Shown one piece after another: positions 1-64,000 of a DNA stretch of 64,000 bases. Position 1 is the stretch's first letter. Each line of letters opens with the position of its first letter. The translations under genes and the position numbers were made by a program. This stretch comes from Sulfitobacter sp. M05 (GTDB lineage: Bacteria > Pseudomonadota > Alphaproteobacteria > Rhodobacterales > Rhodobacteraceae): positions 372,001 to 436,000 of the forward strand of contig NZ_JABEDH010000001.1 of NCBI RefSeq assembly GCF_029285175.1. The letters run 5' to 3'. The notes under the pieces were generated by a model. The model was not told where the DNA came from. It saw nothing but the letters and a program-made list of their open reading frames with translations, and searched no databases.

Positions 1-1
1 C

Positions 2-679
2 ATTCGTATTGATATGCTGGAACGTCTGGCCGATATGCTGCGCGGTGAAAACTCGCGCAGCGGTTTCGAGGCCAAGGCAGACATGCTGTCGATCACGGGC
101 ATGACACTTGAGCAGTTTGCCGACCTGATGGGTGGTTTGGGCTATCAGGCCGAAAAGGCCGAGCGCGCCAAGGTGAAACCGGTGACCGAGGTGATGCCAG
201 AAGCTGGCAAGGCCAAGGCGGACACGCCGGTGATGGATGCCAATTCTGCACCTGAAGGGGCGATCACCGAATCCCCAGCACCGGATGCGGTCGCCGAGAT
301 TGGCGATGCAGGCGTTGCACCGATTGCGGAAACGCCAGTTGGAACGCCGGAAACGGCGGCAGCTGTTCCTGAAACGCCAGCCGAGGAAATCCTGCCCGGC
401 ACGGCAGCGGATGCTGATGTGGCTGAGGTTGAGATGGAGGTTTATTACACCTTCACCTGGGGCCGGCCAACGCGCAACAATACCAACCAGCGCCGCAACA
501 ATGACAAGCCGCGCGGCAAAGGCAAACCGTCACAGGGCAAGGGCCGCAAGGGTGGGCCAAAAGGCGACCGGGGCAATAAGGCGCAGAACTTCTCGGCCCG
601 CCCGCCGAAAAAGGAAAAAGCCATTGATCCGGATAACCCGTTTGCTGCGGCCTTGATGGGGTTGAAGGACGGTAAATAA
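2..679 (+). CDS. C-terminal part of a helicase-type protein (5' end outside window)
   Basis: The frame is open from the first bases and ends at TAA 677-679, giving about 225 residues of a longer protein. The first ~55 residues are an ordinary alpha-helical segment. They are followed by a low-complexity Ala/Pro/Glu linker and a very basic Gly/Lys/Arg/Asn tail (around 'RRNNDKPRGKGKPSQGKG') of the kind that binds RNA. In Roseobacter genomes a Suv3-like DEAD/DEAH helicase with such a tail lies directly before the S4 and ferredoxin genes, and that order is the main basis for the call. No helicase motif is inside the window. The stop codon abuts the GTG start of the next gene, so the two are co-transcribed. 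Confidence 0.6.
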   Translation: MRIDMLERLADMLRGENSRSGFEAKADMLSITGMTLEQFADLMGGLGYQAEKAERAKVKPVTEVMPEAGKAKADTPVMDANSAPEGAITESPAPDAVAEIGDAGVAPIAETPVGTPETAAAVPETPAEEILPGTAADADVAEVEMEVYYTFTWGRPTRNNTNQRRNNDKPRGKGKPSQGKGRKGGPKGDRGNKAQNFSARPPKKEKAIDPDNPFAAALMGLKDGK

Positions 680-1066
680 GTGTCTGACAGTGTTGAGAAA
701 CTGCGCGTTGACAAATGGCTTTGGCACGCGCGGTTTTTCAAGACAAGGACCTTGGCAGCGGCGCAAGTCAAAGCCGGGGCGTTGCGCATCAACGGCACCC
801 TTACTCAGAAACCAGCCAGCACGATTGTGCCTACGGACGTGCTGACCTTTGCGCAGGGCGATCATATTCGCGTGATTCAGATCGATGCCTTGGGCGTCAG
901 GCGCGGACCGGCCCCCGAAGCACAGGCGCTTTATACGGATTTGTCCCCGCCAGAGCCCAAAAATCGGAACAAACAACCCGAGAATCCCGGTTTTGACGGA
1001 AAAGGGCGCCCAAGTAAGAAGGATCGTCGCACCCTTGATCTTTCTAAGGCCCGCTATCTTGAATGA
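680..1066 (+). CDS. S4-domain RNA-binding protein (Hsp15/HslR-like)
   Basis: 128 residues from a GTG start that directly follows the previous stop codon. Residues ~8-70 form an S4 domain: the opening 'LRVDKWLWHARFFKTR', then a 'VKAGALRINGT' turn. This is the pattern of Hsp15 (HslR), which binds the 50S subunit carrying stalled peptidyl-tRNA. The C-terminal 50 residues are charged and probably disordered (KGRPSKKDRR). It is translationally coupled to the helicase, which suggests a shared role in RNA or ribosome handling. The family is clear; equivalence to E. coli Hsp15 is inference. Confidence 0.85.
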   Translation: MSDSVEKLRVDKWLWHARFFKTRTLAAAQVKAGALRINGTLTQKPASTIVPTDVLTFAQGDHIRVIQIDALGVRRGPAPEAQALYTDLSPPEPKNRNKQPENPGFDGKGRPSKKDRRTLDLSKARYLE

Positions 1067-1118
1067 TCCTACGGCCTGATTTACTTCACGCCCAAGCCTT
1101 TCTGACAGAGATCCTTGC

Positions 1119-1457
1119 ATGACCTATATCGTGAACGACGCCTGCATCGCCTGCAAATACACCGACTGTGTCGAGGTATGCCCCGTGGATTGCTTTTACG
1201 AAGGCGAGAATATGCTGGTGATCCACCCTGATGAATGTATCGACTGTGGTGTTTGCGAGCCGGAATGCCCGGCGGACGCGATCCGCCCGGATACCGAACC
1301 GGACGCGGAGAAGTGGGTTGAATTCAACCGCAAGTATTCCGAGCTGTGGCCGGTCATCATCACCAAGAAAGACCAGCTGCCCGAGGCCGAAGAGCGCGAC
1401 GGCGAATCCGGCAAGCTGGAGAAGTACTTTTCCGAGGCCCCAGGCGAGGGCGGCTGA
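1119..1457 (+). CDS. fdxA: 7Fe ferredoxin FdxA ([3Fe-4S][4Fe-4S])
   Basis: 112 residues, the usual length for FdxA. The N-terminal half carries Cys9, Cys12, Cys17 and Cys21-Pro, followed by Cys40, Cys43, Cys46 and Cys50-Pro, matching the spacing of seven-iron ferredoxins of the Azotobacter FdI type. Cys25 is an extra cysteine near the first cluster. The C-terminal ~50 residues are acidic and lack cysteines, as in the family. It is a soluble low-potential electron carrier; its partner is not visible here. The gene sits between the S4 protein and CarD, a conserved order in Rhodobacterales. Confidence 0.95.
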
Positions 1458-1753
1458 TTCGGGCACCTTCGATAGGGCGCTGGCCTTCGGGTCATGTTTT
1501 ACAGGGGAATCCCGTGTATTTCGGCGAACTTTCGGAACGGCCTGTTTTGTGATATAGTAAGTGAAAGCTGAAACAGACGATCGGTCACCAATGCACCACT
1601 TCACACTGCGAAATTGCTGCCGCAACTGACCATCTTACTCCGACTTTGACGCACCCCATCGCGGGCCATATGGCTGCGATTGGTTGCGTTATTTCGTGTC
1701 TGCCACAGCCCAATTATTTTCTGCGGGTCCGCCCGCGCCACAGGAGCCACTAC

Positions 1754-2266
1754 ATGTCTAAATCGAAGAAGCTTGATTTCCGTCCTAATGAGTTTGTCGT
1801 CTACCCTGCGCATGGCGTCGGGCAGGTCGTTTCCGTTGAGGAGCAGGAAGTCGCCGGCATCACGCTGGAGCTGTTCGTGATTGCGTTTGAAAAAGACAAG
1901 ATGACCCTGCGTGTTCCGACCCATAAGGCGACTGAAATCGGTATGCGCGCGCTGTCATCGCCAGATGTCATTGCCCATGCGATGAAGACGCTGAAAGGCA
2001 AGGCCAAGGTGAAACGCGCCATGTGGTCACGCCGAGCACAGGAATATGAACAAAAGATCAACTCGGGTGATTTGATTGCGATTGCCGAGGTTGTGCGTGA
2101 CCTGCACCGCACCGATGATCAGCGCGAGCAAAGCTATTCTGAACGTCAGCTCTATGAAGCGGCACTTGAGCGGCTGACCCGTGAAGTCGGCGCTGTTGGC
2201 GGCGGGGACGAGGTTGCAGCTGCCAAACAGATCGGTGACGTGTTGGAAAGCCGCATCGCGGCGTAA
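1754..2266 (+). CDS. carD: CarD family transcriptional regulator
   Basis: 170 residues from ATG 1754, chosen because AGGAG lies at 1743-1747 and because the protein then begins MSKSKKLDF, as CarD/CdnL proteins do; the frame stays open further upstream but reads as leader. The N-terminal ~60 residues ('VVYPAHGVGQV') are the RNA-polymerase-interacting Tudor-like domain. The rest is a helical DNA-binding domain rich in Lys, Arg and Glu. CarD stabilises the open promoter complex, for example at rRNA promoters. The ~300 bp upstream hold no gene; a TATAGT-like -10 near 1553 is a possible promoter, not demonstrated. Confidence 0.93.
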   Translation: MSKSKKLDFRPNEFVVYPAHGVGQVVSVEEQEVAGITLELFVIAFEKDKMTLRVPTHKATEIGMRALSSPDVIAHAMKTLKGKAKVKRAMWSRRAQEYEQKINSGDLIAIAEVVRDLHRTDDQREQSYSERQLYEAALERLTREVGAVGGGDEVAAAKQIGDVLESRIAA

Positions 2267-2287
2267 GCGGTTTTGAACAAGTCTTGA

Positions 2288-2320
2288 CGCGCCGTCCCTG
2301 AAAGGGGGCGGCGTTTTTTA
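2288..2320 (+). terminator. Rho-independent terminator of carD
   Basis: GC-rich stem (CGCCGTCCC, loop TGAAA, then GGGGGCGGCG) at 2290-2313 is followed by six T. The T-tract runs into the stop codon of the convergent cobS gene (TAA read from 2318-2320), so the two genes end on top of one another. Confidence 0.85.
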
Positions 2321-3088
2321 TGGCAGGGTGGCAAGAAAGCTGAGCAACACAGCGATTTCCGTCACCTGTTGCGTCGCCCCAAGTACGTCACCGGTTTGCC
2401 CGCCGATTTTGGCGCGGGCGACAAGTGTCACACCGGTTGCGGCGATCAGTGCGGGGGCCAAGGTCGCAGGCAGTATCAGAATTGCGGCAAGGATCCCAAA
2501 TAAGAGCGCTGTGATCATCGCCTGTTTCGGCGGACGTCCGGTATTGCCCGACAGGCCTGACGGGCGGGCCGCAGGCAGGCCATACATCACCACAACCATG
2601 GCGGCGCGCGACATCACCGCGGCGCAGGCCAATGCCATCAGGTAACCACCTGCCGTCAGAAGCGCGACCACCGCGACCCAGCGCAGCGCCAGCGCCACCA
2701 CCAGCGCGATCACCCCATAGGTGCCGATCTGACTGTCCTTCATGATGGCCAGCCGGCGTTCCCGGGTCCAGCCGCCCCAAAACCCATCTGCGCAATCCGC
2801 CAGCCCATCTTCGTGCAACGCACCGGTGCTTGCGATGCCAGCCAGCAGGACAAGCACCGCCGCAGCGGCAGGCGGCAGGCCAATCCCGAGGGCGCACCAG
2901 CCGACAAGGGCGGACAACAGTGCCACGATGAGCCCGACCAGCGGATAGGCCCATGCCGCATAGGCCGCCGGCCTGCGCTGATCGGTAGGAAAGGCGGCTG
3001 CGGGAACAGGCAGCCGCGTCAGCAGCCCAAGGGCGAGCGGCAGGTCGGTTGCACGGGGGCGGAACCCAGAGATGTCGTTTCCAGTCAC
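2318..3088 (-). CDS. cobS: Adenosylcobinamide-GDP ribazoletransferase CobS
   Basis: 256 residues from a GTG at 3088; the reading frame continues upstream but the homologous part starts here, after an AGGAAGAGG-like site. CobS joins adenosylcobinamide-GDP to alpha-ribazole in the last step of cobamide nucleotide-loop assembly. It is an integral membrane protein: at least five hydrophobic segments are visible. The conserved acidic motif '[15 protein letters not shown]' is present near residue 80-95 and is the hallmark of the family. It is divergent from cobT across 75 bp, the gene that makes its alpha-ribazole phosphate precursor. Confidence 0.95.
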
Positions 3089-3163
3089 TTTTCTGCCTTT
3101 TGACCTCTTCCTGTGGTGCGGCGCGGTGGATAGACAGGAAGCAACCCAATCCAAAGCCAGAGC

Positions 3164-4183
3164 ATGCCCATGACCGATGAATTTGCAACCCTGTCCGATT
3201 TTCGTGCCCTGCTTGCAGGGTTTCCCCATGCTGACACCGATATGCTTGCTGCGGCACAGGCGCACAACATGCAACTGACCAAACCACCCGGTGCTTTGGG
3301 GCAGCTTGAGGATCTTGCCCTGTGGTATCGCAGCTGGCGGGGCGGCGAGAACGCCGAAATCTCCGCACCACAGGTGATTGTTTTTGCGGGTAATCACGGG
3401 GTGGCGGCGCGTGGGGTTTCGGCCTTTCCCGCCGAGGTCACCGCGCAGATGGTGATGAACTTTCAGCATGGCGGTGCCGCGATTAACCAGATTGCCCGGG
3501 TGAACGGGGCGACATTGGATGTCGTCGCATTGAACCTTGAAAACCCGACACAGGATTTCACCCAAGGCCCTGCGATGTCTGAAGATGAATGTGTTGCGGC
3601 CTTGCAAGCGGGATGGAACACGGTGAACCCTGATGCGGATCTGCTGGTGGTGGGTGAAATGGGGATTGCGAACACCACGTCAGCCGCGGCACTGGCCTGC
3701 GCGCTGCTGGGGGGGGATGCGGCAGAATGGACAGGGCGCGGCACTGGTGTTGATGACGCCGGGCTTACGTTGAAAACCCAAGTCGTCGCTGAAGGTGTCG
3801 CCTTGCACAAGGGGCAGGGTGACGGATTGGAAACCCTGCGCCGGCTCGGCGGGCGTGAACTGGCTGCGATGGCGGGGGCAATGGTGCGGGCACGCAGCCT
3901 GCGCATTCCGGTTATTCTGGACGGGTTCATCTGCTCTGCGGCAGCGCTGTGCCTTGCGCATACCCATGAGGGGGCGCTGGATCACGCGGTTGCCGGTCAC
4001 CAGAGTGCCGAGGGCGGTCACGAACGTCTGCTAGCGGCATTGGGCAAGGTGCCGTTGCTTCAGCTTGGTCTGCGGCTGGGAGAGGCCTCAGGCGCGGCGC
4101 TGGCAATTAGCGTGCTGAAGGGGGCCATGGCCTGCCACGCAAGCATGGCAACCTTTGCACAGGCGGGTGTCAGCGACAGCTGA
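3164..4183 (+). CDS. cobT: Nicotinate-nucleotide--dimethylbenzimidazole phosphoribosyltransferase CobT
   Basis: 339 residues. CobT activates the lower-ligand base (dimethylbenzimidazole) by transferring phosphoribose from nicotinate mononucleotide. Motifs fit: '[13 protein letters not shown]' near the N-terminus, '[16 protein letters not shown]', '[14 protein letters not shown]', and the C-terminal '[11 protein letters not shown]' holding the catalytic Glu. Length is normal. An in-frame ATG two codons later (3170) is an equally possible start. Paired divergently with cobS, it covers two linked steps of cobamide synthesis; no other cob genes are in view. Confidence 0.95.
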
Positions 4184-4242
4184 TGCCATTGAGGGCAAAG
4201 GGGGGGCGGCGCTGGTATCCGCCCCTTCCGTTTCCGGCGGAA

Positions 4243-6159
4243 TCAGGCGCTTTTTTGGTCTGTCTCGTCACTGCGGTTCAGGAACGAGGTTTCAAGATCC
4301 TTTTGCAGTTCCTTGGCGCGGGCCACGTATTCTTTATTGGCCGAAGGTTCGACATCGGCGCGCCACAGGGCGGCCAGTTCGCGAACAGACATGCGATCAT
4401 GGGCATAGAACATGCGCTCTGCTTCATGGGCTTCAAACTCTGACAGGCCCATGTTTTCCAAGACATAGCGACCGGCCCGAAGCGAGCTGTCGAACATTTC
4501 ACGGACGATGTCATTGGCACCGGCTTGATACTGGCGATAGACCTCCGTGCGGTCACGCGCCCGTGCGATGATGTGCAGGTCGGGGCGTTCCTTGCGGGCA
4601 TATCTGATCAACTCCAGGGCGGCCTTGGTATCGTCCAGCGCGACAACCAACACATGTGCGTCTTTGATCCCGGCCTTGCGCAAGATGTCGGGGCGGGTTG
4701 GATCGCCAAGATAGGCCTTGAATCCGAACCGCCGCATCACGGCGATGGCTTCGGGGTTGTGATCTAGAACAACAGTCTGAAATCCGCTTGTTTGTACCAA
4801 ACGGTTCACCACCTGACCAAAACGTCCGATACCGGCGATAATCACCGGGCCGTCGTGTTCGATATCGTCCGGCTCGACGGTGCCGCCTGTGTCCTCCATC
4901 CGTTTGTGAATGATGTCATAGACGATAAACAACAGGGGGGTAATCAGCATCGACAGGGCAATTACCAACAGCAGGGTCTCTGCAACAACGCCCGGCATCA
5001 CGCCGGTCGTGACCGAGAAACTGACCAGCACAAAACCGAATTCACCGGCCTGTGCCAGCCCAAGGGCAAACAGCCATTGATCCCGTCCGCGCAGTTTGAA
5101 CATCCGCCCCAGACCAAATAGAATGATCCCTTTTACAATGATCACCAAAAGCGCCATGCCAAGGATGATGACCAGATCGGCAAACAGCAATTCAAAGTTG
5201 ATGCCGGCCCCCACCGTGATGAAAAAGAGACCCAGCAGCAGGCCCTTAAAGGGTTCGAGGTCGGTTTCAAGCTCGTGACGGAATTCCGAGCTGGCCAGAA
5301 CAACACCAGCCAGAAACGCGCCAAGGGCAGGTGACAGGCCGACCAGCATCATCAGAAAGGAAATGCCGGTTACGATCAGCAGGGCGATGGCGGTATACAT
5401 TTCGCGCAGGTTGGCCGAATGGATAAAGCGGAACACCGGACGCGTGAAAAACACACCTACAACGATGATCCCGGCGATGGCCCCGATGGTAACAAGGGTG
5501 ACACCCCAGCCAGGCAAGCTTTGTACATAGGAGAAAGCGGCTTCGGCGGCGGCAGGGCCATGTGTGCCCTCGGTTGATTTATGAGCGGCGTCGACCTTTT
5601 CAGGGTCAATCGAGATTGATCCGTCCGGCATGACTCCGGCCAGCGTTGTAATGGCCAGCAGCGGCAGGAAGGCGAGGATCGGGATCACCGCAATATCCTG
5701 CGTCAGCAGCACCGAAAAGACCGAGCGCCCGCCGCTGGTCTTCATCAGATTCTTTTCAGACAGGGTTTGTAAAACAATCGCCGTCGAAGACAGGGCCAAC
5801 GTCAGGCCGATAGCCAGCGCGACATTCCACGGCTGGTCATAGGCCATGGCGATGCCCATCAGGGCTGCCGTGGAAATCACCACCTGCAACCCGCCAAGAC
5901 CCAGCAACCGGTGGCGCATGTCCCACAGCGCCCGTGGTTCCAGCTCTAACCCGATCAGGAACAGCATCATCACAACGCCGAATTCGGCAAAATGTTGCAG
6001 GTCCTTGGTTTCGGACCCAACAAAGCCCAGAACGGGACCAATCAAAATGCCCGCCGCTAGATACCCCAGAACCGACCCGAGCCCAAGCCGCGCAGCGATC
6101 GGCACAGCGATGACAGCAGCAGCAAGATAGATGGTGGCTTGGAACAGGAAACCTTCCAT
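4243..6159 (-). CDS. CPA2 monovalent cation:proton antiporter (KefB/KefC-like)
   Basis: 638 residues. Residues 1-~410 are hydrophobic with 11-13 membrane segments and a family-typical start ('LGSVLGYLAAGILIGP'). From ~425 a Rossmann-type RCK/TrkA-N domain follows ('IIAGIGRFGQVVNRLV', nucleotide-binding GxGxxG; 'DHNPEAI'), ending in a charged tail. This is the architecture of glutathione-gated K+ efflux proteins KefB/KefC. A 30-40 residue insert rich in Asp and Ser lies in the loop around residues 175-210. No KefF/KefG partner is nearby, so gating by glutathione adducts is uncertain. Confidence 0.88.
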   Translation of the reverse strand: MEGFLFQATIYLAAAVIAVPIAARLGLGSVLGYLAAGILIGPVLGFVGSETKDLQHFAEFGVVMMLFLIGLELEPRALWDMRHRLLGLGGLQVVISTAALMGIAMAYDQPWNVALAIGLTLALSSTAIVLQTLSEKNLMKTSGGRSVFSVLLTQDIAVIPILAFLPLLAITTLAGVMPDGSISIDPEKVDAAHKSTEGTHGPAAAEAAFSYVQSLPGWGVTLVTIGAIAGIIVVGVFFTRPVFRFIHSANLREMYTAIALLIVTGISFLMMLVGLSPALGAFLAGVVLASSEFRHELETDLEPFKGLLLGLFFITVGAGINFELLFADLVIILGMALLVIIVKGIILFGLGRMFKLRGRDQWLFALGLAQAGEFGFVLVSFSVTTGVMPGVVAETLLLVIALSMLITPLLFIVYDIIHKRMEDTGGTVEPDDIEHDGPVIIAGIGRFGQVVNRLVQTSGFQTVVLDHNPEAIAVMRRFGFKAYLGDPTRPDILRKAGIKDAHVLVVALDDTKAALELIRYARKERPDLHIIARARDRTEVYRQYQAGANDIVREMFDSSLRAGRYVLENMGLSEFEAHEAERMFYAHDRMSVRELAALWRADVEPSANKEYVARAKELQKDLETSFLNRSDETDQKSA

Positions 6160-6252
6160 GACGGTCCTTTCAGGAGAAATGAGGCTTGTGCTTATCAGAT
6201 ATCATATAAACCGACATTGCGGGCGCGATAAGTCGACAAAATACTCTTGTTT

Positions 6253-6726
6253 TCAGGTCGGCAGCGGCCCGTCAGACTTAAGCTGATCCATCACGATTTG
6301 GCTGTTTACCCGCGAAACCGCTGGATGGGGCAGCAACACCTCGTGAATAAGCCGGTTAAGGCTGGGAAGATCGGCGCAATAGACCCGCAGAAGATAATCT
6401 GCATTCCCTGTCATGGTCCAAACGCTGACGATTTCGGGACGCGCCGCGATCAGGCGGGCAAAGCTACGCGAGTTTTCCGGCCCGTGGGTGATCAGGTGGA
6501 CCTGAACAAACCCCTGTACGTTCAATCCCAGACGCAGGGGGTCAAGCCGTGCAACATAACCTTTGATGTAGCCTTCCGCCTCCAGCCGCTGGCGGCGTCG
6601 CCCGGCCTGCGAAGCGGACAGGTTCAGGCGTTCGCTTAGCTCCTGCGCTGTCAGATGGGCATCCTTTTGCAAGGCGTCCAGAAGGCGGGTGTCAATGTCA
6701 TCCAGCATGGCGCGGGTTTCTCGCAT
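6253..6726 (-). CDS. Lrp/AsnC family transcriptional regulator
   Basis: 157 residues, the normal Lrp size. The N-terminal winged helix-turn-helix ('LDDIDTRLLDALQKDAHLTA...') is followed by a RAM ligand-binding domain ('VWTMTGNADYLLRVYCADL'). The start could be the first ATG (6726) or the ATG six codons later (6708). It is divergent from the hppD remnant at 6854. In Rhodobacterales such a regulator commonly sits beside hppD and controls tyrosine catabolism, so its original target may be lost here. Confidence 0.9.
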   Translation of the reverse strand: MRETRAMLDDIDTRLLDALQKDAHLTAQELSERLNLSASQAGRRRQRLEAEGYIKGYVARLDPLRLGLNVQGFVQVHLITHGPENSRSFARLIAARPEIVSVWTMTGNADYLLRVYCADLPSLNRLIHEVLLPHPAVSRVNSQIVMDQLKSDGPLPT

Positions 6727-6853
6727 GGTTTATAACTTTTTTGCGTGAACCTGCCGTCTTTGGCCAGTCGAAAGCAACAGAATGCGGAAACTTGGCGGAT
6801 CGTTGCTTATATAGCTCCCGCCAGAGCCACTCTTTCAGCCAAGGATCGACTTA

Positions 6854-7306
6854 ATGGGAATTTCCCCACAGCCTGCGCCACAGGCGGTTACCGCGACAGA
6901 CCGCCTAATCGGGACAGACAGCTTTGAATTTGTTGAGTTTGCCGGCCCTGATCCGCAGGAGTTGCGCGACTTTTTCACGCGGATGGGCTGTATCCATGTG
7001 GCGACCCACAAGGCAAAAGCCGTCGAGCTTTGGCAGCAGGGGGAGATCACCTATTTGCTGAATGCCCAGAGTGACAGTTTCGCTGCGCGCTATGTCAAGG
7101 AGCATGGAGCTTCTGCGCCATCGATGGGATGGCGTGTGGCGGATGCGCAAATGTCGTTGTCCCAAGCGGTTGCGCAAGGCGAGGTTGAATACACCGGCAC
7201 GGGGAAAGTTCTGGATGTGCCGGCAATCGTCGGCATTGGGGGGGCGTTGATCTATTTTGTGGATCACAACGAAGATACATCGCCCACCAACTGGGAGTAC
7301 ATCTGA
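6854..7306 (+). pseudogene. Truncated 4-hydroxyphenylpyruvate dioxygenase (N-terminal domain only)
   Basis: 150 residues resembling the N-terminal vicinal-oxygen-chelate half of HppD: 'GTDSFEFVEFAGPDPQELRDFF', 'MGWRVADAQ', 'DVPAIVGIGGALIYFVD'. A complete HppD has ~350-370 residues and carries its iron ligands and substrate pocket in the C-terminal half. Here the frame ends in 'NWEYI' and a TGA, with a second in-frame TGA six codons later and no C-terminal half before the next gene on the opposite strand. It should therefore have no dioxygenase activity. It may be a remnant, or a free-standing VOC-like protein; the divergent Lrp regulator favours decay of an ordinary hppD locus. Confidence 0.75.
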
Positions 7307-7379
7307 GGAGGGGCACGCCTGTGACGGTTCTTGCGCAACTGGGTGCGCATAGGGCAAAGCCTGTTGCCGGCGTGAGCCG

Positions 7380-9809
7380 CTATCTTGGCATCTTCAGGAC
7401 CAGATCGCGGCCTCTTTTCTTGTAACGCAGTTCGTTTTGCCCAATGGCAGAGACCCGCCCGCCATCAATCCGATCCCCGACCACGACCTTTTGGTAGCGT
7501 CCATTGCCCAGCCGGATCAACGCGCGCCGGTTCGAGGGTTTGCCATAAACGCCGATCAAGTTCACTTTGCGCAGGTTCAACGCATTTTTGACGGTTGCCT
7601 GTTTCGCAACCGACGTGCTGGTCGGGATTTTGGGTGTGACAGTGCGCGGGGCAATGCTTGCGGCACTTGCAACACGGCGGGGCTGTTGTGCCTGCGCCTT
7701 CCGGGTGCGTTTGACAATCCGCGAAAAGTTGCGCGGGCGTACATCGGGGCGCACAGAGGCGCGCACGGCAAGTCGCGTGGCGCTCTCGACCGGGTTGGCC
7801 GCAAGGGCAAGGGCGACGGCCCCATCTGTCACGATCGGCTTGTTGTCGGGCAGTGCAGCGGCGGCGGCGGCCTGTGCGGCAGCAGCAACCTGTGCAGCGG
7901 CTTTTTGCTGCAAGGATCTTGGGCGCAGGGCGGGGCGGTACTCGGCCAATTCACGGCGCGTCAGCCCGCCCAAAAGGGCGCGTTCGGTTTTCTCGACCAG
8001 ATCGGCAGGGCGCGGCTTGGGACGGGCGGCGGCCAGAACATCGCGTGCGGTCGTGTCTTCTTCGGCAGTTTGAAACCGTGTTGGCGTGGCCGGTGGTACC
8101 AAAGGGGGCAGACCCAGAAATACGGTGTATCCATCCGGACTTAGCGCGCCCGCTGCGGTGGCGACAACCAGCCCGTTTTCATCCAGCGTAAAGGCCGTGC
8201 CAGCGGCCGCAGGCGAGGAAAGCGCCGCCAGACCGATATCGGTGCTAAAGCTGCCGACATCAGGCAGGGCAACCGCATCTGTTGCGGTGCTGACGGGATC
8301 AATACTGGTCAGATAAAGGTCTTCGATATTGATCAGACCGGCGGGTTCTTGTGGCACCTGCGGGGCCAGCGGCCAGATGCCCGAGGTCGCATAGCGGGCC
8401 TCTATCTCGGCCTCTGTTAGGGGGATCGGTGCAGTGGGCTGCGCCTGATCGCGCAGGGCATCCAGCACGGCGCTGTCTTCTTCGGTCAGCTCAGGGTCAA
8501 GTGCGGCCAGCTCAACATCGGCAGAAACGGTCGGTTCCTGCGAAACTGGTACGGAATCCGCCACCTCGGGGGTTGCGCGGGGACCAAACAGCCGTGACAA
8601 GCCGCCCTTGTCATCCAGAAACACGGATGCCCAGGCTGCCATTCCGGCCAGAAAAACCAATAGGGCGGCGGTCAGGATCAAACCCAGAAATCGCGGTTTG
8701 CCGCCAACCTGTGCGTTGCGGGCACCGAATATGGTCATCCGCTCTGTTTCGGAATCTTCTTGCGGATCGGTTGCATCCGGTGGGGTTGGCTGGTCCTTGG
8801 CGCTACGCCGGCTGAGGAAACCGGTCTTGCCCGTGCTCTTCGCGCCGGCCTTGGGGGCGTCTTGCAGGTCAGCTGCAAGTGGTGGTGCGACATGTGCAAC
8901 AGGTTCCGGTTCGACCGCGATATGCCCCGCGGTGACAGAACCCTCTGGCACGGCGGGCGTATCCCGGCGAACCCCGTCGAGCTTGGGCGTTGGCGCGTTG
9001 TCGCCACCTCGACGGCTGGCAAACCCAATGGTGGGCGGCGGGGCGGTTTCCTGTTCCGATAACGGTGCGGAGACGTGTTGCGAAGCTGTTTGCGGCGTGG
9101 CGGTTGTTGGTTCGGTTCCGCCAGCGGATGCCGCGTTCGCGCCAATATCTTGTGGCAGATCGGCAGTGGTTGCGGCTTGCTCCTGCTGCGTCCCTGTTGG
9201 CGCTGAGGTAGTGTCGACGGGGGGGGGAGGCGCAGGATTTGGATCAACAGGAAGGTCCGCCGGCCCAATGATGCGCACCGACGTTTTGTCGGGTGTTATC
9301 GTTTCACCAGGTTTCAAAAACGCTTCGGAAACAGAGGTTTGCCCAAAAAATGGTTCGCCGACGTAGGGATGTGTTCCTGGCACCGCGGCAAAGCTGACCG
9401 GATTAAAGCTGTGGTCGCGTGCGAAACTCTCGGCCTCGACCAGGGTTTCCTTTGCTACGGCTGCGATATGGGTGCTGTTGCCATCAGCGCAGCAGTCAAT
9501 CACCAGATCATCCACCGCATAAGGGGTTGCCCCTTCCAGCGCCAGCACAGCTGCCGCGTGGCGTGCGCCCGGATCAAGCCCGGGGGTTTCGATCGTCAGA
9601 TATTTGATTTGTTCGTTGGGCAGCAAGAGTTTGCAGCGCAGCGGACCTGTTTCAAGGGTGGCTGCCGTCTTGCGCAAAACGGTCAGTTCAGCGGCCAGAT
9701 CGGTGGTATCCAGCCCCACGTCGCCAACGATGCGCCATCCCCCGGCCACACGGTGCAGCAGGCAGATTCCATCGACTGAAAGGGAGAGGGCGAAACTGGG
9801 CTTCATCAC
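7380..9809 (-). CDS. Bitopic protein with GspL/PilM-like N-terminus and GspC/PilP-like C-terminus
   Basis: 809 residues. Residues 1-~145 look like the actin-like cytoplasmic fold of PilM/GspL ('MKPSFALSLSVDGICLLHR', 'CKLLLPNEQIKYLTIETP'). Residues ~170-370 are a Pro/Thr/Ala-rich disordered linker. A single membrane segment lies at ~374-397. The periplasmic part is again low complexity with Ala-rich stretches and ends in a compact domain ('NLIGVYGKPSNRRALIRLGNG') like PilP/GspC, which contacts secretins. A protein of this shape would span the inner membrane and link a cytoplasmic assembly to an outer-membrane partner. No other pilus or type II secretion genes are nearby. Domain calls are from pattern memory and need a profile search. 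Confidence 0.6.
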   Translation of the reverse strand: MMKPSFALSLSVDGICLLHRVAGGWRIVGDVGLDTTDLAAELTVLRKTAATLETGPLRCKLLLPNEQIKYLTIETPGLDPGARHAAAVLALEGATPYAVDDLVIDCCADGNSTHIAAVAKETLVEAESFARDHSFNPVSFAAVPGTHPYVGEPFFGQTSVSEAFLKPGETITPDKTSVRIIGPADLPVDPNPAPPPPVDTTSAPTGTQQEQAATTADLPQDIGANAASAGGTEPTTATPQTASQHVSAPLSEQETAPPPTIGFASRRGGDNAPTPKLDGVRRDTPAVPEGSVTAGHIAVEPEPVAHVAPPLAADLQDAPKAGAKSTGKTGFLSRRSAKDQPTPPDATDPQEDSETERMTIFGARNAQVGGKPRFLGLILTAALLVFLAGMAAWASVFLDDKGGLSRLFGPRATPEVADSVPVSQEPTVSADVELAALDPELTEEDSAVLDALRDQAQPTAPIPLTEAEIEARYATSGIWPLAPQVPQEPAGLINIEDLYLTSIDPVSTATDAVALPDVGSFSTDIGLAALSSPAAAGTAFTLDENGLVVATAAGALSPDGYTVFLGLPPLVPPATPTRFQTAEEDTTARDVLAAARPKPRPADLVEKTERALLGGLTRRELAEYRPALRPRSLQQKAAAQVAAAAQAAAAAALPDNKPIVTDGAVALALAANPVESATRLAVRASVRPDVRPRNFSRIVKRTRKAQAQQPRRVASAASIAPRTVTPKIPTSTSVAKQATVKNALNLRKVNLIGVYGKPSNRRALIRLGNGRYQKVVVGDRIDGGRVSAIGQNELRYKKRGRDLVLKMPR

Positions 9810-9886
9810 GACAGACTTTTACACAAGGAATGACGGCAATTGCTTAACCGTGGCTTAAGGCCAGAATAACCTGTAGGGCAGCGTAT

Positions 9887-9922
9887 GAAAAGGCCTGCGG
9901 CAGGTCGATGCCCGCCGCAGGC
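9887..9922 (-). terminator. Terminator of metY
   Basis: An 8-bp perfect GC-rich stem (CCTGCGGC at 9894-9901 with GCCGCAGG at 9914-9921), read on the minus strand, ends in CCTTTTC just downstream of the metY stop. Confidence 0.7.
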
Positions 9923-9962
9923 GATTGTTGGTGTCTTTACCTCATTGGCAAAGCTGTATTTT

Positions 9963-11252
9963 CTAGCTTGAGGCCTTGCCAAGCGCTTGATCAAGGTCTG
10001 CAATCAGGTCATCGGCGTCTTCTGTACCGATGGAAATACGCACCACGTTTTGGCCGGCACCGGCGGCTTCTTGCTGCTCGGGGGACAGTTGACGGTGGGT
10101 GGTTGAGGCCGAGTGGATCACAAGGCTGCGGGTGTCGCCCAGGTTGGCCACATGGCTGAAGATTTCCAGTGCATTGACCAGTTTTATGCAGGCCTCATAG
10201 CCGCCTTTCACGCTGATGGTGAACAGGGCACCCGCGCCCTTGGGGCAGACGGTTTTGGCACGTTCGAAATAGGGCGAAGATTCCAGACCGGCATAGGTGA
10301 CCTTTTCGATGCGGTCGTCCTGTTCCAGCCAATTGGCGACCTTGACCGCATTTTCCACATGGCGCTCCATGCGCAGCGACAGGGTTTCGGTGCCCATCAG
10401 GGTGTAATGCGCGGCTTGCGGGTTCATTGTCATGCCCAGATCGCGCAGCCCGATGGCAATGCCGTGGAAGGTAAAGGCCAGATTGCCAAAAGTCTCGTGG
10501 AAGTTCAGCCCGTGATAGGCCGGTTCCGGCGCGCTGAGTGAGGGGAACTTGTCATTGGCAGACCAGTCGAAATTGCCCGAATCAACAACACAGCCGCCGG
10601 TCACGGTGCCGTTGCCGGTCAGGTATTTTGTAGTCGAATGAACGACCAGCGTCGCGCCAAGTTCGATTGGCCGGCACAGGTAAGGCGTCGCGGTGGTATT
10701 GTCGATGATCAGCGGAATTTCAGCTGCGTCTGCGATGTCTGCAATGGCGCGCACGTCCATGATATAGCCGCCGGGGTTTGCGATGGCCTCGCCGAACACG
10801 GCGCGGGTATTATCGTCAATCGCGGCTTTTACGGCGTCCAGATCGTCGAAATCGACGAATTTGCATTCCCAGCCGAAGCGCTTGATCGTGTGACTGAACT
10901 GGGTGACCGTACCGCCGTAAAGACGTGTGGAGGCCACGATATTCTTACCCGGACCCATCAGCGGGAACAGGGCCATGATCTGCGCCGCGTGCCCCGAAGA
11001 ACAGCATACCGCGCCAACGCCGCCTTCAAGTGTGGCAATGCGTTCCTGCAAAACCGCGACCGTGGGGTTGGTCAGGCGGGAATAGATATATCCGACTTCT
11101 TGCAGGTTAAACAGCGCCGCCGCGTGATCTGCATCCCGGAACACATAGGCTGTTGTCTGATAGATCGGCGTCTGGCGTGCGCCGGTCGCGGGATCAGGAC
11201 GCGCGCCTGCGTGGATTTGCAGGGTATCAAAGCCGTGGGTCGTGTCGGACAT
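9963..11252 (-). CDS. metY: O-acetylhomoserine sulfhydrylase (MetY)
   Basis: 429 residues, typical of the longer MetY branch of the Cys/Met-metabolism PLP enzymes. It opens with 'GFDTLQIHAGARPDPATGARQTPIYQT', has the cofactor-binding 'SSGHAAQ' segment, and holds the PLP lysine in 'VHSTTKYLTGNGTVTGG'. The C-terminal 'VRISIGTEDADDLIADL' is diagnostic. It converts O-acetylhomoserine and sulfide to homocysteine, the direct sulfhydrylation route to methionine. An AAGGAGA site precedes the ATG and is partly inside a possible leader hairpin (11258-11310). Confidence 0.95.
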   Translation of the reverse strand: MSDTTHGFDTLQIHAGARPDPATGARQTPIYQTTAYVFRDADHAAALFNLQEVGYIYSRLTNPTVAVLQERIATLEGGVGAVCCSSGHAAQIMALFPLMGPGKNIVASTRLYGGTVTQFSHTIKRFGWECKFVDFDDLDAVKAAIDDNTRAVFGEAIANPGGYIMDVRAIADIADAAEIPLIIDNTTATPYLCRPIELGATLVVHSTTKYLTGNGTVTGGCVVDSGNFDWSANDKFPSLSAPEPAYHGLNFHETFGNLAFTFHGIAIGLRDLGMTMNPQAAHYTLMGTETLSLRMERHVENAVKVANWLEQDDRIEKVTYAGLESSPYFERAKTVCPKGAGALFTISVKGGYEACIKLVNALEIFSHVANLGDTRSLVIHSASTTHRQLSPEQQEAAGAGQNVVRISIGTEDADDLIADLDQALGKASS

Positions 11253-11257
11253 GGGTG

Positions 11258-11310
11258 TCTCCTTGTGAGGTTTGACAAATGGTTAGCGGATGGGCTTTCG
11301 CCACACAAGG
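11258..11310 (-). promoter_or_regulatory. Possible ribosome-site-masking leader hairpin of metY
   Basis: On the minus strand CCTTGTG (11310-11304) can pair with CACAAGG (11267-11261), and the second arm contains the metY ribosome binding site. A short GGC-GAAA-GCC hairpin lies between the arms. This geometry could control translation, as SAM-sensing leaders do upstream of metY in related bacteria. I could not match it to SAM-II or SAM/SAH riboswitch consensus sequences. Confidence 0.3.
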
Positions 11311-11387
11311 GAGCCGCCCCTTCAAGGAACGGGCGTTCTGCAATGATGCAGGGGCGTAAAACATATGTTTGGCTGGGCAGCCTGAGC

Positions 11388-12404
11388 CTAACGGATCCAG
11401 AAGCCGTTCTTTTTGATCCGGTTACGGATCACCTGTTCCCGGCGCGGCAGGTTGTCCTGATCAAACAAGGCCCGCACCTTGTGACCGCGCCCCTGATAGA
11501 TCATGCGTTTCGCGGCATTCGATCCCTTTAGCACTTTCTTCAGCTTGTTCGGTGCGGTGACGGTTTCCAGTACCTCAATCACACGGGCGCTTTCACGTGC
11601 ATAAAGCAGCGGCAGCAACCGGTAGTGACAGCTGACCTCGCCGTCGAGATACCCCGTTGGCAAGGCGTCGCGCCCGCCGCCAAGCGCATGGATGACCAAG
11701 GGTAGGGCAATCTGGTCCAGCCATGGATCAAAGGATTGGGCGCAGAGTTCGACGGGGGGCGTGTCGCGGATCGCCAAGGCATAATGCAGGAACTTTGCCC
11801 CGAATTCACGCGGGCAGCGGTAAAAGAAGAACCCTGCGTTGAAGTAGAGATAGCGGCGCCAGTATTCGTCAGGCTGGCCCAAATCGAGGCTGCTGTCGAA
11901 ATCGAGGTCGAACTTGTCATAGAGCGATTTCCACAGGCCGGCATAGCCGGGGCCATACACCTGCGGGACCGGCCATGTGCCTTCGCGGCGCAGCGATGCG
12001 CTGGGGCGGTCAAAGTCGAACGGGACCGACATCAGATCACCGGTGATCAGAGTATCAGTGTCAAAAAATACAAAGGGTTCGCCTTTGGGCAGAGCCTTGA
12101 GCATCTCGATCTTGTTGCCATAGGGATAGGCATCGCCGAAATGACTGCATTCAAAGTGAATGATCTCAGCGCCGAGATTTTCCAGAGCGGCGCGGATATC
12201 GCCGTTCTTGATCGTCGGGTCATTCTTCCACAGCGGACCGGGTTGCGGTTCTGCGACAATCAGACGACCGGAAAAATCCGGGCTGGAATGACGTAGGGAG
12301 GCGGCAAAAATCAGCGCCTCATAGGCCAGCCGCCCGTGCTGGCCGACAATCACCACGTTAAAGGAGGAATTGGACGTTTGCCGGCTTGCCTGTTCACGTG
12401 CCAT
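11388..12404 (-). CDS. Putative glycosyltransferase-like protein with DxD motif
   Basis: 338 residues from the ATG at 12404; the frame extends 18 basic codons further but 'MAREQASRQTSNSSFNVVIVGQHG' is a better start. It resembles GT-A fold transferases: an N-terminal beta-alpha start ('VVIVGQHGRLAYEALIFAASLR'), then 'FVFFDTDTLITGDL' with a DxD metal/nucleotide-sugar site near residue 115-120, and aromatic-rich 'YLYFNAGFFFYRCP' as in GT8-like enzymes. No membrane segment or signal peptide is seen. The donor and acceptor are unknown. It is a stand-alone gene. Confidence 0.6.
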   Translation of the reverse strand: MAREQASRQTSNSSFNVVIVGQHGRLAYEALIFAASLRHSSPDFSGRLIVAEPQPGPLWKNDPTIKNGDIRAALENLGAEIIHFECSHFGDAYPYGNKIEMLKALPKGEPFVFFDTDTLITGDLMSVPFDFDRPSASLRREGTWPVPQVYGPGYAGLWKSLYDKFDLDFDSSLDLGQPDEYWRRYLYFNAGFFFYRCPREFGAKFLHYALAIRDTPPVELCAQSFDPWLDQIALPLVIHALGGGRDALPTGYLDGEVSCHYRLLPLLYARESARVIEVLETVTAPNKLKKVLKGSNAAKRMIYQGRGHKVRALFDQDNLPRREQVIRNRIKKNGFWIR

Positions 12405-12494
12405 AGTTCTGCTGCGCCTCTTTTTTCGGGGACTATAGGCGCGAATGGGTTTGCGCAAAAGACGGCAATTTCGCCACGGTTAGGGAGACAGGTC

Positions 12495-13073
12495 ATGTTA
12501 GGGGTATTCTTGGCGATGGTGGCGGCGACCATGAACGGGGCGGCACCGGCTGTGCCACAAGCACAGGTGGCGGTCACACAATCGGTACCGGCCAGTCAAT
12601 CCGATACCGCCATAGGGGGCGGGCAGGTTGCGGCCCCCGCAGACAACGCCACAGGCACCACAGCATTTAACATGGCCGTGGTTCCTGCCGGCCTGAACGC
12701 CGAAGCGCAAACTCCCAGCGGCAAGTTTACCACTGCCGGAGAAGTGAAACCGATCCTTAATGCCACCAAGGGCAGCTGGGTGGCGCTGCGTGAATTTGAT
12801 GGTCAGGACCTTCTGTATGTGACTCATCTATGGGCCTGGCGCTGTGGGCTGAAGGCCATGGCGATTTCCGTCAACAGCGAGACGATGCAGAACTGGCCTT
12901 TGCCACCCTGTCATGTGGATAGCGCCATGCCGAACGCGGTTTTGCCACAGGACGGGGTGCCATATCTGACATTGCGTCTTGGGGCGGTGCAGAACATCAC
13001 CATCCAGCTTGTCTATGATGATTTGAGCATGGATGTTGCGCGTTTTGCCCGCAAGGATGTGCTGCTGCCCTGA
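12495..13073 (+). CDS. Hypothetical secreted protein
   Basis: 192 residues from ATG 12495, which gives a hydrophobic start (MLGVFLAMVAATMNGAAPA) compatible with a Sec signal peptide. A Thr/Gln/Ala-rich stretch follows, then a ~100-residue domain with two cysteines ('WRCGLKAM' and 'LPPCHVD') that could form a disulfide in the periplasm. I do not recognise the domain. It is divergent from the glycosyltransferase-like gene across ~90 bp. Confidence 0.6.
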   Translation: MLGVFLAMVAATMNGAAPAVPQAQVAVTQSVPASQSDTAIGGGQVAAPADNATGTTAFNMAVVPAGLNAEAQTPSGKFTTAGEVKPILNATKGSWVALREFDGQDLLYVTHLWAWRCGLKAMAISVNSETMQNWPLPPCHVDSAMPNAVLPQDGVPYLTLRLGAVQNITIQLVYDDLSMDVARFARKDVLLP

Positions 13074-13248
13074 TGCAGCGTTCTGTTGCCTCGCTGGTTT
13101 TGCCGCTGCGCGACCTGAACCGTTGTTTTCTACCAAGTTTGATCATGCTACCAGCTCTATGGAGGATCCAGCTGTGGCAGGGGCGTAGGATAAAAGCCCT
13201 TGCGACAGACATGGGCGTGCAACGGAACAGAAGCATCAAAAGGGGCGG

Positions 13249-14319
13249 ATGGTGAGACAGTATTTGTTGCTGTGCGGCGCGCTTGCGGTCTTGGCGTCAT
13301 GCACCCCATTGCCGGATCATATTTCGTTTTCCCCTCCTGACGAGACGGCGACCGTTCAGGACGTGTATGTCAGTGCCGCGCGCCTGCCCAGTATTCGGGA
13401 TGCCGATATCCGGCAGGACCGCAACAGAACGGCCCGCTTTGCCCGCTATGGTGTTTCCATTCCACCCACCCATGCCACGGGGCAAATTGAATGGCCTGAA
13501 AAGGATGCGCATGTTGATCCCGCGACGGATTTTGCAGTGGTTGATCTGGATGTTCTGCGCGGAGGTTCTGCCTTTGTCGAGCGTCTGAACGCCGAGCCGG
13601 GGGAGGAGGTTGCGGTTTTTGTTCATGGCTACAACAACACCCCATCCGAGGCCTTGTACCGGTTGGCCCAGATCAGCCATGATTTTTCTATCGCCGCGCC
13701 GCGAGTGTTGTTTGCTTGGCCCTCCGCAGGGACGCCGGCGGGCTATGTCTATGACCGCGACAGTGTGCTGTTCTCGCGTGATCCGCTGGTTGATCTGTTG
13801 TCCACTCTGGGGCGTCAGACGGACAAGAAAATCATTCTCATGGCGCATTCCATGGGGGCGCAGTTGGCGATGGAGGCCCTGCGCCAGCTGGCGCTGACGG
13901 GCAGGCGGGACGTGTTGCGCAAGCTGGACGCTGTTGTTTTGCTGGCCCCTGATATTGATCCGGATATTTTTCGTGCGCAGGCCAATGTTATTGGCAGGTT
14001 ACCAGACCCTTTTGTCATCATGACCAACCGCCACGACAAGGCATTGCGGCTTTCGGCCTTTCTGAACATCGGGCGTCAAAAGGTTGGGGACTTAAGCCGC
14101 GCCTCTGATGTCGCGGGGTTGAACGTCACATTGTTCGATTTTTCCGCTGTTGCCGATGGGGCCAACCACGACCATCTGGTGCCTGTCACATCACCCGCAG
14201 CCGTTGCCCTGCTGCGCAATCTAGTAGATTCAGACCGGCGCGGCGCACCTGATCTATCCTCGTTTGATGTCGGCGTGGACGGCGTGATCCGCGCCCGCGC
14301 GGTTCAGAAAGCGAAATAG
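13249..14319 (+). CDS. Lipoprotein alpha/beta hydrolase (DUF900 family)
   Basis: 356 residues with a lipoprotein signal ('LAVLASC', acylated Cys18), so likely membrane-anchored in the periplasm. The core is an alpha/beta hydrolase of the DUF900 type: 'VAVFVHGYNNTPSEAL' (oxyanion strand), 'FAWPSAGTPAGYVYD', the nucleophile elbow 'AHSMGAQ' (GxSxG-like, Ser at the centre), and 'NHDHLVPV' near the C-terminus supplying the likely catalytic His. Its ester or amide substrate is unknown. The GTG one codon after the ATG has better spacing from AGGGG and may be the true start. Confidence 0.85.
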   Translation: MVRQYLLLCGALAVLASCTPLPDHISFSPPDETATVQDVYVSAARLPSIRDADIRQDRNRTARFARYGVSIPPTHATGQIEWPEKDAHVDPATDFAVVDLDVLRGGSAFVERLNAEPGEEVAVFVHGYNNTPSEALYRLAQISHDFSIAAPRVLFAWPSAGTPAGYVYDRDSVLFSRDPLVDLLSTLGRQTDKKIILMAHSMGAQLAMEALRQLALTGRRDVLRKLDAVVLLAPDIDPDIFRAQANVIGRLPDPFVIMTNRHDKALRLSAFLNIGRQKVGDLSRASDVAGLNVTLFDFSAVADGANHDHLVPVTSPAAVALLRNLVDSDRRGAPDLSSFDVGVDGVIRARAVQKAK

Positions 14320-14371
14320 GCCGCCCGCTACCGATCCAGCGCGTTTTTTTGCACAGTTTAAAGTTCTGCCC

Positions 14372-14449
14372 GTCTTGCTTGGTTTTGGAAATCCGTCTCA
14401 ACAGCTGAGCGGGTAGTGGTCGGCGATCCGGGATCCGAGGCCTGAGCGG
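14372..14449. repeat. Decayed duplicate of the tRNA-Tyr 3' end and its downstream flank
   Basis: This stretch aligns by eye with 16311-16391, which covers the 3' end of tRNA-Tyr and the bases after it. The best part is the shared GTCTTG.TTG.TTTT..AAATCCGTCTCAA block, ~29 bases with about four differences. It is followed by a weaker match to the tRNA acceptor/T-arm (GTCGGCGATCCGGGAT against GTGGGCGACCCTGGAAT). The copy no longer folds as a tRNA. The rest of 14320-14592 holds no gene. Confidence 0.55.
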
Positions 14450-14592
14450 TTGAACGTCAGACAGTTTCGTCTCTAACGATGTCGTCTCGATTGCCGAAAC
14501 GCCAATGCGACAAGATTCGCACTCTTGCAAGTTGAGCGCCACTCCGGCAAATGTCTCGTAGAATTGATAGTAGATTTAACGCAGGTTTCGCC

Positions 14593-14886
14593 ATGTCTGA
14601 CAGAACATTTATTCGGCATGTGGTCTTCTTCAGTGCTGCAGATCAAAATGACGTTGAACGTATTATGGATGGCCTGTCTTTACTCGGAAACATTCCTCAT
14701 TCTTCTATGTTTGAGGTGGTTCGAAACAGCCGTGTCGATAAACTTTCAGGCGAGGTCGATGTGATCGTTTATGCAGAGTTTGTGGATGAGGCAGCATTGC
14801 AAGCGTACAAAGATCATCCAATTTACCAGCAGGCAATTGATGTTGTCCGACCGTTGCGTGAATTGCGGATCGCTGCCGACTTTTGA
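14593..14886 (+). CDS. Dabb family (stress-responsive alpha/beta barrel) protein
   Basis: 97 residues from ATG 14593. The sequence 'FIRHVVFFSAADQNDVERIMDGLSLLG' and 'VIVYAEFVDEAALQAYKDHPIYQQ' is the ferredoxin-like Dabb fold, which forms dimeric alpha+beta barrels. Members include small cyclases and many proteins of unknown role. It overlaps the next gene: the pabB TTG start lies inside its last codons, so the two are translationally coupled. Base use looks less GC-rich than that of the neighbouring genes, in line with acquisition. Confidence 0.85.
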   Translation: MSDRTFIRHVVFFSAADQNDVERIMDGLSLLGNIPHSSMFEVVRNSRVDKLSGEVDVIVYAEFVDEAALQAYKDHPIYQQAIDVVRPLRELRIAADF

Positions 14887-16016
14887 CACCGGTGAAAAAC
14901 GCAAAGGTGATCTTTGATCGCGGCCCCATTGCGGGAGGTACAGCATTTGCCGCGCCAAATGCTGTCATCAAGGCGAACAATCCCAATGAAGTCGATCGCG
15001 CGTTTGATGCGATGCAGCAGGCCCAGTTGGATGGGAAATGGCTTGCTGGGTATCTCTCGTATGAGTTTGGTTACCTTTCATCACCCAAGTTGGTGAATTT
15101 ACTGCCTCCATTAAGAGAACTTCCGCTGATCCATTTTGGTGTCTTTGATGCCCCGACATCCCTACAGGCCGTGTCCGGTGACTCGCCTGTTACACTGGAC
15201 CCACCGCAACCGCTTTGGGATTTCAAACATTACGAAAGGGCCTTTCAGAAGGTGCATGATTACATCGCGGCGGGCGACATCTATCAGGCCAATCTCACGT
15301 TCCCGCTGACATCACGTTTTACTGGTAGCATTGAGCAGCTGTATGCGCAGCTACAGCGACGCCAGCCGGTGCCGCATGGCGTTTTGGTCGACTTAGGGGG
15401 CTGCGCCTTGCTTTCGCGGTCTCCAGAGCTGTTCTTTTCGCTTTCGCAGAACGGTAGGTTGCGAACCCGCCCTATGAAAGGCACCGCCCCGCGGGGAAAA
15501 ACCGCTGCAGCCGACGATGCACTTCGAGACGAGCTTCAATCTTCTGAAAAGAATCGCGCCGAGAACCTTATGATCGTTGATCTGTTGCGCAACGACATGA
15601 GCCGTGTTTCAGAGATTGGCAGCGTAACTGTTCCAGAGTTGTTCGCGATTGAGCGGTTCGCAACATTGCATCAGATGACATCCAGCATCACCTCGCAAAT
15701 CTGCGAAGGGACAACGTTCAAAGAGCTGTTTCTGGCCCTGTTTCCCTGCGGCTCGATTACCGGAGCGCCGAAGGTGCGGGCGATGCAAATCATTCGCGAA
15801 ATTGAAACGCAGCCGCGCGAGGCCTACTGCGGTTCCATCGGATGGATTGCACCCAACGGCGCGATGGAGTTCAATGTTGCCATCCGCACCTTGCTATGCC
15901 GACAAGACCAAACCGTCCAAATGAATGTTGGTGGTGGTGTGGTTTACGACAGTACAGCCCAGAGCGAATACGAAGAGGCTATGCTGAAATCTCATTTTGC
16001 CAAGTTACAGCAATGA
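14883..16016 (+). CDS. pabB: Aminodeoxychorismate synthase component I (PabB-like)
   Basis: 377 residues from a TTG that overlaps the preceding stop. It is a chorismate-binding enzyme: 'AGDIYQANLTFPL', 'RPMKGTAPRGKT', 'DLLRNDMSRVSEIGSV', 'GSITGAPKVRAMQIIREIE', 'GVVYDSTAQSEYEEA'. The Lys in the 'MKGT' motif separates PabB/ADC synthase from TrpE, which has Ala there. It would aminate chorismate to 4-amino-4-deoxychorismate for p-aminobenzoate and folate. It is shorter than E. coli PabB at the N-terminus, and neither PabA nor PabC is adjacent, so a role in another chorismate-derived product is possible. Confidence 0.85.
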   Translation: MTPVKNAKVIFDRGPIAGGTAFAAPNAVIKANNPNEVDRAFDAMQQAQLDGKWLAGYLSYEFGYLSSPKLVNLLPPLRELPLIHFGVFDAPTSLQAVSGDSPVTLDPPQPLWDFKHYERAFQKVHDYIAAGDIYQANLTFPLTSRFTGSIEQLYAQLQRRQPVPHGVLVDLGGCALLSRSPELFFSLSQNGRLRTRPMKGTAPRGKTAAADDALRDELQSSEKNRAENLMIVDLLRNDMSRVSEIGSVTVPELFAIERFATLHQMTSSITSQICEGTTFKELFLALFPCGSITGAPKVRAMQIIREIETQPREAYCGSIGWIAPNGAMEFNVAIRTLLCRQDQTVQMNVGGGVVYDSTAQSEYEEAMLKSHFAKLQQ

Positions 16017-16310
16017 AAATTGCGTTCAGGGCGCGAACTCCGGCCATGGACAATACCACCACGCGAAGTCGCAGGCTGCGGATGCTGCCCCAGACCGCGC
16101 CGAATGTCGGACCTGAGGCAGAAATGCTTGACGGTTGGTTTGCTATTGCGGGACGCGGCTTGTTGTTACTTTTCAGAAAGTCCGTTGTATCCAATAAGAA
16201 GTGTCCGACGTAACTCATGCATGTCCGTCTGTGGGAGGGAACCGCAGGTCGCTTCGATCAAGGCGAGGAGGCGCGGGATTGTTCCGGGGGATCAATCGGT
16301 TTCATCGCGT
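16017..16310. other. Gene-free stretch after pabB
   Basis: About 290 bases with no frame I can support on either strand and no clear hairpin followed by a T-run. It ends at the flank that is shared with the decayed tRNA-Tyr copy. Confidence 0.5.
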
Positions 16311-16391
16311 GTCTTGTTTGATTTTTGTAAATCCGTCTCAATATTAGAGAGGGATAATGGTGGGCGACCCTGGAATCGAACCAGGCGTGCG
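16311..16391. repeat. tRNA-Tyr 3' end and flank, partner of the decayed copy at 14372-14449
   Basis: Same strand orientation as the copy at 14372-14449, so the two form imperfect direct repeats bracketing the Dabb-pabB segment. tRNA 3' ends are common attachment sites for integrating elements. Confidence 0.5.
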
Positions 16392-16441
16392 TCTCCGCGA
16401 GGGAGTTACAGTCCCCTGCCACACCTTGCGGCCTGTCGCCC
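16358..16441 (-). tRNA. tRNA-Tyr (GTA anticodon)
   Basis: The minus strand folds as a class II tRNA of 84 nt: acceptor GGGCGAC paired with GTCGCCC, discriminator A, encoded CCA, anticodon loop CTGTAAC with GTA, a long variable arm, and a T-arm with GGTTCGATTCC. It is divergent from rlmB. Confidence 0.95.
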
Positions 16442-16553
16442 ACTACGTCCTTCGCATTGCGCTGAACGTGAGGGCGTGATTACAAGCGGTCCTAAGGGGC
16501 GTCAAGGCAAAAACCATTGCCTTTTGCACAGACCGCAAATGAGGACAAAAAAG

Positions 16554-17330
16554 ATGAAGAAACCCAAATGGGTCGTTCAGAAAGAACAAGACAAGAAAGC
16601 CGAGGCAAATCTGACTGTTTGGCTGTTTGGATTACATGCGGTACGCGATGCGTTGATGAACCCCGAGCGCGAAAAATTGCGCCTGATGGTGACGCCGAAT
16701 GCCCAGGCCAAGCTGGAAGAGGCGATAGCGCAGGCGGGAATCACTCCCGAAGTTGTCGATCCACGCAAATTCAAACCCCCGTTGGATTCGGGGTCGGTAC
16801 ATCAGGGCGCTGTTCTTGAGGTGAAGCCGCTGAATTGGGGGCGGCTTGAGGATGTCTGTATCGGGGATGCGGCCCCGCGGGTGATGCTTTTGGATCGGGT
16901 GACAGATCCGCATAACGTTGGGGCAATCCTGCGCTCTGCCGAAGTGCTGGGCGCTTCTGCGGTGATTGGCACGCGCCACCATTCGGCACCTGAAACCGGA
17001 GCGCTGGCCAAGACGGCATCAGGTGCGTTGGAACGCCAACCCTATTTGCGGGTGCGCAATCTGGCAGATGCGATTCGCGCCCTTCAGGACATGGGCTATC
17101 TTGTTCTGGGGCTGGACGGTGAGGCCGAGCAGTCAATCGAAACTGCGGTAGAGGGCAAACGCGACCGGCCTGTGGCGCTGGTGTTGGGGGCAGAGGGCCC
17201 GGGCCTGCGCGAAAAGACCCGCGAGACGGTGGATGCATTGGTACGTATTGACGCAGAAGGGGCCTTTGGTTCGCTCAACGTCTCGAATGCCGCCGCAATC
17301 GCCCTATATGCGGCCAGACGCACCGCATAG
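16554..17330 (+). CDS. rlmB: 23S rRNA 2'-O-methyltransferase of the TrmH/RlmB (SPOUT) family
   Basis: 258 residues from ATG 16554; GAGG at 16541-16544 fits this start rather than the ATG at 16539. The N-terminal part ('VWLFGLHAVRDALMNPEREKLRLMV') is the RNA-binding SpoU substrate domain. The C-terminal part is the SPOUT knot: 'LLDRVTDPHNVGAILRSAEVLGA' (motif 1), 'LVLGAEGPGLREKTRETVD' (motif 2) and 'GSLNVSNAAAIALYA' (motif 3). It probably methylates the ribose of G2251 in 23S rRNA. Confidence 0.92.
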   Translation: MKKPKWVVQKEQDKKAEANLTVWLFGLHAVRDALMNPEREKLRLMVTPNAQAKLEEAIAQAGITPEVVDPRKFKPPLDSGSVHQGAVLEVKPLNWGRLEDVCIGDAAPRVMLLDRVTDPHNVGAILRSAEVLGASAVIGTRHHSAPETGALAKTASGALERQPYLRVRNLADAIRALQDMGYLVLGLDGEAEQSIETAVEGKRDRPVALVLGAEGPGLREKTRETVDALVRIDAEGAFGSLNVSNAAAIALYAARRTA

Positions 17331-17342
17331 AGGCAGCAGTTC

Positions 17343-17651
17343 ATGGGATATCCCGTCAAGATCGCAACCTGTTGCCACTGTGGCACCAAGGCGGCGCTGA
17401 AGCTGGACAAGGGCCGGCACGCGCTTTCCTGTGCCAGCTGTGGGGCACCCCTGCGCAATCTAAAGGCTTTGCCTGTGGCCGCCCCTGAGCGGCCTGCTGT
17501 CAGCCATCAACCATCGGTGCGCCAGTTTGCCCAAAAGCCGAAACGCGCACCGGTGAAAAAGACCAAGCGGCGTAAAATGAAAAAGCGGATCGGCTGGTTG
17601 AAAGACATGGCTGAAGAGGTCTTTGATTTTGTCGAGGATATTTTCGACTGA
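17343..17651 (+). CDS. Small zinc-ribbon protein of unknown function
   Basis: 102 residues starting 12 bp after rlmB, so in the same operon. Two CxxC pairs (CCHCG near residue 10-14 and CASCG near residue 30-35) form an N-terminal zinc ribbon. A basic linker (KRAPVKKTKRRKMKKR) and an acidic amphipathic C-terminus ('EEVFDFVEDIFD') follow. Such proteins occur widely in Rhodobacterales without an assigned role; RNA or membrane contact through the basic stretch is possible. Confidence 0.75.
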   Translation: MGYPVKIATCCHCGTKAALKLDKGRHALSCASCGAPLRNLKALPVAAPERPAVSHQPSVRQFAQKPKRAPVKKTKRRKMKKRIGWLKDMAEEVFDFVEDIFD

Positions 17652-17734
17652 TCAGGCGAGCAGGGCAAAGGTGGCGGAGGGCTGCGATGGCGGGACTTCG
17701 GGGGCGCAATATCGGCAAGGAGTCGCCGAAACGC

Positions 17735-17897
17735 TTAACATCTTGTTCACAAGTTCGCGCTACCCCTTTTTACAGGCAAGGGCGCATCATACCTCTGTCT
17801 TACGATACGCCGGTCTGGAACGCCGGCTTGTCCTGTACTGTCCCTCGTTCCACACTAATGCGCCCACAGGTCTGTCCTGCGGGCGCTTTTTTTTGCC
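17735..17897 (+). ncRNA. Candidate small RNA with its own terminator
   Basis: The 270-bp gap after the zinc-ribbon gene holds no supported frame but contains a hairpin (GCCGG/CCGGC around 17810-17828) and then a strong terminator at 17860-17896 with eight T. A TTGTTC-like box near 17742 could be a -35 element. It may instead be only a long 3' UTR of the rlmB operon. Confidence 0.3.
17860..17896 (+). terminator. Rho-independent terminator
   Basis: GCGCCC-ACAGG stem, TCTGT loop, CCTG-CGGGCGC return arm, then an eight-T run. It lies ~210 bp after the zinc-ribbon gene and just before the CoA-binding gene. Confidence 0.85.
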
Positions 17898-17921
17898 GCT
17901 GTTTGCGGGTAGAAGCGCTGC

Positions 17922-18389
17922 ATGACCTATTCAGATGCTCTTTTGCGCGATGTCCTGACCCGTACCAAACGTGTGGCTGTGTTGGGCGTGTCGACGAACC
18001 CGGTGCGTGCCAGCTATTTTGTCGCGCGCTATCTGGGATTACGTGGTTTTGAAGTGGTGCCGGTCAATCCGGCCTATGCCGGGCAAAAGCTGTTTGGCAA
18101 AACGATTCTCGCCAGTTTGTCTGACATTGGAGGCGCGGTGGATATGGTTGATATTTTTCGCCGCTCCGACGCGGTGCCCGGGATTGTCGACGAGGCCTTG
18201 GCAGCATTTCCTGCATTACAGACCGTCTGGATGCAGATCGGCGTTGAACATGCCGAAGCGGCGGCAAAAGCCGAAGCGCGCGGGGTGACGGTAATACAAG
18301 ATCGGTGCCCCAAGATCGAATATCAGCGCTTGTTCGGTGAATTGCGCAAAGGCGGGTTTGCCACCGGGGTGATTTCCAGCAAGCTGTGA
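17922..18389 (+). CDS. CoA-binding domain protein (YccU type)
   Basis: 155 residues forming one Rossmann-like CoA-binding domain: 'KRVAVLGVSTNPVRASYFVARYL', 'VVPVNPAYAGQKLFGKTILASL', 'VDMVDIFRRSDAVPGIVDEAL', 'VWMQIGVEHAEAAAKAEARG'. It matches the nucleotide-binding half of succinyl-CoA synthetase alpha but lacks the ligase half, as in YccU proteins. It probably binds CoA or acyl-CoA as a sensor or carrier; no enzymatic role is established. Confidence 0.88.
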   Translation: MTYSDALLRDVLTRTKRVAVLGVSTNPVRASYFVARYLGLRGFEVVPVNPAYAGQKLFGKTILASLSDIGGAVDMVDIFRRSDAVPGIVDEALAAFPALQTVWMQIGVEHAEAAAKAEARGVTVIQDRCPKIEYQRLFGELRKGGFATGVISSKL

Positions 18390-18486
18390 GGGCTGGCGGG
18401 GACTGTGAGGGCTGGGGAGACTGGCGCAAATGTGAGGGCAAGCCCGCATTCGATTTGATTAATTTTCCTGAAATGGAAAATTTGAT

Positions 18487-18501
18487 GAGGGCGCTGCCCT
18501 C
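18487..18501. other. Short perfect hairpin between convergent genes
   Basis: GAGGGC-GCT-GCCCTC lies between the ends of the CoA-binding gene and hisE. The surroundings (TTGATTAATTTTCCTGAAATGG) resemble interspersed intergenic sequence I recall from roseobacters. There is no T-run, so a terminator role is uncertain. Confidence 0.3.
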
Positions 18502-18545
18502 AAACTCCCGCAGGATTTAAGGCCAAAAAGAGAAGAGGAAAGTGT

Positions 18546-18851
18546 TTAGCGGGCCGCTTTTTCGGCGATGCCGGATGTGGATTGGCGGCGGTCAAGTTCA
18601 TTCAGCACATCCGCAAGGGGCACATCGCGGGCGGCGAGCATGACCAGAAGGTGGTAGAGCACGTCAGCCGCTTCTGATGTGAGGGCGGGTTTATCGTTTT
18701 TGACTGCTTCGATGATGGCCTCTATGGCCTCTTCGCCGAATTTCTCGGCGCATTTTTCAGGTCCTTTGGCAAGAAGCTGGGCGGTCCAGCTGCTGTTTGG
18801 GTCTGCGTCCTTGCGCGCCAGAATCGTCGTGTAGAGATCGTCCAGGGTCAT
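18546..18851 (-). CDS. hisE: Phosphoribosyl-ATP pyrophosphatase HisE
   Basis: 101 residues, an all-helical MazG-fold enzyme that removes pyrophosphate from phosphoribosyl-ATP, the second step of histidine synthesis. The metal-binding helix pair '[13 protein letters not shown]' and '[14 protein letters not shown]' (ExxE and ExxD) is intact. Its start overlaps the hisF stop by 4 bp (ATGA), so it is translationally coupled to hisF. Confidence 0.95.
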
Positions 18852-19609
18852 GTAAGCCTCACGGGGATACCGGCAGCGGCCATGTGGGATTTAGCCTCTG
18901 CGATGGAGAATTCGCCAAAGTGGAAGATCGAGGCGGCGAGGACCGCAGATGCGCCGCCCTGTGTCACACCGTCGACGAGGTGATCAAGGGAGCCGACCCC
19001 ACCCGAGGCAATGACGGGGACAGAGACCGCATCGCTGATGGTGCGGGTGAGGGGCAGATTAAAGCCCTGTTTCGTGCCATCCCGGTCCATCGAGGTGAGC
19101 AGGATTTCACCCGCACCTTTGGCGGCGACTGTTGTTGCGAATGCGACGGCGTCGATGCCTGTGGGTTTGCGCCCGCCATGGGTAAAGATCTCCCATTTTC
19201 CCGGGGCGACGGTTTTGGCGTCGATGGCGCAGACGATGCATTGGCTGCCGAATTGATCAGCGGAACGGGCGATGACATCGGGATCCGCTACAGCGGCAGA
19301 GTTGAAGCTGACCTTGTCAGCGCCGGCGAGCAGCAGAGCGCGCACGTCCTGCGCACTGCGCACGCCACCGCCAACGGTCAGCGGGATATAGCAATGTTCC
19401 GCGGTGCGGCGCACCAGATCGAACATGGTGCCGCGGTTTTCATGGGTCGCGTGGATGTCTAGAAAACACAGTTCATCGGCACCGGCAGCGTCATAGGCGA
19501 TGGCGGCGTCGACGGGATCACCGGCATCGCGCAGGCCGACAAAATTGACCCCTTTGACAACGCGGCCGTCCGCGACGTCGAGGCAGGGTATGATGCGGGT
19601 TTTAAGCAT
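18848..19609 (-). CDS. hisF: Imidazole glycerol phosphate synthase cyclase subunit HisF
   Basis: 253 residues, standard length. The TIM barrel carries both catalytic aspartates: '[16 protein letters not shown]' near residue 11 and 'CAIDAKTV' near residue 130. Phosphate-binding '[11 protein letters not shown]' and '[11 protein letters not shown]' loops are present. It closes the imidazole ring using ammonia channelled from HisH and releases AICAR to purine synthesis. It lies between hisA and hisE on the minus strand. Confidence 0.97.
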
Positions 19610-19677
19610 ATGTGCGTTCTATCCGGAGATGTGATCGGGGCTGGTGTTGTGCAGGCGAGTTTAACGGCAAGATGAAG

Positions 19678-20397
19678 TCAGCTCTGTAGGGAGGTGAGGG
19701 CGGCTTGCAGATCGATGGCACCATCATAGAGGGCGCGGCCCGAGATTGCGCCACTGATCACGCCGGTGGCCTTGAGGGCGGTAAGATCGTCTAGTGAAGA
19801 GACGCCGCCGGAGGCGATGACGGGGATGTCGACAGCGCGGGCAAGGGCGGCAGTGGCATCAATGTTGGGCCCGCCCATGGCACCATCGCGCAGGATATCG
19901 GTATAAATGATTGCGGACACGCCGGCGTCCTCAAAGGATTTAGCAAGGTCTGTGACCATCACGTCGGTTTCAGTGGCCCAGCCTTTGGTGGCGACCTTGC
20001 CGTTTCTGGCGTCGATACCGACGGCGACCTTGCCGGGGAAGGCGCGGGCGGCTTCGCGGACCAGATCGGGGTTTTCAACGGCCACAGTGCCAAGGATCAC
20101 ACGGGCAAGCCCCTTGTCCAGCCAGCGCTCGATGGTGGCCATGTCACGGATGCCCCCGCCCAGCTGCGCCGGCACCTTGCAGGCTTTCAGGATCGCCTCG
20201 ACCGGGGCTGCGTTAACCGGCGTGCCGGCAAAGGCACCGTTCAGATCAACCAGATGTAACCATGTGCAGCCGGCCTTCACGAATTCCAGCGCCTGAGCGG
20301 CGGGATCATCGCTAAAGACTGTGGATCGGTCCATATCACCATGAACAAGGCGAACGGCATTGCCGTCTTTGAGGTCGATTGCAGGATAGAGGATCAT
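19678..20397 (-). CDS. hisA: ProFAR isomerase HisA
   Basis: 239 residues. A TIM barrel paralogous to HisF: '[18 protein letters not shown]' with the catalytic Asp near residue 8, '[15 protein letters not shown]', '[15 protein letters not shown]' with the second catalytic Asp, and '[11 protein letters not shown]'. It isomerises ProFAR to PRFAR. It is followed by hisF after ~70 bp. Upstream the operon is broken by two plus-strand genes before hisH. Confidence 0.97.
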
Positions 20398-20529
20398 GGT
20401 TCAGGCCCTTGGTTTCGCTTGGGTCAGGGTGTTGCATGGGCCGGGCCGATTTGCAACGCGACGGAAGGTCATGCTTGTCACAAAGGCAGGGCGTGATCAC
20501 AGTGGACTTAAATTTGGGAGGATTTTGAG

Positions 20530-20919
20530 ATGAGATATGTTGGAGTGGTGGTTTTTGTGGGGATGATGGTGGGTGCCAGTGCGGCATCCGCGGACCCGGT
20601 TTTCGGATTATGGCAGACCCAGCCCGATAAGGGGGTCTATTACCATGTCCAGATGCAGGCATGTGGTGGCAAGATTTGTGGTGTTTTCCGACAAAAGTTT
20701 GAAAACGGGGCCAAGGTGGCCAGTGATGTTGTCGGCAAGAACGCGATGTTCGACATGGTTGCGACCGGCAACGGTGAATACAAGGGCAAGGCCTGGCGTC
20801 CCTCGAATGGCAAGACCTACAACGGGTCCGGCACATTGAGCGGTAATGCCCTGAAGATTGGCGGCTGTGTTCTGGGCGGGTTGATTTGTTCGAAACAGAC
20901 CTGGAAGCGGCTGAAGTAA
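20530..20919 (+). CDS. DUF2147 family secreted protein (first of two)
   Basis: 129 residues with a clear signal peptide ('VVVFVGMMVGASAASADP', cleavage after the Ala-Ser-Ala region). The mature part is a DUF2147 beta-domain: 'VFGLWQTQPDKGVYYHVQMQACGGKICGVF', 'GKAWRPSNGKTYNGSGTLSGNALKIGGC', ending in 'CSKQTWKRL'. Four cysteines suggest disulfides. The family is lipocalin-like with unknown ligand. It reads opposite to the his genes that surround it, and GGGAGGA before the ATG is a good ribosome site. Confidence 0.85.
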   Translation: MRYVGVVVFVGMMVGASAASADPVFGLWQTQPDKGVYYHVQMQACGGKICGVFRQKFENGAKVASDVVGKNAMFDMVATGNGEYKGKAWRPSNGKTYNGSGTLSGNALKIGGCVLGGLICSKQTWKRLK

Positions 20920-20999
20920 TTTTCGCCGATACTTCGCCTTGATCCGCTTGCGCCGGATTTCTAGACTGGTGCGCAATGATGTGTATCAGGCGGAAATGA

Positions 21000-21407
21000 A
21001 TGGGAATTTTGCGACTTTGTGCGGTGATACTGTGTCTGGGGCTGGCCACCGGTCCCTTTGCGCAGGAAGGAGGGCAGACCGAGGTGCCCCGCGGGCTCTG
21101 GCAGACAGAACCTGATGACCTTGGCGTGATCTTGTTTGTGCGCACGCGCAGTTGTGGTGGGGCGCTATGCGCACGGGTTCAACGGGCAAAGAACCGTGCC
21201 GGCTATGATGCGCCGTCAAATGCTGTGGGGCAAAAACTGTTCTGGGCAATGCGGCCGCAGCCGGATGGCAGTTTCTTTGGCGAGCATCGAGACGCCCGTG
21301 CCCGCCAATATGCGCAAAGCCGCGTTGAGGTCATTGGAAACCGGCTGCGTTTGCGGGCCTGTGACAAGACAGTCTGCAAGGAAACCATCTGGAAACGGGT
21401 GAGATAG
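21000..21407 (+). CDS. DUF2147 family secreted protein (second of two)
   Basis: 135 residues; a diverged paralogue of the preceding gene, 80 bp downstream. The signal peptide ('LRLCAVILCLGLATGPFAQE') is followed by 'GLWQTEPDDLGVILFVRTRSCGGALCARV' and it ends 'CDKTVCKETIWKRVR', matching the neighbour's cysteine pattern and C-terminal WKR. The GKxYNG-type middle motif is weaker. The pair probably arose by tandem duplication. Confidence 0.8.
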   Translation: MGILRLCAVILCLGLATGPFAQEGGQTEVPRGLWQTEPDDLGVILFVRTRSCGGALCARVQRAKNRAGYDAPSNAVGQKLFWAMRPQPDGSFFGEHRDARARQYAQSRVEVIGNRLRLRACDKTVCKETIWKRVR

Positions 21408-21538
21408 TCGAGGTCCAGCAGGCAGGAAAACGGGTTTTATAGCGCCCGACCTTAAACATGAATCCCCAATACCCTGCCACGCTGCGCGTTCTCGGGACAT
21501 CGGGGATACGAAATACTTCAGGTTAAAGGTCGAACGCT

Positions 21539-22177
21539 TTAGGGGGCCCAAGTCAGGAAGTTTGAGATCAGCCGCAGGCCGATGCCCTGACTTTTCTCCG
21601 GGTGGAACTGCATGCCAAGCATGGTGTCCCGGCCGATCACGGCAGTAACATCCCCTGCGTAATCCACATGGGCAAGGCGCTGGGCGTCCTGTGCCACGGC
21701 CATATGGTAGGAATGCACGAAATAGGTGTGATCACCGGTCTTTAGCCCCTCGAAAACCGCATGAGGATGATCAATCACCAGATCGTTCCAGCCCATGTGC
21801 GGTACTTTCAAGCTGGAATCAGACGGGGTGATTTTGGTTACTTCACCGTCGATCCAGCCCAATCCGGACGTGTCCTCGTATTCGCGGCCCATGCTGGCCA
21901 TCAGCTGCATCCCGACGCAAATGCCAAGGAAAGGGCGGGCCTTGACCTCAACCGCTTCGACCATTGCATCATAGAGACCACCAGCTCCCTTGAGCGCGGC
22001 CATACAGGCGGGAAATGCCCCATCGCCGGGCAGGACAATACGGTCAGCCTGTGCCACGACATCGGCATCCGCTGTCACCGTGACCTCGCCGGCATTGGCC
22101 TCGCGGGCCATCCGTTCAAATGCTTTGTGGGCCGAATGCAGATTGCCTGATTCGTAGTCGATGATTGCAGTCAGCAT
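21539..22177 (-). CDS. hisH: Imidazole glycerol phosphate synthase glutaminase subunit HisH
   Basis: 212 residues from ATG 22177 (the frame also allows a TTG two codons earlier). A class I glutamine amidotransferase: 'AIIDYESGNLHSAHKAFER', nucleophile Cys in 'LGICVGMQLM', and 'GMQFHPEKSQGIG' with the His/Glu of the catalytic triad. It supplies ammonia to HisF. It is separated from hisA by the two DUF2147 genes on the other strand, but follows hisB directly (~27 bp). Confidence 0.96.
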   Translation of the reverse strand: MLTAIIDYESGNLHSAHKAFERMAREANAGEVTVTADADVVAQADRIVLPGDGAFPACMAALKGAGGLYDAMVEAVEVKARPFLGICVGMQLMASMGREYEDTSGLGWIDGEVTKITPSDSSLKVPHMGWNDLVIDHPHAVFEGLKTGDHTYFVHSYHMAVAQDAQRLAHVDYAGDVTAVIGRDTMLGMQFHPEKSQGIGLRLISNFLTWAP

Positions 22178-22203
22178 GGGCAATTATTCCAGAACAGCGG
22201 GCG

Positions 22204-22791
22204 TTATAACGCGCCTTTGGTAGAAGGGATCGCATCGGCCTTGCGCGGGTCAACCTCGACCGCTTCGCGCAGGGCGCGGGCGACGGATTTAAAGGCCGCT
22301 TCGGCGATGTGGTGACTGTTGATCCCATGCAGCTTGTCTACATGCAGCGTGATGCCGCCGTGGGTGCTGAGCGCTTGAAAAAACTCGCGCACCAGTTCGG
22401 TGTCGAATGCGCCGATCTTGGCCGTGGGCAGCTCCAGATTCCAGATCAAGAAGGGCCGTGCCGACAGATCTAGCGCGGTGCGCACCAAAGCGTCATCCAT
22501 TGCCAGCAAACAGGCCCCGTAGCGGCGGATGCCGCGTTTGTCGCCAAGTGCTGCGGCAAGGGCCTGACCCAATGTGATGCCCACGTCCTCGACGGTGTGG
22601 TGATCGTCAATGTGCAGGTCGCCCCTGGCGCGGATGGTCATATCAATCAGGGAATGGCGGGCCAGCTGATCCAGCATATGATCAAAGAACCCTACACCGG
22701 TCTGGTTGTCGTAAACCCCTGTGCCATCAAGGTTAATCTCGACACTCACGTCGGTCTCGGCAGTGGTGCGGGTCAGGGTGGTGCGGCGCAT
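22204..22791 (-). CDS. hisB: Imidazoleglycerol-phosphate dehydratase HisB
   Basis: 195 residues from ATG 22791, chosen because GGAG lies seven bases upstream; an ATG two codons earlier is too close to that site. Both manganese-binding motifs of the dehydratase repeat are present: '[12 protein letters not shown]' and '[12 protein letters not shown]', with '[13 protein letters not shown]' and '[14 protein letters not shown]'. Monofunctional form, as in most bacteria. It probably leads the hisB-hisH unit. Confidence 0.96.
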
Positions 22792-22936
22792 GGGCATTCT
22801 CCGGGGCGGTGGGTTGCTGTCCTTATAACAGGCGGGGCGGGCAGGCCAAGCAGCATCACCATCAAACCCCCAGATCACCCATTGCGGGCCACGAGGCTTC
22901 GTGCGAGTTTTACCCATCCCAACCCGAGGTTCGACC

Positions 22937-23176
22937 ATGAGTACCTGTGTTTTCATCCAAATCCGTTGCAAGCCCGGCACCACCTATCGTGTGGCTGAGG
23001 AGATCGCCTTGCGCGAAATACATTCCGAACTGTATTCCACATCCGGTGATTTTGATTTGCTGATGAAGCTTTATGTGCCCAAGGGTGCGGATGTTGGGGT
23101 CTATATCAATGACAACCTGCTCGACATAGACGGGATCGAACGGTCGCTTACCACGATGACCTTCAAAGTCTTCTGA
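22937..23176 (+). CDS. Free-standing Lrp/AsnC ligand-binding (RAM) domain protein
   Basis: 79 residues: only the RAM domain of Lrp proteins ('[20 protein letters not shown]', '[27 protein letters not shown]', '[10 protein letters not shown]') with no DNA-binding domain. Such stand-alone forms can act as small-molecule sensors or hetero-oligomerise with full Lrp proteins. It is divergent from hisB across ~145 bp and overlaps the next gene by one base (TGATG), so the two are coupled. Confidence 0.88.
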
Positions 23177-23520
23177 TGCGGGGGCTGCTGATCGGGGCAA
23201 TATTGGGCCTTGCAGCAGGAAACCCCGCAGTGGCGCAGACCAAACGTATCTACTCCGGCGAAGCGGCGGCTGCGCTGCGGTGTTCAAACACCTTGGCCCT
23301 GACGGCGGTTGCCCTGTCGCGGGCGGGCAAGATTTCGGATTTGGAAAAAAGCGTGATGCTGGGTATCACCATTCGTATTCTTGAGCGGCATGTTGATGGG
23401 ACATGGAACCAGAAGAAACGTGCATTGAAGGTGATGCGGGACCGGCGCACGGTTCCTGATACGCTTGCTGATTACCGCAAGAACGCGGCACGCTGTCTGC
23501 GCCAGTTTCCGATCAACTGA
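23176..23520 (+). CDS. Small secreted protein of unknown function
   Basis: 114 residues with a signal peptide ('LLIGAILGLAAGNPAVAQ', cleavage after AVA). The mature ~95 residues are helical, basic, with two cysteines ('ALRCSNTLA' and 'AARCLRQF') at the ends of the domain that could pair. I do not recognise it. It is translationally coupled to the RAM-domain gene. Confidence 0.65.
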   Translation: MRGLLIGAILGLAAGNPAVAQTKRIYSGEAAAALRCSNTLALTAVALSRAGKISDLEKSVMLGITIRILERHVDGTWNQKKRALKVMRDRRTVPDTLADYRKNAARCLRQFPIN

Positions 23521-23608
23521 CCCTCTCACCTGTTTCAGGGGGGGGGCAGGTGAAACATTCAACCTTGGGTAATTCAGGCGCTGCTTTAAGTCATTGTGTC
23601 AAAACGAA

Positions 23609-23634
23609 AAAGACCACCCCGAGGGGTGGTCTTT
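23609..23634 (-). terminator. Terminator after tRNA-Gly, probably bidirectional
   Basis: AAAGACCACCCC and GGGGTGGTCTTT form an almost perfect palindrome with A and T runs on its two sides. It lies downstream of tRNA-Gly on the minus strand and also ~90 bp after the plus-strand gene that ends at 23520. Confidence 0.8.
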
Positions 23635-23667
23635 GTTCTGTTCTGCCGGGGTTTGGCAGGACCCATC

Positions 23668-23742
23668 TGGAGCGGGCGAGGCGATTCGAACGCCCGACCC
23701 TAACCTTGGCAAGGTTATGCTCTACCCCTGAGCTACGCCCGC
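23668..23742 (-). tRNA. tRNA-Gly (GCC anticodon)
   Basis: 75 nt with encoded CCA. Acceptor GCGGGCG pairs with CGCCCGC, the anticodon loop reads TTGCCAA, and the T-arm is GGTTCGAATC-like (GGGCGTTCGAATCGCC). Confidence 0.96.
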
Positions 23743-24189
23743 TTCCTTCTGGTGAGGACGGAATACCCATCCTGAGGGGGGGGTGCAAGAGAGAAAATCA
23801 CCGTCTGTTGATTTTTTCTGAAAACTTGTCTGAAGCCCTTATTTTTAAGGGTTTTGCAGCGGGTTTTTTTGCGTTCATGCTTCCCTAGGGGAAGGCATTT
23901 CCACTGTGCTTATTTGGAAATTGCAGGCTTTGGGCGGGTATCCGGTGCGGTTCACAACCACAGGGCAGGGCGGTGCCAGCCCGCGAAACGAGTCAGGGCT
24001 GGTGAGGCTGCGAAAAGCCGATAGATTTTTATTGGGTGCCCTTACGGCGCCGGCGGTTTGAAGTGAATCACCATTGGCCTGTCCGGCTTCGCGCCGTTCC
24101 GAGTAAACTTCGCACCCCTATTCGCGGCCTCTCTTTTTGGGCGAACGCGAAAAGCGATATGTGATGGCTCAGGATAAAGGCGGGATGCC
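23743..24189. other. Gene-free stretch upstream of tRNA-Gly
   Basis: No frame with a credible ribosome site or composition. It includes a small hairpin CCCTTA-TTTT-TAAGGG followed by four T at 23836-23855, which looks like a weak plus-strand terminator without a visible gene before it. The promoter of tRNA-Gly should lie at its left end. Confidence 0.4.
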
Positions 24190-24579
24190 TTAGGTCAGGG
24201 CGTGAGCCAGCAAGCCAAGCGCGCCCAAACCGATCATGCAGAGAGACAAAAGTGTACCGATCTGGCGGAAGATCAGTTTTTGCGGCGTGGTCGCGAAACC
24301 ATAGGCATGTAGGACGCGCCCGATGACCAGAGCCGCGCCCATCAGATGCACCGCAACAGCTGGGGCCCCTGACAGTTCGACCAGCAGCAGGATCATCAGG
24401 GCAAGCGGTGCATATTCGGCGCAATTGGCCTGTGCGCGAATGCGTTTCAGCAGGTTCTTGTCACCTTTGTCCCCCAGTGAGATCAGATTTGCTCGGCGGT
24501 AGCCGATGATGCGCCAGCTGAGGGTCAGAAAGATCAATGCAGTGAGGGCGGCGTAGATTGGGGTGATAGCAATGCTCAT
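24190..24579 (-). CDS. MAPEG family membrane protein
   Basis: 129 residues with about four membrane helices and the MAPEG pattern: 'RIIGYRRANLISLGDKGDKNLLKRIRAQANCAEYAPLALMILLLVELSG' in spirit, that is an RxxxxN...E(Y/F)xP motif in helix 2, then 'IGRVLHAYGF'. The family includes membrane glutathione transferases and eicosanoid enzymes; bacterial members usually have no assigned substrate. Single-gene unit. Confidence 0.88.
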   Translation of the reverse strand: MSIAITPIYAALTALIFLTLSWRIIGYRRANLISLGDKGDKNLLKRIRAQANCAEYAPLALMILLLVELSGAPAVAVHLMGAALVIGRVLHAYGFATTPQKLIFRQIGTLLSLCMIGLGALGLLAHALT

Positions 24580-24872
24580 TGGTTCGCCTTTGATTGTTTT
24601 GGGTCGGGACCCGTTGGTCTACCATTGCTGGCATGAAACCACTTTGACGGAAACCCGCTACACAGAGCGTTATGCAATGGGTGGAAAGCCTTGTTTTTGG
24701 CGGGGGCTGATGGGGCATTTCGCGAAAGGCGATGAACCCAAGATGGTTTCAATTTCATGGGCTCAAGGCATGGTGATGCTCAAGGGGGACCTGCGCATGG
24801 TACAGGCCGCTGTCCGATCTCAGCGAGCGGGGGCGGAATAGGCACTGCGCAAGGAGAGAATGGCCGCCCAAA
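24580..24872. other. Intergenic stretch between MAPEG gene and ctaD
   Basis: Overlapping short frames exist on both strands but none has a good ribosome site or a recognisable protein, so none is called. Confidence 0.4.
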
Positions 24873-24905
24873 GAAAAAGGCCCCAACACATGTTGGAGCC
24901 TTTCT
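24873..24905 (-). terminator. Terminator of ctaD
   Basis: On the minus strand GGCTCCAAC and GTTGGGGCC form a stem around a short loop, followed by TTTTTCTTT. It starts ~20 bp after the ctaD stop codon. Confidence 0.85.
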
Positions 24906-24926
24906 CTAGTGGTTTGCAGTGAGCGC

Positions 24927-26600
24927 TTAGTGGCTCGGCTGCTTGTCCCATTCTTCCTGCTTTGGCAGGATTTCGAATGTATGCTCTGGTGGTGGGCAGG
25001 GCAGTGTCCACTCCAGTGTATCGGCATATTCGTTCCAAGGGTTGTTCTGCGTTACTTTCGCGCCGCGCAGCACCGAGTAAAGGATCACACCGATGAAGAA
25101 CACGAAGGATGCAAAGCTCAGGAACGCACCCCAGCTGGACCACTGGTTCCAGTAAGAGAATGCCTCAGGATAGTCGATGTAACGACGTGGCATGCCCTGA
25201 CGGCCCAGGAAGTGCTGTGGGAAGAAGGTCAGGTTTGCACCGATGAACATCGCCCAGAAGTGCAGTTTACCTGCCCACTCAGGGTACATTTTTCCGGTCA
25301 TCTTGGGGAAGTAGAAGTAGATTCCCGCAAAGATCGCGAAGACCGCACCAAGGCTCATCACGTAGTGGAAGTGCGCCACAACATAGTAGGTGTCGTGATA
25401 GTGACGGTCGACAGCAGCCTGTGACAGAACGATGCCGGTGACACCACCAACCGTGAACAGGAACAGGAAGCCGAAGGCCCAAAGCATCGGTGTCTTCAAT
25501 TCAACAGAACCGCCCCACATGGTGGCAATCCAAGAGAACACCTTAACCCCTGTAGGAACCGCAATGACCATGGTGGCCAGCATAAAGTAGGCCTGCTGGT
25601 TCAAGGTCATCCCCACGGTGTACATGTGGTGTGCCCAAACAACGAAACCCAGAACACCAATCGCGATGATCGCCCAAACCATTGGCAGGTAACCAAAGAT
25701 CGGCTTGCGGCTGAAGGTGGCAATCACGTGGCTGATGATACCGAAACCGGGCAGGATGATGATGTACACTTCGGGGTGACCGAAGAACCACAGGATGTGT
25801 TGATAGAGAACCGGATCGCCGCCGCCCGCTGGGTCGAAGAAGGCAAAGCCAAAGTTACGGTCCATCAGCAACATGGTAATCGCACCGGCCAGAACGGGCA
25901 GGGACAACAGGATCAGCCATGAGGTCACGAAGATCGACCAGCTGAACAGTGGCACTTTGAACAGGGTCATGCCCGGTGTGCGCATGTTCAGGAAGGTTGT
26001 GATCATGTTGATCGCACCAAGGATCGACGAGGCACCCGAAACGTGTACCGCAAAGATCGCAAGGTCCATCGACATGCCGCCTTCTTTTACGGAAAGCGGT
26101 GGATAAAGCACCCAACCAACACCAGAACCGGCCTGACCGTTACCGCCCGGGGCAAGAACAGAGCAGACCGCCAGCGTTGTACCGGCCACATAGAGCCAGA
26201 AAGACAGGTTGTTCATCCGAGGGAACGCCATGTCCGGTGCGCCGATTTGCAAAGGCATGAAATAGTTGCCGAAACCGCCGAAAAGCGCGGGAATAACAAC
26301 AAAGAACATCATCAGGATACCGTGACCGGTGATCAAGACGTTCCATAGGTGGCCGTTTGGCGTACACAATGTAGAGCTGTCCGCGATGAAACGCGCACCT
26401 TCCATACACATGTACTGCACGCCGGGGTTCATCAGCTCCAACCGCATGTAGACGGTAAACAGAACGGAAATGAACCCGACAAGAGCGGAGACGATCAGGT
26501 ACAAGATACCGATGTCTTTGTGGTTTGTGGACATGAACCAACGGGTAAAGAAACCCCGTTCGTCTTCGTGATCGTGCCCGTTGATGGCTGCGTCGGCCAT
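24927..26600 (-). CDS. ctaD: Cytochrome c oxidase subunit I (aa3 type)
   Basis: 557 residues from ATG 26600, preceded by GAGGAGG; the twelve extra codons upstream are not needed. Twelve membrane helices with all haem-copper ligands: the haem a His in '[11 protein letters not shown]', '[17 protein letters not shown]' with the CuB His and cross-linked Tyr, 'AHHMYTVG' with the CuB His pair, and 'VAHFHYVMS' with the haem a3 and a ligands. The D-channel '[17 protein letters not shown]' is present, so it is a proton-pumping A-type oxidase. The other cta genes are not in the window, as is usual in Rhodobacterales where subunit I is separate. Confidence 0.97.
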
Positions 26601-26925
26601 GCGGTGCCTCCTCGCTATGGAATTTAGATACCCCACACCTATTGGTTTCGTGCAGAGCGATATAGATTAGTTCTAGTCTTGTCGCAGCACAGGGGCAATG
26701 GGCGCGAAGGTCGCAGGACAGGAAAACTATGCTAATTTGTCCGTCTTTGCCCCTGCCGGCACCGGGATTGCAGGGCAGAGGAGGCAAAAGGCCCGGCTTC
26801 GTTTACGAAATCTTCAATCAAATTCACCGCTTGAGCAATGTTTGGCAGAAAATACAGCCCCGGCCTTAGATCGCTTGCCCGATCCAACTGCACGATTCTA
26901 TTATGTTGGACGGGTGGGCGGGGGC
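26601..26925. other. Intergenic region upstream of ctaD
   Basis: About 325 bp between the end of lipB and the start of ctaD. It should carry the ctaD promoter. A short minus-strand frame overlaps it but is mostly a shadow of lipB, so no gene is called. Confidence 0.4.
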
Positions 26926-27597
26926 CTAACCGGGCGGCGGGACGGGGGCGTCGCCAAATACGCGGGCAAAGCTTTCGCGCAGGCGTACATCCAGATCGTC
27001 CATATTCACCGGCAGCCCCATATCGACAAGTGAGGTCACCCCGTGATCGCTGATCCCGCAGGGGACAATACCGCCGAAATGCGCCAGCTCTGGTTCCACA
27101 TTGATGCTGATCCCGTGAAAGCTGATCCATTTGCGCAGACGGATGCCAATGGCGGCAATCTTGTCCTCAGCGGGGGAGCCGTCTGCCTGGGGCGGTTTTT
27201 CGGGTCTTTGCACCCAGACGCCGACGCGCCCGGCACGGATCTCCCCGCGCAGGTTGAACTGGTCCAGCGTGTCGATCACCCAGGCCTCCAGATCGCGCAC
27301 AAAACAACGGACATCGCGGCCCCGCTTGCCCACGTCCAGCAACACATAGGCGACCCGTTGGCCCGGCCCGTGATAGGTGTATTGCCCGCCGCGTTTGGTG
27401 TCATAGACCGGAAACCGGTCCGGATCTGTCAGGTCTGCCACCTTGGCCGAGGTGCCCGCAGTGTAAAGCGGGGGGTGTTCCACCAGCCAGATGCATTCCG
27501 GTGCGGTGCCCGCGGCAATTTCTGCGACACGGTTTTCCATCCACGCCTCAGCGGCGCGGTAGTCGGTCAAGCCGTCGGTTGTTATCCATTCCACCAT
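26926..27597 (-). CDS. lipB: Octanoyltransferase LipB
   Basis: 223 residues. It moves octanoyl from acyl carrier protein to lipoyl domains, the first step of lipoate synthesis. Diagnostic motifs are present: '[20 protein letters not shown]', the Lys in '[18 protein letters not shown]', and the catalytic Cys in '[15 protein letters not shown]'. The C-terminus is slightly longer than in E. coli and ends in a Pro-rich tail. Single gene. Confidence 0.96.
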
Positions 27598-27734
27598 TGG
27601 GGGTCTTTATCCGGTCTGGCGCGGCGGGTGAAGAGGGGAGCCCAAAAAGAGAGCGGGAAAGTCTTGGCAGATGGGCACCTCATCAGGGGACACGGACAAG
27701 ACACAGATCGCCATCTGGTCCTGTCCGTAAGATC

Positions 27735-28409
27735 CTATGCGGCTTCTTTCTCGCTCAATACCTTGCGTAGCATTTGGGCATAGGTCTCGGCCCCTTGCGC
27801 GCCCGTCAGCATATACCGCCCGTCGAACACCATCGAGGGGACACCGGAGACACCGCGTTCGGTCCAGAATTGCTGATGGGCACGGGTTTCTTCTGCCATG
27901 CTCTGGCTGGTCAGCATTTCCTCAGCAGCGGTACGGTCCAATCCCACGGTTTCTGCGCAATCTAATAGGGTCGGGATATCAGACACATCTTTACCCTCTG
28001 TGAAATGGGCCGAGAACAGCGCCAGTTTCAGCGGATGTTGCAACCCCTGTTTTTGCGCCCAGCCCAGCAGTTGATGGGCGGCAAAGCTGTTTACGATGCG
28101 GCTGTCTGGGCTGAAATTGAACACAAACCCCAAATCCTGCCCGACACGCTCTAGATGGGCGCGGTTCTGGGCTGATTGTTCGGCTGTGCTGCCGTATTTC
28201 TCTGTGATGTGTTCGGTGAGGTTCTGACCCTCTGGCGGCATGGCCGGATTCAACTCAAACGGATGCCAGCGCACATAGGCACCAACACCAACCATGCCCA
28301 ATGCCTGCTCAAGCTGTTTGTAACCGACAATACACCACGGGCACATGACATCGGACACGATATCAACCTGAACCACGGGTGCATCACCGTGTTGCGGTGT
28401 TTCCAACAT
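27735..28409 (-). CDS. DsbA family oxidoreductase (FrnE-like)
   Basis: 224 residues from ATG 28409, with AAAGGAG eight bases upstream. A DsbA-type thioredoxin fold with inserted helical domain: active site 'DVMCPWCIVGYKQLE' (CPWC), and 'GVSGVPSMVFDGRYMLTGAQ' with the cis-Pro. There is no signal peptide, so it acts in the cytoplasm like FrnE/2-hydroxychromene isomerase relatives. A role in oxidative-stress protein repair is plausible but not shown. Confidence 0.92.
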   Translation of the reverse strand: MLETPQHGDAPVVQVDIVSDVMCPWCIVGYKQLEQALGMVGVGAYVRWHPFELNPAMPPEGQNLTEHITEKYGSTAEQSAQNRAHLERVGQDLGFVFNFSPDSRIVNSFAAHQLLGWAQKQGLQHPLKLALFSAHFTEGKDVSDIPTLLDCAETVGLDRTAAEEMLTSQSMAEETRAHQQFWTERGVSGVPSMVFDGRYMLTGAQGAETYAQMLRKVLSEKEAA

Positions 28410-28579
28410 ATCGCTTTCTCCTTTCGTGCCTACGCTCACAAGGTGACACTTTTTTTGGTGGTTTCAAGGCGCGCTCTGCCCATGGTTGCGTGAAATTTCG
28501 CAAACAACCTTTGGTGATGGGCGCAGCTGTGCTAAAATTCCAGCGACAACAACGAGTCATTTTAGTCGGAGCCTTTCTT

Positions 28580-29896
28580 ATGAATTTTAAAACCTTCACC
28601 GGAGCCCTGCTTGGGGCGTCTCTGGCCTTTGTACCTGCCCAGACGGCACAAGCCGACGCTGGCGACTTTATCGCCGGTGCGATCATCGGCGGGATTGTCG
28701 GGGCCAATGCCAAGAAGCAACGCACAACACGTACCACACAAAAGCGGTACAAAAAGAAGACCTATCGCTCTCGCCTGCCATCCACGCAGGAGGGGCGCAA
28801 CATTCAGGCTTCGCTAAATTATTTTGGTTTCAACGCAGGTACTGTTGACGGCCAGCTGGGCCAAAAAACCCGTAACGCGGTCTCACAATATCAGGCCTAT
28901 TTGGGCTATCCCGTCACCGGCCAGCTGTCTGCTTTTGAAAACAACCTGTTGGTGTCCAGTTATAACCGCGCACAGGCAGGGGGATACGCCGTGCAGCAAC
29001 AGGTCGCTGCCACGCCGGACGGCACCCGTGGATTGCTGAAAACCTACCGCGCCGAGATGGCCGGCCAGTCCCCTGCTGGCAATGGAGCCGCCCAAACAAC
29101 TATTGTGGTGGCACCTCAGGCCGTGCCACAGCCGGCCCCGACCACGCCGGTGATCGCCGCCGCGGCTGCATCGGCGACCGCATTGCCCAGCTTTATGGGG
29201 GCCGCCTCACAGGCCTCGCTTGCGTCGCATTGCAATACTGTTTCTTTGATCACCAATACCAATGGCGGCTTTACAACTTTGGCCAGCATGTCCGACCCGA
29301 ACGTCGCCATCAACGAACAGTTCTGTCTGGCCCGGACCTATGCCATCGCCCGGTCCGAAGAGCTGGTTGGAAAAATTCCGGGGTTCACACCAGATCAAAT
29401 CGCTCAGCAATGCGCGGGATTCGGTCCCGCGATGAAAGATTACGTCTCGTCGCTGTCGCTCAAATCGCGTGATGCGGTTGTGGCCGACGTTTCGTCCTTT
29501 GTCCTGACCACTGGTATGTCGCCGGCACAGCTGGCCGGAACTGCGCGGATCTGCATGGGGGTCGGATACCGCACCGACAACATGGAGGTGGCGGTCGGGT
29601 CTGCCCTGCTGCTCTATACAATGGGCGAGGGGGTCTACGGCGAGTTGATGGGCCACCACCTCAGTCAGGGGTTCGGCACGGCCAAGCGGGCGGACAAAGC
29701 CGTGGATTGGTATAAGGCCGGGCTCGCAGCGGCAGATTCGGGTGCAGCCACGGTCTTTGTACCGGGCCAGCCCGAGCGGACAGAGTTGATCCGCGCGGCA
29801 TCCCAGCGCATCACCGGTGCCGCCTCGGTTCCCACGTTCCCACAGCCGCAGGCTGCGTCCAGCACGGGATTGCCGACATTTTCGATCAGCGAATAG
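28580..29896 (+). CDS. Secreted protein with peptidoglycan-binding-like domain
   Basis: 438 residues from ATG 28580, which gives a good signal peptide ('LLGASLAFVPAQTAQA|DA'). A Gly-rich hydrophobic stretch ('IAGAIIGGIVGANA') and a basic segment follow. Residues ~75-125 are a peptidoglycan-binding type 1 domain ('ASLNYFGFNAGTVDGQLGQKTRNAVSQYQ'). After an Ala/Pro-rich linker, the C-terminal ~230 residues form a helical domain with 'ADKAVDWYKAGLAAADSGAATVF', reminiscent of Sel1/TPR-type helices. Likely a cell-envelope protein of unknown function. Confidence 0.8.
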   Translation: MNFKTFTGALLGASLAFVPAQTAQADAGDFIAGAIIGGIVGANAKKQRTTRTTQKRYKKKTYRSRLPSTQEGRNIQASLNYFGFNAGTVDGQLGQKTRNAVSQYQAYLGYPVTGQLSAFENNLLVSSYNRAQAGGYAVQQQVAATPDGTRGLLKTYRAEMAGQSPAGNGAAQTTIVVAPQAVPQPAPTTPVIAAAAASATALPSFMGAASQASLASHCNTVSLITNTNGGFTTLASMSDPNVAINEQFCLARTYAIARSEELVGKIPGFTPDQIAQQCAGFGPAMKDYVSSLSLKSRDAVVADVSSFVLTTGMSPAQLAGTARICMGVGYRTDNMEVAVGSALLLYTMGEGVYGELMGHHLSQGFGTAKRADKAVDWYKAGLAAADSGAATVFVPGQPERTELIRAASQRITGAASVPTFPQPQAASSTGLPTFSISE

Positions 29897-29923
29897 CCGG
29901 ATCGAGACCGGGTTTCACGCTTG

Positions 29924-29955
29924 TCCCCGTGGCTGAAAGGCTGCGGGGATTTTTC
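29924..29955 (+). terminator. Terminator of the peptidoglycan-binding-domain gene
   Basis: TCCCCG and CGGGGA arms with an inner CTG/CAG-type contact, followed by TTTTT, ~30 bp after the stop codon. Confidence 0.75.
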
Positions 29956-30016
29956 GTGACTTTTTGCTCTTCACAAGGCCCGCATTCCCCGCTAAACCCC
30001 GCGCATACCATGGCTT

Positions 30017-30102
30017 GCGGTCGTGGCGGAATGGTAGACGCGCAGCGTTGAGGTCGCTGTGGGGTAACACCCGTGAGAGTTCGAGTCTCTCCGACCGCAC
30101 CA
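30017..30102 (+). tRNA. tRNA-Leu (GAG anticodon)
   Basis: 86-nt class II tRNA with encoded CCA. Acceptor GCGGTCG pairs with CGACCGC, anticodon loop holds GAG, a long variable arm (GGGGTAACACCC) is present, and the T-arm is GAGTTCGAGTCTC. Confidence 0.96.
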
Positions 30103-30146
30103 ATTAACTCCTTTCTTTCATGTAAATAAGGGGTTTTGTGAAGTGG

Positions 30147-30266
30147 TCAAACTTCGACCCTCGAATTGACCGTCGAAGCTGATTGCACTTGCGGTGCGAT
30201 CTGACTGCGGTGAATCCGCGTTGCGGTGCCGAATTTCGTCACCTTGATTTCTTCAGCTTTGATCAT
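30147..30266 (-). CDS. Possible 39-residue small protein
   Basis: An ATG at 30266 has a well-placed AAGGGG seven to eight bases upstream and opens 39 codons (MIKAEEIKVTKFGTATRI...). The peptide is basic at its centre and has no membrane segment or known motif. It is alone in the gap between tRNA-Leu and icd. It could be a real small protein or the leftover of a longer gene; only the ribosome site supports it. The remainder of 30267-30522 shows no gene. Confidence 0.3.
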   Translation of the reverse strand: MIKAEEIKVTKFGTATRIHRSQIAPQVQSASTVNSRVEV

Positions 30267-30522
30267 CCGGTATCCCCTTCACGAACTACGATTTTATAAG
30301 GGCGACTTATGAATCCGCCCCACACCAGCGGCTTAACTCTGCACCGCCAGTTCATTAGATTTATTTGCGCGCAAGAAACCTCTATGCGGAAATAGTGTTT
30401 TTTCCCAAGCAGATGTGCCGCAGACAGCAGCGAAATTAACGATGACGGGGCACTGTTAATGGCTCCTGAGCCTGAAGCAGCCCGCCTTTTTGAAACGCAA
30501 ATGGGTGCATAGAGCCAACAGT

Positions 30523-30566
30523 AAAAAGGGCCGCGCATTCGGGGAAATGCGCGGCCCTTTGATTTT
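30523..30566 (-). terminator. Terminator of icd
   Basis: A long stem (AAAGGGCCGCGCAT with ATGCGCGGCCCTTT) with A/T runs on both sides lies 13 bp after the icd stop codon on the minus strand. Confidence 0.9.
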
Positions 30567-30578
30567 AGGTCAATGGGA

Positions 30579-32768
30579 TTACCCGATGATGTTGTTCAGC
30601 GTCGCAGAGGGGCGCATGACCGCTGCGGTTTTGGTCGCGTCACCGTGGTAATACCCACCCAGATCAACCGCTGGGCCCTGCACTGCGGCCAGCTCGGACA
30701 AGATTTGCTCTTCCCCGCTTGCCAGGGCTTCGGCAATCGGTGCGAAATGCGCGGCAAGTTCGGCATCGCTGTTCTGGCGCGCCAGTGCTTCGGCCCAATA
30801 GCGTGCAAACCAATAGTGGCTGTTGCGGTTGTCAGGCTCGCCCACCTTGCGCGATGGCGAGTGACCGTGATCCAGAATGCCCTGTGTTGCGGCATCAACC
30901 GCCTGTCCCAATACGCGGGCTTTCTCGTTGCCCTTAGCGTCGGCAAGGAAGGTCAGGCTTTCGCCAAGCGCACAGAACTCGCCAAGGCTGTCCCAGCGCA
31001 GATGGTTTTCTTCCTGCAATTGTTGCACGTGCTTGGGGGCTGATCCGCCGGCACCGGTTTCAAACAACCCGCCGCCATTCATCAGCTTCACAATCGACAG
31101 CATTTTGGCAGAAGTGGCCAGTTCGAGGATCGGGAACAGATCGGTCAGGTAATCGCGCAGCACGTTACCGGTGATGGCGATTGTGTTCTTACCTTCGGTG
31201 ATGGTTTCGAAAGAGGCGCGGGTGGCCGCGCGCGGAGCCATGATCTCGAACTTATCTGCAACACCTTTGGCCTGCAAAATCGGTTCGACGTATTTGATCA
31301 GCTCTGCATCATGGGCGCGGTCCGCGTCCAGCCAGAAAATCGCGCGGCAGCCTTCGGCTTTCTGGCGGTCAATGGCAAGGTTTACCCAGTCTTCGATCGG
31401 GGCCTTGCGCGCAGAGGCAGAGCGCCAGATGTCGCCAGCCTCAACCTTGTGGCTGTGCAGCACGGTGCCGTCCTCGAGGATCATCTTGACGGTGCCGGCT
31501 TCGGCAATCTCAAAGGTGGTGGGGTGGGAACCGTATTCCTCGGCTTTTTGCGCCATCAGGCCGATGTTCTGAACGGTGCCCGCTGTGGCAGGGTTCATTT
31601 TACCGTTTTCTTTGAAGAACTTGATCGTCTCGTCATAGACCGGCGCATAGGAGTTGTCAGGGATCACACAATTGGCGTCGGATTCTTCGCCCGTTGGTCC
31701 CCAACCTTTGCCACCTGCGCGGATCAGCGCCGGCATCGACGCGTCGATGATGACGTCGGACGAGACATGCAGGTTGGTGATGCCCTTGTCGGAATCAACC
31801 ATATACATCGGTGGACGCGCCGCCATGCAGGCCTCGATATCCGCCATGATGGCGGCGTTGTCTTTGACACGGGCCAGAAGATCACCAAGGCCCGAATTCG
31901 GGTTCACGCCCAGATCGGCCATCGCGGCACCATGTTTTTCAAATACGGGTGCCAGAAATGCCTTGACCGCATGGCCAAAGATGATCGGGTCCGAGACCTT
32001 CATCATCGTGGCTTTCATGTGCAGCGAGAACAGTGTGCCGTCGGCTTTGGTCTGTTCGATTTGTTCAGCAAGGAAGTCTTGCAGGGCCGCCGCGCTCATG
32101 AAGGTTGCGTCCACCACGGTGCCGGCAGGATAGGTGATGCCCTCTTTCAGAACGGTTTCGCCGCCTTCTGTTTCCAGAACAATCTTTACTGTGGCTTCGG
32201 CGTCCAGCGTGGCAGAAGTTTCGTTGGAAAAGAAATCGCCCTCCGACATGGAGGAAACGCGGGTTTTGCTGTCAGCAACCCAGTCGCCCATGCGGTGCGG
32301 GTTGTTCTGGGCAAAGCTCTTGACCGCTTTGGCGGCGCGTCGGTCAGAGTTGCCTTCGCGCAAAACAGGGTTCACAGCCGAGCCTTTGATGCCGTCATAT
32401 TTCGCACGCACGGCCTTTTCCGCATCTGTGCTGGGTGCTTCGGGATAGTCGGGCAGGGCGAAGCCCTGCGATTGCAGTTCCTTGATCGCGGCCACCAGCT
32501 GCGGCACAGAGGCTGAGATATTGGGCAGTTTGATGACATTGGCGTCGGGTGTCTTTACCAGACGGCCCAGCTCGGCCAGATCGTCAGACTGGCGCTGCTC
32601 TTCGCTCAGATGTTCGGGGAAGGTTGCGAGGATACGGCCCGCAAGGCTGATGTCCTTTGTGCCGACAGAGACACCGGCCGCTGCTGCAAACTTTTGGATG
32701 ATTGGCAGGAACGAGGCCGATGCAAGCTCCGGTGCTTCGTCGACTTTGGTGTAGATAATATCTGACAT
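30579..32768 (-). CDS. icd: NADP-dependent isocitrate dehydrogenase, monomeric type
   Basis: 729 residues from ATG 32768 ([17 protein letters not shown]), matching the ~740-residue monomeric IDH-II family rather than the ~400-residue dimeric enzyme. Characteristic segments: '[41 protein letters not shown]' region with the substrate-binding [15 protein letters not shown] motif, '[12 protein letters not shown]', and the C-terminal '[32 protein letters not shown]'. It oxidises isocitrate to 2-oxoglutarate and is a main NADPH source in the TCA cycle. It is a single gene with its own strong terminator. Confidence 0.97.
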
Positions 32769-32875
32769 GGAAAACCCCTTGAGTATGGCGTGAATGACGG
32801 TTGCGCCGTCCATAGCGTACCCAAGGGGGAAGGTCGATAGTATACTGTAGTATGCAGAGCGAAAACCGCGCCTCT

Positions 32876-34261
32876 TTAGTGCTGTGGTGATCCCATGCCG
32901 ATATCCCAGAACAGACCGGCCATCACGGACATGGCGCTGCGGCAGACCGGTTTCAACACATGTTCATCCGGTGCATGTTGGCTGCATCCAAGATAGCTGT
33001 GTGGAATCCAGACGGTTGGCAGGCCCATGATATCTGCAAAGCAATCGTTCGGCAGGGAGCCGGCGAGGTTGGGCAGGATGTGCGGCGTTTGCCCGGTGGT
33101 TTCAATCAACGAGTCGCGCACATAGGTGACCCAAGGGTCGCTTGGATCAAGCCGTGTGGCGGGAAAGAACCCGCGGTCGTGCTGTTCAATACGGACCGCA
33201 TCAAACCCCAGTGCGTCCAGATGGCGGCGCAGCGCGGGGATGATGTCGGCAGGGTCCGTACCCACAACATAGCGCAGCTGGCAGGTGGCGCGGGCATGGC
33301 CGGAAATCGCGTTCACAGGGGCCTCGGGCACGCCGCTTTTCATCGCCAGAACCGCGAATGAATTCCAGCCATAGGCGCGTTCGGCAGGGGTCAGCCCGGT
33401 TTCGCCCCAGTCTTCATCTACCTTTGGGGAACTGCCTTCGGTGATTGGCAGGTCTTTCAACGCATCGCGGACCGATTGGGTCAGGCTGTCGGGGCGCCAT
33501 TCGGGAATCTGGATTTGGCCGCGCGCATCGGTGATGCTGGCGATGGCATGGGACAAAATCATCGCAGGATCGGCCAGCAGCCCGCCGAAATTGCCCGAGT
33601 GATGGGCCCCGTCGCGCAGATCGACACAAAGGTCGAAGGAGGTTCCGCCCCTTGCGCCCATGAACATTGTTGGCCGCTCTGGCCGCAACCGGGGGCCGTC
33701 CGAGGCGATCAAAACATCCGCGGCCAGCACTTCCTTATTGGCCTCCATGAACGCGGCCAACCCGGGAGAGCCGATCTCCTCGCTGGTTTCCAGTACGATT
33801 TTGACGTTAAAGCCAAGACTGCCGCGCGTGGCCACGACGCTTTCTAAGGCGGCAATGTTGATCAGATGCTGAACTTTGTTGTCCGCCGTGCCGCGGCCAT
33901 AAAGGCGGTCATCTTCCTCCACCAGCGTAAAGGGGGCAAGCCCTTCGCGCCATGCGTCGGTCTGGGCGCGGATTACATCGCCGTGCCCGTAGGTCAGGAC
34001 AGTTGTAAACGCGGGGTCTTCGATACGGGTACCCACCAACAGCGGTCCGCCATTGGGGTCGGGGTTTTTATGTATCGCACAGTCAAAGCCAAGGGCGTTC
34101 AGACGCGGGATCATGGCCTCGTCAAGGTAACGGCGCAGTTCAGGTCGGTTTTCCGGATTCTGGCTTTCGGTTTCAAAGGCGACAAGCCGGCTAAGGTCGG
34201 TCTGCAATTGACCTGTTTCAAAGTAATCAATGGCGTGTTCAATCGCGTCTTTGCGGCTCAT
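32876..34261 (-). CDS. M20 family metallopeptidase (dipeptidase-like)
   Basis: 461 residues from ATG 34261, which overlaps the end of the gamma-glutamyltransferase gene by 4 bp. An M20 zinc peptidase: '[10 protein letters not shown]' with the first metal His and Asp, '[14 protein letters not shown]' with bridging Asp, '[15 protein letters not shown]' with catalytic Glu, and '[16 protein letters not shown]' with the last metal His. A dimerisation lid domain lies between (~190-330). No signal peptide, so it works in the cytoplasm. It is last in the ggt-dpp operon and probably cleaves the imported peptides. Confidence 0.9.
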
Positions 34262-35838
34262 GCTGGTTCCTTGTTTTCCATAATGGCGTCCCCCCAAGGT
34301 GACATGATTTCGGTGCAACCCGAGTTCTTGCCGGCCCTGCGCATTACCCCGGCAGGGCAGGCAAAGGCATAGGGGAAAATAGTGCGTTTGGTGGTGACGA
34401 CCGGTTGCTTGTCGCGCAAAGCGTTGATCACTGTGTCGGGCAGGGTCTCATCCGCGACAATGGTGTCACCGCCTGATACGTCAATGCGGGGTTGGTGAAA
34501 GGTATCGGCCAGATCCATGTCGAAATCAGCGACAAAGCTGGCAAGCTGTGTCACAGCCGAGACGATCTTGCGCCCACCGGAGGCGCCAAAGGCAAACCGG
34601 TTCTCGCCCTTTGATCCCAAGGCCGGGCAGACATTCATCAAACAGGGTTTGTCCGGGGCCAGCGAATTGGGCCGCCCTTGCACTGGATCAAACCACATGA
34701 TCCCGTTGTTCAGTAGGAAACCGGTCGAGGGAGAGACCACGCGACTGCCAAAAATCGACAGCAGGGTTTGCGTCTGGCTGACCATATTGCCCTGTTTATC
34801 GACAACGGAGAAATGCGTGGTGCAGCCTTCGTTGCCGCGGGTTTCGCCGTCATGACCCATGGTTGAAAGACGTGCGGCATAGGCCGCGTTCAGCCCGTCG
34901 GCATAGGCACCATAAGCGGCACCATCAGGGGTATCACCAAGGTCGCGGGTCGCCATTACAGCCAGTGCGTCGCGCATCGTTGGGCCTGCGGTCAGCCCGG
35001 GCAGTACATCAAACTGCGTGCCGCGATACTCAAACGATAGGGGATCACTGAAAAAGGCGTGGTAACTGTGCAGATCATCAGCAGACAGCGACCCGCCTTT
35101 GGCCTGCACATCCTGCGCCAGCATCCGCGCCAGATCGCCATCATACATTGCCCGCGCGCCCTGATCTGCAATTTCTTGCAGGCTGCGGGCCATGGCGGAC
35201 ATGTCCAGCCGTTTGTCAGCCAGTGCGGTCCAACCCGATACCGTGGGCCATTGCCCGTCCTCAAGGAACAGGGCGGCAGCATCAGGGTCTTGTGCCAGAA
35301 CGCGGGTAGAAGAGGCAATGTTCAGGGCAGCAAACCAGTCTACCAGCAGACCTTCGCGCGCAAGCCTGATGGCAGGGGCCAGCAAATCGGCCCAGGGCAT
35401 TGTGCCAAAGCGCGCGTGCATCTTGCCCATACCGTCGACAAGACCGGGAACGGCAACGGCTGTGGCCCCCTGCACATTGCGCTCCCCTTCGACGGCATCC
35501 CACGGGAACAGGTCGTCGGACGTGCCATCGCTGCTAAGGGGGAAATCTTTGGGATCAAGTGCTGCGGGCGAGCGCATTCCATAGTTCAGCGCATGGGCGC
35601 GCCCTTCATCCGCACGCCACAGCATCAGCCCGCCACCACCGGCAGGGCCACTCATCCAGGGTTCAACAACCCCGATGGCAAAAGATGTGGCAATCGCTGC
35701 ATCTACAGCATCCCCACCTGCGGCCAAGACGGCAGCACCTGCTTCTGCGGCGACACGGTGTTGGGCTGCGACCACACCGAATTCGGTTTCGATAACGGTT
35801 TTTGAAACCTGCATAGAGGTTGACAGGTTGCGGCTCAC
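34258..35838 (-). CDS. Gamma-glutamyltransferase family protein
   Basis: 526 residues. An Ntn-hydrolase precursor: the N-terminal large-subunit part begins '[29 protein letters not shown]', and the autocleavage/catalytic Thr lies in '[25 protein letters not shown]', followed by '[12 protein letters not shown]' and the '[12 protein letters not shown]' glycine loop. Unlike classic periplasmic GGT it has no signal peptide, so it should act on imported gamma-glutamyl compounds inside the cell. It overlaps both the ABC gene upstream and the M20 gene downstream by 4 bp. Confidence 0.9.
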
Positions 35839-36839
35839 GTCAGGGCCTCCTGACGTGCCGGTGTCATATTGGCCTGAGGATCATGCAGGTGGCATTCCAC
35901 CAACCCCTGTGTGTCCACAACCGGCCGCGGCGTCTGGGTTTTGCAAAGCGACGTGACCCGCGGACAACGCGGGTGAAAATGACAGCCCGACGGCGGGTCA
36001 ATCGGGTTGGGATAGGCCATGCCCAGCTGGGTGTCGGGCACCTCCATCGCTGGATCAGGCGTCAGAACAGATTTCAGCAGGGCCTGAGAATAGGGATGGC
36101 GGGCGTTGTCAAACAGCGCAGCGGCATCGGTTTCCTCGACGATCCGCCCCAGATACATCACCGCCACCTGCGTCGCCAGATGCTCGACCACCGCCAGATC
36201 GTGGCTGATGAACAGATATGTCAGGCCGAATTCGCTGCGCAAATCGCCCAACAGATTTAAAATCTGGCTTTGGACCGAGACATCAAGCGCCGATGTCGGT
36301 TCGTCGCAGATCACGATCTGTGGCCGCATCACCAAGGCGCGGGCAATCGCCACACGCTGGCGCTGACCGCCGGACATCTGGCTGGGGTAGTTGGTCAGTA
36401 CCCGGGACGGCAGACCGACAACATCCAAAATTTCGCGCACCGCTTTGGTGCGACTGGCCTCATCCCCGACATTATGCACACGCAGGGGCAGGGCGATCAG
36501 ATCCTGAATGGTCTTGCGCGGGTTCAGCGAGGAATAGGGATCCTGAAAAATCGGCTGAATCCGCCGCGCCAGCGCCAGACGGTCGTGGCCGCCAATCGGC
36601 GTGCCGTCCACCAGCACCTGACCCGAAGTCGGGGCCTCCAGCCCCAGCAATATCTTGGCGAGCGTGGATTTACCGCATCCGCTTTCTCCGACAAGGCCCA
36701 GCACGTCGCCCTTGCTTAGTTTCAGCGACAGGTCCTTGAGCGCATCCAGTGATTTGGTTTCTCCAAATAGACCCTGTTTGATCTTGTAGGTTTTGGTGAC
36801 GTTTCGCAGTTCAAGGAAAGGTGTTTCTGTACCGGTCAT
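35835..36839 (-). CDS. Peptide ABC transporter ATP-binding protein (DppF/OppF type)
   Basis: 334 residues. Walker A 'GESGCGKST' at ~51-59, signature 'MSGGQRQRVAIARAL' near 155-170, Walker B 'IVICDEPTSALDVS'. The C-terminal oligopeptide-transporter extension 'GCHFHPRCPRV' with its cysteine cluster follows. It is the F-type partner of the next gene and energises uptake. It overlaps both neighbours by 4 bp. Confidence 0.95.
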   Translation of the reverse strand: MTGTETPFLELRNVTKTYKIKQGLFGETKSLDALKDLSLKLSKGDVLGLVGESGCGKSTLAKILLGLEAPTSGQVLVDGTPIGGHDRLALARRIQPIFQDPYSSLNPRKTIQDLIALPLRVHNVGDEASRTKAVREILDVVGLPSRVLTNYPSQMSGGQRQRVAIARALVMRPQIVICDEPTSALDVSVQSQILNLLGDLRSEFGLTYLFISHDLAVVEHLATQVAVMYLGRIVEETDAAALFDNARHPYSQALLKSVLTPDPAMEVPDTQLGMAYPNPIDPPSGCHFHPRCPRVTSLCKTQTPRPVVDTQGLVECHLHDPQANMTPARQEALT

Positions 36840-37852
36840 GCGCGGGCCTCTTCGGTTTCATCCATGCCGGCAAATCCGTCAGGAGCGATGCAGCGGAACG
36901 AGTGTGTCTCGCCCGGTGCGGTTTGTTCGGGAATGTCACTACGGCAAATGTCGCGTGCATGGGCGCATCTGGTGCGAAAGGCGCAACCGCTGACGTCGCC
37001 GACAAGCGATGGCACGATGCCGGGAATTGTGCCCAAACGGGTGCCGCGTTCGGTTTTCCCCGGTTGGGGAATACACCGCAGCAAACCACGGGTGTAGGGA
37101 TGAGATGGGCAGGCAAATATCTCGGCGGTCGGGCCGGTTTCGACCAATTCGCCCGCATACATCACCGCCACCTGATCCGCGACTCGCGCCACCACGCCAA
37201 GGTCATGGGTAATCAGGATCATCGCCATGCCGAATTCCTGTTGCAGATCTTTCAACAGGCGCAGGATCTGGGCCTGAATTGTCACATCCAAGGCGGTTGT
37301 CGGTTCATCCGCGATGATCAGTTCGGGACCGCACATCAAAGCCATGGCGATCATCACCCGCTGGCGCAACCCACCGGAAAGCTGATGCGGATATTGTGAC
37401 ATCCGGCTTTCTGCCGAGGTGATCCCGACCTTTTGCAACAGATCGATTGCGCGGTTGCGAGCGTCTGACTTGGGCCCCTTTACATGCAGGGTCATGGCCT
37501 CGATCAATTGATCCCCGATAGTGAACGCAGGGTTCAATGAGGTCATCGGTTCCTGAAAGATCATCGACATCCGTGCCCCGCGCAGGCTGCGCATCTGGCG
37601 TTTGCCGGCACGGATCAGGTCGATGCCATCGAATGACATGCGGTTTGCCTTGGTCTTGATCGAACTGCCCAGCAGCCCCATCAACGCCAGCGAGGTTAGC
37701 GATTTGCCCGACCCGCTCTCGCCGACAATACACAGGGTCTCGCCCGGCTTTAGGTCAAATCCGATGTTGCGGACCGCATGTAGCGTACCGGTCTCTGTCG
37801 GAATATCAATGCTCAGGTTCTCAACCGTGAGAATAGCGCCGTCTTGTGTCAT
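36836..37852 (-). CDS. Peptide ABC transporter ATP-binding protein (DppD/OppD type)
   Basis: 338 residues. Walker A 'GESGSGKSL' at ~44-52, signature '[15 protein letters not shown]', Walker B '[14 protein letters not shown]', and the C-terminal '[13 protein letters not shown]' cysteine motif of oligopeptide ATPases. It pairs with the DppF-type subunit and overlaps the permease gene by one base. The operon order is A-B-C-D-F followed by two peptidase genes. Confidence 0.95.
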
Positions 37853-38757
37853 CAGTTTCTTCCTTCCGGTGCTGTCACGTCACGCAGGCCGTCACCCATC
37901 AGGTTGATCGCCAGCACCAGCACAAAAAGTACCGCACCGGGGATCATCACCAGCCAGGGTTCAAACAGCATCATGTTCTTGCCCTCAGAGACCATAAGCC
38001 CCCAGGAGGGTGTGGGAGGCTGAACACCCAGTCCGAGAAAGGACAGAACCGCCTCAAGCAGAATGGCATGGGCCATTTCAAGGGTTACAACCACAATCAG
38101 ATTGTTCGCGATGTTAGGCATGATTTCCGACATCAGAATGCGCGGGGTAGAGGCCCCGATGGCCTGTGCTGCCGTGACATAATCACGCCCACGAACCTGG
38201 AGCGTCGAGGCCCGCATCACAACCGCGAACCGGTCCCAGAGCAGCAAGCCCAGCACAACAATCACCACCTCAAGCGACCCGCCCATGATGGCAACAACCG
38301 CCAGCGCGACCAGAACAACCGGCATCGCCAGACGGACGTTGATTAGAAAGGTGACGACGGCATCAACGCGCCCGCCGAAATAGCCCGCAGCCACGCCCAT
38401 GGCGGTTCCGATCACGCCGGAAATCAGTGCTGCGACACCGCCGATCATAAGGGAGACACGCGCCCCATAGATCAGCCGGGACAGATAGTCGCGGCCCAGA
38501 TGGTCAGTGCCAAGCGGATGTTCCCAAGTGCCGCCCAGAAACACCGGCGGCCTCATCCGGGCCATCAACTCTTGGGCGTAAGGATCATGTGGGGCCAGAA
38601 CAGGTGCAAAGATCGCAACCACCAGCAGCACACCAAGAACGGCGGCGCCAAACAACAGGCCCTTGTGGCCAAATATGCGACTGCGCAGGCGTTGGCCCGG
38701 TGTCGGGCCGACGATCTCTTGCAACAGCGCGTCGGGGGAGTTTGTCAGGTTTGTCAT
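37852..38757 (-). CDS. Peptide ABC transporter permease (DppC type)
   Basis: 301 residues with an N-terminal OppC-type membrane helix ('GLLFGAAVLGVLLVVAIFAP') and 'HPLGTDHLGRDYLSRLIYGARVSL'. Five further helices follow, and the coupling-helix EAA motif is seen in 'QAIGASTPRILMSEIMPNIA'. It forms the membrane channel with the DppB-type subunit encoded 7 bp upstream. Confidence 0.95.
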   Translation of the reverse strand: MTNLTNSPDALLQEIVGPTPGQRLRSRIFGHKGLLFGAAVLGVLLVVAIFAPVLAPHDPYAQELMARMRPPVFLGGTWEHPLGTDHLGRDYLSRLIYGARVSLMIGGVAALISGVIGTAMGVAAGYFGGRVDAVVTFLINVRLAMPVVLVALAVVAIMGGSLEVVIVVLGLLLWDRFAVVMRASTLQVRGRDYVTAAQAIGASTPRILMSEIMPNIANNLIVVVTLEMAHAILLEAVLSFLGLGVQPPTPSWGLMVSEGKNMMLFEPWLVMIPGAVLFVLVLAINLMGDGLRDVTAPEGRN

Positions 38758-38764
38758 ATGCGCC

Positions 38765-39682
38765 TCAACTGCTTCTCATACGCGGATCAAGCCAAGCGTT
38801 CAGCACATCCGCAAGAAACGTGAACACAATATAAAACATGGAAAACAACAGGATAAGCGCCTGAACCGTGGGTAGGTCATTGCGCGAGATGCTTTCCCAC
38901 GCGAGGTAGCCAGCGCCGTGCAGCGCAAAGATGGATTCAACCACGATCGAGCCCCCCAACATGAACCCCATCTGCACCGCGGCAAGGCTGACCACGGGGA
39001 TGATCGCATTGCGCAGGGCGTGTTTGAACATCACCACGCCCTCGGGGGCCCCCTTGGCACGGGCGGTGCGGATGTAATCCGATGACAACACTTCAAGCAT
39101 GCCGGCGCGGGTCAAGCGCATGATCGCCGGCATCGCGTAATAGCCCAGAACAATTGTCGGCATTATGAAATGCTGCCAACTGCCCGAGCCGGAAACCGGC
39201 AACCATTGCAGTTTGATCGCAAAAACCACGATCAGGATCAGGCCGAACCAGAACGAGGGCAGGGCTTGTCCTGCAACCGACAGAAACAGGGCAAACCGGT
39301 CAATCAGGGAGTTTGGCCGGATCGCCGCCATCACCCCAAGGGGCACCGCTGTCAGCAAGGCGAAGCTGATGCCGCACAGGCCCAGCAACATGGTGATGGA
39401 CAGACGTTCCGCCAACAGGCTGGCGACCGGAATTCTGAAGTAATAGCTTTCCCCAAAATCGCCGGAAATCGCATTCAACAGCCAGCTTGCGTATTGCACC
39501 AGCACTGGCCGGTCAAACCCGTAGAGGGCGCGGATGGCATGGACGTCTTGATCTGTTGCCCCTTCACCGGCAAGCGCGGCCGCCGGATCGCCCGACAGGA
39601 ACAACAGGATGAAACTGATAAAGGACACGGTGAGCGCGACCAGAAAGGCGAGGCCCAGACGTTTTAGGATGAATTTTAGCAA
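38765..39682 (-). CDS. Peptide ABC transporter permease (DppB type)
   Basis: 305 residues with six membrane helices, an OppB-type N-terminal part ('LLFLSGDPAAALAGEGATDQDVHAIRALYGFDRPVLVQY'), the EAA-like 'TARAKGAPEGVVMFKHALRNAIIPVVSL', and a normal length. Starts ~90 bp after the binding-protein gene, from which it is separated by a strong hairpin (39730-39763). Confidence 0.95.
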   Translation of the reverse strand: MLKFILKRLGLAFLVALTVSFISFILLFLSGDPAAALAGEGATDQDVHAIRALYGFDRPVLVQYASWLLNAISGDFGESYYFRIPVASLLAERLSITMLLGLCGISFALLTAVPLGVMAAIRPNSLIDRFALFLSVAGQALPSFWFGLILIVVFAIKLQWLPVSGSGSWQHFIMPTIVLGYYAMPAIMRLTRAGMLEVLSSDYIRTARAKGAPEGVVMFKHALRNAIIPVVSLAAVQMGFMLGGSIVVESIFALHGAGYLAWESISRNDLPTVQALILLFSMFYIVFTFLADVLNAWLDPRMRSS

Positions 39683-39729
39683 GTTGGCTATCTCTCTCTA
39701 GGCGCATCATTTTCGCGCGCGCACAAACA

Positions 39730-39763
39730 GGACGGCCGGACAGGGGATGCTGTCCGGCCGTCC
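39730..39763 (-). terminator. Intercistronic hairpin between binding-protein and permease genes
   Basis: A perfect 14-bp stem (GGACGGCCGGACAG with CTGTCCGGCCGTCC) around a six-base loop, followed on the minus strand by TGTTTGTG rather than a full T-run. Such structures after a binding-protein gene usually stabilise its mRNA or attenuate downstream transcription, giving excess binding protein over permease. Confidence 0.75.
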
Positions 39764-39772
39764 CGGTTCAGA

Positions 39773-41287
39773 TTAGTTCCACGTCATTGTGGTAAAGCGC
39801 AGAACCTCGTCCGGAGTTGGCGTATAAGAGACCTCGTTCCCGAACACATAGTTGGTGTTGTAAGAGAACATCGGCACCCAGTAAGCTTCGTCGGCAATCT
39901 TCTTTAATGCTTTGGAATAATATTCCTTGCGCATTTCAGGATCGGTTGAGCTGTCGGCAACATCGAGCCAATCGCGCACTTCGCCGTCGCGTGCATCGTC
40001 CAGATCGCCAAATTTAAAGAACTGGCTGGTGATCGCCGAGGTGTCGTTGATGGAATAGGAGCCCCAGGTCTGGAACGAAACCGGTGTCCCCTTGGAGGCC
40101 CGCAACTCGCGCAGTGCTGAATATTTCAACATGTTGAACTCGGTCTTGATGCCGACTGCATTCATATAGCTTGAAATTGCCTCCGCGTAATCGCGGTCGC
40201 GATAGGCGTAGAACGAGGTTGTGAACCCGTCCGGATACCCCGCTTCGGCCAGCAGTGCCTTGGCCTTTTCAGGATCGTATTCATAGGCTTTCACGTCCTG
40301 TTCACATCCGAACTGGCTGGGGAAACAGGCGGAATGCACAACCTTGCTTTTGCCCTTGAGCAGGGCGTCGATCAGGGTCTGGCTGTCGATGGCATGGGCC
40401 ACGGCCTGACGCACTTTCAGCTTGGTGAACGGGTTGTCCTCACCGGTGCGGCCCGCAGCATCCAGCGTCAGGTAACCGATGCGCATGGTGCTTTCATTGA
40501 CCACCGTGAACTGGTCCATCTGGCCCAGTTTTTCGGCCTGATCAGCCGGCACCTGCCAAATCAGATCAAGTGTGCCAGTGAACATTTCGGCCAATTGCGT
40601 GTTCACATCCGGAATGGTGCGGATGTCGATTTTGCCGACGGTGGGCTGGCCTTTTGGGCTGTCGTGATAGTTCTCGTTTTTCTCCAGCACAAAATGCTGG
40701 CCGGGGACCACCGATGCGGCCTTGTAGGGGCCGGTGCCCACAGGCTTCAGGCCCATGCCGGTTGGGCCAACTTCGGCGTAATATTCGTTGGGATACATCG
40801 ACACCGGACCGGACAGGAATTCGATTGCTGCCGGGAAAGGGGCCTTGAGGTTGATGCGAACGGTATAGTCGTCGATCTTGTCGGCGGATTTCATCCAGTC
40901 GACATTGCGCTGGGTTTTGACACCGTTTTCTTTCTTTGAAACAAAGTTAACGGTATAGACCACGTCATCAGCATTGAAGGCTTCGCCGTTGTGGAACGTC
41001 ACCCCTTCACGCAGCTTCAATTCCAGAGTGACATCGTCGATCCATTCCCAAGACGTAGCGAGGTTGCCGATGTATTCATTGGTCGCGGGGTCGCGATAGA
41101 TCAGGCCGTCCCAGATTGCGCGCTGCATCACCACGCCTTCACGTGACGAGTTGAAGTAGCTGTCGACGTTTTCCAGCTCTTTGGTAAAGCCCACGGACAG
41201 CGTATCGCTTGCCTTATCCGCATAGGCCGCGCCCGCCATGGTCACGGCCATTGCTGCCACGGATGATTTGAATAGATGTCGTTTCAT
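39773..41287 (-). CDS. Peptide ABC transporter substrate-binding protein (DppA type, SBP family 5)
   Basis: 504 residues with a signal peptide ('KSSVAAMAVTMAGAAYA|DKA'). A family 5 solute-binding protein: 'TNEYIGNLATSWEWIDDVTLELKLREGVTFHNGEAFNADDVVYTV' region, then 'LKVRQAVAHAIDSQTLIDALL' near the middle, and a typical C-terminus ('DEVLRFTTMTWN'). It captures peptide-like ligands in the periplasm. It is the first gene of the operon; the divergent IclR gene 146 bp upstream is the likely regulator. Confidence 0.94.
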   Translation of the reverse strand: MKRHLFKSSVAAMAVTMAGAAYADKASDTLSVGFTKELENVDSYFNSSREGVVMQRAIWDGLIYRDPATNEYIGNLATSWEWIDDVTLELKLREGVTFHNGEAFNADDVVYTVNFVSKKENGVKTQRNVDWMKSADKIDDYTVRINLKAPFPAAIEFLSGPVSMYPNEYYAEVGPTGMGLKPVGTGPYKAASVVPGQHFVLEKNENYHDSPKGQPTVGKIDIRTIPDVNTQLAEMFTGTLDLIWQVPADQAEKLGQMDQFTVVNESTMRIGYLTLDAAGRTGEDNPFTKLKVRQAVAHAIDSQTLIDALLKGKSKVVHSACFPSQFGCEQDVKAYEYDPEKAKALLAEAGYPDGFTTSFYAYRDRDYAEAISSYMNAVGIKTEFNMLKYSALRELRASKGTPVSFQTWGSYSINDTSAITSQFFKFGDLDDARDGEVRDWLDVADSSTDPEMRKEYYSKALKKIADEAYWVPMFSYNTNYVFGNEVSYTPTPDEVLRFTTMTWN

Positions 41288-41341
41288 GTCTTCTCCCGTT
41301 CTGTCCTTAATGGACGTTTACCTTGCGTCTTTGTATTATAT

Positions 41342-41374
41342 TATGATACTAGGTACTAATTGTTAATAATCATA
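41342..41374. promoter_or_regulatory. AT-rich region with inverted repeat between dpp operon and iclR
   Basis: TATGAT (41342-41347) and ATCATA (41369-41374) form an inverted repeat in an unusually AT-rich stretch between the divergent promoters. A second small palindrome TACTAGGTA lies inside. It is a reasonable place for IclR binding and for both promoters, but no known IclR consensus was matched. Confidence 0.35.
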
Positions 41375-41433
41375 CCTTGCCAGACTATGTCTGAGTCAAG
41401 GCAAATAATTTTCATTGAGCGGGGAGAGCGCAT

Positions 41434-42243
41434 TTGGCAGAGAAACAGAACACACTTTACGTTGGGGCATTGGCCAAAGGGCTGCTTGTTTTGCGGGCCT
41501 TTGATAAGACCGCGACCGAGTTGTCGCTAACCGAACTTGCGGCGCGTACGGGCCTTGATAAAAGTGCTACTCAACGGTTGGCCAACACGTTGTTTGTCGA
41601 GGGAATGTTAGACAAAGATCCGAAAACGAAACGCTTCAGGCCGTCGCATGCATGGCTGCGCATGGCCTATACTTATTTCTGGTCGAACCCGTTGATCCAA
41701 CTTGCCATGCCAAGACTGATTGAACTGTCCCAACACCTTGGCGCGACCGCCAATCTGGCTGAAATTTCGGGTGATCACATTTTATACGTCAGCCGCATTC
41801 CGGGCAAAACAAGCCATTTCGCAAGTACGATTGTGGGGCGGAGGCTGCCAGCGTTGACGACTGCCGCGGGGCGGGCGATTCTGTCTACCTGGCCGGCCAC
41901 GGATCGCGCGCAGGCTGTTGCGACGTGGACGGTTGAACAGATAACATCTCAAACAACGCTGGACCGCGACGAGATTGGCCGTGCCATTGATCAGGTGGCG
42001 GATCAGGGCTACGCAGAAACCCAAGGGCAGGCGATGCTTGGGCATACTGGTGTTTCCGCGCCGGTCGTGGGGCCGGACAATGTGGCCTTTGCCGCTGTTC
42101 AATGTTCCTTCCCGTCCCGGACCTGGCCCGCCGCGCGCATTCAGGAAGAAGCACTTCCTCATATTCTAGAGGCGGCAAATGCCATTGCTCCGCAGGTACG
42201 CCCGGGCCGCTACACTGACGAGGTTGGGCGTTTGCAGGTCTGA
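41434..42243 (+). CDS. IclR family transcriptional regulator
   Basis: 269 residues from TTG 41434, preceded by GGGGAGAG. An N-terminal winged helix ('GLLVLRAFDKTATELSLTELAARTGLDKSATQRLANTL') and a C-terminal GAF-like effector domain ('HLGATANLAEISGDHILYVSRIPG', 'RLPALTTAAGRAILS', 'ETQGQAMLGHTGVSAPVVGPD') define the family. It is divergent from the Dpp-type operon and probably controls it in response to a small ligand. Confidence 0.93.
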   Translation: MAEKQNTLYVGALAKGLLVLRAFDKTATELSLTELAARTGLDKSATQRLANTLFVEGMLDKDPKTKRFRPSHAWLRMAYTYFWSNPLIQLAMPRLIELSQHLGATANLAEISGDHILYVSRIPGKTSHFASTIVGRRLPALTTAAGRAILSTWPATDRAQAVATWTVEQITSQTTLDRDEIGRAIDQVADQGYAETQGQAMLGHTGVSAPVVGPDNVAFAAVQCSFPSRTWPAARIQEEALPHILEAANAIAPQVRPGRYTDEVGRLQV

Positions 42244-42322
42244 CCGCGACAGCAAGGGGGCGCCCGCGATGTGGTCTGTTCCGGGGAACGGGGCGAACCG
42301 GGACGCCACCGTGCAAAAGAAG

Positions 42323-43858
42323 TCAGATTTTGCGACCTTCCCCTTCCCAATAGGGCGCGCGTAATCGGGGCTTAAAGATTTTGCCACTGTCCTCACGTGG
42401 CAGGGAGGTATGAAAATCAATGATCCGGGGGTGTTTGAACCGCGCCAGCTTGCCCTCAAGAAAGGCTGCGACCTCTTCCTTGCTCGGCTGCGATCCGTCA
42501 ACGGGTTCAATGGCGGCAACAATTTTCTCACCGAACTCGGCGTCCGGTGCGCCAAATACCGCCACATCCCGCACGAAGGGAGCCTGCATCAGTACCGCCT
42601 CGATTTCTGCGGGAAAGATATTTGCCCCACCGGAAATGATCATGTCCTTCTTGCGATCTGTGATAAATAGAAATCCGTCCTCATCCAGCCATCCCATGTC
42701 CCCGATCGAGCAATGCCCGTGTTTTTCTGCGGCCTGCCTGCTTTCGGGATCGTTCGAATAGTCAAAGCTGCCAAACGCGTCCATGCGCGCATAGATTTCA
42801 CCGGTTTCACCTGCAGGCAAAACGCTGCCCGCTTCATCAAGGATCAAGATCGTGCAGCCCATTTGCGGCCGTCCCGCTGTGCCCGGTTTTGCCAAAGCTT
42901 CCTCAGAAGAAACGATGGTCATAAACCCGATTTCTGTTGCACCGTAACTTTCCCAGAACACTGGTCCCCACCAGTCGATCATCGCTGTTTTCAATTCATG
43001 CGGCCAGGGCGATCCGGTTGAAATGCAAAACTCGATAGAAGACAAATCGTAACGTGCTTTCACCTCATCGGGCAGTTTTAACAACCGGCTCATCATTGTT
43101 GGCACCAGATACACATGGGTGATTTTCTGTGCCTCGATTGTCGCCAGAAAGCTCTCTGGCTCAAACTTTGGCGCGATGACGGTAGAAACCGCCTCAGAGA
43201 CCAGCGCCGCGCTGGTCAGTGTCGAGGGGGCAGAATGATAGATTGGTGCTGCGGTAAAGTATCGCGCACCCGGTCTAAGGCGCATCATCTCTGTTGCAAT
43301 CCGGGTCAACACCACCTCAAAATCCTTGCGCGGACCACCACTTGATCGCCGCACCCCCTTGGGACGGCCCGTCGAACCAGAGGTATAGCGCATCAGCGGG
43401 CGCATCACTTCGCGAGGTGACAAAGGGTCATGTGCCAAAACAAGGTCGCTCCATTCCGGGCTGTCCGGATCGGTTGCTGCCGCTTGTGGAGAGATATTGT
43501 ACGCTGCGCAAAGGGCAGGGCCGGGCGTCACCCCGATAACTTTGCGCCCTTGCAACGCGGGGCGGACGGCCTTGATCAAATCGCGGTGAATGATCACGAT
43601 CTGGGCACCGCTGTCATCGCAGATTGCTGCGACTTCATCAGCTTCGCCATGCCAGTTCAGGGCCACAATGACCGTGCCGGCCTGCGCCGCCGCTCGCATG
43701 ATTTCCAGCTGTGTGACGTCATTGCGCATGATCACGGCAACCGGAACATCAGCTCCTCCGCCCAAGGCACAAAGCGCGCTGGCACCCCGTGCGGCTTGCT
43801 CTTCCAATTGTCCCCGGGGGTGTTGCTGATCAAAATCCGCGACCGTTGCCTTTGTCAT
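42323..43858 (-). CDS. Acyl-CoA synthetase-like AMP-dependent ligase
   Basis: 511 residues of the ANL superfamily. P-loop-like motif A3 'LMRYTSGSTGRPKGVRR' near residue 155-170, A5 'ESYGATEIGFMT', A7/A8 'GDMGWLDEDGFLFITDRKKDMIISGGANIFPAEIE', and the catalytic Lys of A10 in 'LPREDSGKIFKPRL'. It activates a carboxylic acid to its CoA thioester through an acyl-AMP. The substrate cannot be read from sequence. It is convergent with the iclR gene and stands alone. Confidence 0.9.
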   Translation of the reverse strand: MTKATVADFDQQHPRGQLEEQAARGASALCALGGGADVPVAVIMRNDVTQLEIMRAAAQAGTVIVALNWHGEADEVAAICDDSGAQIVIIHRDLIKAVRPALQGRKVIGVTPGPALCAAYNISPQAAATDPDSPEWSDLVLAHDPLSPREVMRPLMRYTSGSTGRPKGVRRSSGGPRKDFEVVLTRIATEMMRLRPGARYFTAAPIYHSAPSTLTSAALVSEAVSTVIAPKFEPESFLATIEAQKITHVYLVPTMMSRLLKLPDEVKARYDLSSIEFCISTGSPWPHELKTAMIDWWGPVFWESYGATEIGFMTIVSSEEALAKPGTAGRPQMGCTILILDEAGSVLPAGETGEIYARMDAFGSFDYSNDPESRQAAEKHGHCSIGDMGWLDEDGFLFITDRKKDMIISGGANIFPAEIEAVLMQAPFVRDVAVFGAPDAEFGEKIVAAIEPVDGSQPSKEEVAAFLEGKLARFKHPRIIDFHTSLPREDSGKIFKPRLRAPYWEGEGRKI

Positions 43859-43994
43859 GTTCTTCCTTTCGGCTGTCCCTGCAAGAAACCCTGCCCGCCG
43901 ATAGAAAGTAAAGGGGCCCGCCGCTGGGTTGATCCGTCAGGTCGAAAGACGCGACGTCAAAAGGGTGGGGGGCCACCAGTCTGGATCAGCCGGG

Positions 43995-46900
43995 TTACCA
44001 CCATGCGGGTTCCTCCAACACGCCCACCAGCGGCATCAGGAACTCGTCGGTGCCGTCGCGGGCAAGGTCGTCAACCATGCCGATGGCCCGATCAAATCCT
44101 GCGGCTGTGCCGTCAAACAACGCCATGGCAGTTTGGGCATTTGAAACATCCGACATCCCCCGGTGGACAGAGAAATAGGCCCCGATGTCGGTTTTATCAG
44201 CCAGAAACTGCTGATCTTCCATCTGCTGTGCTTGAAATCTGTCCGACATCTGCCCCTGCGGCGGGGTCTTGGTACCATCCAGAAGTGCAAGGATGAATTG
44301 CCCACGCGCCACCGTGCCGTTTTCAAGTGCGTCGGTCCAGAAGTTGAAGCCCTCGCTGTCGGCGCTGCGTCCCAGCACGTTGTTGTAAACAGCTGTCGCA
44401 AAGTCCTCCACGCTCATCGTATCCGGATAGATTTGTCGGGTTTCCTGTTGATCTGTGAACATCTCTGCGATGTCCTCCAGGCTTGTGCCATTCGCAAAGG
44501 CCGTGCCCCAGAAGTTGAGGCCGACTGCGTCGGGTGCACGGTTGAAATAGGCGATGTAGAGTTCAATGAAGCTTTCCATCTGCGCTGTATTCAAACCTTG
44601 GGCACCGGTAATTTCGGACATATCAAAGCGGGTAACACCATTGTTTTGTGCCGGGTTTTGGAACAGCAGTTCTTCGATATTGATCAACACGTCAGTGCCG
44701 TCACCACTGGCGCGACGATCCTCGATTTCGATGCCGTTCGGCGACAGTCGGAGAGTGTAGTATTCCTGTGACCCCGAGAACTGCGCCCAGTCCCAGCCGC
44801 CGCCGCCGTCCAGCCTGTCATTGCCACCATTGCCCCGCAGGATGTCATTGCCGGAAAATCCGAATATCTGGTCGACTGTTTCGGCACCGTCCAGCGTGTT
44901 GTCGTCGTTGTCCCCGTTCAAGGTTTCACCAACAGACCCGTCTGGGGGCGGCGGGACGTACCCCTGGCTGGATGGTTCACCCTTGGCAAAGATTTCAAGA
45001 AAATCCTGCACCGCATCCATGCGTGGATTGTTGTCATCTAGGTGGCGCAGATGCCCCCAGCTGCCATGTATCGTGGCGCGGTCAACTGCCGTATAGGCGT
45101 TAAACAGGGTGCCACCCGCATCGACCCAGGTCTGAAGTAGTTCCTGATACAGACGGCCCATTCCGGACGTGTAATTCAGGTGGGAAAAGAAATCGGTCAA
45201 AGCGTCATTGCCTTGCCAACTGCCGACCCCGACAACATGGGTGCCACCCTCATACATGACAAGTTCAAGCCCAGCGGCATCGGCCTGTTCCTTGTGATAG
45301 GCAAAGAGCCGGGCCAGATCAGCGAGTGACCCTTGCGGATCGCCGCTGACCGATCCGTCACGCAGTTCGCGGATCGCCAGTCCGGTGGCATAATCATAAC
45401 GGTGGTCGTTGATATAGGCGTCGCGGGCCTGACCAGACAACCCTTGTGCCGCGGCATCGGCGCGCGCGCGCGACAGGCTTTCGTCGAGCCAGTTCAGCAC
45501 CATGCCGCCTTTTTCCCCACGTCCCAGACCGCCGTCGAAATAACCGGTGATGGCATAAGCATCAAAGTGGTTGGAGGGGGCAACTCGTCCTGCCGGATCT
45601 TCAGCAACCCAATCCGGTGCATTCAGAATATCACTTTCCAAACCCAGCCAACCGGTCTGTGTGGTGATCACCTTGATCACATTGGGATTGTCCGCGCCAT
45701 AGATCTCATCGATGATCTGGGCCATCTCTACAGCGTCGCCGGCATAGTTTTGCACCCATGCCGATCCGACACCGGGAAAACGGGCCTGACCTTCTGCATC
45801 AGCGGCCAGCGCCTGTTGAAACTGCCAATTCCAGACCTCGTTCGAGAATTCGAAATAGGGCGTCAGCCCGGCCTTGAGGGTGTCATGCACTTCGCTGACA
45901 AAGGCCCGGATGTATTGTGGAGAGGCAAGATGCGGTAGGGTGAACCACGGATCAGTGTCGGTTTCATTCGCGAGGCGGATCATCACCTCCAGTGGCGCGC
46001 CATCCTCGGCCCAAGAAGCATCCGCGCTTTGAGGCATGTCGCGCGGGGACGCGACCGTTGAATTATTTGTGTTCATCCAATCCATGAAGCGCAAAGCATG
46101 GGCGTCATCGATGACGTCGAGCCATTTCGGATTGAATATTGCGCCTGCGTCAAATGCAGTGGTATGATCTTGATGTACAACGGAAATATCACGAATATAA
46201 TTGCCATTGTTTGCAGGGTCGGTGGATAGGATGTCGATTGTGACAAGGCCGCTGCCGTCAGGCGCATATGAGAACCACGCCTCGTTCTCGCCGTAAGTGA
46301 CATCATAGGCGGCAAGGCCAATTTCCAGCGCTCCGTCGCCTTGCCAAGTGACACGGTACCGGCCCGCCGCTTCAGTCATTTCGGCAGGAAACTCTGTCAG
46401 GATCAGGGTTCCGATTTTGTCGAGACCTGCGGGAATTCCGGTTGGCCAGCCGTTGCTGTCCAAAAGGCCGCGCGCTTCGAGATCTTCGTTTTCCATGCCG
46501 CCCCATTGGCCACTGCGATGGCCAAAGAACGGGCGTGAGGATTTGAAGACATCGAGAAAAGGCGAGGCGGGCGCATAATCGGCAATATGGCTTAACCCAA
46601 AGCCAAGCCCGACAGGAATGTCCGTGTCAGCGCCACCGCCCGACACGGGGGGCTGGGGCACAGGGGCCGGTGACGGCGCTGGCGCGGGTTGCGGTTCAGG
46701 GGGGGGCACTGGCTGCGGTTCAGGTTCCGGTTGTGGCTCTGGTGCGGGCATCGGTTGCGGCACCGGTGCCGGCGTGGGGGTGCCGCCAGAATTACCGCCG
46801 GTACCGTCCCGGTCATAAGCGTCCAAGGTTTGGTCAATCACGCTATTCATGGCTTGGGCCAGTGCGGCGTCGGGGCCACCATAGGGGCTGCCCCAGACAG

Positions 46901-47558
46901 AAACCGTATCCAGCGGCAGCGTTGCCGCATCGGCCCCGGCCACCACCTCTGCATGCAAGGCGGCGACAAACCAGATGCCGGTTTCGTTGAGATGAATATT
47001 GTCGGAAAACAGATCTCGAATGCTGCTTAAACCGGGCACCTGACCGGCCTCAATCGCGTCATGCAGGTTCCCAAAGGCCTGACCGGCGGGGATAATCAAC
47101 GCCTCGGCAGCGCCATTTGGGGCATTGTCATTGATATGATTGGCAATACTCTCCCATTTGGGCAGGTCGCTGGCGATTTGCGCCCGCCACGCGGCGGTAC
47201 TTGCGCCGATTTCATGCCATGTCTCATAGACATAGAACTGCGTTCCGGGATTTGCGCTCTGAGCGAGGTCGTAATAGCGTTTGGCGTAGCCTTCGCTGTC
47301 GTTCCACAGGATTTGATCATCAAGCGGAATGGCCTCAGTCACGATCACCGCATCATAGCTACCGCCGGGCAAAACATCCCGTGCATTCACGCCCTCGGCG
47401 GTATGCCCGTTGTTCCAGTTCCAGATCAGCGGCGCGCCATTGATAACCTGATAGTCGGCCCGCATGGCAAACCCTTGATCCGCCATAAAATTGTTGAACA
47501 TGTCGGGCATGACCGGCCCGACCAAACTGTGGCCAATGAAAAGCGCCTTACCCGGCAT
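43995..47558 (-). CDS. 1187-residue multidomain exoprotein: SGNH-like, glycosidase-like barrel, RTX-like, DUF4214
   Basis: Domain order: residues 1-~240 look like an SGNH hydrolase (Ser11 in 'FIGHSLVG'; 'SDNIHLNETG' with Asp186 and His189). Residues ~255-305 are a linker of repeated Pro-Xaa-Pro/Glu units. Residues ~310-470 are a beta-rich region. Residues ~475-860 resemble a clan-A glycoside hydrolase barrel, with Asn-Glu in 'FEFSNEVWN' (Glu574, candidate acid/base) and 'VMYEGGTH' (Glu770, candidate nucleophile). Residues ~878-925 hold calcium-binding RTX-like repeats ('GNGGNDRLDGGGG'), and the C-terminus (~985-1150) has DUF4214 motifs ('YIAYFNRAPDAVGLNFW', 'VLGRSADSEGFNFW'). There is no N-terminal signal, consistent with type I secretion. 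It probably acts on extracellular polysaccharide; no secretion genes are adjacent. Confidence 0.75.
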   Translation of the reverse strand: MPGKALFIGHSLVGPVMPDMFNNFMADQGFAMRADYQVINGAPLIWNWNNGHTAEGVNARDVLPGGSYDAVIVTEAIPLDDQILWNDSEGYAKRYYDLAQSANPGTQFYVYETWHEIGASTAAWRAQIASDLPKWESIANHINDNAPNGAAEALIIPAGQAFGNLHDAIEAGQVPGLSSIRDLFSDNIHLNETGIWFVAALHAEVVAGADAATLPLDTVSVWGSPYGGPDAALAQAMNSVIDQTLDAYDRDGTGGNSGGTPTPAPVPQPMPAPEPQPEPEPQPVPPPEPQPAPAPSPAPVPQPPVSGGGADTDIPVGLGFGLSHIADYAPASPFLDVFKSSRPFFGHRSGQWGGMENEDLEARGLLDSNGWPTGIPAGLDKIGTLILTEFPAEMTEAAGRYRVTWQGDGALEIGLAAYDVTYGENEAWFSYAPDGSGLVTIDILSTDPANNGNYIRDISVVHQDHTTAFDAGAIFNPKWLDVIDDAHALRFMDWMNTNNSTVASPRDMPQSADASWAEDGAPLEVMIRLANETDTDPWFTLPHLASPQYIRAFVSEVHDTLKAGLTPYFEFSNEVWNWQFQQALAADAEGQARFPGVGSAWVQNYAGDAVEMAQIIDEIYGADNPNVIKVITTQTGWLGLESDILNAPDWVAEDPAGRVAPSNHFDAYAITGYFDGGLGRGEKGGMVLNWLDESLSRARADAAAQGLSGQARDAYINDHRYDYATGLAIRELRDGSVSGDPQGSLADLARLFAYHKEQADAAGLELVMYEGGTHVVGVGSWQGNDALTDFFSHLNYTSGMGRLYQELLQTWVDAGGTLFNAYTAVDRATIHGSWGHLRHLDDNNPRMDAVQDFLEIFAKGEPSSQGYVPPPPDGSVGETLNGDNDDNTLDGAETVDQIFGFSGNDILRGNGGNDRLDGGGGWDWAQFSGSQEYYTLRLSPNGIEIEDRRASGDGTDVLINIEELLFQNPAQNNGVTRFDMSEITGAQGLNTAQMESFIELYIAYFNRAPDAVGLNFWGTAFANGTSLEDIAEMFTDQQETRQIYPDTMSVEDFATAVYNNVLGRSADSEGFNFWTDALENGTVARGQFILALLDGTKTPPQGQMSDRFQAQQMEDQQFLADKTDIGAYFSVHRGMSDVSNAQTAMALFDGTAAGFDRAIGMVDDLARDGTDEFLMPLVGVLEEPAWW

Positions 47559-47780
47559 GATAATCCCCTTGATATGCAGCGCCCGACACCGTCCTGTTGG
47601 ACAGTAGGGGCAGGGAATTCATAGGCCTGCAGGTTTAATCGAAGGTTAAGTGAAACCTAAATTTGTTCTTTTTTTGTTCCAATTGTCGAGGGGCGTGCGG
47701 GGATTTGGGCCAAGCGTCATAACTGTCTAAAATTGTGTGAGTTTTTAGGTTGCCTATTGGCGTGCCATGCGCCCACAAAG

Positions 47781-47813
47781 AAGCGCGGCAATGTGGTGGT
47801 CACTGCCGCGCTT
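47781..47813 (-). terminator. Hairpin after the selenoprotein gene
   Basis: A perfect 10-bp stem (AAGCGCGGCA with TGCCGCGCTT) ~24 bp after the stop codon; on the minus strand it is followed by CTTTGTG, so termination efficiency is uncertain. The rest of 47559-47836 holds no gene. Confidence 0.6.
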
Positions 47814-47836
47814 GAACGCTCGTTATTGGCCAAGGC

Positions 47837-48358
47837 CTAATTTTTGGTCAAGGCGTCGATGATCTGCTCCAGCGCATCGCCGGCTTTGGCCCGCATTTCA
47901 TCGTCGGTCGCATCCTGTATTGGATGTGGCACCAGAATATAACGTGCATCGTCCATGCCAAGCGCGGCTTTCTGCGCTTCGGCGGCTTCACCAAACTCGC
48001 TGGAGGCGAGGAAGACTGTTGGGATTCCCTGGATTTCAAACCAGACTGTATCGTGCATACTGCACGTCGTACAGGAACCTCAGTCAGCCAATGCTTCCAG
48101 CACCAAATCACAGGTTTCACGTATTTCGTGACGCAAAATGTCAGGGCAGGGTTTTGTAAACGTAGGCTTTTTGAAACGGCGCAGGCTGACGTCAGGTGCC
48201 CTTTCTGCCAGCAGTTTCTCAAGCTCGTCCAACATCACGTCACCGCGCGGCTTGCTGATGTCCAACAGGCCGATAACACCGGAAAGCGTGCCGGATCGTG
48301 CGGTGATCTGGCGTGCAACCGGTGTGCGTTCGTCTGTCGGATCAAGAATTGTTACCAT
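47837..48358 (-). CDS. UGSC-motif selenoprotein (in-frame TGA read as selenocysteine)
   Basis: The first 92 codons (MVTILDPTDERTPVARQI...) end at a TGA (48082-48080) that is followed in the same frame by GSCTTCSMHDTVWFEIQGIP and a further ~65 codons to a TAA. Read through as selenocysteine, this gives 173 residues with U93-G-S-C96-T-T-C99, the defining motif of the UGSC family of (seleno)proteins. A SECIS-like hairpin starts 5 nt after the TGA. selA, selB and tRNA-Sec lie 2-6 kb upstream on the same strand. The upstream gene ends 24 bp before and encodes a thioredoxin-like fusion. The U/C pairs suggest redox or thiol chemistry; the reaction is unknown. Standard gene callers would report two broken frames. 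Confidence 0.88.
48046..48074 (-). promoter_or_regulatory. SECIS-like stem-loop of the selenoprotein
   Basis: On the minus strand CTGTA (48074-48070) pairs with TACAG (48050-48046), and an inner stem GTGC/GCAC closes an AGTAT loop containing GU. The loop begins 18 nt after the TGA, within the 16-37 nt range known for bacterial SelB-binding SECIS elements. The internal bulge CGAC/GA gives an irregular stem, also usual. Confidence 0.75.
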
Positions 48359-48382
48359 GCTATTTCTCCTTTCTAACCCAGC

Positions 48383-49945
48383 CTAGCCGAGATCGATCTT
48401 TTTGGAAACGGAGAGTGATCCGGTTTCCCCACTTACCCAGCCATGAAACGCAGAAGAGAATTTTCCGGCTTCCGATCCTGCCACTACGATATGGATAAAA
48501 TCTGTGCTGGCGAATTTTGAAACGATTGTATCGGCAGGGCCATCAGCAGGCAGCGCAAGGGTGGCGTCATTGCGTATTCCAGCCGCAGGGGTGGCCGTCA
48601 CCGCCTGAATACGCTCCCGCAACCGATCTTTGGAATACAGGCCTTCGCGCATCAGGGTATCGATATGTTCAGGGCAAACTACCAGCAGGGCATCGACGGG
48701 CAGGTTCTTCATTTTAGGTGAAAATACCCCTTCAAGGCCAAGCCCCAAAGAGTCTGCAATCTGATCCGGTCCGCGCGAGGTTTGATCAACGATATGCACC
48801 GGCCCGCCGGTCATGGCAAAGACGGTGACCACAGAATCCTCTGGTTCAAACCCGCGCTCCACATGAAGGGCGGGCCAGCCTGCGCGTTCCTCGTATTCGG
48901 CGAAACACATGGTGAATTTCATCGGATTGCCAAGGGTCGAGCGTTCAACACCCCCCGATGACGCCCCCCCGATATTGCGCACCACCAGCCGGACCGCGCG
49001 GCCAATGGTGGCGTTGGCCCGGTTGCCGGCCCCCAAGGCACCCAGCTTCATATTCATGCCAATTTTTTCGCGGATCGGGCCATTTACCACCATGACAGGG
49101 GCCGCGCCCATGGTCGTCGCCGTTACGCCATGGATGTTGAATTCATCGGTACAAATCGCCTCGACTGCGGCGATAACCACGGGCAGGTATTCAGGTTTGC
49201 ACCCAGCCATGACCGCGTTGATGGCGATTTTTTCAACTGTGGCTTCGCCCATATTGGGTGCCACCGTTGCGACCACATCTTGGGCGTTGCGGCGGGTGCC
49301 TGACAGCATACGCATCACCCGTTCAGGGGTCGGCGGCACCAGCGGCAAACCATCGGAAAACCCCTGATCGAACATAAATTCCGCCACATCGTCGCCGCTT
49401 GCCACGTCAATGCGCCTTGCGCGGATCGGGCTGTTCTCGGCCTCTGCTTTCAGCCGGTCAAATACCGAAGGATCAAGGTGTTTTGAGCCGCAGCCAGGGC
49501 GCCAAGCGGGCAGGCCGGACCAGTCGATTTGCACCGCTGGCAGGGCGGTATGCGTACTCAGGTCAGCGGCAAGGGTTTCCCAATCTGAGCGGATAAACCC
49601 TTCGAATTGGGCCCGTTTTTCGCCGTTTTCGTCGATCCAGAAGACCGAAGGCACGCTTTCGATTTCCCAATCATAGGCCGCTTTACAGGCGGTGTCATCC
49701 AGCACCGGCATCGTCAGGCTGTGGCGTTGGGCAAAAGTGGCGTTCTGCAGGCCGGATTGCGCAACAAGCGCCACGTCGATTGCGTGGCCATAGGCCTTGT
49801 GAAGCGCTTCAAGCACGGGGGCGGCGGTGTTGCAGGTTTCGCAATCCTCTTTGACAAAACAAATCAGACGGGCGCGCCCGGCAGCAAAGCTGTGCCGCTC
49901 TCCCGCCAAATCATCCAGCGTTATGGTCAAGCCGGCTGTGATCAT
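48383..49945 (-). CDS. Thioredoxin-like fusion protein associated with the UGSC selenoprotein
   Basis: 520 residues. Residues 1-~135 are a thioredoxin fold with active site 'FVKEDCETCNTAAP' (Cys35-Glu-Thr-Cys38) and cis-Pro in 'ESVPSVFWIDENG'. A short linker with 'RPGCGSKH' (Cys152) leads to a ~350-residue domain starting 'FSDGLPLVPPTPERVMRML', with conserved-looking 'GCKPEYLPVV', 'TTMGAAPVMVVNGPI', 'GNRANATIGRAVRLVVRNIGG'. That domain is familiar to me as the partner of UGSC proteins but has no known activity. No signal peptide, so cytoplasmic. It is co-transcribed with the selenoprotein and likely exchanges electrons with its U/C centre. Confidence 0.75.
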   Translation of the reverse strand: MITAGLTITLDDLAGERHSFAAGRARLICFVKEDCETCNTAAPVLEALHKAYGHAIDVALVAQSGLQNATFAQRHSLTMPVLDDTACKAAYDWEIESVPSVFWIDENGEKRAQFEGFIRSDWETLAADLSTHTALPAVQIDWSGLPAWRPGCGSKHLDPSVFDRLKAEAENSPIRARRIDVASGDDVAEFMFDQGFSDGLPLVPPTPERVMRMLSGTRRNAQDVVATVAPNMGEATVEKIAINAVMAGCKPEYLPVVIAAVEAICTDEFNIHGVTATTMGAAPVMVVNGPIREKIGMNMKLGALGAGNRANATIGRAVRLVVRNIGGASSGGVERSTLGNPMKFTMCFAEYEERAGWPALHVERGFEPEDSVVTVFAMTGGPVHIVDQTSRGPDQIADSLGLGLEGVFSPKMKNLPVDALLVVCPEHIDTLMREGLYSKDRLRERIQAVTATPAAGIRNDATLALPADGPADTIVSKFASTDFIHIVVAGSEAGKFSSAFHGWVSGETGSLSVSKKIDLG

Positions 49946-49976
49946 GTTTTTCCCTCACAATTTGATCCGCAGTGTT

Positions 49977-50281
49977 AGGGTCAGGACCCATTAATCCTGT
50001 ATCGTCAGCGGCAATTTCACGAAATTTCAATGGTTTGGGCCGCGCGGTCAATAGTGTTTCTATTGGCAAGCGGTCCAAGACGCTGAAATGAAGTGAAATT
50101 ACTGCCCTGCGGGTTTGCCGGATTTTCCCGCTTCCCATTGCCCGGCAGGGTCATCCAAAGGATGATCCCGAGAGGGGGCGTCACATCTATTTGAAATAGA
50201 ATCGCTATTCCTGCACAGATGTTCCTTGTTAGCGAAAAAATCGGGCAAACTGACGGCACAGGATTAATGGGTCCTGGCCCT
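49977..50281. repeat. 305-bp element with inverted ends (copy 1, MITE-like)
   Basis: The ends are near-perfect inverted repeats of ~24 bp (AGGGTCAGGACCCATTAATC on the left; the complement of AGGGCCAGGACCCATTAATC on the right). Nearly the same sequence is present in reverse orientation at 62040-62313; copy 1 has ~30 extra bases around 50190-50220. No intact protein is encoded; a short frame shared by both copies ('GSGKIRQTRRA.ISLHFSV') may be a relic. It separates the UGSC gene pair from tRNA-Sec. Confidence 0.85.
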
Positions 50282-50314
50282 GGCGAATTATGAGGAATGT
50301 CCAGTTCAGGGGTC

Positions 50315-50408
50315 TGGCGGAGGTGGATGGGAATCGAACCCACCACACGCCGCAAGGCGTGTCCATGGTGTTGAAGACCAGGGAAGCCACCAGACTCCGG
50401 TCACCTCC
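50315..50408 (-). tRNA. selC: tRNA-Sec (TCA anticodon)
   Basis: 94 nt on the minus strand with an 8-position acceptor (GGAGGTGA against CCACCTCC, last position mismatched), a long D-arm, anticodon loop CTTCAAC with TCA, a 7-bp variable arm (ACACGCC-TTGC-GGCGTGT), T-arm GTGGGTTCGATTCCCAT, discriminator G and encoded CCA. It starts 13 bp after the selB stop codon, so it probably belongs to the selAB transcript. Confidence 0.95.
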
Positions 50409-50421
50409 AGATGGGGCAAGC

Positions 50422-52326
50422 CTATCGTTGCGCGGACGGCGGGGGAACCGGATTTGCGCGCATCCGGCGCAAATTTCCGGTACGTTCTGTCACGCCGGTT
50501 TCGTCGAAGTATTCCAGCACCGGCACAATGATCCTGCGGCTGGTATGCAGGGCGCTGCGCGCGGCGCTGGTGGTGAAGAATTGCGGGGCTGGAAAGGATT
50601 TTCGCAGGCTGGCTGCCGCCATGTGCAGGGCGTCCTTATGGAACATAAGGCGTTGTTTTAAAGCAACATTCGTAAGGACCAGCACCGCGCCGGTATCCGC
50701 CAGCAGGACCAGTAGATCCGTGTCGCTTTCTTCGGTGATCTGTGGCGGTGAAGCCGCCAGTCCGGCCTCCCGGAACGCGGTTTCAATCTCCGCCATTCTG
50801 CTGCGCTGTCTGTTGTCCAAATTGGCCATCGGGTCATGGCCAAAGGCCGCCAGCTTGCCGTCTTTCTGATGCAAAAGCCCCTTGGCGATCATCGTGCTTT
50901 CCACATGCTGCAAGAGAACCGGTGCGACAGAGGGGGGGACAATTGACGGTTTTGCTGCAAAGTGGCGCAAGGGGAATTGCGCATGATAGGTGTGCAGGGC
51001 GGCCAAAATGTACTTTGTGCAGATGTCGATTTGTTCCCGAGGGCACATCTCTTGCGCCGTGATCTGGACAAATCCGGGCAACATTTCCGGGGGCAACTTG
51101 TCAGGGTCACGTCGCGACAGGCGGGCAACATCCGTAATGGTACAGACACCCCGATTGGCCGCGCAAAGGGCGGCGGCAATCGCAGGGATGTCTTGGCGAT
51201 GGGCCGCCTCCAGAACGGTCATTCGCATCCCTTCACGTGATTTTGTCGGTGTTGCTTGCGGATCAAGAAAAACCGCCCCTGAGACCGTTTCAGCAGGGGA
51301 CAGGCGGCGCAGCACCGCGTGTTGCCCGGCATATCCGACCACGGGATTTTTGAAACGCAGCTGGGCGAAACCGGAATGCCCCGCGCCAAGCTGGCCACCG
51401 CCAAACAGCCGCAAACTGGCCACATGGCTGGTGGTCCCGAAGAATACCCGCAGGTCTTGCATGTGTTTAAGTGGCGCGGTGATATCGGCCAGCAGGTTCA
51501 AACGCACGTCAATGCAAGTGGTGGCCCGCTGCGCGCCTTGCGCACAAAGCACCGATCCTCGTGTGACATCGGCAACCGCCAGCCCCCGCAGGCCCGCCGC
51601 CGTACGTTCGCCAGCATGGATGCGCCCGCGTGTCTTGCCCCGGCTTTGAAGGCTGCGCAGGGTGATGGGGCGCTCTGCGGGGTGCAGCCAAAGCTTGTCG
51701 TGAAGGTTTAGCGCGCCCCCCAGCAAGGTGCCCGTGACCACAGTGCCGAGGCCGGACAGGGAAAACACCCGGTCGATTGGCAAGTAGCTCTGCAAAGGTG
51801 CGTTGGTTGTGGGGCGGCACTTTTGCAACAGGGCTTCGATCTCTGCGTGCAGCGTAGATATTCCCGCATCTGAGCGCACAGAACATGCCACCAGCGGGGC
51901 CTGTGCAAAAACCGTCTGTGACAGATCACGCCGTATCCCCTCCACCCGGGTGGCCAGCTGTGATGCTGACAGCATATCGGATTTTGTCACCGCGATGATG
52001 CCCTGCGCTACACCAAGCAGCGCTGCGATTTTCAAATGCTCCAAGGTCTGTGCCGCGACGCCGTCGGTTGCCGAAATCACCAAGAGGGCGGCCTGTGCCC
52101 CGCTTGCGCCGGTGATCATCGCCTGAATGAAATCTGCATGTCCCGGGGTGTCGACAAAATCCACCACGCCTGCGGGATAGCGGTGATGGGCAAAGCCGGC
52201 AGTGATCGACAGGCCGCGGATTTTTTCTTCGGGCAGGCGATCGGTGTCGGTACCGGTCAGCGCTTGAACAAGGGCGGTTTTGCCATGATCCACATGGCCG
52301 ATCACCACCATGCAGCAGGTGTTCAT
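50422..52326 (-). CDS. selB: Selenocysteine-specific translation elongation factor SelB
   Basis: 634 residues, the usual SelB length. GTPase domain with G1 'GHVDHGKTALV', 'DFVDTPGHADFIQAMI' (G3) and 'AVTKSDML' (G4). The effector segment reads 'RLPEEKIRGLSITAGFAH', as in SelB rather than EF-Tu. Beta-barrel domains follow, and the C-terminal ~250 residues hold winged helices that bind the SECIS hairpin. It delivers Sec-tRNA-Sec to UGA. It overlaps the selA end by 4 bp. Confidence 0.96.
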   Translation of the reverse strand: MNTCCMVVIGHVDHGKTALVQALTGTDTDRLPEEKIRGLSITAGFAHHRYPAGVVDFVDTPGHADFIQAMITGASGAQAALLVISATDGVAAQTLEHLKIAALLGVAQGIIAVTKSDMLSASQLATRVEGIRRDLSQTVFAQAPLVACSVRSDAGISTLHAEIEALLQKCRPTTNAPLQSYLPIDRVFSLSGLGTVVTGTLLGGALNLHDKLWLHPAERPITLRSLQSRGKTRGRIHAGERTAAGLRGLAVADVTRGSVLCAQGAQRATTCIDVRLNLLADITAPLKHMQDLRVFFGTTSHVASLRLFGGGQLGAGHSGFAQLRFKNPVVGYAGQHAVLRRLSPAETVSGAVFLDPQATPTKSREGMRMTVLEAAHRQDIPAIAAALCAANRGVCTITDVARLSRRDPDKLPPEMLPGFVQITAQEMCPREQIDICTKYILAALHTYHAQFPLRHFAAKPSIVPPSVAPVLLQHVESTMIAKGLLHQKDGKLAAFGHDPMANLDNRQRSRMAEIETAFREAGLAASPPQITEESDTDLLVLLADTGAVLVLTNVALKQRLMFHKDALHMAAASLRKSFPAPQFFTTSAARSALHTSRRIIVPVLEYFDETGVTERTGNLRRMRANPVPPPSAQR

Positions 52327-53714
52327 CTGGCGGCGATCCGTTGTACCGTTTGCGCAATCGTCGCCAGTTCCCCGTCCCAGACCGTGCGCATGTCCAGCAT
52401 CACCTGATCCTGTTCGATCCGGCCAATCACTGGTGTTTCGTGCTGTCGCAAGGCCGCGGCCAGCTTTTCCGCAGATAATCCGTGCAGGCGCAGTGAGACG
52501 GCAAAACTGGCCAGCGCCTGATCCGGCAGGCTGCCCCCGCCGACATAAGCCGCAGTTTCATGCACCGCGACCCGTGCCCCATCAATGCTGCCAAGGGATT
52601 GCTCTAACGCCCTTGCGCGGGTCTCGATCTGGTCCAGCGGGGCCGACAACATTTGCAAGACAGGGACCGAGGTTAGCGGGTCATGCGGCGGACGGTACAG
52701 GCGCAAGGTTGCCTCAAGCGCGGCCAGCGACAGCTTGTCCACACGCAAAGCCCGCATCAAAGGGTGCCCCTTGAGTTGCGCAACTATATCAGAACGTCCG
52801 GCAATGATCCCGGCTTGTGGGCCCCCCAGCAGCTTGTCGCCAGAGAACATCACCAGATTGACGCCCGCCTTAAGGATATCCGCCACCACGGGTTCGTCCG
52901 GCAGACCGTAGGGGGACAGATCAATCAACACACCGCTACCAAGGTCTTCGATCAGGATCACGTCACGCTCTTTCGCCAGTCTGGCAAGGTCACGCCGCTC
53001 GGGGGCAGCGGTAAAACCCACGATCTTGAAATTGCTGGTATGGCTTTTCAGCAGGACAGCGGTGTCGCCGTCGATCGCATTGGCGTAATCATCTACCCTT
53101 GTTTTATTAGTGGTGCCCACCTCGCGCAGGGTTGCCCCGCTTTGTGCAATCACATCGGGCAGGCGGAAGGATCCGCCGATCTCGATCAACTCGCCGCGCG
53201 ATGCAACCACACTGCGCCCGCCCGCTGTGGCCATCAGGCCAAGCAACACCGCAGCGGCACAGTTGTTAACGACCACCGCGGCCTCTGCGCCTGTCAATTC
53301 GCAAATCAGCGTTTCCACATGGGCATGGCGTGAACCGCGTTTGCCTGTCTCAAGGTCCAGCTCAAGGTTTGACGGGGTCGCGCCAACCGCCTGCATCGCT
53401 GCTACCGCTTGCGGGGCCATGCGCGCGCGGCCCAGATTGGTGTGGATCAGGATGCCGGTGGCATTAATGACCGGGTGCAGCGAAGAGGATCGTTCGGCCT
53501 CTATCTGCGCTGACAGGTGTGCTGCAAAACCGGCGCTGGCAAAATCGGGAAAGGTGACCGTGTGGCCCGCCAGCAGACCCGCACGCAAATCCGCAATGAC
53601 CCCGCGCAAGGCTGTGACGGTTTCCTCGTGGCTATAGCGCGCCATCACCTCGGAAATGGCAGGCTGTTCCAGAAGGGTCTGAATTTGCGGCAGCTTGGAA
53701 AGGTCTTTTTGCAT
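52323..53714 (-). CDS. selA: L-seryl-tRNA(Sec) selenium transferase SelA
   Basis: 463 residues, standard length. A PLP enzyme of the aspartate-aminotransferase fold: 'LPQIQTLLEQPAISEVMARY' start, 'NATGILIHTNLGRARM', 'HAHVETLICELTGAEAAVVVNNCAAAVLL', and the PLP Lys in 'MFSGDKLLGGPQAGIIAG'. It converts Ser-tRNA-Sec to Sec-tRNA-Sec with selenophosphate. It heads selA-selB-tRNA-Sec. selD (selenophosphate synthetase) is not in the window and must be elsewhere for the system to work. Confidence 0.97.
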   Translation of the reverse strand: MQKDLSKLPQIQTLLEQPAISEVMARYSHEETVTALRGVIADLRAGLLAGHTVTFPDFASAGFAAHLSAQIEAERSSSLHPVINATGILIHTNLGRARMAPQAVAAMQAVGATPSNLELDLETGKRGSRHAHVETLICELTGAEAAVVVNNCAAAVLLGLMATAGGRSVVASRGELIEIGGSFRLPDVIAQSGATLREVGTTNKTRVDDYANAIDGDTAVLLKSHTSNFKIVGFTAAPERRDLARLAKERDVILIEDLGSGVLIDLSPYGLPDEPVVADILKAGVNLVMFSGDKLLGGPQAGIIAGRSDIVAQLKGHPLMRALRVDKLSLAALEATLRLYRPPHDPLTSVPVLQMLSAPLDQIETRARALEQSLGSIDGARVAVHETAAYVGGGSLPDQALASFAVSLRLHGLSAEKLAAALRQHETPVIGRIEQDQVMLDMRTVWDGELATIAQTVQRIAAR

Positions 53715-53775
53715 AGCCCATCTTTATATGGGCACCGCCGGCGTGCAACCGAAAGGGACGGGCCCGCGCGCGGCG

Positions 53776-54771
53776 TCACATGGCAAGTTCTTTCCAGCGG
53801 TGGCAGGCGACATTGTGTTCGGGGCCGGCAGTTTCCAGCAGCGGCTCCTCAACCCGACAACGATCAATCGCCATAGGACAGCGGGTCTGGAATTTGCATC
53901 CCGGGGGCGGGTTGGTCGGCGAGGGGATTTCACCCTCAAGCTTCTGTGCCTTGCCTCGATCATCTGGATCCAGTGACGGGATCGCCGACAGCAGGGCTTG
54001 GGTATAGGGATGGCGTGGGGCGGAAAACAGCGCGCGTGTGGGGGCGGTCTCTACCAAGCGGCCCAGATACATCACCGCCACATGGTCACAGACATGGGCA
54101 ACGACGCTCAGATCGTGACTGATGAACAGAAAGGTCAGGCCCATGTCCTGCTGGATCGCCTTGAGCAGGTTCAGCACGTCGGCCTGAATCGACACGTCAA
54201 GGGCGGCAACACTTTCGTCCGCCACGATGAATTTTGGTGCCGAAACAAGGGCGCGGGCAATCGAAATCCGCTGGCGCTGGCCACCGGAAAACGCATGTGG
54301 AAAACGGCGCAGGTGTTCCACGTTCAGGCGGCATTTGGCGGCAATTTCACGGACACGCTCATCGGTTTCCGCACGTGTTTTGGTCAGCCCCATCACCTCA
54401 AGCGGTTCGGCAATGATATCGCGCACAGTCATGCGCGGGCTGAGCGCAGCGTAGGGGTCCTGAAAGATCAGTTGCGCCCGCGACCGGTAATCCTTCAGCT
54501 CTTTCTTGCCGAGGTTTTTCAGGGAATAGGCGACCTCGCCATCGTCAAACAACACATCGCCTTTGGAAATCGGTGCGGCGCGCAGCATGGCACGGCCCAA
54601 GGTGGTCTTGCCCGAACCGGATTCCCCGACAAGGCCAAAGAAACTGCCCGGGGCCACTTCGATGCTGACGTTTTCAACCGCCCCGACATAGGGTTTGGGC
54701 CCGATAAGCCCGCCGCGCAGCGGGTAATGCACAGATAGGTTCTGCGCCGTGATCAGGGGGTTGTCACTCAT
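53776..54771 (-). CDS. Oligopeptide-type ABC transporter ATP-binding protein (OppF type)
   Basis: 331 residues. Walker A 'GESGSGKTT' at ~49-57, signature 'FSGGQRQRISIARAL', Walker B 'FIVADESVAALDVS' and the C-terminal 'GCKFQTRCPMAIDRC' cysteine motif. Note DES rather than the usual DEP in Walker B. It overlaps the OppD-type gene by 4 bp and is last in a five-gene operon. Confidence 0.94.
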   Translation of the reverse strand: MSDNPLITAQNLSVHYPLRGGLIGPKPYVGAVENVSIEVAPGSFFGLVGESGSGKTTLGRAMLRAAPISKGDVLFDDGEVAYSLKNLGKKELKDYRSRAQLIFQDPYAALSPRMTVRDIIAEPLEVMGLTKTRAETDERVREIAAKCRLNVEHLRRFPHAFSGGQRQRISIARALVSAPKFIVADESVAALDVSIQADVLNLLKAIQQDMGLTFLFISHDLSVVAHVCDHVAVMYLGRLVETAPTRALFSAPRHPYTQALLSAIPSLDPDDRGKAQKLEGEIPSPTNPPPGCKFQTRCPMAIDRCRVEEPLLETAGPEHNVACHRWKELAM

Positions 54772-55769
54772 GCGCCGCCCCCTTGTGGATCATGCAAATG
54801 GCAGGCGGCAGCGTGGTCAGTGTCAACTTGGCTGAACCTTGGCGCCTCGGCTGAACAGCGTGGGCCCAGCACCTCCTGACAGCGGGTGTTGTAGACACAG
54901 CCAGAAGGGCGTTCGAGCGGCGAAGGGATATCTCCGGGGATTGGCGTCAGCGGCGCATCAATGTCATCCAGTGTCGGCAGGGCGGCCAGCAAGCCACGGG
55001 TATAGGGATGGGCGGGGCGACGGATCACATCGCGCACCGTGCCTTGTTCGACCAGTTTGCCCAGATACATCACCGCCACTTTATCCGCGGTCTGCGCGAT
55101 CACCCCAAGGTCGTGGGTGATAAAGATAATGCCCATGCCAAATTCGCTGACAAGGTCTTTCATCAGGTCGATGACCTGCGCCTGAATGGTGACATCCAGC
55201 GCTGTTGTCGGTTCATCGGCAATCAGCAACCTCGGTTTGGTGGACAGAGCCATGGCGATCATCGCGCGTTGCCGCATACCGCCCGAAAGTTCAAAGGCAT
55301 ATTGCCCGAAACGTGTGGACGGATCTGAAATGCCGACACGATCCAACATTTCGACGGATACTTCTTTGGCTTGCGCCTTGGAGAAATTGGTGTGGATCAT
55401 CAGCTGTTCGACCATTTGTTCCCCGATCGAAATCGCGGGCGCAAAGCTTGCCATTGGCTCTTGAAAAATCAGCGAAATTGCCCCGCCGCGCACTATCTTC
55501 ATCTCGGTGTCGTTTTGCAGCGACATCACATCGATTGGCCCGTCATCCAGATGCAGGGTGATTTTGGTATCCGGCCCATAGACCGCATTGCGCGGGTTCA
55601 GCTTCATCAGCGATTTCGCGGTCACGGATTTGCCCGACCCGGACTCCCCGACCAACCCCATCACCTCACCGGCTTCAAGGCTGAAAGATACATTGTCCAC
55701 CGCGGTGATGCGCCCTTCGTCGGTATCAAATTGCAGGGTCAGGTTCTCAACATCAATCAAGCGGCTCAT
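54768..55769 (-). CDS. Oligopeptide-type ABC transporter ATP-binding protein (OppD type)
   Basis: 333 residues. Walker A 'GESGSGKSV' at ~41-49, signature 'LSGGMRQRAMIAMAL', Walker B '[14 protein letters not shown]' and C-terminal 'GCVYNTRCQEV'. Segment 'GPIDVMSLQNDTEMKIVRGG' is an insertion relative to short Opp ATPases. It overlaps both neighbouring genes by 4 bp. Confidence 0.94.
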   Translation of the reverse strand: MSRLIDVENLTLQFDTDEGRITAVDNVSFSLEAGEVMGLVGESGSGKSVTAKSLMKLNPRNAVYGPDTKITLHLDDGPIDVMSLQNDTEMKIVRGGAISLIFQEPMASFAPAISIGEQMVEQLMIHTNFSKAQAKEVSVEMLDRVGISDPSTRFGQYAFELSGGMRQRAMIAMALSTKPRLLIADEPTTALDVTIQAQVIDLMKDLVSEFGMGIIFITHDLGVIAQTADKVAVMYLGKLVEQGTVRDVIRRPAHPYTRGLLAALPTLDDIDAPLTPIPGDIPSPLERPSGCVYNTRCQEVLGPRCSAEAPRFSQVDTDHAAACHLHDPQGGGA

Positions 55770-56908
55770 TTCTTGGTGTCTCCGTAGGGGTCAGCAGCGT
55801 CGCGCAGCCCGTCGCCGACAAAAACAAAGGCCATCACAAGCACGATGAAGAAAATCACAGGAATGAAATACCATTGATAATTCAGCAGGACATCCGCGCT
55901 GGTCACGTTTTGCAGCATCACGCCGAGGGAGTTCACCGGGTCTTTGAGGCCCAGGCCGATAAAGCTAAGCGCGGTTTCGGACAGCACCATATAGGGAAAG
56001 GAAATCACCAGATCGACGATGATATAGCTGGTGAAACTGGGTAACAGGTGTTTGCGGATCACATGGCCTGACGACGCCCCGCAAAGCTGTGCGGCCAGCA
56101 CGTATTCCTGATTGCGTTCGGTCAGCAGATGCGTGCGTACCCGCCGGGCAAGGGTGGGCCAGCCGATGAAGCCTAGGATAACCGAGATGAAGAAGAACCT
56201 TTCCTCGGCGCTCCAGGTGTCTGGGATGAAGGCGGCCAGCGCCATAAATAACGGGATCGCGGGAATGGTGCGCACCGCGTCGGTCACCATTTGTATAAAG
56301 GAGTCGATCCAGCCGCCGTAAAATCCCGATATCCCGCCAATGATCAGTGCCAGCACAAAGGCAATCAACACGCCAATCGTCCCTACTGCCAGCGACGTGT
56401 TGATGGCATGAAAGGTGCGCGAAAAAATGTCCTTGCCGGTGGAATCCGTGCCAAACAGATGGATATAGCCCTCGTCCAACCCGAACAGATGCGTGTCAAA
56501 GGTCATGAAAAACAACTCGTATTCAGACCCTTCCACGAAGAACTGCACATATCGGCGTTCATCTGTATTGACCTTGGTCACCCAGCGGAAATTCGTCGCG
56601 ATAGAGCGTTCCCGCTCTACGGCATAAAGGAAGGGGCGCAGTGAACACCCGTTGTCATCGCAAAATTTCGGGACGGTCGGGGCACCATTCAGATAGTCCT
56701 TGTCGCGCCCTGCAATTGTCGGGTCATAGGGCGTCAGGAAAGGGGCAAAGATGCCCGATAGGATCAGGATCACTAAGACCCATGCCCCAACCATTGCGGC
56801 TTTTTGTTTCTTGAAACGCGCCCAGATCAGCTGTCCCTGACCCGCGGTGAAATAGGCGTCCTTGGCAGATTGGTCGACGGCAGCGTCGTAGATATTTGTC
56901 TCTGTCAT
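55766..56908 (-). CDS. ABC transporter permease (OppC type) with large periplasmic insertion
   Basis: 380 residues from ATG 56908, four bases after the upstream permease; an earlier in-frame ATG would overlap that gene. The N-terminal helix ('MVGAWVLVILILSGIFAPF') is followed by an insertion of ~90 residues ('CDDNGCSLRPFLYAVERERS... FVEGSEYELFFMTFDTHLFG') before 'FGTDSTGKDIFSR', larger than in standard OppC. Five helices and an EAA-like 'AAQLCGASSGHVIRKHLLPSF' complete it. The two Cys in CDDNGC may pair in the periplasm. Similar loops occur in YejE-like permeases. Confidence 0.9.
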   Translation of the reverse strand: MTETNIYDAAVDQSAKDAYFTAGQGQLIWARFKKQKAAMVGAWVLVILILSGIFAPFLTPYDPTIAGRDKDYLNGAPTVPKFCDDNGCSLRPFLYAVERERSIATNFRWVTKVNTDERRYVQFFVEGSEYELFFMTFDTHLFGLDEGYIHLFGTDSTGKDIFSRTFHAINTSLAVGTIGVLIAFVLALIIGGISGFYGGWIDSFIQMVTDAVRTIPAIPLFMALAAFIPDTWSAEERFFFISVILGFIGWPTLARRVRTHLLTERNQEYVLAAQLCGASSGHVIRKHLLPSFTSYIIVDLVISFPYMVLSETALSFIGLGLKDPVNSLGVMLQNVTSADVLLNYQWYFIPVIFFIVLVMAFVFVGDGLRDAADPYGDTKK

Positions 56909-56912
56909 CTCT

Positions 56913-57917
56913 TTATCCCAATATGCTGCGGCGGATGCGGGGGTCGACAAGGGCCAGCGTGATGTCGGTGATAAAATTGATGGCCACGATGCTGGCGGTC
57001 AGGAAAAAGATGATCGCGCCGGCCAACTGTTGGTCATTGGACCGCGCAAGGGCCTCGATCAACAGGGAACCCGCTTCGGTCAAGGTCAGGATCAGGGCAA
57101 CGATGGGCAGTTCATTGAAAATGCGGTTCAGATCAAATCCAAGCGAATTGATGATCGGGCTCAGCGCATGGCGGGCGGGATAGCGCAGCAACAGCCGCCG
57201 CCCCGAGACCCCGCGCGCGGCGGCGGCGGTGACATAAAGCTTGCTGATTTCATCCGACATCAGGGCGCGCACCGTCTGTATTGCAAAGGCGGTTGCTGAC
57301 CAGCCAAGGATAAACACCGGCAGCCAGACATGGCTGAGAAAATCCTTGATCCTGGGCCAGTCCCACGGAGCATCCCGAAACTCCGGCGAAAACAGACCGG
57401 TCAGGCTGTTGCCAAAGAACACCGTTGAAAACAGCATGATCATCAGCGCCAGCAGAAAGTTCGGCAGCGCGAGGCCAAGATAGCTGACCAGCCGCAGGCC
57501 ATTGTTCAGAAACGGATTGCGCGATGTGGCGGCGATGATGCCGACCGGGATCGCGATGAGATAGGCAAGAAGCAGGGAGCCAAGGCAGATGCCAATGCTC
57601 AACCATACTTTCTGGCCCAACAATTGGTTGATGTTCAGGCGCAGGATACAACTGTCGCCAAACTCGCCCTGAAAGGCCCCGAAGATCCATTTCACCCAGC
57701 GTTCAAAAAACGGGCGGTCAAGGCCAAGGCGGATGCGTTCGGCTTCGATATCGGCAACGGAAATCTGCGCACCCTGCGAGTTCTTAAAGGCAAGGTAGCG
57801 TTCGGCGCAATCGCCGGGCACCAGCTCCATCAGTGAAAATACGATAAAGGAAACAAGGCAAAGCGTGAAAAAGGCAAGGACCGCGCGAATGCCGGCAAAT
57901 CTTAGAAACTGAACCAT
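56913..57917 (-). CDS. ABC transporter permease (OppB type)
   Basis: 334 residues from ATG 57917 (MVQFLRFAGIRAVLAFF); the 30 codons upstream read as leader. Six membrane helices and an OppB N-terminal part with a long periplasmic stretch ('ELVPGDCAERYLAFKNSQGAQISVADIEAERIRLGLDRPFFERW'). The EAA motif is in 'TAAAARGVSGRRLLLRYPARHAL'. It pairs with the OppC-type permease four bases downstream. Confidence 0.92.
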   Translation of the reverse strand: MVQFLRFAGIRAVLAFFTLCLVSFIVFSLMELVPGDCAERYLAFKNSQGAQISVADIEAERIRLGLDRPFFERWVKWIFGAFQGEFGDSCILRLNINQLLGQKVWLSIGICLGSLLLAYLIAIPVGIIAATSRNPFLNNGLRLVSYLGLALPNFLLALMIMLFSTVFFGNSLTGLFSPEFRDAPWDWPRIKDFLSHVWLPVFILGWSATAFAIQTVRALMSDEISKLYVTAAAARGVSGRRLLLRYPARHALSPIINSLGFDLNRIFNELPIVALILTLTEAGSLLIEALARSNDQQLAGAIIFFLTASIVAINFITDITLALVDPRIRRSILG

Positions 57918-57942
57918 GCGTTCTGCGCCCCCCGCAGCAGAT

Positions 57943-58003
57943 GCGGCCCGTTTCGGGCCCGCTTTTTGTTGGTGTGTTGCGGGCCGGTAATCCAGCCCGC
58001 AAC
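57943..58003 (-). terminator. Two hairpins between binding-protein and permease genes
   Basis: Minus-strand order: GTTGCGGGC/GCCCGCAAC (57976-58003), then a spacer with AAAAA, then GCGGGCCCG/CGGGCCGC (57943-57962). They follow the binding-protein stop directly and recall the single strong hairpin in the same place of the first ABC operon (39730-39763). Likely role: mRNA stability or partial termination. Confidence 0.65.
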
Positions 58004-58026
58004 GCATTCGTCACGCGCAGCGGCGT

Positions 58027-60066
58027 TTATTCGTCCAAGAACCACTGGGCCGGACGGTAAGGATAGGTCCGGTAATAGGCGTAAGACGCGGTTTTGAACT
58101 GTGGTACGTTCTTGAGGGCCGCATTGCGGTAGATCGGCTTTTGCTCTTTTACCGTGCCGATGAACAACAGATTGCTGGTCATGGTTTCGACCAGCTTCTG
58201 ACCGGCGGCGTCGGATTCGGGTGTGCCGACCTGTGCCGCCTGAAACACCTTGATGTCATCCATCATCTGCTTGGCATAGGCTGGTGGCTCAACACCGGAT
58301 GCACCGTTGCTGTCGACCCATTCCCCCCAAAGCATCGCGGTGCGCATGTTGAAGTAGTTGTCATAGGGCGGGATAAAGATTTCACCGTTGCCCAGAACAA
58401 CCGCCAGTGGTACGGATTTTTCCCACAGGGTTACGTCCAGCTGGTTTGAGGATTGCGACGAACGGTATTCATCTGATGTTACCTCTTTCACCGTGTTGTT
58501 GATGCCCACGTCGCGCCATGTCTGACCAACCAGTTCAACGATCTTGATCGAGATGCCCTGCGTGGCAACTTGCAGGTTCAGGACCAGCGGATCACCGTTT
58601 GGCAATTCGCGCATACCGTCGCCGTCTTTGTCGACAACGCCGATTTCATCCAACAGGGATTTCGCCAGCTCTGGATCATATTGTGCGAAATGCTGTTCCC
58701 ATTTGGGATCTACAAAATCAGGGGTGGGTGAAAAGCCGACATATTGCTGGGGGGTGCCCAGGCCAAACATCGCAACCTCGTTGATTTCATCGCGGTTCAT
58801 CGCAACCGACATTGCCTGACGGAACTTCAGATCACCAAAAACCTTACGTTTCTCAAGGTCTTCCGAGGTTACGTTAAAGGCGAAGGTCGGCATAGTGATG
58901 TCGGGTTTCAGATCAACAACAAAGCCGGCCTTTTCCTGATTTTCCATCAAAAGCGGCACATAGTCGATCTGCAAAGCCTGTGCCTTGTAGTCCACTTCAC
59001 CGTTGACCAGTTTCAGCAGGCGCACTTCGCTTTCGCCAACGAAAATCTCGTCCATCTCGTTGATATAGGGCAGCTGGTTCCCTGCGGTGTCGACCTTGAA
59101 GTAATAGGGGTTGGCGACAAATGTGCGCCCCTCGGTGGTCTCGGAGGTGACGATGTGGCTTTCCAGAGTTGGTGCCGCGTCAAGGGGTAAGTCGCCAACC
59201 TTGTCAGGATGGGCCAGCATCGGGGTTGGCGTATCCATCCAGTCAGAGCTGCCGTAATAGGCTTTGACCAGCGCATAGCCGTCTTCAAAACCCAGTGACT
59301 GTGCAAGGGTGTCTGCATCAGGGTTGATGGCGGGGTGGTATTGGCCAATGAAGTGTTTGGGCTGGAAGCCTTGGGCATAGTGGTTTGCAAAATGTGCAAG
59401 GAAGCCGGGCTTGGGCACAGGCATGTTGAACCGCACGGTCAGCGGGTCAATCACGTCAACCGTCATCGGTTCACCGCCCGCCAGAACGTAATCCTTGGGG
59501 CTTTCGATGACCTTGGGGTCCAACGCAAGGTTTTCATACCAGAATTCAACATCTTCAGCAGTGAAGGGCTGGCCATCGGACCATTTATGCCCTTCGCGCA
59601 GCACAAAGGTCAGCTGTGTGAAGTCGTCATTCCATGACCAGCTTTTGGCGACATTCGGCACGATGGTGGTCAGATCGTCCGCATAGCGCACGAGGTTTAC
59701 ATGGCGCACCGACATAAAGTCGGAGGTGCCGGCCTCTGTGGCATTGGACAGGGCATTGAACATGCCACCGTACTTGCCAATCATCTCGTAAGGGGCAACA
59801 ACCAGCGGTTCACTGGGCAGACGATCCGCCAGGGCGGGCATCTCGGGATTGCCACGGATTTTGGCATTCATCGCGGCGATGTCGGGGTTTTGCGACATTT
59901 CCATCGTGCAATTGGCAGCACTCTGGAACTCGGCCAGCTCGTATTGCTGTGGGAATGCGCCAGCGGCAACGCCCATCGGGTCTGCCACGGTGACAGCCGG
60001 ACAAGAGGCCATCGCAGTGCCCCCCATCGCCATCAAAGCCGCGCTGGATAAAAGTATCTTCCTCAT
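58027..60066 (-). CDS. Large ABC transporter substrate-binding protein (SBP family 5)
   Basis: 679 residues from ATG 60066, preceded by AAGGAGA; ~170 longer than ordinary DppA proteins. A signal peptide ('ILLSSAALMAMGGTAMA|SCPAV') precedes the mature protein; the Cys after the cut is not in a normal lipobox. SBP5 features: 'LTFVLREGHKWSDGQPFTAEDVEFWYENL', 'LKFRQAMSVAMNRDEINEVAMF', 'FSPTPDFVDPKWEQHFAQYDPELAKSLLDEIG'. Long members of this family bind oligosaccharides or large peptides. The ~290 bp upstream to the sulfatase gene carry no gene and must hold the operon promoter. Confidence 0.9.
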   Translation of the reverse strand: MRKILLSSAALMAMGGTAMASCPAVTVADPMGVAAGAFPQQYELAEFQSAANCTMEMSQNPDIAAMNAKIRGNPEMPALADRLPSEPLVVAPYEMIGKYGGMFNALSNATEAGTSDFMSVRHVNLVRYADDLTTIVPNVAKSWSWNDDFTQLTFVLREGHKWSDGQPFTAEDVEFWYENLALDPKVIESPKDYVLAGGEPMTVDVIDPLTVRFNMPVPKPGFLAHFANHYAQGFQPKHFIGQYHPAINPDADTLAQSLGFEDGYALVKAYYGSSDWMDTPTPMLAHPDKVGDLPLDAAPTLESHIVTSETTEGRTFVANPYYFKVDTAGNQLPYINEMDEIFVGESEVRLLKLVNGEVDYKAQALQIDYVPLLMENQEKAGFVVDLKPDITMPTFAFNVTSEDLEKRKVFGDLKFRQAMSVAMNRDEINEVAMFGLGTPQQYVGFSPTPDFVDPKWEQHFAQYDPELAKSLLDEIGVVDKDGDGMRELPNGDPLVLNLQVATQGISIKIVELVGQTWRDVGINNTVKEVTSDEYRSSQSSNQLDVTLWEKSVPLAVVLGNGEIFIPPYDNYFNMRTAMLWGEWVDSNGASGVEPPAYAKQMMDDIKVFQAAQVGTPESDAAGQKLVETMTSNLLFIGTVKEQKPIYRNAALKNVPQFKTASYAYYRTYPYRPAQWFLDE

Positions 60067-60360
60067 CGGTGTCTCCTTGTTGGACATCACGCTGTGCGCG
60101 TGACTGGGTCTTTGGGCTTTGTGCCCTTGTGCATCATCCTCCGAAACGGGGATGGCAGGATGGAGCTAACGGGGAGGTGTAATGGTTTTGTGACGTAAAT
60201 TTCACGGTCAGACCGCCGCTTGAACGCGGGACGTGCCGCATCGCAAATGCAGTCATTGCGGCTAAGACACCCGTTGCCAGATGTTCGCGCAAAGTGTGAT
60301 ATGAATTTCCCCAGTAGATGGAAACAGTAGTTAATATTATCAGAATGAAGTCAACGGATT

Positions 60361-61914
60361 CTATTTTTCACGTGATTTGCGGGGGTGCCGGGGCAGGATT
60401 TGGGGACCATCCGGTGTGATACTATGCAGGGCCAGGGTCTGATCCGCATTTCTCATTCGATGGCGAAGCATCTTGCGGCCAAGGCGGTTCAACTCGGTTT
60501 GATAGGTGGGATGGCTGGCGACATTGCGCGCTTCGCCGTCGCCCTCATGGTCATAAAGGATCGGTGGCAGGTCGGCGGCAAACTCAACCAGCGTGAACCG
60601 GTCTTCTCTTAGAATGCACAGGGATGAATCGACGGGGCCTGTCTTCAGAGAGCGTTCCCAGAGGGTTGGCGACAGAGGTTCTGAAAAGTCCAGTTCCGAG
60701 AAAGACGCGTCGCGCCAGTCTTCGGGGACATCACCCGCCAGCAGCGACAACAAAGACCGGCCATCCATTGAATTGGGCACCTCCTGACCAACCCAGTCAA
60801 GGATCGTGGGGGTGATGTCGATGGTCTCTACCGGCTGCTTCACCACCGCACCGGCGCGGGCGGCGTTATCCGGCTGGCGGATAATCAGGGGCGTGTGAAA
60901 CGCCGCATCATGTACGGTGAACTTGCTCCAGCTATGGTGATCCCCCAGCATTTCCCCATGATCCGCCGTTACGATCAGCAGGGTGTCGTCATATTGTCCG
61001 CTGTCCTTGAGGAACTGCACAACCCGTCCGATGTGGTGGTCCACTTCGGTGATTAACCCCAGATAAAGCGCCCGCAGCGTCTGGATATTCGTGTCCGTTG
61101 TCGCCAGACCGTCAAAGCCGACAACATTTCCTGCTGGGGTTTTCGCGGCAATTGTCGGACCAAAGAACGGATGGTTTGCTGTTTCCTCTTCCGGTGTTGC
61201 CAGCCGCGTTGGCAGGGGCAGGGTGTCGGGATCATACATGTCGTTATAGGGCGCGGGGGCGACAAGCGGCGGGTGCGGCCTGATATAGGTCAGATGTGCA
61301 AACCAGCTGGCCGCGCTGTAGGCGGGCATCACCTCAAGAAAGCGGTTGGTCAGAAAGGCGGTGTCGCTGTCCTCGGCCCGATATAGTGCGGGGTCATTGG
61401 TGCGGGGGCTGCGTCCTTCGGGGGCCACAGGTTTATAGACCTCCGCATAGGTGTCAAAATCATAGCCTTGATTGATCAGGTGCGAGCGCCAGGGAAATGA
61501 CATCTCAAAACGCATTTCGACCACTTCGTGAAAGCCGTTCATCGGGTATTCATAGCTGCGCAGAGCCGGGTCATCAGGGTGATAAGCACGCGGGTCTTGC
61601 GCCGTGTCTGTATAGCCGAACAGCATCGGCAGGTAACCGGCCTTGCGCATTTGGGTCGCCACATTGAGGGTGTCATGGCGTAGTGGTGTGCCATTGCGCA
61701 CTGACCGGTGGTTCATCGCATATTGCCCGGTCAGCAGGGATGCCCGCGACGGGCCGCAGGGGTTCACCACGGAAAAATGCCGTGTGAAGGTAACAGCGTC
61801 TGCCATCAGTGCCGTTAGATTTGGCGTTTGTACGTGATCCGCGAGCGCACCAAAGATGCAATCGGCCCGCAGTTGGTCAATGACAATGAACAAGACGTTC
61901 TTGGCGCGGGACAT
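60361..61914 (-). CDS. Sulfatase-superfamily hydrolase, phosphonate monoester hydrolase-like
   Basis: 517 residues. The N-terminus 'KNVLFIVIDQLRADCIFG' supplies a metal Asp (Asp13), and 'NPCGPSRASLLTGQYAMNHRSV' holds Cys53 in the C-x-P-S-R signature that is converted to formylglycine. 'YIRPHPPLVAPAPYNDMY', 'GLITEVDHHIGRVVQFLKDSGQYDDTLLIVTADHGEMLGDHH' and 'ESIDITPTILDW'-type segments match rhizobial phosphonate monoester hydrolase/phosphodiesterase more closely than arylsulfatase, as I recall that sequence. No signal peptide. It lies upstream of the long-SBP ABC operon on the same strand and may process its import. A maturase is not in view. Confidence 0.85.
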   Translation of the reverse strand: MSRAKNVLFIVIDQLRADCIFGALADHVQTPNLTALMADAVTFTRHFSVVNPCGPSRASLLTGQYAMNHRSVRNGTPLRHDTLNVATQMRKAGYLPMLFGYTDTAQDPRAYHPDDPALRSYEYPMNGFHEVVEMRFEMSFPWRSHLINQGYDFDTYAEVYKPVAPEGRSPRTNDPALYRAEDSDTAFLTNRFLEVMPAYSAASWFAHLTYIRPHPPLVAPAPYNDMYDPDTLPLPTRLATPEEETANHPFFGPTIAAKTPAGNVVGFDGLATTDTNIQTLRALYLGLITEVDHHIGRVVQFLKDSGQYDDTLLIVTADHGEMLGDHHSWSKFTVHDAAFHTPLIIRQPDNAARAGAVVKQPVETIDITPTILDWVGQEVPNSMDGRSLLSLLAGDVPEDWRDASFSELDFSEPLSPTLWERSLKTGPVDSSLCILREDRFTLVEFAADLPPILYDHEGDGEARNVASHPTYQTELNRLGRKMLRHRMRNADQTLALHSITPDGPQILPRHPRKSREK

Positions 61915-62039
61915 GGGGCGAATCCTTTCAGACGACAGGGTTTCAGGTAACGCCCAAAACAGGGGTTCTGAAAAGGGCCATGTCGATAAACCCGCCCCGC
62001 TATACAGATGGCGCGATGACGAAACCGGACAATCGGCCT

Positions 62040-62313
62040 AGGGTCAGGACCCCTTAAGCCTGTGCCGTCAGTTTGCCCGATTTTTTCGCTAACAAGGAAT
62101 ATCTGTGCAGAAATCCCCTCTCGGGACACTGCTGCGCAATGCCCTGTCGGGCAATGGGAAGCGGCAAAATCCGGCAGACCCGCAGGGCGGCAATTTCACT
62201 TCATTTCAGCGTCTCGGATCGCTTACAAATAGACACTATTGACGGCGCGGCCCAAACCATTGAAATTTCGTGGAATTGCCGCTGACGATAAAGGCTTAAT
62301 GGGGCCTGACCCT
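62040..62313. repeat. 274-bp element with inverted ends (copy 2, inverted relative to copy 1)
   Basis: Ends AGGGTCAGGACCCCTTAAGC and the complement of AGGGTCAGGCCCCATTAAGC, flanked on both sides by CTAG-completing bases. Read in reverse it matches copy 1 (49977-50281) along its whole length except for a ~30-bp deletion and scattered changes, for example the shared block GAAATTTCAATGGTTTGGGC. It fills most of the gap 61915-62385, which has no gene. Confidence 0.85.
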
Positions 62314-62385
62314 AGGGTGGGGTGAATTTACGGGGTCCCGACCCTGACGGGCCAGTTTTGCGGCCCTTGATCCAGAAAGGTGCCG

Positions 62386-63228
62386 ATGTCTGCGCCCATC
62401 ATCGCTGTAATCCTGAGCGCCGCCCTGCTGCATGCAGTCTGGAACGCCATTGTCAAAACCGCTGCCGACCGCACCACCATGTTGGGGTTGGTCGCCTTGG
62501 GGCAGGTGCTGCCGGCTGCGGTAATGATTGTGCTGCTGCCTTTGCCGAATATGCAAAGTATGCCCTACATCGTGATATCGACCGTCGTGCATTGGGGGTA
62601 TTACTATTTTCTGGGCCGCGCCTATGCCCATGGGGATCTTGGCGTGGTCTATCCGATCGCACGTGGCGTTGTGCCTGCGCTGGTGTCGCTCTGGGCGTTC
62701 CTGCTGCTGGGCGAGGTCCTGCCCGCAGCCGTTTGGGGGGGCATCGCGCTGATTGTCACCGGCATTATTCTCAGCAACTGGCGTGCGCTTCGTTCTGGTG
62801 TCGGGGCGACTGCCCTAAACCTGTCGCTTTGTACGGGGCTGTGCATCTCGGTCTATTCGGTGGTCGACGGCATCGGCGTGCGTTTGTCCGGTGACACGCT
62901 TTCCTATTGGGCGTGGGGGGCGTTCCTGCATCTATTCATCGCCGGTTTTGCAGGTTGGAACGGGCGCGATGGATTGGCGGACCTGCCGATCAAGGTCTGG
63001 ATCATTGGGCTTGCGGGGGGGGCTGTCTCGATGATTGCCTATGGTTTGGTGCTTTATGCCAAAAATTTTGCACCGCTGGGTGCGGTTTCCGCCTTGCGCG
63101 AAACCTCGGTTATCTTTGCCACGTTGATCGGGTATTTTCTGTTAAAGGAAGGCAATCTGGCACGGCGGTTGACGGCGGCCATGCTGATGGCGCTGGGCAT
63201 TGCCATGATCGGATTGAACGCTGGCTAG
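62386..63228 (+). CDS. EamA/DMT family transporter
   Basis: 280 residues from ATG 62386 (AGAAAGG six bases upstream; a GTG two codons earlier is too close). Ten membrane helices in two EamA repeats: 'AALLHAVWNAIVKTAADRT' start, 'YPIARGVVPALVSLWAFLLLGE' at the end of repeat 1, and 'YAKNFAPLGAVSALRETSVIFATLIGYFLLKEGNLARRLTAAMLMALG' in repeat 2. A metabolite exporter or importer of unknown substrate. Confidence 0.92.
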   Translation: MSAPIIAVILSAALLHAVWNAIVKTAADRTTMLGLVALGQVLPAAVMIVLLPLPNMQSMPYIVISTVVHWGYYYFLGRAYAHGDLGVVYPIARGVVPALVSLWAFLLLGEVLPAAVWGGIALIVTGIILSNWRALRSGVGATALNLSLCTGLCISVYSVVDGIGVRLSGDTLSYWAWGAFLHLFIAGFAGWNGRDGLADLPIKVWIIGLAGGAVSMIAYGLVLYAKNFAPLGAVSALRETSVIFATLIGYFLLKEGNLARRLTAAMLMALGIAMIGLNAG

Positions 63229-63252
63229 GCCAGAACCAGAGGAGCGCTGTAT

Positions 63253-63606
63253 ATGACCGTGAAACGCATTGTCGCCAATGTCGCCACCCCGTCGGTCCAA
63301 GAGGTTCAGCGGTTTTACGCTGACCTGTTTGACCTTGAAGTGGTGATGGATATGGGGTGGATCGCAACCTTAAGCTCGGGCGAAGTGGCTCCGGTGCAGA
63401 TTAGTTTTGCCAGCGAAGGCGGTTCCGGCACGCCTGTGCCTGACCTGTCGATCGAAGTGGATGATGTCGATGCGGTATACGCCCGCGCCAGATCACTGGG
63501 CCATCAGGTGCAATATCCCCTGACAGACGAACCGTGGAACCTGCGCCGTTTCTACCTCTATGACCCGGCGGGAAAATTGCTGAATGTGTTGATGCACACC
63601 GGCTGA
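63253..63606 (+). CDS. VOC (glyoxalase/bleomycin resistance) family protein
   Basis: 117 residues: one vicinal-oxygen-chelate module ('RIVANVATPSVQEVQRFYADLFDLEVVMDMGWIATL', 'LSIEVDDVDAVYARARSLGHQVQYPLTDEPWNLRRFYLYDPAGKLLNVLMH'). The usual metal ligands are only partly present: Asn/Glu-type positions near the start and a terminal 'LNVLMH'. AGAGGAG precedes the ATG. It is 24 bp after the EamA gene, so probably co-transcribed. Substrate unknown. Confidence 0.9.
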   Translation: MTVKRIVANVATPSVQEVQRFYADLFDLEVVMDMGWIATLSSGEVAPVQISFASEGGSGTPVPDLSIEVDDVDAVYARARSLGHQVQYPLTDEPWNLRRFYLYDPAGKLLNVLMHTG

Positions 63607-63796
63607 ATCTACATAGGTTTTACGGTGAAAAGCGGGGAAAGCCGCCATTCACATATTGATTATTTGCGCTTGACCACAGCTTCACGCTAGACCCTTGTGG
63701 ATAAGCAATAGACCCGAATACCAGACTGGCCTGCGCCATTGTGCGGCTGGTGGATGAAATCAACGGGCATGCGGTGTGAAAAATGTGGTTGAGCAA

Positions 63797-64000
63797 ATGC
63801 GTCTGAAAATCTTGATCAGGGCAGGGGCGGCGGGGCTGTTTGTTTCTGCGGCCGGTTTCCTGTCTGCGGCCGAAGTGACTCTGAAAGGGGTCCCTGTGGG
63901 CGGTGATCTTTATCAAACCCTGGCGGGTGGGTCCTTGCTGATCGAGCAATCCAGCGCCGAAAATGCCGCCACAAGTCAGGAAATCGTGGCTGCCGCACAG
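63797..64000 (+). CDS. Start of an outer-membrane assembly protein, TamA-like (partial)
   Basis: 68 codons from ATG 63797, running off the window; an in-frame GTG at 63776 is an alternative start. A signal peptide ('LIRAGAAGLFVSAAGFLSA|AEV') precedes 'VTLKGVPVGGDLYQTLAGGSL', which recalls the first POTRA domain of TamA proteins of Rhodobacterales. With only the N-terminus in view, the identification is tentative. Confidence 0.45.
   Translation, partial: MRLKILIRAGAAGLFVSAAGFLSAAEVTLKGVPVGGDLYQTLAGGSLLIEQSSAENAATSQEIVAAAQ

Follow-up and report, generated by a model that had tools for sequence, protein, structure and literature searches.

A UGSC-family selenoprotein gene and its likely partner beside selenocysteine machinery in Sulfitobacter sp. 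M05

A UGSC-family gene split by an in-frame TGA

We analyzed a 64,000-nucleotide stretch of the Sulfitobacter sp. M05 genome (the window), in which a gene of 173 codons occupies positions 47837 to 48358 of the minus strand. From an ATG at 48358, with an AAAGGAG ribosome-binding site recognized by eye 5' of it, 92 codons lead to a TGA at 48082-48080, after which the same frame resumes as GSCTTCSMHDTVWFE... and runs for 80 codons to a TAG at 47837. The joined protein is 173 residues long and carries U at position 93 within D-U-G-S-C-T-T-C. A first-pass annotation made from the sequence alone had described both the continuation of the frame to a normal stop and the U-G-S-C-T-T-C motif, and both are seen here.

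When the joined protein was searched against UGSC family profiles, as that annotation had proposed, it scored 173.2 bits with NCBIfam NF041046 (UGSC_fam, cut-off 125) and 163.3 bits with Pfam PF24696 (cut-off 25), exceeding both curated cut-offs over the whole protein. Taken separately, the N and C halves reach 58.6 and 76.8 bits with the NCBIfam profile, both under its cut-off, and the UGSC_fam name could thus be lost if the annotation were split at the TGA; the same halves score 55.5 and 68.8 bits with PF24696, both over 25. On these matches and the U-G-S-C motif, 47837-48358 is one real UGSC-family selenoprotein gene, itself without any difference from the known family, and a single 173-residue selenoprotein should be called there. 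Residues D92, U93, G94, S95, C96, C99, H102, D103 and H145 are invariant in an alignment of 77 sequences (the window and 76 named loci, from the best 80 of 583 described below), and Cys99 is missing from several subfamilies (TPAVLR, SSWSFHD).

The novelty of the gene had been rated too high, since the family has Pfam and NCBIfam models of its own and has been known since the 2008 GOS survey, which, in the portions of the paper at hand, counts UGSC proteins among the commonest selenoproteins and tabulates 255 Sec and 21 Cys forms (PMC2398784). Sec is in the great majority here as well: the class sample gave 97 matches in 38 of 385 genomes, 92 of them with one internal TGA and five without a stop, one of the five being a fragment. 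Among genomes of the same bacterial family, UGSC occurs in 3 of 149, the window genome counted in.

Probable recoding of the TGA as selenocysteine

Selenocysteine machinery lies upstream on the minus strand, where the first-pass annotation had placed it. Profile, ARAGORN and Rfam matches identify a tRNA-Sec with anticodon TCA (50315..50408; RF01852, 70 bits, gathering threshold 47), selB for the Sec-specific elongation factor (50422..52326; TIGR00475, 278.2 bits, cut-off 242) and selA for seryl-tRNA(Sec) selenium transferase (52323..53714; TIGR00474, 589.6 bits, cut-off 268). The fourth component, selD, whose absence had been held to speak against a selenoprotein, is present on another contig of the same genome (288 bits, cut-off 125), and all four are therefore found in this genome.

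We then scanned a profile of the adjacent gene P (see below) over 84,980 species genomes and kept the best 80 of 583 confirmed loci. In 78 of these 80 a UGSC frame follows P on the same strand, one of the 78 being cut by a contig end; of the other two, L073 has a contig that ends inside P and L104 has P with no UGSC on an 11-kb contig. The Sec codon is TGA in 77 of the 78 frames, the contig of L107 stopping before the codon, and the window brings this to 78 of 78 sequences, drawn from bins whose titles span six phyla. Homologues continue past residue 92, and position 93 is U or, in five distant TGA-less forms (L135-L139), Cys, as had been anticipated for relatives. In the class sample, selA scores above its cut-off in 34 of 35 genomes with the TGA form, the exception (G011) being 77% complete. 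Four genomes have only TGA-less UGSC: one carries selA (G246), two have none (G326, G363) and one has a weak match below the cut-off (G398).

A SECIS-like hairpin behind the TGA

Counting the U of the UGA as position 1, the upper stem-loop of a candidate bacterial SECIS (48052..48066, minus strand) pairs positions 17-22 with 26-31 around a loop of G23, U24 and A25. Nineteen nucleotides separate the TGA from the loop G, within a base of the 18 given in the first-pass annotation. Folding of the single window sequence 3' of the TGA gave z values of -0.8 to -1.1 against shuffles, with no separation, and we therefore turned to comparative analysis.

The codon for Ser100 is AGT in 74 of 74 sequences with Ser, and the other four sequences have Cys, encoded by TGT. 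At other Ser positions, AGT accounts for 38 of 639 codons in the same UGSC genes and 21 of 402 in 14 partner genes, in counts whose sequences, drawn from the best 80 of 583 loci and the window, are related to one another. Among 37 distinct UGSC copies of a broad set, GT stands at positions 23-24 in 31 and one base earlier in six, all of TPAVLR type. We aligned the window with the 31, leaving out the six with the shifted loop. In this alignment of 32, the pair 21-27 is CG in 27 sequences and GC in five, whose proteins have Trp in place of Cys-99. In covariation score and in share of paired cells the alignment lies above all 500 shuffles; for cells with both sides changed it lies above all but one, and for pairs with both sides changed above all but 12. 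One version slid by +3 has an equal number of both-side-changed pairs and a greater variety of pair types, and 43% of its cells pair as against 91%. A close set of 56 of the 78 sequences, hand-chosen to drop near copies, gave weak covariation, its two both-side-changed pairs being reached by 162 of 500 shuffles. We relied on the alignment of 32 because a further one holds eight named sequences picked partly for carrying changes.

Codon choice and covariation support the predicted hairpin as a SECIS, the reading that the first-pass annotation had given it. It shares with the SECIS of E. coli fdhF a short stem and a G23-U24 in the apical loop at equal distance from the UGA, but lacks the bulged U17, having a paired C there, and has a stem of 6-8 bp with a 3-nt loop. 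In the fdhF element, U17, G23 and U24 have roles in SelB binding.

As judged from these sequence comparisons, SelB and tRNA-Sec almost certainly decode the UGA at residue 93 as Sec by means of the hairpin directly 3' of it. The opposing account, in which the TGA marks a pseudogene, a sequencing error or a true stop, so that the protein ends at residue 92 and the remainder is decay, could appeal to the reading of TGA as a stop in table 11 and to the ordinary fold of the single sequence; it is scarcely credible given the TGA at one and the same codon across the 78 sequences and their six titled phyla, the match of each half to the UGSC family, the AGT codon and pairing constraints 3' of the TGA, and the presence of selA, selB, selD and tRNA-Sec in the genome.

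Gene P, a near-constant partner

Gene P (48383-49945) and a 305-bp repeat element stand between the tRNA-Sec and UGSC. P, which the first-pass annotation does not mention, lies on the minus strand, ends 24 bases before the UGSC ATG and encodes 520 aa comprising a ResA/TlpA-like thioredoxin domain with CETC and a core, as seen from Pfam and NCBIfam scans and a fold search. The fold search finds a thioredoxin fold with its CxxC at the N-terminus (residues 1-136, 49538..49945, minus strand; CETC at 35-38). This domain resembles ResA, TlpA and DsbE thioredoxin-like proteins but is fused to a 335-residue core (residues 186-520, 48386..49390, minus strand) with the motifs DGLPLVPPT, NAVMAGC and NRANATIGRA. 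No signal peptide was recognized by eye, and P is probably cytoplasmic.

The core has 25 invariant columns in an alignment of 19 diverse P sequences, including C249 and C347, which like C35 and C38 of the thioredoxin domain are each at least 90% kept in a wider alignment of 66 rows. N243, R309, R316 and E350 also count among the conserved residues of P. For the core, scans of the 19 sequences against Pfam and NCBIfam with E values up to 1 returned no credible match; in the fold search, the thioredoxin domain alone appears among the matches listed, filling the list, with no core fold among them. PDB sequence searches with profiles returned nothing for the UGSC protein and, for P, one designed helical repeat at E 0.83. 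We consider that the core merits its own family. In a P tree of the 66 rows, the window groups with Sulfitobacter and Rhodobacteraceae bins and phyla are partly mixed, with the caveat that bins may contain stray contigs.

P and UGSC are present in one and the same set of 38 genomes among the 385 of the class sample. P lies no more than 1.5 kb from UGSC in 31 of 32 loci (the window locus counted in) and is near it in all 40 regions chosen for broad comparison, eight of which contain true fusions of the two. Same-frame UGSC and P in L115 and L147 were rejected as fusions, a TGA standing between them. At L020, UGSC has no P nearby and the genome (G065) carries P on another contig; the two are likewise on different contigs in the fragmented assembly of G313, and their spacing widens to about 1.2 kb in L072 and 3.9 kb in L103. 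One genome (G187) holds eight UGSC genes, all with TGA and in differing gene neighborhoods.

A subfamily of UGSC-P fusions (L133, L134, L143-L145, L149) has TPAV after U-G-S/T-C and mostly a second P gene following it; the loop GU of its hairpin is one base closer to the UGA. In five of the 40 regions (L133, L141, L144, L147, L151), each with UGSC, P and a further P gene, the adjoining gene on the same strand encodes a thioredoxin-reductase-like flavoprotein that contains CxxCDG. These neighbors match TIGR01292 with E values of 6e-53 to 4e-73, all under its cut-off of 343 bits. In many subfamilies both such a neighbor and a fused thioredoxin domain are lacking.

The GOS paper names a fusion of UGSC to a domain called 'Unknown_1' (PMC2398784), which, from the portions of that text at hand, is probably the P core. 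Within the portions of the literature at hand, we found no description of P or of the Sec cassette it shares, and the same portions yielded no statement of the function of the UGSC family.

A compact cassette in close relatives

Gene order indicates that, in the closest relatives, selA-selB-tRNA-Sec-P-UGSC is a compact cassette, and that in this alphaproteobacterial clade the enzyme travels with the Sec machinery. The 17 closest named loci (L035-L051) belong to Rhodobacterales, Hyphomonadaceae, Caulobacteraceae, one unplaced alphaproteobacterium and one bin named Acidobacteria. Every one of the 17 has a tRNA-Sec just 5' of P, sharing the strand of P in 16, and none stands beside P in the next 21 loci (L052-L072), within a scan that covered L035-L072. 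This count is firmer than that of the protein neighbors, some 'selA' and other ORFs among them being antisense artefacts of a crude gene caller. In six of these loci, members of one gene cluster stand 107-251 bp from the UGSC-P pair; the one in L050 encodes an Ndh-SelD fusion (262 bits with TIGR00476, cut-off 125), and the other five fall in the same cluster. Another genome of the same bacterial family, G495, has selA and UGSC together, with a tRNA-Sec match on another contig. Formate dehydrogenase profile matches in the window genome contain no stop and GRDB has no match there, so that, for the two families checked, UGSC may be the main or only Sec client.

The repeat element (49977..50281) is MITE-like, with 32-nt terminal inverted repeats that are 91% identical, and is not part of the enzyme. 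About ten more full or partial copies occur in the genome at 79-90% identity, one of them at about 62040-62314 of the window. The distance from tRNA-Sec to the start of the P match is 73-90 nt in six relatives checked and 369 nt in the window. A partial copy (L001, G000:C7:252360-252515) is also present on another contig, some 1.3 kb away from the match to selD, possibly by chance.

Composition over 40-60 kb gave no clear island border. Comparison with four same-family genomes without UGSC returned scattered short DNA matches, mostly to ABC-transporter genes, with a few to a gene of 1187 residues and, in G252, partial matches to the repeat element; matches so scattered revealed no insertion site. 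The stretch 53776-56950 of the minus strand, ending just 5' of selA on the same strand, carries peptide-type ABC transporter genes, judged by eye to encode two ATPases and one permease. The 1187-residue protein (43995-47558, minus strand), 3' of UGSC, begins, as judged by eye, like an SGNH hydrolase and also has a linker rich in proline and sequence resembling hemolysin-type calcium repeats, GNGGNDRLDGGGG.

Neighbor clustering, with cluster names assigned by eye, revealed no recurrent pathway, the largest clusters reaching 5 of 40 broad regions. An acyl-CoA dehydrogenase gene occurs in 16 of the 80 named loci (the best 80 of 583), at scattered distance and strand. Because the wider neighbors vary from locus to locus, they indicate no pathway.

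A proposed two-subunit selenoenzyme

The structure model of the UGSC protein (pLDDT 92.8) has an alpha/beta fold with five strands and helices in strict alternation, and residue 93 stands at the start of helix 94-109. Its best PDB matches are flavodoxin-like and Rossmann-like; no thioredoxin is among the matches listed, which leaves room for one.

Co-occurrence, adjacency and natural fusions make it likely that UGSC and P form a two-subunit oxidoreductase, and we think that P is the key to its function. Sec93, at its helix start, would be the reactive selenol, attacking or reducing a substrate bound by the P core. A selenenylsulfide would then form between Sec93 and Cys96 or Cys99, and the CETC of the ResA-like domain in P would reduce it back; in some other subfamilies the neighboring thioredoxin-reductase-like flavoprotein would serve as reductant. 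The presence of two different dithiol donors beside the same UGSC-P pair suggests a dithiol relay as the route by which the selenol is regenerated, and we lean slightly toward such a dithiol-fed selenol reductase mechanism. The explanation as a whole, with a Sec-decoded UGSC protein, a two-subunit enzyme with P, a dithiol relay and a cassette in this alphaproteobacterial clade, we judge moderately probable.

Three other accounts of the protein deserve weighing. Kinship with GrdB/PrdB (PF07355), in which UGSC and P would be distant relatives using Sec as nucleophile for reductive cleavage of an activated C-N or C-X bond, strikes us as unlikely. By eye there is a common order of features, U-x-x-C followed by E..GIPT or, more generally, E..G(I/V/L)xT, and then an RP/HP motif, and dehydrogenase, CoA-ligase, hydrolase and transporter genes lie nearby; hhalign also sets U on U when Cys is written for Sec. 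With X at that position, however, it aligns only the part behind the Sec, its match to 18 GRDB-like sequences (probability 3%, P 0.015) is not significant, the joined UGSC protein has no PF07355 match at E 0.01, and Pfam offers no credible match to the P core. GrdB/PrdB itself works with other subunits. Somewhat less probable still is a free-standing thioredoxin-type thiol oxidoreductase or peroxidase with P merely a frequent neighbor. The UxxC motif and the two genomes with UGSC and P on separate contigs (G065, G313) fit it, but the five-strand alpha/beta model with flavodoxin-like structures among its nearest matches, the occurrence of P in 38 of 38 UGSC genomes and the existence of fusions speak against it. 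A thioredoxin-type oxidoreductase role had been suggested for UGSC in the 2008 survey (PMC2398784, in the portions at hand).

That Sec93, Cys96, Cys99 and His102 instead make up a soft-metal or metalloid detoxification site rather than a redox relay seems to us very improbable. The U-x-x-C-x-x-C-x-x-H spacing is conserved in the alignment of 77 sequences, and PMC13188914, in the portion at hand, discusses possible metal-ligand roles of selenoproteins just ahead of its mention of UGSC; Cys99 is nevertheless gone in the TPAVLR and SSWSFHD subfamilies, the dithiol donors beside P favor redox turnover, and no metal-resistance genes were recognized by eye in the recurrent neighbor clusters, which are partly annotated.

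Returning to the two-subunit oxidoreductase, a near-constant, unannotated partner with its own thiol donor shows what to co-express with UGSC and which electron source to try, and the pair makes UGSC function directly testable; dependence on a partner would also account for any lack of activity in the small selenoprotein by itself. More tentatively, UGSC and P could make up a two-subunit selenoenzyme of a class not yet described, P supplying a new catalytic core domain. Copies of this enzyme (up to eight UGSC genes in a genome) might serve different catabolic pathways of environmental bacteria, and in one alphaproteobacterial clade it might spread as a self-sufficient package with selA, selB and tRNA-Sec, joined in six relatives by a gene of Ndh-SelD type.

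In a set of GRDB/PrdB-like alphaproteobacterial selenoprotein loci (L155, L157-L161, L163-L165, L171-L178, L180 and L181), PF07355 matches stop at a TGA that is followed by P-x-C, and read-through leads into a conserved C-terminal region. These genes are probably also split in annotation.
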